Shown here: in pieces, positions 1 through 25,870 of the stretch
Position numbering within the stretch: position 1 is the stretch's first letter
Layout of the letters: each line of letters opens with the position of its first letter
Source: a virus
IMG/VR virus record: IMGVR_UViG_3300047359_000210
Span: 1-25,870 of that record
Strand: one strand, 5' to 3'
Length of the DNA: 25,870 nt
Position numbers and translations under genes: made by a program
The notes under the pieces: generated by a model
What the model was told of the DNA's origin: nothing
The model's database searches: none
What the model saw: only the letters and a program-made list of their open reading frames with translations

Positions 1-163
1 GCTAAACAAGAAAACAACCACACGGAAGGGGATTTACCACCAATATATTTTTACTGGAACATATAAACCAGGCGGCAAAATCTTCACCCGCACCAGGGCA
101 AGTTTATAGTCCATCCGAGACTAGACCAGCAGACGAATCTACTCAGCTCCACCAGGACGAGTT
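1..163. other. Left-edge stretch without a recognisable gene
   Basis: No convincing reading frame is seen on either strand. The longest minus-strand frames here are about 11 and 26 codons and lack a ribosome-binding site. The stretch contains most of an imperfect direct repeat: a 32-base copy at 91-122 and a 34-base copy at 150-183, both beginning CACCAGG and ending CGAGACT. The second copy runs into the last codons of the neighbouring 122-residue gene. It may be a degraded gene end or a 3' untranslated region. The sequence does not decide between these. Confidence 0.4.
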
Positions 164-532
164 TTATGAGTCATCCCGAGACTCTTTATAGTCACCAAAA
201 GAAATTACATCTTCACCGATACCATTAGGAATTGGAACAGTGCCTGCTGCACCAAAACCAATATCATCTAGGGCATCTAAGTCACCACCAATACGATCGT
301 TGTGAAGGTAAGATGAATTTAGATTGAAATTATATTCAACCTTATCTCTTTCCCACTGAGATGTATTGTCAGTAAAACTAATAGTATTATTAATTTTATT
401 TTTTAGATTACGAACCGTGTTAAGAAGATCAAATAGTTCGGACAGATATGAATCATCACCCTCAGCAAGAGCGTTGATAAGTGCTTGACGAACAGATTCT
501 TCTGCAGTTTCAAGATGTGATTGCATTGACAT
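164..532 (-). CDS. Unknown protein, 122 residues
   Basis: I do not recognise this protein. The N-terminal 50 residues look helical and acidic (an Ala/Glu/Leu-rich start, then a stretch ending in KNKINN). The C-terminal half is rich in Gly, Asp and Asn, with a GxxGxxPIPNGIGED-type segment that could be extended or loop-like, as in small virion proteins. That is only an impression. The start ATG at 532 lies within the end of the upstream gene (23-base overlap); a second ATG at 526 is also possible. No clear Shine-Dalgarno sequence is seen, so translation may be coupled to the upstream gene. No membrane segment or signal peptide is visible. Confidence 0.6.
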   Translation of the reverse strand: MSMQSHLETAEESVRQALINALAEGDDSYLSELFDLLNTVRNLKNKINNTISFTDNTSQWERDKVEYNFNLNSSYLHNDRIGGDLDALDDIGFGAAGTVPIPNGIGEDVISFGDYKESRDDS

Positions 533-785
533 AAGGATTTCTCACAGAATTAAATTTACGATATGCACATACATCTGGATCAGGGTCTAACCATTTGGTG
601 TACTCTGGATCTTCAAGGCATGTATCAAGTTGCATTTGGTTATCAAGATAGTACATGTCTTGATAACGCTTAGTCCATTCATTCATTTTTTGAATACGGT
701 AGTCAGGTCTACCGTTGATCTCCAGAAGACCACACTGGACATAGCGGTAAGGAGATCGCTCAAGAATGACAGTCGGTTTGATCAT
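510..785 (-). CDS. Unknown protein, 91 residues
   Basis: I do not recognise the family. The protein is rich in aromatic and charged residues (many Tyr, Asp, Arg), with no membrane segment. The middle (about residues 30-70) contains alternating Tyr/Asp/Gln patterns and a WLDPDPDVC segment. Its ATG at 785 overlaps the TGA of the upstream antitoxin-like gene in an ATGA junction, which supports this start and implies translational coupling. Its position directly after an antitoxin-fold gene makes a toxin role worth considering, but it shows no recognisable RelE, ParE, Doc or Fic motif. I therefore leave the function open. Confidence 0.65.
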   Translation of the reverse strand: MIKPTVILERSPYRYVQCGLLEINGRPDYRIQKMNEWTKRYQDMYYLDNQMQLDTCLEDPEYTKWLDPDPDVCAYRKFNSVRNPYVNAITS

Positions 786-988
786 GAAGCATCATTGTGT
801 TCGTTGTAAGTACTATACCACTCATCATCATCCATTTGCGCTGTTGCTTGGTCCAGTTCTTCAGCTGGCATAGCAATTACTGCTGTACCATCAGATTTAC
901 GCACGATAAATTGTTCTTTTTTAGATTCAATACGATCCATATAAGAATCAAAGTTTTTTTCAAACTCGTCTAGTGTTACTTCAATCAT
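782..988 (-). CDS. Phd/YefM-like antitoxin-fold protein, 68 residues
   Basis: The first 45 residues follow the Phd/YefM pattern: an opening beta strand (MIEVTLDEF), a helix with the NF...MDRIE spacing, the E-FIVR strand, then a K/S-DG turn and an AVIAMPAEEL strand. In this family that N-terminal half binds operator DNA as a dimer, and the C-terminal tail wraps a cognate toxin. Here the tail is acidic (MDDDEWYSTYNEHND). I take the ATG at 988 as the start because it overlaps the glutaredoxin stop as ATGA; a TTG twelve bases upstream is less likely. No recognisable toxin follows. It may be an orphan antitoxin acting on host toxins, or simply a DNA-binding repressor. The family call is fairly secure, the role is inferred. 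Confidence 0.7.
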   Translation of the reverse strand: MIEVTLDEFEKNFDSYMDRIESKKEQFIVRKSDGTAVIAMPAEELDQATAQMDDDEWYSTYNEHNDAS

Positions 989-1227
989 GGTACACAACAA
1001 ATAGATTGTTCTTGCATATATTTAATTGACTCCTGACATCCACCAAGTTTGATATCATCAAGGACAATCTGAGGGAAGGTAGAGTTGTCTCCAAACTCCT
1101 CGTAAAATTCTTCATAAGAAAAATCTCGGTCTAACTCATAGACAATATACTTTAATTCGGACAAGTCCATTACTTGTTTAATTTTAGCACAGAACTTACA
1201 TCCTTTTTTAGAGTAGATAGTAAACAT
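985..1227 (-). CDS. grx: Glutaredoxin
   Basis: This is a small thiol-disulfide oxidoreductase of 80 residues. The dithiol active site CKFC lies at residues 10-13 after a beta strand (FTIYSKKG), and the cis-proline strand TFPQIVLDD and the glycine pair GG before Cys follow in the usual places. Phage glutaredoxins, such as T4 NrdC, pass electrons to class I ribonucleotide reductase, and nrdA and nrdB lie a few kilobases upstream on the same strand, so reductant supply for dNTP synthesis is the natural role. The ATG at 1227 overlaps the TAA of talC by one base. An extra CC pair near the C-terminus is not part of the canonical motif. Confidence 0.92.
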   Translation of the reverse strand: MFTIYSKKGCKFCAKIKQVMDLSELKYIVYELDRDFSYEEFYEEFGDNSTFPQIVLDDIKLGGCQESIKYMQEQSICCVP

Positions 1228-1886
1228 TATACTACAGATAGGGTTGCCATGGTTTCATCATAATCTTTCTGAAAAAGTTCTAATCCTTTATCAGTTAAGA
1301 CATGACTATACATCTTATCAAAAATACCTGACGGCATAGTAACAATATGAGCACCATTATAAAATGCACGGGATACTTTATACACATCACGAAGAGATGC
1401 AGCAAGAACCTGAGTGCGAACACCCTGTACCTGATAGATGCTAGTAATAGAACGTACTAATTCTAATCCAGAGATAGAATTGTCATCATATCTACCAATG
1501 AAAGGAGAAACATAAGTTGCACCTGCTTTAGCAGCAAGGATTGCCTGAGCAGCACTGAAAATCAATGTAACATTAGTACGAATACCAACATCAGTAAGAG
1601 ATTTACAGACCTGAAGACCGTCAGGAGTACAGGGAAGTTTAATTGTAGCAACTTCCTTGTACTCCTGATGCAAATTAATTGCTTCACTGTACATCTCACC
1701 AACAGTACCGACAACCTCCATACTGATATCTACAATACCTAAGTCTGCTAGTCCACGGTAAACATCATGTGGATCTTTACCGCTTTTTCTAATTAGAGTT
1801 GGGTTGGTAGTTACACCATCAATAAGTCCAGTCGCAAAACGACTAGCAATAGAATCTACGTCTGCTGTATCAAGAAAAATTTTCAT
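1227..1886 (-). CDS. talC: Transaldolase-like protein TalC
   Basis: This is a 219-residue single-domain TIM-barrel enzyme of the short transaldolase / fructose-6-phosphate aldolase family. The N-terminal MKIFLDTAD strand carries the conserved Asp, followed by GVTTNPTLI. The Schiff-base lysine is Lys83 in the ATIKLP strand. Later strands include NVTLIFS and YVSPFIGR. In cyanophages TalC is known as an auxiliary metabolic gene that pushes host carbon through the pentose phosphate pathway to supply NADPH and ribose for nucleotide synthesis. It sits between tRNA-Ser and glutaredoxin and probably shares the transcript that starts at the promoter at 2029-2058. Its length is normal for the family and all visible catalytic features are intact. 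Confidence 0.96.
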   Translation of the reverse strand: MKIFLDTADVDSIASRFATGLIDGVTTNPTLIRKSGKDPHDVYRGLADLGIVDISMEVVGTVGEMYSEAINLHQEYKEVATIKLPCTPDGLQVCKSLTDVGIRTNVTLIFSAAQAILAAKAGATYVSPFIGRYDDNSISGLELVRSITSIYQVQGVRTQVLAASLRDVYKVSRAFYNGAHIVTMPSGIFDKMYSHVLTDKGLELFQKDYDETMATLSVV

Positions 1887-1912
1887 TTAATTATATTGGT
1901 GAGTGTACCAAG

Positions 1913-1997
1913 CGGAAAGGGTGGGATTTGAACCCACGGATGCTCTCACATCGTCAGTTTTCAAGACTGATGCATTCAACCGCTCTGCCACCTTTCC
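1913..1997 (-). tRNA. tRNA-Ser(TGA)
   Basis: An 85-base cloverleaf with a long variable arm can be drawn. The acceptor stem is GGAAAGG with CCTTTCC and discriminator G, the anticodon loop is CTTGAAA giving anticodon TGA, and the T arm is GTGGG-TTCAAAT-CCCAC. No CCA is encoded; the host enzyme would add it. The 5' half overlaps the 3' end of the upstream 78-residue reading frame. A near-consensus sigma-70 promoter lies about 30 bases upstream of the 5' end. Confidence 0.95.
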
Positions 1998-2190
1998 GAG
2001 ATTCCAGTTTAACGAACTGTTCTTTAAGATTATAGAACAACTTGTGGTCATTTGTCAAGACATAATAACCATCAATGTCCTTACCATCACACGTAAATCC
2101 ATAACCGATTACATGTTCACACACATCGTCAATGGTAAAACATTTATCTGTATGAAGGTAATCGTGATAGCGTTCATCCAGATTAATCAT
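1954..2190 (-). CDS. Unknown protein, 78 residues, ending inside tRNA-Ser
   Basis: I do not recognise this acidic, His/Tyr/Asp-rich protein; it has no membrane segment. Its ATG at 2190 shares one base with the TAA of the zinc-ribbon gene, so it looks co-translated. The reading frame has no stop before tRNA-Ser and terminates inside it, so the last roughly 14 residues (the GGRAVECISLEN tail) are simply tRNA sequence read as codons. The natural protein probably ended near residue 64 in an ancestor, and the tRNA may have been inserted into its 3' end. The same coding sequence also carries the promoter at 2029-2058. Confidence 0.6.
   Translation of the reverse strand: MINLDERYHDYLHTDKCFTIDDVCEHVIGYGFTCDGKDIDGYYVLTNDHKLFYNLKEQFVKLESRKGGRAVECISLEN
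2029..2058 (-). promoter_or_regulatory. Sigma-70-like promoter upstream of tRNA-Ser and talC
   Basis: On the minus strand a perfect TTGACA (2058-2053) is separated by 18 bases from a perfect TATAAT (2034-2029). Transcription would start near 2022, about 25 bases before tRNA-Ser, and run on through talC, glutaredoxin and the antitoxin-like gene. The promoter is embedded in the coding sequence of the 78-residue protein. Cyanophage early genes are known to use host sigma-70-type promoters, so early expression is inferred. Confidence 0.65.
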
Positions 2191-2438
2191 TACCGTTCCT
2201 CAAAATTAATTTTACGGACACGTCTTTTCTTACGTGCCTCCTGGTATTCTAAATCAGAATTTGTCAGGATACCATTATATTTAACAGAACTGTTATGATT
2301 CGTTAGAACTACTTGACTTAAATCAACAGCACCAACGTGGTCGTCTACGACCCTCATTTGGTTGGGGCAACCACAGAACTGAACTTTACTTGTACTCGTC
2401 AGTTCAGTATTACATAGTTTGCATCTTGCAGATAACAT
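2190..2438 (-). CDS. Small zinc-ribbon-like protein, 82 residues
   Basis: The N-terminus carries a likely metal-binding knuckle: Cys6-x2-Cys9 and, after a Ser/Thr-rich loop, Cys22-x-Cys24 (FCGCPNQ). The C-terminus is strongly basic (KKRRVRK), which suggests nucleic-acid binding. The family is unknown to me; the spacing is reminiscent of short zinc ribbons rather than of a classical zinc finger. Its ATG at 2438 follows the tRNA-Val gene in the direction of transcription, and it overlaps the next gene by one base (TAATG). Function is not assigned. Confidence 0.65.
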   Translation of the reverse strand: MLSARCKLCNTELTSTSKVQFCGCPNQMRVVDDHVGAVDLSQVVLTNHNSSVKYNGILTNSDLEYQEARKKRRVRKINFEER

Positions 2439-2465
2439 TATTCAGCATTTAACCTCTTTAATTAA

Positions 2466-2537
2466 TGGGTGAAGAGGGACTTGAACCCCCGACCGCCTCC
2501 GTGTAAAGGAGATGCTCTACCACTGAGCTATTCACCC
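2466..2537 (-). tRNA. tRNA-Val(TAC)
   Basis: A 72-base cloverleaf has acceptor stem GGGTGAA with TTCACCC and discriminator A, anticodon stem CTCC/GGAG with loop TTTACAC (anticodon TAC), and T arm GGGGG-TTCAAGT-CCCTC with one G-T pair. CCA is not encoded. It is three bases from tRNA-Leu and belongs to the Arg-Leu-Val cluster. Confidence 0.95.
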
Positions 2538-2540
2538 TAA

Positions 2541-2623
2541 TGTCGGTAAGAGGACTTGAACCTCCACGTCATAAAGACACCAGAACCTAAACCTGGCGCG
2601 TCTACCAATTCCGCCATACCGAC
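2541..2623 (-). tRNA. tRNA-Leu(TAG)
   Basis: An 83-base cloverleaf with a long variable arm is visible. The acceptor stem is GTCGGTA with TACCGAC and discriminator A, the anticodon stem is CCAGG/TCTGG with loop TTTAGGT giving anticodon TAG, and the T arm contains GTTCAAGTC. CCA is not encoded. It lies between tRNA-Arg and tRNA-Val with gaps of only a few bases, so the three are probably cut from one transcript. Confidence 0.95.
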
Positions 2624-2627
2624 AAGG

Positions 2628-2701
2628 CGACTCAGATAGGATTTGAACCTATGACCGACTGCTTAGAAGGCAGTTGCTCTATCCAGCTGAGCTACTGAGT
2701 C
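2628..2701 (-). tRNA. tRNA-Arg(TCT)
   Basis: A 74-base cloverleaf has acceptor stem GACTCAG with CTGAGTC and discriminator G, D arm GCTC...GAGC, anticodon stem ACTGC/GCAGT with loop CTTCTAA (anticodon TCT), and T arm ATAGG-TTCAAAT-CCTAT. The bases after the discriminator are CCT, so the full CCA is not encoded. It reads AGA codons, which are common in this AT-rich phage. Confidence 0.95.
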
Positions 2702-2716
2702 ATAAAAGTTAGTTAC

Positions 2717-2956
2717 CTAACTTATACCAGACATCCAACCAATAGGGTTAAGTTGTGTGGTTGTTTTACCATGACCAGTGGCAATATCATACATCACTTG
2801 ATGTATATTTTTTACTTCTTTATAGTTATCAACAAGTAAAAGGTTTTCTGCTACTGCTTGATCGTAAGCAAGTTTATATTCTTCTTGATGAAGAGAAAAA
2901 GTAGCGGGTCCAAACCATGGATCATCTTCAAGATATTTTGGTGCTGGATATGTCAT
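2717..2956 (-). CDS. Unknown protein, 79 residues
   Basis: I do not recognise this protein. It is soluble-looking, with an aromatic/proline-rich start (PAPKYLEDDPWFGPATF), a predicted helix around residues 22-55 and a C-terminus ending near NPIGWMSGIS. The ATG at 2956 overlaps the TGA of the cell-wall hydrolase gene as ATGA, so the two are translationally coupled and may act together; a partner role in lysis is only a guess. The tRNA cluster begins 15 bases after its stop. Confidence 0.6.
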   Translation of the reverse strand: MTYPAPKYLEDDPWFGPATFSLHQEEYKLAYDQAVAENLLLVDNYKEVKNIHQVMYDIATGHGKTTTQLNPIGWMSGIS

Positions 2957-3342
2957 GTTTGCCAGTGATAATGATAGAAATTTCCTTTACGATCACACAT
3001 AGGATCTTCTGCAACTACACGATAAGGTAACATACGTTGTCCCTTAAAGTTGGTTCTGTCTCCAATAATTGAATACGCTTCCAGAAGTTTGTCTGTGTTT
3101 TTTAACTTAGCAACAACACTAGGTTTAGCGACCGGACGACGGTATAAGAAACCTTCGTATTGTCCAGGAGCATAAACTACATCGGCAACAGTGTTAGGAA
3201 AGTATTGTGAGTTCACACGGTTGAGGATAGAAACTGCAACACAGTATTCATCATTAGTATTAATCGCTGCTTCAACTTGCACTGCTCGTGCAAGATGATC
3301 GTAGTCAGCAGGCGTCAACGCCAGAATCGTTTCCAAAATCAA
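2953..3342 (-). CDS. SleB-like cell wall hydrolase
   Basis: This 129-residue protein matches the Hydrolase_2 (SleB) catalytic domain. The helix LARAVQVEAA carries the conserved Glu (about residue 24), followed by VAVSILNRVNS.YFPNTVADVVYAPGQYE, the hallmark of the family. SleB-type enzymes cut peptidoglycan glycan strands. The protein has no signal peptide, so it would need a holin to reach the wall for lysis, or could be used at entry. No ATG is available at the N-terminus; the start is TTG at 3342, preceded by AGGAAAG at good spacing, and it overlaps the GIY-YIG gene by 38 bases. A sigma-70-like promoter at 3380-3409 would drive it directly. Confidence 0.85.
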   Translation of the reverse strand: MILETILALTPADYDHLARAVQVEAAINTNDEYCVAVSILNRVNSQYFPNTVADVVYAPGQYEGFLYRRPVAKPSVVAKLKNTDKLLEAYSIIGDRTNFKGQRMLPYRVVAEDPMCDRKGNFYHYHWQT

Positions 3343-3784
3343 AATAATCTTTCCTGTAGTAACGTCCGAGTATGTTGCTATTATAGTAGGTGGGGGTGTG
3401 GTCTGTCAAGCTCTCGGTAAGAACGTTGTTGACGAAGAGTTGACGGGTCTCCTCATAGTTGACTCGTCCTGGTGTGGTGTGTAAGGAGAGGATCTCTCTA
3501 GCAAAAGCATCCCGTCCATATTTTTTAACATCATCTGTAAGCTCTGGACAACTTCCATAGTAGTTTCTCCAGTTACTTTCACTCGTAACTCTTCGCCGTC
3601 TGGTAGTTTGAGCAGTAGCTCTAGGCTTTCGCTTTTGCCAGAAATATTTCCTGCCGATGTAGGAACGTTTGGTGGTGCTACAGGTAATCTTGTAAACAAA
3701 ACCATAGTTGTCCCCAATAAGAGACCCGTCAAAGACGCTGCCACAATAGATCCAGGGATTTGGATACTCTTTATTTTCTGCCAC
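3305..3784 (-). CDS. GIY-YIG endonuclease-like protein
   Basis: This 159-residue protein has the GIY-YIG nuclease core: a GFVYKIT strand (GIY position, about residues 28-34), then SYIGRK (YIG position with the catalytic Arg), a basic insertion, NWRNYYGS and a helix with YEETRQLF. This arrangement is known from many free-standing GIY-YIG proteins of large phages, some of which are homing endonucleases. There is no recognisable DNA-binding domain of the I-TevI type. The only plausible start is GTG at 3784, which sits 15 bases after a GGAGG that is better placed for the ATG at 3792 in another frame. Nearly the whole gene overlaps that second frame. The family call is firm, the target is unknown. 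Confidence 0.82.
   Translation of the reverse strand: MAENKEYPNPWIYCGSVFDGSLIGDNYGFVYKITCSTTKRSYIGRKYFWQKRKPRATAQTTRRRRVTSESNWRNYYGSCPELTDDVKKYGRDAFAREILSLHTTPGRVNYEETRQLFVNNVLTESLTDHTPTYYNSNILGRYYRKDYFDFGNDSGVDAC
3380..3409 (-). promoter_or_regulatory. Sigma-70-like promoter upstream of the SleB-like gene
   Basis: On the minus strand a perfect TTGACA (3409-3404) and a perfect TATAAT (3385-3380) are separated by 18 bases. A start near 3373 would give a leader of about 30 bases to the TTG of the cell-wall hydrolase, and the transcript would continue into the tRNA cluster. The -35 box overlaps the stop codon of the embedded 128-residue frame and lies in the 3' coding end of the GIY-YIG gene. 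Confidence 0.6.
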
Positions 3785-3792
3785 ATACTCAT
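3406..3792 (-). CDS. Overlapping frame: small membrane-anchored protein, 128 residues
   Basis: This frame lies almost wholly inside the GIY-YIG gene, same strand, different frame. It looks like a real protein: a short N-terminal cytoplasmic stretch, one hydrophobic segment at about residues 14-35 (IVAASLTGLLLGTTMVLF), a proline-rich linker, then an amphipathic domain with SLELLLKLPDGEEL and VTGETTMEVVQSLQMM. Its ATG at 3792 has a GGAGG seven bases upstream, the best ribosome-binding site in the region. I cannot name the family. Either both frames are translated, or this one is the older gene overprinted by the nuclease, or it is fortuitous. Confidence 0.5.
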   Translation of the reverse strand: MSMWQKIKSIQIPGSIVAASLTGLLLGTTMVLFTRLPVAPPNVPTSAGNISGKSESLELLLKLPDGEELRVKVTGETTMEVVQSLQMMLKNMDGMLLLERSSPYTPHQDESTMRRPVNSSSTTFLPRA

Positions 3793-3813
3793 GATATAAC
3801 CTCCATTATTTAT

Positions 3814-4005
3814 TCAGTCCCATGGGTCGCGTATTTGTATTTTATTGCCTGCATTCTCCACGCTTGAGCGAGACTTGACGGACCCTTTGAGAGGAGATCT
3901 CTCTCCTCCTGATTGGGTAGGTTTGTCTGTAGGAGGTCTTCCCTCCAACCAGGTAAAGAGTATCTTATCACAACTGAAAACCAGCGAACGTATCTTTTTG
4001 AACAT
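3814..4005 (-). CDS. Possible small basic protein after nrdB, 63 residues
   Basis: A 63-residue frame from ATG 4005 overlaps the end of nrdB by 38 bases and fills a gap that would otherwise be about 170 bases. The upstream GGGGGA at about nine bases could serve as ribosome-binding site. The N-terminus is hydrophobic and aromatic (MFKKIRSLVF...ILFTWLEG); the rest is basic and rich in Ser, Pro and Lys. No family is recognised. The stop lies 21 bases before the next start codon, consistent with a compact operon. Two short GC-rich hairpins occur inside it (3891-3908 and 3933-3947) but lack T-tracts. Moderate support only. Confidence 0.45.
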   Translation of the reverse strand: MFKKIRSLVFSCDKILFTWLEGRPPTDKPTQSGGERSPLKGSVKSRSSVENAGNKIQIRDPWD

Positions 4006-5155
4006 CTTGTGTGATCCCCCCAATGATATAAGATTCTACTTCTGTTTCTTGAGGTGCTACCTGCAGTCCTTTAGATGACAACCAATGCTCAGTCCATGGT
4101 AGAGGATTGTTTGTGATTGGAGTATCAAAGATTGCCTTGAGTCCAATAGATTTTAGACGGCGATTAGCAGTCCACTCAACATACTTAGAAAGCAACTTAT
4201 CATTCAAACCAATGATAGAACCATCCTTGAACAGATATTCTGCCCAAAGTTTTTCTTCTTCAACACACTGCTTAAACATATTATAAACATTGATCTCTTC
4301 TTCCTTGGCAATCTGTGCCATGTCAGGATCATCACCATCACGCCACTTGTTCAGAACATTCTGAGAGATGGTCATGTGTTGGGATTCGTCTCTCGCAATG
4401 AGTCCGATGATTTTGGCAGATCCTTCCAGGAGTTTAAGTTCTCCAAAGGCGAAAGAACATGCAAACGAGACATAGAATCTAATGCCTTCCAGGATATAGA
4501 CATTAGCCATTGCTCGGTAGAGTTTTCTTTTGAGGTCATAAAGTGTATCTTGTGCGGATGGACAGTCATCCAATGCATGCTGCCATTGATTGCCAGCACC
4601 CCATTCTTGTGCTGCTCTAAGGAACTCATCATATGCACGGGTAACTGATTGTGCTCGTGAGAGGATCTTCTCATCGTCTAGAATGTGGTCAAAGACATCA
4701 GAAGGATCTGCATATACATTCTTGATGATGTGGGTATAGGAGCGACTATGGATCATCTCCATGGTCTGCCAGATGTTCATGGCACCCTCAAGCTCGGGTA
4801 GGCTGCAATAAGGCATGAAAGCCATGCCAGGACCACGACCTTGTACGGAGTCCAAGAGGATCTGGTACTTGAGGTTTGACGTGAAGATATGTTTTTGTGC
4901 TTCATTTAAAACTTGATAATCAGCGCGATCTTTTTGTAGCGATACCTCTTCAGGACGCCAGAAAAAACCTAGTTGTGTTTGAGTCAACCTGTCAAACACA
5001 GGATACTTAAACTTATCATATCTCTGAACCCCTAGAGGGGGTCCAAAGAACATCTTTTGCTTGGTGCTATCTACCTGACTGGTATTAAATACCGTCATAC
5101 CATCTACTTGACTACGCATCTGACCACTACCAACTCTAAATTTTGCAACTGTCAC
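3968..5155 (-). CDS. nrdB: Ribonucleotide reductase class I beta subunit
   Basis: This is the radical-generating small subunit, 395 residues. Di-iron ligands are visible in order: Asp76 in the SLQKDRADY helix, Glu133 and His136 in MEMIHSRSY, the Glu of LEGIRFYVSFACSF, and the Glu/His of ARDESQH. Tyr140, four residues after His136, matches the radical tyrosine of E. coli NrdB. The C-terminal FAGFQL matches the tail that docks into NrdA. The start is GTG at 5155, preceded by GGAGGA at five bases, and lies inside the last codons of nrdA, so the two subunits are translationally coupled. It works with NrdA to make dNDPs for phage replication. Confidence 0.97.
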   Translation of the reverse strand: MTVAKFRVGSGQMRSQVDGMTVFNTSQVDSTKQKMFFGPPLGVQRYDKFKYPVFDRLTQTQLGFFWRPEEVSLQKDRADYQVLNEAQKHIFTSNLKYQILLDSVQGRGPGMAFMPYCSLPELEGAMNIWQTMEMIHSRSYTHIIKNVYADPSDVFDHILDDEKILSRAQSVTRAYDEFLRAAQEWGAGNQWQHALDDCPSAQDTLYDLKRKLYRAMANVYILEGIRFYVSFACSFAFGELKLLEGSAKIIGLIARDESQHMTISQNVLNKWRDGDDPDMAQIAKEEEINVYNMFKQCVEEEKLWAEYLFKDGSIIGLNDKLLSKYVEWTANRRLKSIGLKAIFDTPITNNPLPWTEHWLSSKGLQVAPQETEVESYIIGGITQDVQKDTFAGFQL

Positions 5156-7448
5156 AATCTTCCTCCTCGGTTGTAAAGATATCTTCTAGTAAATCCTGAA
5201 TGCCCTGTTTCTTTTCCTCTAGTTCCTGCATATCGTTTTTGTTATCATATGTGTTTTGATAATAAGAAGTTTTCCATCCGTACTTATAGGTTTTCAAAAG
5301 ATCACCTGCCATAACGGAAACTGGAACCTCATTGTTCTCATAGTTCTCTGGATTATAACTCCAGTTACCAGAGATTGCCTGGTCAAAGAACTTCTGCATA
5401 GCAGAAACAATTTTAATATAACCATCGTTATCTTTCATGTCCCATAAAAGAGTGTAGTTAGTTTTATGAGTACTGAACTGAGGAACGATTTGTTTGAGTG
5501 GTCCTTTCTTGGACTTTTTAGTGGACAAGTAAGCTCTTGGTGGTTCAATTCCATTGGTGGCATTTGACACAACGGAACTGCTTTCCGATGGCATCTGTGC
5601 GGACAAAGTGCTGTGTCTGAGTCCGAACTCTTTGATGTCATCCCTAAGACTATCCCAATCATGACTTAACTCCGTCCCACAAAATTCGTCAATGTCCTTC
5701 TTGTATGTGTCAATGGGAAGGATACCGTCTGCATACTTAGTGCGATTGAAATACTCACATGCCCCCTTTTCTTTTGCGATGGTGTTACTTGCTTTAAGAA
5801 GATAGTATTGAAAAGATTCAGACAGGTCATGGACTAATCTCCATGCTGCTGGATCGTCATACTTGAAACCATTTTTTGCTAGGAAATGTGCAAGTCCAAT
5901 GTAACCAATACCAAGAGAACGACGTGCAAGAGTAGAACGTTCTGCTGCTTTGACTGGATAGTTTTGATAGTCAATCAATTCTTCCAGACCTCTCACTGAA
6001 AGATCACAAAGTTCTTCCAACTCTTCATTGGATTTAATTTTACCTACGTTGATAGCAGACAAGATGCACAGAGCAATCTCACCATCACCATCAATATGCT
6101 CCAGAGGAGTAGTTGGTAAAGTAATCTCCTGACAAAGGTTACTCATGTAAACTTTATCTTTAAAGGAAGAGTGTGCGTTACAGTGGTCAATATTCATAAT
6201 GTAAATACGACCTGTCTCTGCACGTTCCTTCAATAGGTCTAGGAAAAGTTCTTGTGCCCCGATAGTTTTTCTTGGAACAGCATCATTGAGTTCATGCATG
6301 CAATATAGAGTGTCAAAGTCGTCAGTACCAAAAGCATCATACAAACCTGGTACGTCATGCGGTGAGAAGAGGCTAATCTCTCCATTCGCAATGAAACGTT
6401 CGTAGAAAAGTTTTGAAATCTGGATTGAGTAGTCAAGTTTCCTCACTCGGTTGTCTTCTGTACCCTTATTGTTCTTAAGAACTAGGATGTCTTCTATTTC
6501 TTGGTGCCAGATTGGGAAGTGGACCGTTGCTGATCCGCCACGAATCCCATTTTGTGTGCAACATCGTACAGTTGATTCAAATTTTTTAAGGAAAGGAACA
6601 ACACCTGTGTGCTGTACTTCTCCGCCTCGGATCTTAGCGTTGATTCCACGGATGCGACCCGCGTTGATACCGATTCCCGCCCTCTGTGCAACATACCTGC
6701 CGATAGCCATATCAGAGCTAAAGATGCTATTGAGGGAGTCATCGCTATCAACAAGCACACAGCTAGCAAATTGTCTAAGTGTCGTTCGGACACCCGCCAT
6801 GATGGGGGTGGGGATGTTGATCTTGTGTCTGCTGATTGCGTCGTAGTATCTTTTGACATAGGAAAGACGGTCTTCTTTATATTCCTGAAAAAGAGTCAGA
6901 GCAATCATCATATACATGTACTGGGGAGTTTCAAAAACATTCCCGGTACTTCTATCTTGGACAAGATACTTATCAGCAACCTGTCGTAGACCTGCATAGG
7001 TAAACAACATGTCACGATCATGATCAATCCAACTATTAATCCGTGACCACTCTTCCATAGTGTATTTACTCATGATGTGATTGTCATACACACCTTGGTC
7101 CACACACCCCAGTGCGTGATCATAAATTGATGGGTATCCATTGACCCAATCAGGTCCAAACACTTGCTTACGCAAACTATACAATAGTAAACGTGCTGCT
7201 ACAAATTGATAGTTGGGAGAATCTAAAGAAATTAAATCACTAGCAGAACGTACCAGAATTTGCTGGATTTCTTCTGTAGTAATTCCATCATAGAATTGGA
7301 TACCGGAACTCATCTCAACCTGAGAGGCACTCACAGCACTCCCCAGACCCTCACATGCCTCCTCAACCACCTTATGAATCTTATCTAAATTCAAGGGTTC
7401 TACAGACCCATTACGCTTACGAACTTTTGTTCCGTGACCGTTGCTCAT
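5136..7448 (-). CDS. nrdA: Ribonucleotide reductase class I alpha subunit
   Basis: This is the catalytic large subunit, 770 residues from the ATG at 7448, which overlaps the primase stop as ATGA; a TTG twelve bases upstream is less likely. The N-terminus carries an ATP-cone (VRKRNGSVEPLNLDKI), implying allosteric control of activity. The active-site pattern is complete: Cys at about 230 (FASCVLVD), Asn437-Cys439-Glu441 (NLCQEI) and Cys461 (ALCILSAINVG). The C-terminal CDSC pair is the redox shuttle reduced by thioredoxin or glutaredoxin, and a glutaredoxin is encoded downstream. The gene follows primase and precedes nrdB in one operon. Length is normal. Confidence 0.97.
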   Translation of the reverse strand: MSNGHGTKVRKRNGSVEPLNLDKIHKVVEEACEGLGSAVSASQVEMSSGIQFYDGITTEEIQQILVRSASDLISLDSPNYQFVAARLLLYSLRKQVFGPDWVNGYPSIYDHALGCVDQGVYDNHIMSKYTMEEWSRINSWIDHDRDMLFTYAGLRQVADKYLVQDRSTGNVFETPQYMYMMIALTLFQEYKEDRLSYVKRYYDAISRHKINIPTPIMAGVRTTLRQFASCVLVDSDDSLNSIFSSDMAIGRYVAQRAGIGINAGRIRGINAKIRGGEVQHTGVVPFLKKFESTVRCCTQNGIRGGSATVHFPIWHQEIEDILVLKNNKGTEDNRVRKLDYSIQISKLFYERFIANGEISLFSPHDVPGLYDAFGTDDFDTLYCMHELNDAVPRKTIGAQELFLDLLKERAETGRIYIMNIDHCNAHSSFKDKVYMSNLCQEITLPTTPLEHIDGDGEIALCILSAINVGKIKSNEELEELCDLSVRGLEELIDYQNYPVKAAERSTLARRSLGIGYIGLAHFLAKNGFKYDDPAAWRLVHDLSESFQYYLLKASNTIAKEKGACEYFNRTKYADGILPIDTYKKDIDEFCGTELSHDWDSLRDDIKEFGLRHSTLSAQMPSESSSVVSNATNGIEPPRAYLSTKKSKKGPLKQIVPQFSTHKTNYTLLWDMKDNDGYIKIVSAMQKFFDQAISGNWSYNPENYENNEVPVSVMAGDLLKTYKYGWKTSYYQNTYDNKNDMQELEEKKQGIQDLLEDIFTTEEEDCDSCKI

Positions 7449-8434
7449 ACTTTTTTCCAAGTGTTAAATTTAAGTGTTGCTTCTAATCCCTGATATACAT
7501 TTTCATGTATTAAATTTTGGACATCATGTCCTGCAAGATGCATATCGTTGATGTCCTTCTCCTGTATTTTATTAGGCCAGACAACTACCTTATCTCCTCG
7601 GTCAATGACTTTGGAGATTCGGTTGACGATCTCTCTATTGCGTGGTTCGTTATCAAAAATCCAAATATAATTGCTCCAACCAAACGTGCGAATATCAGCA
7701 TCGGACCCAGCCATAGCAACTGAGTTTTTAATGAACGTCGCATCAAATGGTCCTTCTACAATATAGATCGGTTGTTCTTTGTTAATTCTATCCAGTCCAA
7801 AGATTTTAGGGTGTTCATCATCCAGCATGATCGTGATGTATCTTAATTTTGCCTTAGGGGCTAGCGATCTGCCTTGGTATCCGAATAAGTTTCCTTGAGT
7901 ATCTTTAAATGGGATTATAATGCGTGGACTATCTTGTCTGAGGGTATCAAATGTCTTCTTTTGTTTATTTGTCCACTCTTTAAATTTTGGACAGTAATAA
8001 AAGTATTCAAGATCTTTGATGCCTCTTTGTTCTAGATAGACTCTCGCCGGGTGAGAAATATTTAGGTCAGAAATCTTCTCAAGATCTGTATTTCTTTTGA
8101 CAAATTTTGGTTCGGTAAAATTAAATTTAGGATTGGGTATGGTAGTTCCCTTGCCAGTCCTACCTTCTTTAAATTTCTCCATGACATATTGATCATGGAG
8201 AAAACTATCTTGATCCTTAAGAAAATTGGAAAGTGTTTTACCAACACCACAATTGTGGCACTTGTACACAAAATTATTCTTAATCTTAAACAAATATCCC
8301 CTCGCTTTGTTGCGTCTCTTTTGCGAGTCGCCACAGTAAGGACACCTGAAATTGTACAGGTCTGCCTTCTTGCGACTAAAAAGAGTCAAGCGAGGGGATA
8401 TTAAATTTATGTACTTGACATCAAGAAAACTCAC
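7445..8434 (-). CDS. 61: DNA primase, T4 gp61 type
   Basis: The protein is 329 residues. The N-terminal zinc-binding domain has CPYC (about residues 31-34) and CHNC (about 59-62) with the KARGYLF segment between, as in T4 gp61. A Toprim core follows, with IVEGPFDATF providing the catalytic Glu and a SDAD acidic motif. The primase makes RNA primers and works with helicase gp41, encoded downstream of uvsX here. The start is GTG at 8434 within the end of the upstream membrane-protein gene; no strong ribosome-binding site is seen. A long imperfect inverted repeat occupies codons about 11-47, and a promoter-like sequence sits at 8458-8486. Confidence 0.93.
   Translation of the reverse strand: MSFLDVKYINLISPRLTLFSRKKADLYNFRCPYCGDSQKRRNKARGYLFKIKNNFVYKCHNCGVGKTLSNFLKDQDSFLHDQYVMEKFKEGRTGKGTTIPNPKFNFTEPKFVKRNTDLEKISDLNISHPARVYLEQRGIKDLEYFYYCPKFKEWTNKQKKTFDTLRQDSPRIIIPFKDTQGNLFGYQGRSLAPKAKLRYITIMLDDEHPKIFGLDRINKEQPIYIVEGPFDATFIKNSVAMAGSDADIRTFGWSNYIWIFDNEPRNREIVNRISKVIDRGDKVVVWPNKIQEKDINDMHLAGHDVQNLIHENVYQGLEATLKFNTWKKV
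8293..8402. repeat. Long imperfect inverted repeat in the primase coding start
   Basis: Two arms can fold back. A perfect 15-base arm at 8293-8307 is the exact reverse complement of 8388-8402. Inside it, CTCTTTT and AGTCGC on one arm pair with AAAAGAG and GCGACT on the other, separated by an 8/2 internal loop and a 3/1 bulge. That gives 28 base pairs around a loop of about 40 bases. All of it is coding for the primase N-terminus. Confidence 0.75.
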
Positions 8435-8870
8435 TAGGAGACATCACCACTGATCCTATAATACCAGATCCTATGGTGTGCGTCAACCTTGATTGTGACG
8501 ATTCAGAAAATGGTCTCAGTATTTTCTGACCTACTGGAGAAACCAAGAAACTAATAATAGCAAGTCCACCAAAGATAGACCACATCTTCTTTTCCATAAG
8601 ACGAAGACGTTCATCAATTAACCTGATGTCTCTCTCGCATCCTTTTTTAATCTCTATGGTAGAGCGATTAACTTCTCTGTGTAGACTCTCTACCTTTTCA
8701 AAAAGTACAGCGTCAATCCTATCTTGCTTGTCCAGTTTTTCATTATGAACAGCAAGAAGTTTTCCCATTTGTATGGAATTTTCCTGCAAAGATTCTACAA
8801 CCTTTTCCAATCTTTCTAAGATAGCGGTATTGATATCGCGGGAATCTCCCATACTATTATCCTCAGACAT
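8421..8870 (-). CDS. Coiled-coil protein with one membrane segment, 149 residues
   Basis: From the ATG at 8870 the protein has a long heptad-like, charged helix (about residues 12-95; ILERLEKVVESL..., then RLIDERLRLMEKK), one hydrophobic segment at about 97-112 (MWSIFGGLAIISFLVS) and a short polar tail. This is the architecture of XhlA-type hemolysin/holin accessory proteins, but it also fits other membrane-tethered phage proteins, so the role is not assigned. It overlaps the 233-residue gene by eight bases and the primase by 14. It is the last gene of the late-looking block before the early primase-nrdA-nrdB unit, and the promoter for that unit lies inside it. Confidence 0.7.
   Translation of the reverse strand: MSEDNSMGDSRDINTAILERLEKVVESLQENSIQMGKLLAVHNEKLDKQDRIDAVLFEKVESLHREVNRSTIEIKKGCERDIRLIDERLRLMEKKMWSIFGGLAIISFLVSPVGQKILRPFSESSQSRLTHTIGSGIIGSVVMSPSEFS
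8458..8486 (-). promoter_or_regulatory. Sigma-70-like promoter for primase-nrdA-nrdB
   Basis: On the minus strand TTGACG (8486-8481), a 17-base spacer and TATTAT (8463-8458) are each one base from consensus. A start near 8451 would leave a leader of about 17 bases to the primase GTG. It lies in the 3' coding end of the coiled-coil membrane protein and would separate an early replication unit from the late block. Confidence 0.5.
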
Positions 8871-9564
8871 TACGGATAGCAAAATCAATAGCAGATTGAT
8901 ATGTAGTAGCGTCTTTGTTTAGCATATATTGAAACTGACTCTTATGAGTATCGTCCAACTGAGCGTAACAAGCAGCGATACGTTTTGCTGAGAAGTTATC
9001 AAGATTTTGTTCGGATCCATCACCAAATTTAATCTTTGCAAATGATGCTTCACCTTGAGGATTGAGTTCACTGGTTGCTACATCTAATGCAACTTGAATC
9101 ACGTCTTGATTTTCCATAATGTTATCACCTTTTAATTCTACAGAGTTATTCATTTTAGAAAGTTTCTTGGTTTGTGAAGATGCTTTCTTTTTAAAGTCTT
9201 GAAGACGTGCTTTCATAAGAGTGTCCATCTCTTTCGTCTTAGACTGCATTTTTTTCTTAGCGTCATCACGCTTTTTCTGGACATCTTTTTGACGACCTAA
9301 CTTTTTCATTTGGCCGATTTGTTTCTGTGCCCTCTCAGTTTCGGTAGGAGCAGCTTCAGAAATAGGATTGATTTCTAGTTCTTCTTTCATTTTTCTACGA
9401 TTAATACGGGACATTAAAGCACGGGCACCATTTGTACGCCCATCAACCTTATCTTGATTTGCTTTTTTATACTTACGATGCTGTTTAGGATTAACAAATA
9501 CAAAAGCAGGTGGTAAAGATAAATTACCCCCGTCTCCTGCTACCATTTCTGAGATGTTTTTCAT
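8863..9564 (-). CDS. Basic, helical protein of unknown function, 233 residues
   Basis: The start is the ATG at 9564, which overlaps the upstream stop as ATGA. Three parts are visible: an N-terminal segment (MVAGDGGNLSLPPAFVFVNPKQHRK), a central very Lys/Arg/Gln-rich predicted coiled coil (about residues 35-150), and a C-terminal compact acidic domain (about 150-233) beginning at MENQDVIQVALDV. An in-frame ATG at 9117 before that domain has its own AAAAGGTGA eight bases upstream, so a separate 84-residue product is possible. The layout is reminiscent of head-core or scaffold proteins, but I do not recognise the family. It lies in the late block. Confidence 0.75.
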   Translation of the reverse strand: MKNISEMVAGDGGNLSLPPAFVFVNPKQHRKYKKANQDKVDGRTNGARALMSRINRRKMKEELEINPISEAAPTETERAQKQIGQMKKLGRQKDVQKKRDDAKKKMQSKTKEMDTLMKARLQDFKKKASSQTKKLSKMNNSVELKGDNIMENQDVIQVALDVATSELNPQGEASFAKIKFGDGSEQNLDNFSAKRIAACYAQLDDTHKSQFQYMLNKDATTYQSAIDFAIRNV

Positions 9565-9917
9565 ATCAGATTCAGTTCCTTTAAACAATATGTATCTATG
9601 TCATTATTTAGTGATGGGGGAAGTCTATCTAAAAATAAAAGGAACGATTTTAATACACTCCAATATTCTTTTTCAATTTTAAAAAGCAACAACGGAGTTG
9701 CTGCTTCCCCAAAGATATTATACAAACAAATGATATGGTTTAATATCAAATGTTTTTTAAACTCCTTCGTAGTTTGGTATCTACGAAGGAGTCTTTTAAT
9801 GTATTTAAATTTTTTAATATCCTCCTCAAAATCAGCATATGTAACTGACTGAGGATTATCATAATTTTTAATTGCAAAAAGTACCCAATTATCTTGGGTC
9901 AACTCATCAAATTTCAT
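9561..9917 (-). CDS. Conserved-looking helical phage protein, 118 residues
   Basis: This is an all-helical soluble protein with many Lys, Leu and aromatic residues: MKFDELTQDNWVLFAIKNYDNP at the start, IKRLLRRYQTTKEFKKHLILNHI in the middle, and an FGEAATPLLLFKIEKEYW segment. It resembles a small protein family common in T4-like phages of marine bacteria whose function is unknown to me. It follows the Ig-like structural protein by seven bases and overlaps the next gene as ATGA, so it is probably transcribed from the late promoter at 10585. Confidence 0.72.
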   Translation of the reverse strand: MKFDELTQDNWVLFAIKNYDNPQSVTYADFEEDIKKFKYIKRLLRRYQTTKEFKKHLILNHIICLYNIFGEAATPLLLFKIEKEYWSVLKSFLLFLDRLPPSLNNDIDTYCLKELNLI

Positions 9918-9924
9918 TTAATCA

Positions 9925-10551
9925 TCAATTGAATGTGAGTGTGGCAGCATCAGAAGTAACGTCTCCAGACTGTCCTGTTGTAGAAAGAACAACACGATAC
10001 TGATAGTTAGCCATTGATGGGTGAGTTCCAGTAGCAGTTAGTTCCTGACCAGAGAATCCGCTACCCTGATAAAGATATGTTCCACCAAATCCAGTTGGTT
10101 GACCACTACTAATGTTGGTAAAGTTACTGCCACCATTGCTAGATGCCTGCCATTGAGCACTGATAGACCCACCAGTAGCACCTTCAATAGAAGCTGATAC
10201 TGCGAAAGTTACAGGTGCTCCAGTATTGACTGCTTGAGATCCAGGTTGTGTTGAGATAACAACGGTGCGATCTGCTGCTACAGCATCATCTGATTGTGAC
10301 TCAGAAGAATTCGCTTCTGCATCAGCAAGTGTTACCAACATCTCTGCTTTGTGGCGTGTAGCGCCAGAGCTATCAGTAAATGTATAGTATGACCACCAAC
10401 CAGGAGCGTTCAATCCTCGTGCTTTATTTTCTGCAAGTGCTGCTTCCGTTTCATCAACGAAAATTGTTTGCTTTGCCTGACTTGATGCAGCGATGCCTCT
10501 ACCAGCTTTGGTTTTGTTTGCATTGCTGTCAGTTTTTCCGTATAGAGACAT
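9925..10551 (-). CDS. Virion structural protein with an Ig-like domain
   Basis: The protein is 208 residues. The N-terminal 80 residues (MSLYGKTDSNANKTKAGRG, then GWWSYYTFTDSSGATRHKAEMLVTL) resemble a segment found in cyanophage structural proteins. The C-terminal part, about 92-208, is an Ig-like beta-sandwich: a Gly/Ser/Thr-rich sequence with the QPGSQAVNTGAPVTF opening, the W in SAQWQAS, and the YQYRVVLS...SDAATLTF ending. Such domains decorate phage heads or tails and may bind host surface sugars. The start ATG has GGAG at a good distance, and a perfect TATAAATA late promoter lies about 35 bases upstream, which supports a virion role. Confidence 0.82.
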   Translation of the reverse strand: MSLYGKTDSNANKTKAGRGIAASSQAKQTIFVDETEAALAENKARGLNAPGWWSYYTFTDSSGATRHKAEMLVTLADAEANSSESQSDDAVAADRTVVISTQPGSQAVNTGAPVTFAVSASIEGATGGSISAQWQASSNGGSNFTNISSGQPTGFGGTYLYQGSGFSGQELTATGTHPSMANYQYRVVLSTTGQSGDVTSDAATLTFN

Positions 10552-10584
10552 GTTTTCTCCAGTAAATTGACTTAATCTAAATTA

Positions 10585-10592
10585 TATTTATA
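10585..10592 (-). promoter_or_regulatory. T4-type late promoter box
   Basis: On the minus strand TATAAATA is a perfect match to the T4 late -10 element, about 35 bases before the ATG of the Ig-like structural protein. It follows directly after the hairpin at 10598-10616, so the upstream transcript could end where the late one begins. Confidence 0.7.
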
Positions 10593-10597
10593 AAGAT

Positions 10598-10616
10598 GGG
10601 GGGACTTAATCCCCCC
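10598..10616 (-). terminator. GC-rich hairpin, probable terminator
   Basis: Six G-C pairs plus one A-T pair enclose a five-base loop (GGGGGG on one arm, CCCCCC on the other). On the minus strand it is followed by ATCTTTATAAATA, a weak T-rich tract that merges into the late promoter. It lies seven bases after the stop of the 67-residue gene and insulates the structural gene. Confidence 0.65.
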
Positions 10617-10622
10617 ACTATA

Positions 10623-10826
10623 TCACGCTTCTTCGCGTGTCTTGATTGCTTTGGTTACAACTTCAAGTAGTTGATCATCCATGTCAGTCTTGGTCAGCTT
10701 AACCGCTTTAGCAAGAATAACAAGACAGATCTCAACCATCTTCTCACCGAGTTCTTCATTCTCAGGAATTTTAGAAATTGCATCGGTGATAATTTTTGAT
10801 GCGAGTGGAAGTAAAAATGCTAGCAT
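10623..10826 (-). CDS. Small helical protein of unknown function, 67 residues
   Basis: Two amphipathic or hydrophobic helices are visible: MLAFLLPLASKIITDAISKI at the N-terminus, and EKMVEICLVILAKAVKL in the middle, with a charged C-terminus. The hydrophobic N-terminus could be membrane-active, but there is no clear full-length membrane span. I do not recognise the family. An AATAAATA box (10851-10858) lies 25 bases upstream and a strong hairpin follows its stop, so it may be a one-gene late unit. Confidence 0.7.
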   Translation of the reverse strand: MLAFLLPLASKIITDAISKIPENEELGEKMVEICLVILAKAVKLTKTDMDDQLLEVVTKAIKTREEA

Positions 10827-10850
10827 AATCTTATTGCATGGTGCAGATAC

Positions 10851-10858
10851 TATTTATT
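10851..10858 (-). promoter_or_regulatory. Possible late promoter for the 67-residue gene
   Basis: AATAAATA on the minus strand differs from the T4 late box at one position. It lies 25 bases before the ATG of the 67-residue gene and overlaps the stop codon of the upstream 42-residue gene. AT-rich sequence makes chance matches common, so confidence is moderate. Confidence 0.4.
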
Positions 10859-10982
10859 TAACACTCATCTTCTGACCGTTATCATCCTTAATCTGTGGCA
10901 TTACTTCCACAGTTTTTTTCTTGGACTTACGTTCTTTCTCCTTACTCCCACACTCCTCACGAAGTAGTTTAAAATTTTTCAT
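10854..10982 (-). CDS. Tiny lysine-rich protein with MKNFK-type N-terminus, 42 residues
   Basis: This short gene starts with an ATG at 10982 that overlaps the TGA of the 188-residue gene as ATGA, and ends TAA at 10854. About a quarter of the residues are Lys. The first ten, MKNFKLLREE, closely match the first ten of the 70-residue protein encoded just upstream (MKNFKQLREQ). They also resemble the capsid-targeting peptide at the start of T4 internal head proteins (MKTYQEFIAE). A packaged internal protein that neutralises DNA charge is a reasonable inference. The tight overlap supports that it is real. Confidence 0.7.
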   Translation of the reverse strand: MKNFKLLREECGSKEKERKSKKKTVEVMPQIKDDNGQKMSVK

Positions 10983-11545
10983 TTTTTCTTACTCATTCCA
11001 ATGATCTTACTAACTTTCTTACGACGTGCTAGAAGATACTTATCTGACTTATCGTGATCGCCATCGTTATCAATGTCCTTGTCTTCCTTGCCTACAGGAT
11101 CAAGTTTCTTTTCTTTAATCTCTTCACCAGTGGGTTCAAACCCTGCCTTGACACAGTTGTTAACTTCCTTACCGCCTTTCTTCTTGGTTCCCTGCTTCTT
11201 ATATCCTTTCCAGCAAGAGGTGTTACCGTTGTCATCAACACCGTCCATCTTGACTTTCTCAATGATGATTACTTCACCATCAACTTCAATCTCTTCACGC
11301 TCAAGAACGATTTCTTCTGCAACCGACTTCTCTTTCTTATCAATCTTCTTTTTCTTCTTGGTGATGTCATCTACTTCAGCACCATGTGACTGAGGATCCA
11401 TACCCTCAAATGCTTCAGGAGTATATTCAGGGATATGACTACCCTGGAAACAATCACCGTCCATCCAATTCGTATACATCTCCATCAAAGATGCAGAATA
11501 TGCATCATTATGTGCAACTTTGTTAACAGGTCTCTGCTTATCCAT
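10979..11545 (-). CDS. Lys/Asp-rich head-type protein of unknown function, 188 residues
   Basis: The protein has an N-terminal aromatic segment (residues 1-55), a Lys-rich run (ITKKKKKIDKKEK), a beta-like acidic segment (EREEIEVDGEVIIIEKVKM), a CWKGYKK..GTKKKGGKEVNNC segment with paired cysteines, and a C-terminal DKDIDNDGDHDKSDKYLL motif that resembles an EF-hand calcium loop (D-x-D-x-DGD). Segments like the last two recur, as I recall, in cyanophage head-associated proteins, but I cannot verify that here. A perfect late promoter box lies 29 bases upstream of its ATG. A head-core or packaged role is inferred; the function is unknown. Confidence 0.72.
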   Translation of the reverse strand: MDKQRPVNKVAHNDAYSASLMEMYTNWMDGDCFQGSHIPEYTPEAFEGMDPQSHGAEVDDITKKKKKIDKKEKSVAEEIVLEREEIEVDGEVIIIEKVKMDGVDDNGNTSCWKGYKKQGTKKKGGKEVNNCVKAGFEPTGEEIKEKKLDPVGKEDKDIDNDGDHDKSDKYLLARRKKVSKIIGMSKKK

Positions 11546-11565
11546 GTTTAAAATTGAAGATCTTC

Positions 11566-11778
11566 TTATGGTTTATTTATAGTGCGAATATCCTTCACCC
11601 ACTCCCGAAACATTCTCCCATCTTCAGTCACGACAATGGCATAGTTGACACCAGTGCGATGAACTGTTCCTTTATCTCCAGTTCTAGCAGACATAACAAT
11701 ATCACCCTCAGAAATCACATCATTCTGACGATGTGCCTGACGGAGTGCTTGTTCTCTAAGTTGCTTAAAGTTTTTCAT
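11566..11778 (-). CDS. Small protein with MKNFK-type N-terminus and SH3/KOW-like fold, 70 residues
   Basis: The first ten residues, MKNFKQLREQ, match those of the 42-residue protein downstream and look like a T4 capsid-targeting peptide. The rest (about 23-66) has the beta pattern of a small SH3- or KOW-like barrel: ISEGDIVMSARTGDKGTVHRTG, then YAIVVTEDGRMFREWVKDI. Such barrels bind nucleic acid or protein. The ATG at 11778 overlaps the stop of the nucleotidylyltransferase gene as ATGA, tying it to that module. A packaged role is inferred, not shown. Confidence 0.7.
   Translation of the reverse strand: MKNFKQLREQALRQAHRQNDVISEGDIVMSARTGDKGTVHRTGVNYAIVVTEDGRMFREWVKDIRTINKP
11574..11581 (-). 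promoter_or_regulatory. T4-type late promoter box
   Basis: A perfect TATAAATA on the minus strand lies about 29 bases before the ATG of the 188-residue Lys/Asp-rich protein and inside the last codons of the 70-residue gene. It matches the box at 10585-10592. Confidence 0.65.
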
Positions 11779-12338
11779 TTAAAATTAGCGGGCAAATTTG
11801 CCTGTATCTCTTGCATAAGAGCACGGCAATCATTATCATTCAGTGCTCTGGGTATACCAGAACGAAAAGTTTTAAAGTCACCAGCAAATGCTGCGCGTCT
11901 CATTTTTGTTCCTGAAATAGCGAAGGTATCGCCATCAGCATCTCTACTTCCAGAAGATTGAATATCAATTTTTCTGAATGAGAAATCCTTTCCGTTATAT
12001 TTATGGAGGAACTGCATGGCGCTCACTCTATCAGAACCCACAAGGAATACTACCTCATTATACCCTGCTAGCATAAGGTCTTGCAAGATAGCGACAGGTT
12101 GTTTGGGTCCAGAATGAATCTTTCCTCTATGTTCTGGAAACATTTTTTCCATATAGAAAAGTTTTCTGTCTGGTGGTAATGGATTGCTACCTTTCTTGTC
12201 TACAGTTTGTGAAATATAAATGCGATAGTCATGAGAACCTGCTGCTCTTTTTACACCAGCAAAGTTTTCTTTATGACCTGTAGTAGGTGGTTGAAACCTA
12301 CCAAAAGTAAAGTAGCAAGTATTACAATTTAACGCCAT
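11775..12338 (-). CDS. Nucleotidylyltransferase (HxGH superfamily)
   Basis: The protein is 187 residues. The nucleotide-binding signature GRFQPPTTGH lies at residues 13-22 and the second signature ISGTKMR at 141-147; between them is a Rossmann-like alternation including VVFLVGSDR. Both motifs are diagnostic of the cytidylyltransferase/NMN-adenylyltransferase superfamily, which joins a nucleotide to a phosphorylated substrate with release of pyrophosphate. The substrate cannot be read from sequence; NMN (NAD synthesis) is one option since phages are known to carry NadM/NadR-like enzymes. It overlaps the KxDG-protein gene by ten bases, and the shared late control suggests a joint role. Confidence 0.85.
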   Translation of the reverse strand: MALNCNTCYFTFGRFQPPTTGHKENFAGVKRAAGSHDYRIYISQTVDKKGSNPLPPDRKLFYMEKMFPEHRGKIHSGPKQPVAILQDLMLAGYNEVVFLVGSDRVSAMQFLHKYNGKDFSFRKIDIQSSGSRDADGDTFAISGTKMRRAAFAGDFKTFRSGIPRALNDNDCRALMQEIQANLPANFK

Positions 12339-13522
12339 TGCTTCTGTAGAGTGAAGTTATTGTATGCAAACTCCATACGGTTGACAAACTTAATCATATC
12401 ACCATCTTTATGAAGGACATATCCTTCAGGAGTTGTGACCTTATATCCTTTCTCTGTCTGGACATAGGTCCGGAACTCTTCCAGGTGGTCAAGCTTATCT
12501 ATAACCATTTGCTTCACTGTCTGTAATTCTTTATACAAAGAAAGCATTGATTTAAACTTGTATACATTATCTACAACATAGTTCTGACTGTTATATACAA
12601 GATTTCTTTTTGCTGTTAGGTTTGCAACTGTCTTAATTTTTGCAAGTTCTTTCTCCATCTTATCGCCATAGAAATTAAGCATGTCATACATTGCTTCATC
12701 TACATTTCCAATACCACGAGCATTCTTAATTTCATTGTTAAAGAACTGTTTTAGATAAGATGCAATATGAAACTTCTTATCTCCAGTAGTACCAGTAAGA
12801 ACTACCAGTTCATCTAAGAAATCTCCACAGATCTGACACATGCGTTCAATCTTAGTAATATAACTATCAAATTTTTTCATCTCAGTTGAAGTGAATCCAA
12901 CTTTATTCATGGGAGTATCATTTTTTATGACTAACGCATCAGTAGATCCATTAACATCAGCTCCAGCAAGTGCTTGCATAGATTGAAAGTCATCACCTTT
13001 GTAGTGTGTATGAAATACTACTCCAATTTTTGACCTACCTGCTGCCTGTCCTATAGGATGATCTACGGGAATGCCATACGTAATAGTATTAGGTCTAAAT
13101 GTATACAGTTTTTCGCCATTAATAGTTTCAGTTTTTACTGTTGAGTCAGTAAACATTAAATCTCCCTGCACTATCCCCTTTATACCTAAGGCAGCAAAAT
13201 ATTTCAAAGAGAATTTTAATTTCTCTGCTAAATCTCCTTCATAATACATGTCAACATCAACATCCGTATAGCAAATCTTTGGTGTTTTGGCAAATACTGA
13301 TTTAGTTCCAACAAAAAACATCCCACTATTAGGATCAGTACCACAAATAATAGACGGAGCACCATCCCATTTGGTTTGCATAAAACCACCACTCTCTTCT
13401 TGACCTAACATCTTGCGAAGTTCTTTAAGGAAAGACACAGCAGCTTTACAACCCTCAACTCCATAGTTAAGCATCTCATCTTCCAGATGTTCTAGATGTT
13501 TTAGTTGTTTAATATTTGCCAT
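12329..13522 (-). CDS. Predicted KxDG covalent nucleotidyltransferase (ligase-like), 397 residues
   Basis: The family is, as far as I recall, a phage domain of unknown function, but ligase/capping-enzyme motifs are visible in order: motif I KWDG at 51-54 (Lys51 would carry AMP or GMP), a VGTKSVF segment in the motif Ia position, GIVQGDLMF at about 116-124 in the motif III position (Asp rather than Glu), motif IV EGYV at 366-369 and motif V MIKFVNR with Lys378. A large helical insertion (about 210-345) separates III from IV. No OB-fold is evident after motif V. It starts one base into the stop of the 383-residue gene (TAATG). Enzyme class is inferred; the substrate is unknown. Confidence 0.72.
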   Translation of the reverse strand: MANIKQLKHLEHLEDEMLNYGVEGCKAAVSFLKELRKMLGQEESGGFMQTKWDGAPSIICGTDPNSGMFFVGTKSVFAKTPKICYTDVDVDMYYEGDLAEKLKFSLKYFAALGIKGIVQGDLMFTDSTVKTETINGEKLYTFRPNTITYGIPVDHPIGQAAGRSKIGVVFHTHYKGDDFQSMQALAGADVNGSTDALVIKNDTPMNKVGFTSTEMKKFDSYITKIERMCQICGDFLDELVVLTGTTGDKKFHIASYLKQFFNNEIKNARGIGNVDEAMYDMLNFYGDKMEKELAKIKTVANLTAKRNLVYNSQNYVVDNVYKFKSMLSLYKELQTVKQMVIDKLDHLEEFRTYVQTEKGYKVTTPEGYVLHKDGDMIKFVNRMEFAYNNFTLQKQWR

Positions 13523-14673
13523 TAGTCGTTAAATACCGTCTCAATACTTTCACCCTTCATCTTATATCCCGACTGTAACTTATCTGGATATACACGATCT
13601 GGATCTGCAGCAGATCCTTTATCAGAAGTGTTTCTAATATTAAATGACATATCTAAGAGAGGTGTTTTTAAATTAATGTTTACTCTCTTTGCACCACCAG
13701 TTTCACCACCATATGATACTGATACATTACTAGCAGTAGATGCTTTATTTAAAAATGCCTCATCAATTTCTAAATGTTTTATCTTACCTTTGTTTAGATG
13801 GACATAATGAAATCCATACCCCAATGATCCCTTAATAAGTTCTTTTAGTAATCCCCTATCATATGTCGGAGAAGAATCAAGTACCTTAAAAGATCTATTG
13901 CCTGATTGATACTCATTAAAAGTTTGACATAACAATTGCTCATTCAATCCAAACGTTTTCATTAAAGCTTTTCCAGCAACAGTTTCAATTTTAGATGCCT
14001 TTACTTGATCAACTGGGAAAACCTCTTTCTTTAATCCAAGATTAGATAAGTTCGTAGTTCCACTCATCTTCAGTGAAAGATAATACTTATGTAATGGTTT
14101 TCCTTTACATTTAGATTCTAATGTTAAGTCAGTAACTGTTGCACCAATATTATATCCCGTTGATGGTGAAGCATTTCCAATTTGCCAATGTCCATTGACA
14201 ATCTTCATAGGTCTAGGTTTATTCTCCGCACCTTCTGCGATTACTCTCACCGCAATACAATCCTCAAGGTGGTAATGTTTTACAAGACCGTAAATAAAAT
14301 CTTTATATTTGTTGTTTGCTAAGTCATCCGGATTTTCAATCCAGTCATTGATACCTGATTCTAATTGCCCTTCAAATAAATTACCTCTATTACCTGTACC
14401 ACGATTACCTCTACTACCATCACCAAAGTCAAAATTGAGAGAAGTTAGTTTTAGTTTTCTTTTTAGTTCTGCTTTAGTAAATTCTGTTTGCAATGCTCTA
14501 GCAATTTTTACTGCTTTTTTATTAGTCGGATTAAAAGCAATAGGGTTTTCCATGCCATATGTATTGACAAGATAATTCCACAACCTCAATGCTTCTGCAG
14601 CTGCAGCATTATCCATATGCTTTACAGCAGAACCTGCATCTGAGAAAGTAGATGGTATAAGATTGTATGCCAT
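13522..14673 (-). CDS. Unknown protein of the late nucleotidyltransferase module, 383 residues
   Basis: I cannot name the family. The N-terminal ~75 residues are helical and basic, and a Gly/Asn/Arg-rich stretch (about 80-98) follows. A mixed alpha/beta core then begins with NLFEGQLESGINDW and contains VTDLTLESKCKG followed by KYYLSLKMSGTTNLSN. An acidic residue on a helix followed by D...ExK and a strand with xLSLK resembles the PD-(D/E)XK nuclease layout, so a nuclease fold is possible but unproven. Its ribosome-binding site GGGAGG, six bases before the ATG, is the 3' arm of the hairpin at 14678-14709, so expression is likely structure-controlled. Confidence 0.72.
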   Translation of the reverse strand: MAYNLIPSTFSDAGSAVKHMDNAAAAEALRLWNYLVNTYGMENPIAFNPTNKKAVKIARALQTEFTKAELKRKLKLTSLNFDFGDGSRGNRGTGNRGNLFEGQLESGINDWIENPDDLANNKYKDFIYGLVKHYHLEDCIAVRVIAEGAENKPRPMKIVNGHWQIGNASPSTGYNIGATVTDLTLESKCKGKPLHKYYLSLKMSGTTNLSNLGLKKEVFPVDQVKASKIETVAGKALMKTFGLNEQLLCQTFNEYQSGNRSFKVLDSSPTYDRGLLKELIKGSLGYGFHYVHLNKGKIKHLEIDEAFLNKASTASNVSVSYGGETGGAKRVNINLKTPLLDMSFNIRNTSDKGSAADPDRVYPDKLQSGYKMKGESIETVFND

Positions 14674-14677
14674 AAAA

Positions 14678-14709
14678 AACCTCCCGTCTAACTATTTAGA
14701 TGGGAGGTT
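14678..14709 (-). terminator. Hairpin: terminator and ribosome-binding-site sequestering element
   Basis: On the minus strand AACCTCCC pairs with GGGAGGTT, then after one A-C mismatch TCTAA pairs with TTAGA around the loop ATAG. A run of T follows and directly abuts the ATG at 14673. It would act as an intrinsic terminator for the upstream genes and would hide the GGGAGG of the 383-residue gene. The stop codon of the 66-residue gene lies in the loop. Confidence 0.8.
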
Positions 14710-14892
14710 CTTAAGATAATCTTTTTCACTTTGATAAGGATGTGTTTGCCCAGACCATATTTTATATCCTTCTTGGAGTTCTGGCAATAACCACTGGTCC
14801 ACCCGAACACATTGATCCCAATTAGCAGGGTGAGAACAACTCACAACCACCACAGTAAAGAATGCTTTCAGGTGAATCCAGAAGGTAAGCAT
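14692..14892 (-). CDS. Small predicted lipoprotein, 66 residues
   Basis: The first 18 residues are a hydrophobic signal-like segment (FWIHLKAFFTVVVVS) ending in VVSC, which fits the lipobox [LVI][ASTVI][GAS]C with Cys19 as the lipidated residue. The mature part is short, polar and rich in Trp, Gln and Tyr. Phage outer spanins and some superinfection-exclusion proteins have this form, but no inner-spanin partner is recognised here. The start ATG lies two bases after the stop of the 71-residue gene. The stop falls in the loop of the terminator hairpin. Confidence 0.65.
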   Translation of the reverse strand: MLTFWIHLKAFFTVVVVSCSHPANWDQCVRVDQWLLPELQEGYKIWSGQTHPYQSEKDYLKNLPSK

Positions 14893-14894
14893 TA

Positions 14895-15110
14895 TTACTC
14901 AGTAAAATGTTTATCCAGAACTTCAATACGTTCTTCTTCGTGTGCAATGATATCAAGTTGTTCTTGAATTGCACCGAGAACATCAGGGTGTTCACCAATA
15001 CCTACAGGGTTGTGTAGGTATACTTCTACATTCATTTTTGCTTTCGCAATGTTTCCCGTTGCATCATCGCGAAGTGCATTGAGAATATTAGCTCGGAGAT
15101 TACAAGACAT
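14895..15110 (-). CDS. Conserved-looking small helical protein, 71 residues
   Basis: A short soluble protein made of two helices: NLRANILNALRDDATGNIAKAKMNVEVYLHNP, then HPDVLGAIQEQLDIIAHEEERIEVLDKHF. The family is familiar from marine phage genomes but its function is unknown to me. Its ATG shares a base with the ferredoxin stop (TAATG), so it is co-translated with ferredoxin. No cofactor motif is seen. Confidence 0.72.
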   Translation of the reverse strand: MSCNLRANILNALRDDATGNIAKAKMNVEVYLHNPVGIGEHPDVLGAIQEQLDIIAHEEERIEVLDKHFTE

Positions 15111-15397
15111 TAGTACAGTTCCTCTTCTTTTTCAGATTCAATAATTACATCCGATGTTGGATATGAGACGCAGGTAAGTAAAAATCCTGCTGCTAGTTGA
15201 TCATCATCAAGGAAAGATTGCTCACTTTGATCAACTGTTCCTTCTACAATTCTTCCTGCACATGTAGAACATGCTCCAGCACGACAAGAATAGGGCATAT
15301 CAACACCCGCTTCATCTGCTGCGTCAAGAATGTATTGATCATCGGCACAATCAAAAGTAATTTCGTTGCCGTCAGGTTGTTTAATGATTACGTTCAT
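15110..15397 (-). CDS. petF: Plant-type [2Fe-2S] ferredoxin
   Basis: A 95-residue ferredoxin with all four cluster ligands: Cys38, Cys43 and Cys46 in CRAGACSTC, and Cys76 in LLTCVSYP. The acidic C-terminus is typical of photosynthetic ferredoxins. In infected cyanobacteria it can take electrons from photosystem I and feed bilin or nucleotide metabolism; phage ferredoxins are known in several cyanophages. It follows MazG after a 33-base gap that holds a TATAAT without a matching -35 box. Length and motifs are normal. Confidence 0.95.
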
Positions 15398-15430
15398 TTG
15401 TATAAAATTATTAATTTGAAGTATTATATA

Positions 15431-15835
15431 TTAGCGATCGTTAGCAGCTCTTACTTCAGATCTGTTGATTTCAAAACTTCCGCCAGGATAACGCTTCTCC
15501 AATTTCTTTACGTTGCGTTGGATTACCTCGTCAAAGGATATATCAAGTGCCATTGTTGCTTGAGCCACATACCACATAACATCACCCAACTCAATGATAA
15601 GATGCTCACGGTTATCTTCGTTCCACGGTTTTCCTTGGAAGACCATCTTCTTAATGATCTCAAGGAACTCACCACCCTCAGCATTAATTCCAACACCAGC
15701 AGTAAGCAGTCTCTCAATATTGGCACCTTGTCTATCCAGATCACCAATACGGTCAGCGAAATCAACAAAATTTGTAGAGCATTCTGAAGTAACTGCTGCC
15801 ACAAATTCTTCATAGCGATTAAAGTTAATAGTCAT
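15431..15835 (-). CDS. mazG: MazG-like nucleotide pyrophosphohydrolase
   Basis: The protein is 134 residues, one alpha-helical MazG domain. The metal-binding motif ExxE...ExxD is present as Glu53/Glu56 (EGGE) and Glu82/Asp85 (ELGD). Host MazG degrades NTPs and influences ppGpp; phage versions have been shown to prefer deoxynucleotides such as dGTP and dCTP, so a role in recycling host DNA precursors is likely. The start ATG lies seven bases after the halogenase stop. It is part of the block with ferredoxin and halogenase. Confidence 0.93.
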   Translation of the reverse strand: MTINFNRYEEFVAAVTSECSTNFVDFADRIGDLDRQGANIERLLTAGVGINAEGGEFLEIIKKMVFQGKPWNEDNREHLIIELGDVMWYVAQATMALDISFDEVIQRNVKKLEKRYPGGSFEINRSEVRAANDR

Positions 15836-15841
15836 AATAAT

Positions 15842-17419
15842 TTAGGAGTAAATATTTTCTTTTAAAAATTCGTAGGAGGTTGGAAGTTTAAGAACAAATC
15901 CTTCTATCATTTTAGCACGATTTTTAAAATCTTGGTATAATTTATCGGTATCTTTTCCGAAAGTACTCTTTGATCCTGATTCTAATACACCATAAAGATA
16001 ATTTGCATATGGAACATGTCCCATACCCGCCATGATATATGCAATACCATTTTTTTCAGGATCCCATCTGTGTGCTAGAGAGTGAAATTGATGTATGTTT
16101 TCATACCAAACTGTTGATCCATTTTCATATGAGAAATGCAGTTTATTCTCAGTAAACAATCTTGGATCAGAAAGTTTAAACCAATCTTTAATTTCAGTTT
16201 GGTATTTCCAATATGGAGTATCAGATCTTTGGGAAAGTTTGTAGTGAAGAGAAACAAAATACATGTATCCAGTCACAACTAACTGACATGCATAGTTGTA
16301 AGAATCTCTATCAAAACCAGTAATATTATAGTTACGTCTATCAAGAATTTCAACTAGTTGTTGAATCATTTCATGAGTAGAAACAAGTCCTGTAGATTCT
16401 AATGGTTCAATAAAACCAAAAGCAAGACCAACTCCCACTACATTCTTAACCCAACCTCTTTCTCTTACACCATGTCGGATATTGATCTTACGAATTTCAA
16501 TATCTTCATTACCTACATGTTGTTTGAACTCTTTTTCTGCATCATCATCACTGATAAAATCACTAGAGTAAACATATCCAGATCCCATGCGATTCCACAG
16601 AGGAATATTCCACGACCATCCACTGTTTAATGCTGTGCAATTAGTAACATTACGAATCTCTTTAGTTTTATCTTTATATGGTAGATGAGTTGCAATAGCT
16701 CTATCATTATCCAACCATGGTTTAAAAGAAATGAACTCTGATCCCATTTCTTTTTCCAAAAGTAAGGATTTAAATCCTGTACAATCAACATAAAGATCTG
16801 CAGAGTACTCAGTTCCAGAATCACCTACTAAAGAAGTAATGAATCCGTCTTCATCTTTTTTTACAGCAACAACATCGTCAATGTAATGTTTTGCTTTCTT
16901 ACAAAAGCGGTTTTTAAGAAACTTTCCAAAAAGACTAGCATCAAAATGATATGCTGTTTCTCCTTTAAAAGAAAATGATAATGAATTATCAGAATTGGTA
17001 GTCATCCTATTATGTTTTGCTAACCAATAAACATGGTTCGTAAACTCACAAAAAGAGTCTGGTTCTAAGTCATATTTTGCACGGACAACAGACCAAGCAC
17101 CGAATGATTCTTCTGTATGAGTTCCTCCAAATGGATACTCAAACACTTCACCATTACCATCCCTAAAGTTAGTAAACCTAATTGAAGTTTTATAAGTGGC
17201 ATTGCAATGTGGCATCCACTCTTTGTCTTCAATACCAAGAATTTGAGTCAGATAATCGTTAAATTTGGTAATGGTAGATTCCCCTACCCCAACTGGATTA
17301 GAATTCTTCCCCTCAAGAACAGATATTTTAATATCTTTACCAAATTTTTTACACAAAGCAGCAGCAGTCATCCAACCAGAAGATCCGCCACCGACAACCA
17401 TAATACTTTTAATCTTCAT
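15842..17419 (-). CDS. Flavin-dependent tryptophan-halogenase family protein
   Basis: From the ATG at 17419 (ATGA overlap with the gp41 stop) the protein has 525 residues, normal for the family. The FAD-binding GGGSSGW lies at residues 10-16 and GVGEST at 44-49. Lys77 (ATYKTSIRF) matches the catalytic Lys of PrnA. The diagnostic WxWxIP is present at 268-273 and a FIEPLEST segment supplies the catalytic Glu. The enzyme class uses FADH2, O2 and halide to make HOCl, directed by Lys onto an indole or phenol. The substrate in infected cyanobacteria is unknown. No flavin reductase is encoded nearby, but a ferredoxin is. A promoter-like sequence lies at 17530-17558. Confidence 0.93.
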   Translation of the reverse strand: MKIKSIMVVGGGSSGWMTAAALCKKFGKDIKISVLEGKNSNPVGVGESTITKFNDYLTQILGIEDKEWMPHCNATYKTSIRFTNFRDGNGEVFEYPFGGTHTEESFGAWSVVRAKYDLEPDSFCEFTNHVYWLAKHNRMTTNSDNSLSFSFKGETAYHFDASLFGKFLKNRFCKKAKHYIDDVVAVKKDEDGFITSLVGDSGTEYSADLYVDCTGFKSLLLEKEMGSEFISFKPWLDNDRAIATHLPYKDKTKEIRNVTNCTALNSGWSWNIPLWNRMGSGYVYSSDFISDDDAEKEFKQHVGNEDIEIRKINIRHGVRERGWVKNVVGVGLAFGFIEPLESTGLVSTHEMIQQLVEILDRRNYNITGFDRDSYNYACQLVVTGYMYFVSLHYKLSQRSDTPYWKYQTEIKDWFKLSDPRLFTENKLHFSYENGSTVWYENIHQFHSLAHRWDPEKNGIAYIMAGMGHVPYANYLYGVLESGSKSTFGKDTDKLYQDFKNRAKMIEGFVLKLPTSYEFLKENIYS

Positions 17420-18804
17420 ACATTCCACTCAGCAAATTTAGATAGTCGGTTTTGTGTTTGTGTAAATTGCGAGAACTCTTCACCAGGGTCCTCTTGATTG
17501 ATGTTGATGTCTGAAGCATCCTCCGCTACATCATACAGCCTCATCTTGGATCTGTCAATTCCCACCATGAATTTTCTTGAGGCAGCAGTTTCGTTGTATC
17601 TGTTCTTAAGTTGTTTGACCATGATGCGACCCTGTTGTTCAAGTTCATCAGTACTGATGAGAGCAAACATAAAATCAGCAGTGGCAGGCAAACCAAAAGA
17701 CTCAGAAGTATCGGTAAGGTCAGGGTCAGAATTGCCGTAACCGCTACGAGTAGTTTGAGTAGCTGTGACAATAGGAACATTACATTCCACAGCAAGACCC
17801 CGAAGCTCCTCAGCAATCGCCTTGACATACGTGTAAGAATTGACAATAGCACCTTTATACCTCGCTGATGCACAGATGTTCAGATAATCAATATAGATTA
17901 TATCTGGTTTGAAATCTCTCTTGAGAGATAGATCACTTATAAGTGATTTGAAGTGACCCGCATGTGCTGATGCTGTGGGATACTCTTTGATAATAAGTTT
18001 GCCTCTAGTCTTCCTAGAGATCTCTTGAACTTTAGAATTGAAGATAACTTCAGGTAGTTCAGCAATATCTTTGATAGAAACATTTAAAAGATTTGCGTCA
18101 ATTCGTTCAGCAATTTTCTCCTCTGCCATTTCACATGTAATGTAGAGTACGTTCCTGCCCTGAGTGAGCGCGGCACCAGCGCAATGGCACATGAATAGAG
18201 ATTTCCCGACACCTGTACCAGCAAGAGCGACACTGAGAGTCTTGTTAGAGATACCACCTTTCGTGATGTAGTTAAACTTTTCCAGATCAAAGGGAACCTT
18301 TTCTTCTTTGCGGTGGTAGAAATCATAACGGTCTTTTGCTTGTTCAATGTAGTCGTGTCCTATGTGTTCGTCAAACGATACTGCGAGAGCCTCTTGTAAG
18401 ATACCTGGGATCGCATCCTTTGATATTTTTTTATCGCCTCCGTCTGCGATTTTGATAGAGGACATAAGGGCGAGATAGATTGCTCTGTCTTGACACCATT
18501 TTTCGGTTGCATCAAGGAGCCATTCGTAATCAACCCATTCATCTGTGAGTCCTCGTATCGCCTGTAACGTATCTTTAAACGATTCGTCAGTAAGATCGTT
18601 ACGATTCTGGACATTAATCGCCAAGACCTCTTGAGTAGGAACTTTATCGTACTTACCAGCGAAGTCCGAAATTTCCTCAAAGATAACTTTTTCATGATAC
18701 TCTTCAAAATAATCTGCTTTTAAGAAAGGAACTACCTTACGATAATACTCTTCAGTAAAGATGAGATTACGTAAGATAGTTTCTTGGATGCGCTCAGTTG
18801 CCAT
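17416..18804 (-). CDS. 41: Replicative DNA helicase, T4 gp41 type
   Basis: From the ATG at 18804 the protein has 462 residues, close to T4 gp41. An N-terminal helical domain (about 1-150) is followed by a DnaB/RecA-like ATPase core with Walker A GTGVGKS at 196-202, Walker B IIYIDYLN (Asp306) and an arginine-rich C-terminal segment ([20 protein letters not shown]). It unwinds DNA 5' to 3' as a hexamer and partners with primase gp61. A TTG start further upstream gives ten extra residues but looks like UvsX coding sequence. It overlaps uvsX by 11 bases. Confidence 0.95.
17530..17558 (-). promoter_or_regulatory. Sigma-70-like promoter upstream of the halogenase
   Basis: On the minus strand a perfect TTGACA (17558-17553), a 17-base spacer and TATGAT (17535-17530, one mismatch) lie in the 3' end of gene 41. 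A start near 17523 would give a leader of about 100 bases to the halogenase. The long leader lowers confidence. Confidence 0.4.
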
Positions 18805-19807
18805 AGGAAAATTCTTGCTGTGCTGCTTCTTCAAGTCTATTCATTACTTCTTCTGTAAAATACTTATCCGGATCTGCAAGAATTGATTTAGGATAAACAG
18901 AACTACCGTCAATCTTAATACGATTACCAACTTTCTCAAAGACTCCGTACTTTTCACCCAACTCTAGTAGTCCATAATACTTATCAAGTCCACGCTCATC
19001 ATAAAATAAACGGGTCTCAACTTTACTTCCTTCTTTTGTTAAGCGAGACTTCTTTGCTTCACATTTAATAATGTTACCTACAAGTTCTGTACCGTCTTTC
19101 TCCTTTTTCTTACCCAAATAGATGATAGTAGAGGCAGCGTACTTAAGACCTGTACCACCTCCCATCTCCTTCATTGGCACATAAGACCCAATCACATCAT
19201 AGGTGTGGTTAGTGACGATCATAGGCACCTGTGCTTGCCCTAGTTTGAGGGTAAGCACCCGAAAGGCACCTTTGATTAACTGACTCTTAGTCATGTCCCT
19301 GACCTGTTTGTCATTGGCAACGTCTTCCATCTCTTTAGATGTAGAAAGCATGCCAAGAGAGTCAAGAACAAAGAGCATAGGCACTCTTTCATCCTTAGGT
19401 TCTTTTACATACTTGTCTAGAATACGACAAGCTTGTGTTCTAAACTCCTCAATGGTAGCAACAGGCATGATAATCATTCGCTTACTATCAATGCCCCGTT
19501 CCTCAATCATGTTACGAGAGATAGCAGATTCAGATTCAAAATAAATGACTCCGCCTGTAGGATTAGCAGCAAGGAAATTACGAACGACACTAAGAGCAAA
19601 AAAAGTCTTCCCCGTGCTTGATTCTCCCGCAAGAGCGGTGACTTTGTTTGAAGGCAAACCTCCAAAAAGCGAACCACTAACCAGGGCGTTAAAAATATAA
19701 GACCCAGTATCAACATAACCGGTAATATCACCAGCAGCAACCCCTTCACTAACAACGCTAGCAAATTCATTTCCACTATCTTTAATTACAGAATCTAAAA
19801 ATCCCAT
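18794..19807 (-). CDS. uvsX: RecA-like recombination protein UvsX
   Basis: The protein is 337 residues. Walker A GESSTGKT lies at 61-68, the YFESESAIS strand supplies the catalytic Glu, and Walker [12 protein letters not shown] has Asp149. It forms filaments on single-stranded DNA and drives strand exchange and recombination-dependent replication. No UvsY gene is recognised in this window. The ATG at 19807 lies within the last codons of the 58-residue gene. It sits between DNA polymerase and helicase, the usual cyanophage order. Confidence 0.96.
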
Positions 19808-19971
19808 TGTGTTGCCTCATCCTCGTAAAAGTTTACATAATTATAAGATTGCCGCATGAGTTTAGCAAACCCAAGAGCAACTTTGTAGTCCTCAAAACAT
19901 TTAATGTCTTCTGGTCCTACTTGTCCCACGACATGGTTTGTCCATGTGACAACATAGATTTTCTTGCTCAC
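19795..19971 (-). CDS. Small protein between gp43 and UvsX, 58 residues
   Basis: A GTG at 19971 overlaps the TGA of the polymerase gene as GTGA, and the frame runs to a TAG at 19795 inside the start of uvsX. The protein ([17 protein letters not shown]..., then [25 protein letters not shown]) has a beta-alpha-beta pattern with a conserved-looking WT pair. It fills the whole gap between the two genes, and the tight overlaps support translation. The family and function are unknown. Confidence 0.72.
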
Positions 19972-22457
19972 TCAAAGAAACTCCCAATAGACACGGACTT
20001 TTTATGAGACCATCCTATACATTGTAGCACATTTTTGAGCGGTTCCAAGAACGACTTTTCAAACTGTGTCTGATAATCCACGTAATTTTCCAACCCAAAC
20101 TCTTTTGGCAAATCTCCAAAGAAACTGACCACATTTTCATGAAGTGGGTTTGGTGTTCTAAGATACATGAATTTAATCTTCTCACCTTCTTGAATCAAAG
20201 GATGCTTGTTTTCAATATCATGTTTCTTGACATAATAATTATACAACAATGCACCCCTCACCGCAATGGGTGTTCCTTTCTGATAAATCTCATTCGGGTG
20301 GCGATATTTTGCCAAGTTGTTAACTCCTCTGGGGAAGGCAACTTCGTTATAGGGTCGTTCCCTAGTTTCTGTTCGGACAACATTGATAAAATTGATAAGT
20401 TCATCATTTGTCTTGCCGATAATAATCTTGAACGCTGCATACAACTTGTCTCTAAAATATGCTGGTGTAGATGACCTGGCAGTTTCCAAACCCATGATCT
20501 TCATCTTAGGTTCTTTGTATCTAACTCCCTCGCTGTCCCATACATTTAGAATGTAACGTTTCTTTGCAGTCCAGATACCACGGTCAGCGATGTTCTCTCG
20601 CTTCATTTGCATCTTCTGGTCATACGCCGAAACATAATCTGCAAGTTCTTGATATGAACTCTCAATAAAAGGTTCCAATTTCTCCTCACAGATCTTATCA
20701 AGTATCGCAACAATTGCTGCTTTATTATCAGACTTAGCACTAAAAAATTTAGTAACAAGAGGTCCAAGATTAAGATAAATTGAGTCGGTATCGGATGCGA
20801 TAACATAATCTACACCCTTAGTTTGCAAAAGAGTATTTAGATATCCATTCATCTTGTTCTCAATCCACCTGATAGAGACCTGACCTGAAAGAGTGATAGC
20901 CTCAGCATTAGCAAGACGATAGTATCTAAAGTGTTCGTTGCCAATAGCACCATAAGCAGAGTTCAAAGAGATCTTCTTTGCCATCTGGATGTTATTACAA
21001 CGGGCGATCTCTTTCATGAGTTCAACAGTAGGAGTTTTTTCATACTGTTGCTTTGCCTTGATCATCCTCTTCTTAAAGATAACCCTAGAGTCATACATCT
21101 TCTGCATCATCTGAGGGAGAAACCCGTGCTTCTCTTTTGTGTACTGTGCTCCATTAGCACACACAGCATACTCCCCATCAATCTCTAGTTCTTTATTAAG
21201 TATCTTATCAACAGTTGCCGTTGAATGTCTCTTGTCAAGGAGGGTCTCGGGCGAGATGTTGTATTGCATAATAAGATGAGGATACAGAGAGTTGAGGTCA
21301 AAAGACACAACCCAATCATAGAATCCAGGCTTCGGTTCTTTAACATATGCCCCCGCATACTTAGCATCTTTAGTTGCTTCCTTCTTAGGAGGGATAGCAA
21401 TCTTTCGTTTCAGAAGTTCCACATAGATGTAATTGTCCCACATACGAACCTGTGAGAACACGTCCTCATAGTTTACCTTAGCATCGTATGCCATGGTGTA
21501 TGCGAGTTCAATCAACTTCATCTTATCATCTAGTTGATCTACCAGACGAACGTCATGAATGTTATACTCAATGAACTTCTGCCAATCTCCTTCGTAGAAC
21601 TCTTTAAATGTATCAAACTCAGAGTGATCTAGTTTTTTAGATCCAAGTTCCACAAATGCAATATGGTCCAGGCGATATGATTCTTGGTTGGTATAAGTAA
21701 ATTTTCTATAGAGATCATAATAATCTAGCGTAGCAATTCCCCGAAGATCATAAGCAATTTGCTTTCTTCCTTTAATGAAAATTTCTCTACAAGAAATAAG
21801 TTTCCAAGGACTAAGAGTTTTAGTATAACTTTCTCCAAGAATTCTATCAATACGCCTAGCAATATATGGAATATCAAACAACTGAACATTCCAACCCGTG
21901 ATAACATCAGGGCAATTTTCATTCCAGTAGTATAGGAATGCCTGAAGCATGGTTTCTTCAGATGCAAAATGCATATAGTCAACCATGGGATCTTTATTGT
22001 CAAATGGACGAGCTCCAAAGACAATAATGCGACCAGTATAAGAGTCCTTAATACTGATCGCTAAGATTTCTTGATCTGCAGTTTCAATATTGGGGAATCC
22101 ATTCTCTGCTGCAGTTTCAATATCAATTGTGAACACCCGAATCTTAGAAACGTCATAACGAATCTCTTCCTCCGGATGTTGTTCGGCAATATACTGATAC
22201 AAGTACCTACTGTTACCGTAGATAGGAAATTCTTCAACCTCCCTATACCTTTTGATGAACTCCTTGGCTTCATTAATAGAACCCATGGGTAAAGGTTCTA
22301 CACAACCTCCCTCTAAAGTTCTCCACTCAGAATAATTCTTAGTAGGAATATAGAGGGTAGGGTTGAACGGCACCCTATTGGAAAAAGGAACACCGCCTTC
22401 ATATCCACGGACTAGCAGACGATTGCCTGCTTGCTCAACATTTGTATAAAACTTCAT
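19968..22457 (-). CDS. 43: DNA polymerase, T4 gp43 type (family B)
   Basis: The protein is 829 residues. The 3'-5' exonuclease is intact: Exo I FTIDIET (Asp112, Glu114), Exo II GWNVQLFD (about 188-195) and Exo III YNIHDVRLVD. The polymerase motifs are A FDLNSLYPHLI (Asp387), B KISLNSAYGAIG (about 495-506) and C ASDTDSI (556-559). The C-terminal SIGSFFE may bind the sliding clamp. The ATG overlaps the upstream stop as ATGA. Together with gp44, gp62, UvsX and gp41 it forms the replication set. It is slightly shorter than T4 gp43 (898), as is usual for cyanophages. Confidence 0.97.
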   Translation of the reverse strand: MKFYTNVEQAGNRLLVRGYEGGVPFSNRVPFNPTLYIPTKNYSEWRTLEGGCVEPLPMGSINEAKEFIKRYREVEEFPIYGNSRYLYQYIAEQHPEEEIRYDVSKIRVFTIDIETAAENGFPNIETADQEILAISIKDSYTGRIIVFGARPFDNKDPMVDYMHFASEETMLQAFLYYWNENCPDVITGWNVQLFDIPYIARRIDRILGESYTKTLSPWKLISCREIFIKGRKQIAYDLRGIATLDYYDLYRKFTYTNQESYRLDHIAFVELGSKKLDHSEFDTFKEFYEGDWQKFIEYNIHDVRLVDQLDDKMKLIELAYTMAYDAKVNYEDVFSQVRMWDNYIYVELLKRKIAIPPKKEATKDAKYAGAYVKEPKPGFYDWVVSFDLNSLYPHLIMQYNISPETLLDKRHSTATVDKILNKELEIDGEYAVCANGAQYTKEKHGFLPQMMQKMYDSRVIFKKRMIKAKQQYEKTPTVELMKEIARCNNIQMAKKISLNSAYGAIGNEHFRYYRLANAEAITLSGQVSIRWIENKMNGYLNTLLQTKGVDYVIASDTDSIYLNLGPLVTKFFSAKSDNKAAIVAILDKICEEKLEPFIESSYQELADYVSAYDQKMQMKRENIADRGIWTAKKRYILNVWDSEGVRYKEPKMKIMGLETARSSTPAYFRDKLYAAFKIIIGKTNDELINFINVVRTETRERPYNEVAFPRGVNNLAKYRHPNEIYQKGTPIAVRGALLYNYYVKKHDIENKHPLIQEGEKIKFMYLRTPNPLHENVVSFFGDLPKEFGLENYVDYQTQFEKSFLEPLKNVLQCIGWSHKKSVSIGSFFE

Positions 22458-22735
22458 TCAGTAAGCAGTTCGGTTTTTCCGTTACGGTACAAAGCAATGA
22501 TGTCATTGCTTGGGTCCACAAAGGTTATTATATCAGAAGAACGGATCACTGCCACCTTTTCGGAAGCAAATGGGAGCCAGTCTGTCAACTGGTCTCCCTG
22601 TATGGTCATAGGATCATGCAAGATACAGTCCGGATCTCCCATAATCACATCTTCAATCTCTTCAATCTTCGCTATCAGCCACTGGTCCTTCAGTAGCAGC
22701 ACTTTGAGTTGGTTCGCCAATGATATCATCTCCAT
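22454..22735 (-). CDS. Small protein upstream of gp43, start uncertain
   Basis: The C-terminal part (from VIMGDPDCILHDPMTIQG to DIIALYRNG) has a beta-rich pattern: DWLPFASEKVAVIRSSDIITFVDPSND looks like a small Sm-like or SH3-like barrel. The family is familiar from marine phages, function unknown. The start is unclear: ATG 22735 has no ribosome-binding site, a TTG at 22720 lies nine bases after GGAG, and ATG 22642 would avoid the overlap with the 133-residue gene. Any choice leaves the core intact. The stop overlaps gp43 as ATGA. Confidence 0.62.
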   Translation of the reverse strand: MEMISLANQLKVLLLKDQWLIAKIEEIEDVIMGDPDCILHDPMTIQGDQLTDWLPFASEKVAVIRSSDIITFVDPSNDIIALYRNGKTELLTE

Positions 22736-23063
22736 TATTTGGTAGGAACGAGCAGTCAACACCTGCTTCTTTCAGTTTATTTACGTAGTTGTCAAGAATT
22801 TCTTGGGAGGGTGGCATTGCAGTGACAACTGCAGTAGGTGCTACCCGATGATCTTCGTAAGGGGTGAAGGGATTCCACCTACGATATGTTACATTGAACG
22901 AATCCCCTTGATCGGGATCTTGAGACAATGTAAGAGTGAGTGGATAGAGCATCTGATAAGCAACGAACTTATCTTCCTCTCTAATTTGAGTAAAATTACA
23001 AATTACGTGTTCTCCAGTCATCAAATGAATGATGCGGACGTTGTGCTCAATTGGAGTTGCCAT
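22662..23063 (-). CDS. Conserved-looking protein upstream of gp43, 133 residues
   Basis: The N-terminal 45 residues (NVRIIHLMTGEHVICNFTQIREEDKFVAYQML) show the strand-turn-strand pattern of an Sm-like fold. A middle part with YRRWNPFTPYEDHRVAPTAVVTAMPPS and a helix DNYVNKLKEAG follow, then a disordered acidic tail. It begins at ATG 23063, just after the promoter at 23082-23110, and is the first gene of the unit that contains gp43, UvsX and gp41. The function is unknown to me; RNA binding is only suggested by the fold guess. Confidence 0.72.
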   Translation of the reverse strand: MATPIEHNVRIIHLMTGEHVICNFTQIREEDKFVAYQMLYPLTLTLSQDPDQGDSFNVTYRRWNPFTPYEDHRVAPTAVVTAMPPSQEILDNYVNKLKEAGVDCSFLPNNGDDIIGEPTQSAATEGPVADSED

Positions 23064-23081
23064 AGTTTAAATCTTTTTTAT

Positions 23082-23110
23082 ATTATACCAAGTAAAAAGG
23101 AGACCGTCAA
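23082..23110 (-). promoter_or_regulatory. Sigma-70-like promoter for the gp43-uvsX-41 unit
   Basis: On the minus strand TTGACG (23110-23105), a 17-base spacer and a perfect TATAAT (23087-23082). A start near 23075 gives a short leader to the 133-residue gene. The -35 hexamer is exactly the loop of the terminator hairpin at 23096-23119, so termination of the upstream unit and initiation of this one share the same bases. Confidence 0.72.
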
Positions 23111-23119
23111 GTCTCCTTT
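23096..23119 (-). terminator. Intrinsic terminator after hsp20
   Basis: A perfect nine-pair stem (AAAGGAGAC with GTCTCCTTT) around a six-base loop TTGACG, followed by TTACTT on the minus strand, lies nine bases after the hsp20 stop. It would end the gp44-gp62-regA-hsp20 transcript. Confidence 0.8.
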
Positions 23120-23128
23120 ACAATTTAT

Positions 23129-23533
23129 TTAGAACCAAGTTTTTCGTTTCTGATTCTCGGGGAGTTCTTTCCGAAGAAGAATTGTTAGGAGACCATTTTC
23201 AAATTCAACTTCTTCAATCTCCACATCGTCTGCCATCTGCCAGTTTCTTGCAAATGTTTTGTAAGAAATTCCACGATGAGTATATTCTCGGTCAGTTTCT
23301 TCGCGACTTTTATTAGCAGAAACTGTTAGAACATTTCGTTCTGTCTCCACTTTGATATCTCCTGATGAAAATCCTGCAAGAGCGATTTCCAAAGTGGTTC
23401 TACCATCAGGTCCAGTAACGATGTTGTATGGAGGGTAATTCTTTCCACCTCCCGCAAGAGCTTCAAGTCTGTGGAATGTTTCATTAAATCCAAGTGAGTA
23501 GGGAGTATAAGTTTCCCAGTTAATATCTACCAT
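23129..23533 (-). CDS. hsp20: Small heat-shock protein Hsp20
   Basis: The protein is 134 residues with an alpha-crystallin domain at about 38-125: PPYNIV at the start, LEIALAGFSSGDIKVETERNVLTVSA (strands beta3-6), GISYKTFARNW, and the VEFENGLLTILLRK strand pair with the consensus G-x-L. The N-terminal arm is short and the usual C-terminal IxI motif is absent. Phage Hsp20 proteins are common in cyanophages and are thought to hold unfolding proteins, perhaps during head assembly. AAGG lies only two bases before the ATG, a poor spacing. A 111-base leader with a hairpin separates it from regA. Confidence 0.93.
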   Translation of the reverse strand: MVDINWETYTPYSLGFNETFHRLEALAGGGKNYPPYNIVTGPDGRTTLEIALAGFSSGDIKVETERNVLTVSANKSREETDREYTHRGISYKTFARNWQMADDVEIEEVEFENGLLTILLRKELPENQKRKTWF

Positions 23534-23644
23534 GTCCTTAAATAAGCGACGTTTACGTGTGACCCTTTCGGCATCACACAGTTATTTAAACATACCCAAT
23601 AAAATTTTAATAAGGGTTTTCTTTATTAAAAGTTACGGATTACT
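23534..23644. other. regA-hsp20 intergenic region with GAAA-loop hairpin
   Basis: No gene is seen. On the minus strand a hairpin at 23557-23579 pairs GTGTGA with TCACAC and CC with GG around a GAAA tetraloop, and has no T-tract. It is followed by the palindrome ACGTAAACGT-like sequence. Further upstream an AT-rich palindrome flanked by ACCC and GGGT follows the regA stop. It could be an RNA processing or translational control site for hsp20. Confidence 0.45.
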
Positions 23645-24070
23645 CTACTCTTCAGTAGATTTTTTGCGACCGATATTATACTTAGACTCAAGTACCCACT
23701 CTTCTTTATCGCGAAAAGCAAGGACTTTAATTTGATTAAGTGGCGCTAGATCTTGAATTTTTTCAGCATCAACAATAGTAATTAAACCCCAATCAGAAAG
23801 GAGTTGCGAAATTCTATTGCGTCTTTGTAAATCATTCTCAGAAAAGTTGGTGTTCTTACCATCCAGGGCGAACAACTCTTTAAAATGAACAATATAATAC
23901 TTTCCCTGCTTATGAAGGATGTGACAAGATTGGTAGATCTTTCTTTCTTTACGTGAAGCAACACCAATTCTAGTCAGAGTTTCTCTCACTTTCAAAAAGT
24001 CATCGGGTTCACTAAGAAGAACCTCCACCATATCACTTTGCTTCCACTGAACTTCAGTTTCACCGCTCAT
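23645..24070 (-). CDS. regA: RegA translational repressor
   Basis: From the ATG at 24070 (AAAGGTGG five bases upstream) the protein has 141 residues, about 19 more than T4 RegA, including an N-terminal extension of about 13. The RegA signature is clear: DDFLKVRETLTRIGVA, YQSCHILHKQGKYYIVHFKE, LLSDWGLITIVD and KEEWVLESKYNIG. In T4, RegA binds ribosome-binding sites of early mRNAs, including 44, 45, rIIB and its own, and shuts them off. Here it sits between gp62 and hsp20, whereas in T4 it lies between 62 and 43. It overlaps gp62 by 11 bases. Confidence 0.94.
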   Translation of the reverse strand: MSGETEVQWKQSDMVEVLLSEPDDFLKVRETLTRIGVASRKERKIYQSCHILHKQGKYYIVHFKELFALDGKNTNFSENDLQRRNRISQLLSDWGLITIVDAEKIQDLAPLNQIKVLAFRDKEEWVLESKYNIGRKKSTEE

Positions 24071-24452
24071 GTTTACCACCTTTGCACAATGCTTTTTTAA
24101 TATTATCTAACTGATCCTTGGTGAGAATCCTAAGAGCTTGGAGTGCTTTATCGTCATTATAACCATAATACTCTTTAACTATTTCAAGATAATCAATAGA
24201 ATCTTTTCTTGCCCAAGGAGAGAAACGCTTCCTTGGCTTCACACTATTTATAAAAAAGTCATATTGCATCTTCTTTGGTAGATGCGGGTTCTTATTCATC
24301 TCATTGGAATAGAGCACAGTATCAGTGAAAGAACTGAGGCACCTGTTAATAATATAAGGAGGATACCCTCGCTCAGAATCAACGTCATCATCTAGAATAC
24401 TTTTCTTTGATTGGTTAATTGAATAGAGATAGTCTTTCAGTTGATATGTCAT
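24060..24452 (-). CDS. 62: Clamp loader small subunit, T4 gp62 type
   Basis: The protein is 130 residues, shorter than T4 gp62 (187), as expected for cyanophages. A YLYSINQSKK start, YPPYIINRCLSSFTDTVLYSNEMN, and a FFINSVKPRKRFSPWARK segment are the recognisable parts. It forms the 4:1 complex with gp44 that opens the sliding clamp and loads it on primed DNA. In T4, gene 62 directly follows 44; here a methylase and a small gene lie between them. The ATG overlaps the Dam stop as ATGA. Confidence 0.9.
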   Translation of the reverse strand: MTYQLKDYLYSINQSKKSILDDDVDSERGYPPYIINRCLSSFTDTVLYSNEMNKNPHLPKKMQYDFFINSVKPRKRFSPWARKDSIDYLEIVKEYYGYNDDKALQALRILTKDQLDNIKKALCKGGKHER

Positions 24453-25288
24453 AATTCATAGTTGGTTAGAACTAGTTCCTTGCGAGATGCTTGATCAGTA
24501 TTATAACTCCCCACGCTCCTCATGGTGTAGGTGTGTGCAAATTCGGCAGCTGTCCATCCGGTAAAACGATCACGGATTAGTTGAGATGAATTGTAAGATA
24601 CAAGTTGAGGACCGACAAACCGATCACAGATAGCAGCAAACCCATCATGATCAAACCCTTTATGCATGTTCCCCTTCTTACCATAGAGATTAGAACCAAT
24701 CTCATAAGGAGGATCTAGATAAGTAAAGATGTCTTTGTTGTCAGTAAAGAGTTCTTGATAGCGAAGATTAGTAATCTTCCATTTCTTGATCATCAAGGAA
24801 TAGTCTGGGAGTTTATCAATGCCTCGCATTGAGAAATTACTTTCTGAAGCCTGCTTTGAGAAGGAGCTGGATTCAGTGAGACCAGAAAAAGAGCACTTGT
24901 TAACAATGTAAAAACTAACAGCACGAGATAGGTTGGATGTTTGATCATCGTTTACTTTCTCCTTAGCGTCTAGAAATAATAGTTTTGCTGATACTGGTTC
25001 TGGATGACGATTCTTGAGTTGCACAAGTTGATCACGCATCTCTCTACCATTTTCCTGGAGTTCTCTCCAGAAGTTATAGAGTGGTTCGTATAAATCATTC
25101 ACCCAGATATCTAGGTTTGGGTAACGTTTACCAATTTCAATAGCAACAGACCCACCACCCAAGAATGGTTCACGATACTCGCTTGCCTGGGAAAGGTCTG
25201 GGAGGAACCGGAACAGGTTTGCCAGTGCTCTGCTTTTGCCCCCTGGGTAGCGAAGGGGTGTCTTCAAAGATTTCAAAGTTCGGGGCAT
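24449..25288 (-). CDS. dam: D12-class adenine-N6 DNA methyltransferase (Dam-like)
   Basis: The protein is 279 residues with the D12 methyltransferase order: PLRYPGGKSR (15-20 core) and EPFLGGGS (40-47) for S-adenosylmethionine binding, VNDLYEPLYNFW, NKCSFSG and catalytic DPPY at 192-195, then SYNSSQLI. It methylates adenine in DNA; GATC is likely from similarity to Dam but not certain. The target would protect phage DNA from nucleases or act as a host mimic. It overlaps the upstream small gene by 119 bases in another frame and splits the 44-62 pair, so it looks inserted. No clear ribosome-binding site precedes its ATG. Confidence 0.93.
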   Translation of the reverse strand: MPRTLKSLKTPLRYPGGKSRALANLFRFLPDLSQASEYREPFLGGGSVAIEIGKRYPNLDIWVNDLYEPLYNFWRELQENGREMRDQLVQLKNRHPEPVSAKLLFLDAKEKVNDDQTSNLSRAVSFYIVNKCSFSGLTESSSFSKQASESNFSMRGIDKLPDYSLMIKKWKITNLRYQELFTDNKDIFTYLDPPYEIGSNLYGKKGNMHKGFDHDGFAAICDRFVGPQLVSYNSSQLIRDRFTGWTAAEFAHTYTMRSVGSYNTDQASRKELVLTNYEL

Positions 25289-25436
25289 TGTATTTTAGGT
25301 ATTCAAAAAACGTCATTTTTAATTCCTTCTCAGTCATGCCACAGTGCTTTGCTGCAGCAGGTAGGTTCATTGTAGCATAGAAAAGACCCTCATGGGATTC
25401 TTTTACATTCTGCGGTGTGGTTTTATTTGGTTTCAT
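25170..25436 (-). CDS. Small HTH-like protein overlapping dam, 88 residues
   Basis: The first ~60 residues look like a real conserved domain (EGLFYATMNLPAAAKHCGMTEKELKMTFFEYLKY), with a helix-turn-helix-like AAKHCGMTEKELK that could bind DNA. After about residue 60 the sequence becomes Pro/Arg-rich (PVPVPPRPFPGKRVS) because it is read from out-of-frame dam codons. The ATG overlaps the gp44 stop as ATGA. The tail may be an accident of dam insertion that removed the original stop. Function unknown. Confidence 0.68.
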   Translation of the reverse strand: MKPNKTTPQNVKESHEGLFYATMNLPAAAKHCGMTEKELKMTFFEYLKYNAPNFEIFEDTPSLPRGQKQSTGKPVPVPPRPFPGKRVS

Positions 25437-25870
25437 TTGAATTCACAACTCATCATGATCTCAGTAAGACATGCCAACAGGTTGATCTCTTGATCAGGAA
25501 CAATAGTAATGTCTTTCATATACTTAGCAATGATAAGAACAGCTTCAGGAATAGAAGCAGGTTTCAATACACCATACAAACTGTCATAGATCTTACGCAT
25601 CACCATACTAGGATCATTGTCCAGATGTTGAACTACCCAGTTCTTTACATTAGTAAAGTCTTTTTTCTTCAAGGACGAAAGGAGAGTGTCAAGATTGACA
25701 TCAGCAACATCCACAAGAATAGCAGACGTAATAGCACCAGTAGCGGCATAGCGTTGGCACTCATTAATAAGACGCCTCCAGTCAGGATAATAACGCTTAG
25801 TAATTTTAGCGAGAACTTTATCTTCATACTCAACATTCTCGTTAGTCAGAATAGTTTGGAGACGAGTAAA
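25433..25870 (-). CDS. 44: Clamp loader large subunit, T4 gp44 type, C-terminal part
   Basis: The reading frame is open from the window edge at 25870 to the stop at 25433, giving 145 residues of the C-terminus; the AAA+ core lies outside. The visible part has the helical clamp-loader lid and collar: TRLQTILTNENVEYEDKVLAKI, then KRYYPDWRRLINECQRYA (the conserved D-x-R-x-x-x-N helix of gp44/RFC), followed by collar helices. A GTG at 25714 is an internal codon, not a start. With gp62 it loads the sliding clamp. Confidence 0.88.
   Translation of the reverse strand, partial: FTRLQTILTNENVEYEDKVLAKITKRYYPDWRRLINECQRYAATGAITSAILVDVADVNLDTLLSSLKKKDFTNVKNWVVQHLDNDPSMVMRKIYDSLYGVLKPASIPEAVLIIAKYMKDITIVPDQEINLLACLTEIMMSCEFK

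What the first reader, a model, noticed from the sequence alone, without database searches (positions are those of the whole stretch)
11775..13522. Late-controlled pair of two different nucleotidyl-transfer enzymes
The 397-residue protein shows ligase/capping-type motifs (Lys51 in KWDG, GIVQGDLMF, EGYV, Lys378) spread around a large helical insertion, and is translationally coupled to a GxFxPxxxGH nucleotidylyltransferase. One class forms a covalent Lys-NMP, the other transfers NMP to a phosphorylated cofactor precursor. Their joint late expression with small packaged-looking proteins suggests a virion-associated or end-of-cycle nucleic-acid or protein modification, for example end healing, NAD-capping or AMPylation. 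This is the strongest candidate in the window for an undescribed system.
Basis: partly seen in the sequence, partly recalled or inferred. Interest (0 to 1): 0.75.

Follow-up and report, generated by a model that had tools for sequence, protein, structure and literature searches.

The report
Phage ligase-like enzyme with NMNAT partner
A family of unknown function in marine phages looks like a very distant relative of RNA ligases and is made together with an NAD-type enzyme and a restriction-enzyme-like nuclease, probably as a set loaded into the virus particle and injected into the host.

Summary
The pair is real. The window is a T4-like cyanophage. The 397-aa protein is Pfam DUF6267 (no function on record); the 187-aa protein is a divergent HxGH, NMNAT-like enzyme. 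They are coupled by a 10-nt overlap, fused in some relatives, and every one of 10 DUF6267-bearing named phage genomes tested also has the NTase. A confident AlphaFold model of DUF6267 (pLDDT 94) aligns best to RNA ligases: 26 of the top 27 rows are RNA/DNA ligases, best Z 8.0. The proposed catalytic residues K51, D53, G54 and D121 are invariant in 95 of 95 relatives, and E366 and K378 in 94 of 95 (one truncated). The 383-aa upstream partner has the fold of restriction enzymes HinP1I/MspI (Z 10.0/8.9). A terminator hairpin with a late-promoter-like box precedes the operon and is conserved. Related phages put a T4-type capsid-targeting tag on both enzymes, and NTase homologues are published virion proteins. 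Against: the window's own copies lack the tag, motif V is atypical, no sequence-level homology to Rnl2 was detected, pocket geometry was not measured, and S-SCSM1's DUF6267 has no virion label. Best reading: an injected nucleotidyl-transfer/nuclease set; the substrate is unknown.

The parts
14675..14712 (-). Terminator-like hairpin directly upstream of the operon; it holds TCTAAATA (14693-14700), a T4-late-promoter-like box; ATG of the 383-aa gene follows the T run
   Evidence: RNA fold -20.1 kcal/mol, z -5.83; in cyanophage relatives late-like box in 50 of 62 and terminator in 38 of 62 upstream stretches, other + strand ORFs 83 of 304 and 1 of 304 (stretches listed)
13522..14673 (-). 383-aa protein, PD-(D/E)XK-type nuclease of HinP1I/MspI fold (predicted): E101, D182, S200-x-K202
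   Evidence: AF2 pLDDT 85.2; VIA-align HinP1I Z 10.0 over 215 residues, MspI Z 8.9 over 200; Foldseek MspI prob 0.98, E 5.8e-3; the four residues unchanged in 25 of 25
12329..13522 (-). 397-aa DUF6267 protein: nucleotidyltransferase of RNA-ligase-like fold with helical insertion (about 212-347)
   Evidence: Pfam PF19782 E 1.2e-122; AF2 pLDDT 94.4, pTM 0.89; VIA-align rows
13370..13372 (-). codon of Lys51 (motif I KWDG), proposed covalent nucleotide acceptor
   Evidence: K in 95 of 95 aligned relatives
12425..12427 (-). codon of Glu366 (motif IV EGYV)
   Evidence: E in 94 of 95, one gap
12389..12391 (-). codon of Lys378 (motif V, K-x-V-x-R)
   Evidence: K in 94 of 95, one gap
11775..12338 (-). 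187-aa NMNAT/NadR-like HxGH nucleotidylyltransferase (T4-GC 190 of cyanophages)
   Evidence: phrog_3041 E 1.2e-68; family: Pfam CTP_transf_like 48 of 54, TIGR01526 39 of 54 and TIGR00482 35 of 54 at E<=0.01
11566..11778 (-). 70-aa small domain protein; the same domain is fused to the NTase C-terminus in many relatives; starts MKNFKQLREQ, like a capsid-targeting sequence but not in the exact T4 register
   Evidence: phrog_4808 E 3.4e-35 and phrog_395 positions 207-270; architectures; N-termini

Best explanation
The four overlapping genes (383, 397, 187 and 70 aa) are a late operon, insulated by a terminator with a late-type promoter box inside it, that makes a set of nucleic-acid/nucleotide enzymes meant for the virion. 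DUF6267 folds like the nucleotidyltransferase domain of RNA ligases. It most likely binds NTP or NAD, forms a covalent Lys51-NMP, and passes the nucleotide to an end or group held near its helical insertion. The NMNAT-like enzyme makes or recycles NAD-type dinucleotide beside it (fused to it in some phages). The upstream partner is a restriction-enzyme-like nuclease from an exchangeable set. In many related phages both enzymes carry the T4 capsid-targeting tag, are predicted to be cleaved by the prohead protease, and would be injected with the DNA to act in the first minutes: repairing or modifying nucleic-acid ends and holding NAD/nucleotide pools against host defence. Shown: sequences, order, overlaps, fusions, conservation, predicted folds, tags, hairpin, published virion detection of NTase homologues. 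Inferred: catalysis, donor, substrate, and packaging of DUF6267 in this phage.
For: Fold: 26 of the top 27 VIA-align rows are RNA/DNA ligases (NgrRnl Z 8.0, TbREL1 7.7, T4 Rnl1 7.6, T4 Rnl2 6.8), aligned span 6-392. Motifs invariant in A3. Fusion and linkage: phrog_455 spans both proteins; S-PM2 592-aa fusion; L130, L136 and L200 fused; NTase within 3 kb downstream or fused in 50 of 50 window-clade and 43 of 58 other loci with at least 3 kb of flank; all 10 DUF6267-bearing named phage genomes also have the NTase, and 13 of 13 chosen contigs. Capsid tag: exact T4 IPIII register (positions 4/7/8/10) in 19 of 84 DUF6267 and 7 of 53 NTase proteins outside the window clade, other ORFs 11 of 776; T4 ipII and ipIII read MKTYQEFIAEA; role of these positions in PMC9026906 (passages). 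NTase homologues in virions: S-SM1 (PMC3037559, passages), S-SCSM1 (PMC9602691, passages), S-CREM2 (PMC10665884, sections). REase-like neighbour. Late/terminator element.
Against: Window-clade DUF6267 and NTase carry no capsid tag (0 of 16 and 0 of 20). S-SCSM1's DUF6267 (SSCSM1_257) has no virion label although its NTase has one. The S-PM2 proteome missed T4-GC190. Foldseek alone found no PDB match at E<=0.001, Z stays at or below 8, and profile comparison with T4 Rnl2 relatives found nothing. The second motif-V Lys of Rnl2 (K227) has no counterpart (K-x-V-x-R instead), and the chain ends about 19 residues after K378, so the usual C-terminal domain is missing. CsCl carry-over was raised by the proteomics authors themselves.
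Confidence: 0.55

Rival explanations
1. NAD-supply module: the NMNAT-like enzyme (with P-loop kinases in relatives) restores NAD in the infected cell against NAD-depleting defence or for phage metabolism. DUF6267 is an accessory modifier or regulator, not a nucleic-acid enzyme.
For: NTase family matches NadR/NMNAT models (best PDB profile hit MJ0541 NMNAT, E 0.0034); authors of PMC9602691 and PMC10665884 propose NAD regulation; NTase fused to AAA_33/zeta-like kinases in L133, L164 and L194, reminiscent of NadR; phage NAD restoration exists as a defence counter (PMC12774641, search listing and start of abstract only).
Against: The window NTase scores far below the NMNAT equivalog cut-off (17.2 vs 341 bits); it does not explain the restriction-enzyme-like partner or why a ligase-like fold is tied to the NTase.
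Confidence: 0.2
2. Intracellular late enzymes, not packaged: they process ends of phage DNA or RNA during late replication or packaging, and the NTase seen in virion preparations is carry-over.
For: Window proteins lack a canonical tag; in S-SCSM1 the DUF6267 gene lies among small genes about 130 kb from the NTase and has no virion label; authors raise carry-over.
Against: Tag enrichment in other lineages on both enzymes; repeated detection of NTase in separate phage proteomes.
Confidence: 0.2
3. Degenerate or structural use of the folds: DUF6267 is a head-core/scaffold-like protein that kept a ligase fold without catalysis.
For: Atypical motif V and missing C-terminal domain; the tag in relatives would fit a head-core protein equally well.
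Against: Complete invariance of K51-x-D53-G54, D121 and near-complete E366/K378 across 95 diverse relatives is not what a dead enzyme shows.
Confidence: 0.05

Closest known systems
T4-type RNA ligases (Rnl1, Rnl2) and RNA-editing ligases, nucleotidyltransferase domain
   Same: Core fold by structural alignment; motif order I (KxDG), III, IIIa, IV (EG), V (K)
   Different: No detectable sequence similarity to Rnl2 relatives; motif III acid is Asp; no second motif-V Lys; large helical insertion between IIIa and IV; no C-terminal domain after motif V; unknown substrate
Pfam DUF6267 (PF19782) / phrog_455 / cyanophage cluster T4-GC 71
   Same: The 397-aa protein is a full-length member
   Different: No function had been given to the family in the searched libraries; no paper in the library names it
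Cyanophage virion cytidylyltransferase/NMNAT (T4-GC 190; S-SM1, S-SCSM1, S-CREM2)
   Same: The 187-aa protein is a homologue
   Different: Window-clade form is short, without the N-terminal tag and with the small C-terminal domain as a separate 70-aa gene
T4 internal proteins IPI-III and Alt (capsid-targeted, injected)
   Same: Same tag register and delivery idea in related phages; Alt is likewise an injected enzyme
   Different: Different enzyme classes; the tag is missing from the window's own two enzymes
Restriction endonucleases HinP1I and MspI
   Same: Fold of the 383-aa neighbour and a D...SxK arrangement with a helix Glu
   Different: Ser in place of the usual D/E of (D/E)xK; no methyltransferase partner examined; sequence similarity not detectable

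Membership tests
Covalent nucleotidyltransferase superfamily (RNA/DNA ligases, capping enzymes) | Motif I Lys in KxDG at the end of a beta strand | tested here: met
   K51-W-D53-G54: K, D, G in 95 of 95; strand 46-51 then 57-62 in the model
Covalent nucleotidyltransferase superfamily (RNA/DNA ligases, capping enzymes) | Motif IV E-G and motif V with two lysines (KxK in T4 Rnl2: K225, K227) | tested here: inconclusive
   E366-G367 and one Lys (K378) kept, 94 of 95; the second position is V/I and R382 follows; Rnl2 columns
Covalent nucleotidyltransferase superfamily (RNA/DNA ligases, capping enzymes) | Fold of the nucleotidyltransferase domain | tested here: met
   Ligases in 26 of the top 27 rows, Z 5.1-8.0, 156-188 residues aligned; middling Z, Foldseek E above 0.001
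Covalent nucleotidyltransferase superfamily (RNA/DNA ligases, capping enzymes) | Catalytic residues converge on one pocket | not testable with these tools
   No coordinates are returned for models
Covalent nucleotidyltransferase superfamily (RNA/DNA ligases, capping enzymes) | Lys-NMP formation | not testable with these tools
   Needs a bench assay
T4 RNA ligase 2 family | Sequence-profile similarity | tested here: inconclusive
   hhalign A3 vs 12 Rnl2 relatives: probability 0.2%, E 0.34, wrong register; 1 of 95 members hits RNA_lig_T4_1 at E 0.017
NMN adenylyltransferase | HxGH-type motif and ISxTxxR-type motif | tested here: met
   GRFQPPTTGH, ISGTKMRR; invariant G, R, P, G, H and S, R columns in 54 sequences; the motif names are recalled
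NMN adenylyltransferase | Reaches the curated family cut-off | tested here: not met
   TIGR01526 17.2 bits against 341.15; PF01467 14.8 against 21
T4-type capsid-targeted internal protein | N-terminal tag, F/Y4, F/Y/L7, I/L/V/M8, E10 | tested here: not met
   Window 397- and 187-aa proteins: none; window clade 0 of 16 and 0 of 20. Met in 19 of 84 and 7 of 53 relatives outside it
T4-type capsid-targeted internal protein | Present in virions | not testable with these tools
   Published for NTase homologues only, as far as I saw
PD-(D/E)XK nuclease (383-aa neighbour) | Fold and D...(D/E)xK with helix Glu | tested here: inconclusive
   Fold met (Z 10.0/8.9); D182, K202, E101 invariant but Ser at the D/E position, 25 of 25

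The most novel reading that the evidence does not exclude
Marine T4-like phages carry in their heads an injected cut-and-reseal kit: an exchangeable restriction-enzyme-like nuclease, a new ligase family (DUF6267) that uses NAD as adenylyl donor, and a fused or neighbouring NMNAT that turns the released NMN back into NAD, with adenylate kinase, a polynucleotide/zeta-type kinase and a HAD phosphatase added in heterotroph phages. It would repair or edit nucleic-acid ends in the first minutes of infection.
Probability: 0.15. Interest if true: 0.9.

Novelty: new variant of a known kind. Interest (0 to 1): 0.68.

Why it matters
DUF6267 matches 466 of 50,697 phage records, nearly all cyanophages, and its partner is a cyanophage core gene found in virions, yet neither role is known. 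A ligase-like fold, an NAD-type enzyme and a restriction-like nuclease made as one late operon, and tagged for the capsid in related phages, would make the question 'what do marine T4-like phages inject besides DNA, and against what' directly testable. The exchangeable nuclease slot behind one conserved terminator/promoter suggests selection by host defence (inference).

Tried and rejected
Sequence-only routes to a ligase: phmmer and profile search of the PDB gave only helical or chance matches for DUF6267; a Pfam scan of all 95 members gave DUF6267 in every one and a single weak RNA_lig_T4_1 match; hhalign against Rnl2 relatives gave nothing. Foldseek alone had no PDB match at E<=0.001 for DUF6267.

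Slot-gene families: profile comparison of the 383-aa family with the S-SCSM1/P-HM1-type family found no homology, so I do not claim that both are one nuclease family although both keep a D...SLK pattern. Profile searches of both families in the PDB were empty or chance.

ATAAATA as a window-wide late signal: count equals chance; rejected as evidence on its own. A Pol-beta-like motif seen by eye in L133 was not confirmed by Pfam. Jumbo-phage NTases have no DUF6267 within the 6 kb fetched on either side; one of those four genomes (Vibrio phage 2.275) has a DUF6267 about 15 kb away. Paper searches for cytitidyltransferase, late transcription and ligase/NMNAT/virion gave nothing used.

Caveats on my counts: the loose and strict tag patterns were written after looking at the N-termini; the exact-register pattern takes its positions from T4 work. 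Starts were taken as the first ATG of each ORF. Related sequences are not independent, so the Fisher values printed are only rough. Proteins whose ORF had no ATG or ran off the contig, and repeats of the same N-terminus, were dropped from the tag counts. Control ORFs include other tagged genes of the same cluster. One search used only loci with at least 1.5 kb upstream or 3 kb downstream. The 13 contigs were chosen by me, mostly for length, from loci that already held DUF6267.
Full report
What the window is. The 25.9-kb window is a virus record of a T4-like cyanophage: DNA polymerase, UvsX, gp41-type helicase, ribonucleotide reductase, transaldolase, tryptophan halogenase, Hsp20-like protein and four tRNAs are read (several of these names are recalled from the sequence, not from a family search). 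The genes of interest are on the minus strand.

Observation. The 397-aa ORF (12329-13522) and the 187-aa ORF (11775-12338) are present and overlap by 10 nt. They sit in a longer overlapping run: 383 aa (13522-14673) overlaps the 397-aa start by 1 nt, and the 187-aa stop overlaps the 70-aa start (11566-11778) by 4 nt.

Identity. The 397-aa protein is a full-length DUF6267 (PF19782, E 1.2e-122) and matches phrog_455, whose 764 positions also cover the NTase: the two are fused in part of the family. S-PM2 has such a 592-aa fusion, and L130, L136 and L200 are fused. In named cyanophages DUF6267 is cluster T4-GC 71 and the NTase T4-GC 190. The 187-aa protein belongs to phrog_3041; its family (54 sequences, A7) matches NadR/NMNAT models in 39 and 35 of 54 members at E<=0.01, and CTP_transf_like in 48 of 54, but the window member stays below the curated cut-offs shown. 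The 70-aa protein matches the C-terminal part of phrog_395 and is fused to the NTase in many relatives.

Fold of DUF6267. From 95 sequences (A3) AlphaFold2 gave pLDDT 94.4, pTM 0.89. Foldseek had no PDB match at E<=0.001. VIA-align on Foldseek's top 1000 chains put ligases in 26 of the first 27 rows: Naegleria RNA ligase Z 8.0 (180 residues, 3.9 A), trypanosome RNA-editing ligase 7.7, T4 Rnl1 7.6, T4 Rnl2 6.8, then archaeal RNA and DNA ligases; the one outsider in these rows is an Hsp70 at 5.8. Z values of this size can arise from a common arrangement; what carries weight is that one superfamily fills the list and that the alignment spans residues 6-392, jumping over the helical insertion. K51, D53-G54, K74, Q119, D121, H171-T172, Y174 and K337 are unchanged in 95 of 95; E366-G367 and K378 in 94 of 95. 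K51 sits at the end of a strand (46-51), and E366 and K378 lie at strands 367-372 and 375-380, as in ligases (recalled topology). Differences: Asp for Glu in motif III, no second motif-V Lys, no C-terminal domain. Sequence methods did not detect ligases. Pocket geometry could not be measured.

The upstream partner. The 383-aa protein has no Pfam or PDB sequence match. Its model (25 sequences, pLDDT 85.2) aligns to HinP1I (Z 10.0, 215 residues, 4.6 A) and MspI (Z 8.9), then the Hjc resolvase (5.5); Foldseek alone ranks MspI first with probability 0.98. E101, D182, S200 and K202 are invariant in 25 of 25. That MspI and HinP1I also replace the D/E of D/ExK is recalled; the review passage I saw (PMC4081073) words it differently and the primary paper was not held. 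The same slot holds other families: within the window clade 53 win383, 25 scsm90 and 3 dlp65 among 84 loci, 3 unrecognised; elsewhere 35 of 78 recognised. The S-SCSM1 member (ORF90) is labelled 'virion protein'. Whether the other slot families are nucleases is untested.

Linkage. With at least 3 kb of downstream sequence, the NTase lies within 3 kb or is fused in 50 of 50 window-clade loci and 43 of 58 others; 3 have it farther off and 12 have none in the locus. In 14 named genomes, 10 have DUF6267, 13 have the NTase, and all 10 have both; three jumbo phages have the NTase alone and T4 has neither. In ACG-2014f and S-SCSM1 the two genes are about 98 kb and 132 kb apart by record coordinates, and in Vibrio phage 2.275 about 15 kb. 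So the NTase can live without DUF6267; the reverse was not seen in these genomes.

Control. A hairpin (-20.1 kcal/mol, z -5.83) with a T run ends at the ATG of the 383-aa gene and holds TCTAAATA. Across cyanophage relatives the late-like box is upstream of the slot gene in 50 of 62 stretches and a terminator-like hairpin in 38 of 62, against 83 of 304 and 1 of 304 for other ORFs. It is kept whichever slot family follows. That this box works as a late promoter is inferred from the T4 TATAAATA rule (recalled).

Virion. T4 ipII and ipIII start MKTYQEFIAEA. T4 work places capsid targeting at residues 4 and 7 and processing at 8 and 10 (PMC9026906, passages). In that exact register the tag is found in 19 of 84 DUF6267 and 7 of 53 NTase proteins outside the window clade, 5 of 57 slot proteins and 11 of 776 other ORFs; within the window clade in 0 of 16 and 0 of 20. 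The looser pattern gave 29 of 100, 22 of 73 and 21 of 833 ('strict'). NTase homologues were detected by mass spectrometry in S-SM1 (PMC3037559, passages), S-SCSM1 and, as cited there, S-CBWM1 (PMC9602691, passages), and S-CREM2 (PMC10665884, two sections read). Against: S-PM2's proteome lacked T4-GC190, S-SCSM1's DUF6267 is not labelled virion, and authors allow for carry-over.

Further pieces in relatives. Between DUF6267 and the NTase some heterotroph phages carry an adenylate kinase (PF00406, E 1.9e-37, L155) with the exact tag, and an AAA_33/zeta-type kinase, fused to the NTase in L133, L164 and L194; L199 has a tagged HAD phosphatase nearest to a polynucleotide-kinase family. These fit either end healing or NAD/AMP recycling.

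Mechanism and weight. I take as most likely a late, insulated operon of nucleotidyl-transfer and nuclease enzymes meant for delivery with the DNA, DUF6267 acting through a Lys51-nucleotide intermediate and the NMNAT-like enzyme serving its nucleotide or dinucleotide supply (0.55). Catalysis, donor and substrate are inferred. Rivals are an NAD-supply module (0.2), intracellular late enzymes without packaging (0.2) and a dead scaffold (0.05).

Novelty. No paper in the library names DUF6267 or the misspelt NTase annotation; NAD ideas for the NTase are in print. New here, as far as these searches go, are the ligase-like fold of DUF6267, the restriction-like fold of its neighbour, the tag on both enzymes in relatives, and the conserved terminator/late-box element; for the last three no dedicated paper search was made beyond the general ones.

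Noticed in passing
window 14675-14712 (-): Terminator hairpin with a late-promoter-like TCTAAATA inside it, directly 5' of an ATG, conserved across cyanophages whichever slot gene follows.
   Followed up: partly
L139, L149, L155, L157, L162, L178: Adenylate-kinase-like genes close to DUF6267/NTase, several with an exact T4-type capsid-targeting N-terminus; PF00406 E 1.9e-37 for L155 (the others by resemblance).
   Followed up: partly
L133:9174-11912, L164:7345-9180, L194:9182-10462: NTase fused to an AAA_33/zeta-toxin-like P-loop kinase, an arrangement reminiscent of NadR.
   Followed up: partly
L199:9433-10041: HAD phosphatase with capsid-targeting-like N-terminus, nearest phrog_415 'polynucleotide kinase'.
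   Followed up: no
window 10979-11545 (-): 188-aa protein with a DKDIDNDGDHDKSDKYL calcium-loop-like motif that recurs in several proteins of these loci.
   Followed up: no
window 15842-17428 (-): Tryptophan halogenase (PF04820, E 3.4e-104) in the phage replication region.
   Followed up: no
window 11566-11778 (-) and homologues: The small 70-aa domain is named 'ribonucleotide reductase alpha subunit' in PHROGs and in GenBank records, apparently an annotation error carried through databases.
   Followed up: no

Follow-up and report, generated by a model that had tools for sequence, protein, structure and literature searches.

A predicted early/late boundary element in T4-like cyanophages joins a terminator hairpin, a buried Shine-Dalgarno sequence and a late promoter

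The window, the whole 25,870-nucleotide stretch analysed here, is a 25.9-kb fragment of a T4-like cyanophage. Its genes follow the order uvsX-g41-mazG-ferredoxin-71 aa-66 aa-(hairpin)-383-397-187-70, an order similar to that in S-RSM4 and other Synechococcus phages. In the window and in relatives, uvsX, g41 and mazG lie upstream of the hairpin on the same strand; that is, early or middle genes precede it. The features are summarized in Table 1. By eye, the DUF6267 protein contains a KWDG motif resembling the one for nucleotidyl transfer in ligases and capping enzymes. The 187-aa protein is homologous to a cytidylyltransferase of S-SZBM1. NMNAT-like proteins similar to the 187-aa product were reported in cyanophage virion proteomes, S-SZBM1 among those phages (PMC10665884). 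Presence in the virion would fit late expression, although the virion NMNAT-like protein of S-SZBM1 may or may not be the same protein as its cytidylyltransferase.

Table 1 Features of the hairpin and the surrounding genes, in window coordinates.
Feature	Position	Strand	Remarks
Upstream 66-aa gene (phrog_703)	14692-14892	-	Stop codon TAG (14694-14692) inside the hairpin loop
5′ (outer) arm AACCTCCC	14709-14702	-	Complementary to the SD; missing from the predicted late transcript; pairs best with its own 3′ arm
A between outer and inner stem	14701	-	
Inner stem, 5′ side TCTAA	14700-14696	-	
Loop ATAG	14695-14692	-	
Late promoter box TCTAAATA	14700-14693	-	Inner 5′ arm and loop; late box of the clade; conserved 48/48
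Inner stem, 3′ side TTAGA	14691-14687	-	
Predicted late +1 (A)	14687	-	13 nt after the first box base, by T4 late-box numbering (PMC2988020)
C between inner stem and 3′ arm	14686	-	
3′ arm GGGAGGTT	14685-14678	-	Contains GGGAGG (14685-14680), the Shine-Dalgarno (SD) sequence of the 383-aa gene, 6 nt before the ATG
T-run, six T	14679-14674	-	Terminator U-tract and SD-to-ATG spacer in one; T-rich stretch also in the listed relatives
Start codon ATG of the 383-codon ORF	14673-14671	-	
Controlled gene, 383 aa (phrog_8438)	13522-14673	-	Opens the late block; putative nuclease of PD-(D/E)XK-like type, weakly indicated
397-aa gene (DUF6267, T4-GC 71)	12329-13522	-	Probably co-transcribed; without a late box of its own
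187-aa cytidylyltransferase-like gene (T4-GC 190)	11775-12338	-	
70-aa gene	11566-11778	-	Last in the predicted late unit
Next late box TATAAATA	11581-11574	-	The predicted late unit ends before it

RNA folding of minus-strand positions 14709-14678 gave -20.5 kcal/mol, compared with -8.7 on average for shuffled sequences (sd 2.2; z -5.4), and 0/200 shuffles were as stable. The minimum-free-energy stem additionally pairs A14712-A14708 with the U's of the T-run. These results agree with an earlier sequence-only reading, which had placed at this position a hairpin whose 3′ arm, GGGAGG, is the SD and whose T-run abuts the ATG. The G+C-rich hairpin is directly followed by a U-tract, as in intrinsic terminators, in the window and in relatives, in some of which the U-tract is only TTTTCTT. 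Terminator activity was called from this fold and U-tract, from which actual termination would be expected. The hairpin was not listed by a generic terminator scan of the window, and Rfam gave only two sub-threshold matches, neither overlapping it.

The same reading had noted TCTAAATA in the inner stem and loop, one base off the T4 late box, and both its position and its late character held up. The published late consensus of cyanophages is NATAAATA, in S-PM2 (PMC2984593). Using the annotated starts of S-RSM4, we found NNTAAATA at most 120 nt upstream of 21/41 virion genes compared with 2/31 early genes, one of the latter being the gene behind the hairpin itself. With gene classes assigned by orthology, late and early genes preceded by NNTAAATA within the 100-120 nt upstream numbered 19/33 and 1/30 in S-WAM2 (p 2e-6), 14/26 and 3/28 in Syn1 (p 1e-3), and 17/33 and 3/32 in Sf-CH1b (p 3e-4). 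TCTAAATA itself stands before g18 (-45), a tail-fibre gene (-45) and SRSM4_040 (-31) in S-RSM4. Because NNTAAATA is enriched before late genes in four relatives, the second base is usually A or C, and TCTAAATA is an ordinary late box in this clade. Late boxes also precede the genes for 188, 67, 208 and 241 aa in the block below the hairpin, and none was found in the window before uvsX, g41, g43, mazG, nrdA or nrdB. The annotation of S-RSM4 includes gp55, gp33 and gp45; the window is a 25.9-kb fragment only. Upstream of the 208-aa gene, a G6/C6 hairpin (10616-10585, minus strand) has TATAAATA within a few bases after it, an arrangement of terminator and late box in series. The idea that the box is merely the stop codon of the upstream gene was rejected, as the box is retained next to unrelated upstream genes, and also in cases where the upstream ORF stops at another place.

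In T4 numbering, the late box occupies -13 to -6 (PMC2988020). This convention puts +1 at A14687, matching the late start near 14687 proposed earlier, and predicts a 14-nt leader without the 5′ arm. In the window, opening the SD costs 15.1 kcal/mol in the read-through RNA and 0.9 kcal/mol in RNA starting at 14687, which bears out the earlier suggestion that a late mRNA without the 5′ arm would free GGGAGG and read-through RNA would bury it. The means over 89 sequences were 15.0 (read-through) and 3.4 kcal/mol (late); SD exposure is relative, as the late leader still pairs partly or weakly with early codons in equilibrium folds. The unpaired probability of the SD was approximately 0 in the read-through RNA. 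In 90 distinct elements, 0-4 nt separate the predicted +1 from the SD downstream (2 nt in 75/90), so late RNA would exclude the 5′ arm.

Other designs were also found. In three relatives (L448, L454, L463), a CCCC(C)/GGGG(G) terminator follows immediately after the box, and its 5′ arm occupies -5 to -1 or -5 to -2. The sequences TATAAATA-CCCCT/ATAGGGG-T7-ATG and AATAAATA-CCCCC/GTAAGGGGG-T6 place +1 right after the 5′ arm (slash). At the start of the MRPQSAKAKGRRLQQ ORF (112 aa, L207), GATAAATA-CCTCC/GTGAAGGAGG-T6-ATT-ATG shows the same promoter, terminator and SD geometry with a different gene. Where homologues of the 383-aa gene lack the hairpin (L134-L138, L141-L145), the box lies at exactly -13 in 7/8 distinct regions, and in P-HM2, also without the hairpin, it lies exactly 13 nt before the ATG (NC_015284 143631-143644). 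A box at -13 would put the T4-spaced +1 on the A of the ATG, and leaderless late mRNAs are thus possible. All of these arrangements would be consistent with a start at the position given by the T4 rule.

To assess conservation, we used three samples chosen by protein and not by motif: homologues of the 383-aa protein, the 66-aa gene, and the 397-aa gene as an anchor. An exact-pattern scan of the collection is biased by construction and was left out of the conservation rates. With the 397-aa anchor, the box was located at -25 to -31 before the start of the variable gene in all 48 distinct loci, compared with 0/48 before the anchor gene (control) and a chance level of 2.2% of random 70-nt windows; these 48 relatives are non-independent, and in the anchor gene all share at least 79% identity with the window. 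The hairpin with T-run was present in every sequence among those listed for this anchor. Upstream of the 383-aa homologues, the box was found in 29/29 distinct regions and the hairpin was clear in 20/29. Downstream of the 66-aa gene, the box persists without the hairpin or stands after a separate terminator (L104). The distant relatives Syn9, P-HM2, S-SZBM1 and P-SSM5 keep the box and lack such a hairpin. Because distant phages keep the box and not the hairpin, the promoter appears to be an old, general feature, and the terminator and SD lock a lineage-specific addition that is, by this comparison, non-essential to late expression.

Covariation of the arms was assessed by swapping 5′ and 3′ halves between elements; a MAFFT alignment set the arms out of register, so pair counting was dropped. 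At the hairpin junction, own arms gave a mean of -16.4 kcal/mol and swapped arms -14.5 kcal/mol (0/5000 permutations). When copies before g13 (described below) were included, the values were -16.8 and -13.3 kcal/mol (0/5000 permutations). Examples of covarying arms are ATCTCCCC/GGGGAGAT (L116) and AGACCTTCCGA/TCGGAGGGTCT (L139). These sequence comparisons indicate that the hairpin structure is under selection. The sequence-only reading had named a stem and box not conserved in relatives as evidence against it; the box was present in all relatives sampled and the stem co-varies.

In each of four complete relatives, two terminator hairpins contain a late box, compared with an expectation of 0.10-0.22 and 0 in 20 shuffled genomes. 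The second copy precedes the neck-protein gene g13 in S-RSM4, S-WAM2 and Sf-CH1b, and in Syn1 with other arms. This hairpin, TCCCTTCTT(C/A)CTAAATAGGTA(A/T)GAAGGGA-T5-6 with the late box in the loop (S-RSM4 FM207411, reverse-complement position 107068; L276-L355), was found in at least 120 contigs.

We propose, with a probability of about 0.8, that the hairpin is an early/late boundary element, in which an intrinsic terminator, an SD lock and a T4-type (gp55-class) late promoter would be combined in approximately 36 bp. The terminator would stop transcription coming from the replication genes (uvsX-g41-mazG onward). Polymerase from upstream would make the whole hairpin and either stop in the U-tract or read through with the SD buried. 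The late start site would lie just 3′ of the 5′ arm, which would then never be made. In general, a terminator with a promoter in its loop cannot stop transcripts born inside it. Polymerase starting at A14687 would make no 5′ arm, so its own hairpin could not terminate it and the leader would expose GGGAGG. With terminator and SD lock acting early and the late start bypassing the hairpin, the 383/397/187/70-aa unit would be silenced early and released late. We infer actual termination, the +1, its timing and the need for early silence from the computed fold, box identity and enrichment, conservation, arm covariation, geometry of +1, SD and ATG, and SD opening energies. Early silence is plausibly needed if the 383-aa product is a nuclease.

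A simpler explanation, which we consider unlikely, is that a plain terminator lies near a late promoter: the hairpin would only end the upstream operon, the SD would be in the 3′ arm owing to tight gene packing, and translation would be unregulated. A strong stem and T-run are by themselves enough for termination, the 3′ arm of the g13 copy is not the SD, and the hairpin is dispensable in distant relatives. However, few large ORFs in these genomes carry a 5-base SD (5-6 of about 95-101); the hairpin nevertheless retains one in its 3′ arm, a few nt ahead of the ATG, in 90 distinct elements and next to many unrelated downstream genes. The mean difference of approximately 12 kcal/mol between buried and exposed SD also argues against a plain terminator.

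The genes flanking the element vary. In the 106 distinct junctions compared, 13 types of upstream gene and 17 types of downstream gene occur in 38 combinations, with the hairpin nearly constant. The switch appears strongly conserved while the genes on both sides keep changing. The sequence-only reading had described the hairpin switch, which stands, and had missed this shuffling of flanking genes as well as the retention of the box in relatives without the hairpin. The position of the 383-aa gene (window 13522-14673; downstream genes of L054-L232) is hypervariable, with at least seven sequence-unrelated protein families, and sequence-profile comparison detected no homology between family F0 and families F1-F6. 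Sequence searches of Pfam and the PDB with the 383-aa protein produced no credible match. Its AlphaFold2 model (pLDDT 84, pTM 0.69) had the restriction enzyme MspI as its best PDB match (E 8e-3, probability 0.91), and EcoRV ranked fifth and was not significant (E 0.6). The protein has invariant D182, S200 and K202. Invariant D and SxK columns are also present in the unrelated F1 and F2, and a similar D/SxK pattern was seen in F3-F6, in one or two sequences. The F1 model was poor (pLDDT 67.6), and its PDB search was uninformative. This weak evidence, including a predicted structure, suggests that the 383-aa product is likely a nuclease, and the larger families at this position may perhaps be different PD-(D/E)XK nucleases.

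T4-like phages are known to have composite terminator/promoter motifs called promoter-early stem-loops (PeSLs; PMC4503421). We tentatively suggest, at somewhat under even odds, that the element is a late counterpart of PeSLs: one fixed hairpin combining promoter, terminator and SD would serve in cyanophages as a plug-in socket for the exchange of different nuclease-like genes, most of them unrelated. Early on, each such gene would be blocked in both transcription and translation; late, it would be expressed from a start inside the terminator, which the transcript would bypass. PeSL composite motifs in T4-like phages are reportedly the subject of Arbiol 2010 and Comeau 2014.

Alternatively, the element could be conserved mainly as shared homology for the exchange of flanking genes, as proposed for PeSLs, with regulation secondary. 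The 38 combinations of 13 upstream and 17 downstream types at the same hairpin favor this idea, which is compatible with a regulatory switch. As the primary explanation it is improbable, since box spacing and pairing are kept despite sequence divergence, the arms co-vary, and the +1 geometry is retained by entirely different hairpins, something not required if homology drove conservation. A PeSL-like early sigma-70 promoter in the hairpin (TAGACG-17-TACAAT, 14690-14662) in place of the late promoter, a weak 9/12 consensus match in phages where true early composites with TTGACG in the terminator loop do exist, was rejected as very improbable, because its -10 would fall inside the coding region and the match is absent in S-CAM4, S-H9-1, Syn1 and S-WAM2, where TCTAAATA persists.

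One early PeSL-type composite was observed in the window after hsp20 (23133-23082, minus strand), consisting of the terminator AAAGGAGAC-TTGACG-GTCTCCTTT with the -35 in the loop; TATAAT follows the T-run. Immediately upstream of the composite is TCTAAATA, and S-RSM4, S-WAM2 and Sf-CH1b have a similar hairpin.

The boundary element would allow abundant marine phages to embed a late gene in an early block at a cost of approximately 36 bp, using a terminator that internally started transcripts cannot obey. Its strict geometry permits base-level prediction of start sites in many published genomes, so the rules of cyanophage late transcription, including possible leaderless late mRNAs, can be tested with existing RNA-seq data. 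At this junction the predicted late starts are minus-strand 44468 of FM207411 (S-RSM4), 143056 of GU071105 (Syn1), 143192 of KU686211 (S-WAM2), 147009 of DQ149023 (Syn9) and 143644 of NC_015284 (P-HM2, on the A of the ATG). The junction also marks rapid gene exchange and points to a diverse set of late-expressed proteins, which may be nucleases.

The promoter resembles T4-type late promoters (TATAAATA; NATAAATA in S-PM2) in its TAAATA core, its location upstream of late genes and its fit to T4 spacing. In contrast, C is common as the second base in these cyanophages (TCTAAATA), which is broader than the published NATAAATA, and some lineages have the box at -13 from the ATG, implying leaderless late mRNA. 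Like PeSLs, the element fuses promoter and terminator at a junction of exchangeable genes (38 combinations). However, its promoter is late and not early, the start lies inside the hairpin, and the stem includes the SD of the next gene; the only early-promoter candidate is a weak, non-conserved sigma-70 match. The hairpin is therefore not a PeSL, because its promoter is late.

The logic of an SD hairpin with a late promoter is already known. In T4 e, soc, 49 and I-TevI, a hairpin sequesters the SD and carries a late promoter in its 5′ strand (PMC3014915), and other homing endonucleases with an SD hairpin and late promoter include I-TevII/III, segB and Aeh1 mobE (PMC2988022). The sequence-only reading had equated the cyanophage hairpin with exactly the logic of e, soc and 49; the precedent is sound, and "exactly" was too strong, as the T4 cases in those reviews are not terminators. 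What appear to be new are the combination with a terminator and a self-bypassing start, the conserved junction between exchanged genes, and the cyanophage setting; we found no earlier description in the searchable literature, the coverage of which is incomplete. The cyanophage hairpin shares with the T4 e/soc/49/I-TevI group a stable read-through RNA hairpin with the SD in its 3′ arm, a late box placed such that late RNA would lack the 5′ arm, and a late gene behind early or middle genes; several members of that group are nucleases, as the 383-aa product may be. It differs in that the hairpin is also an intrinsic terminator by prediction, with its U-tract as the SD-ATG spacer, the predicted +1 precedes the SD by 0-4 nt, the phage family and hosts are different, and one hairpin serves many unrelated genes at a single genomic position.
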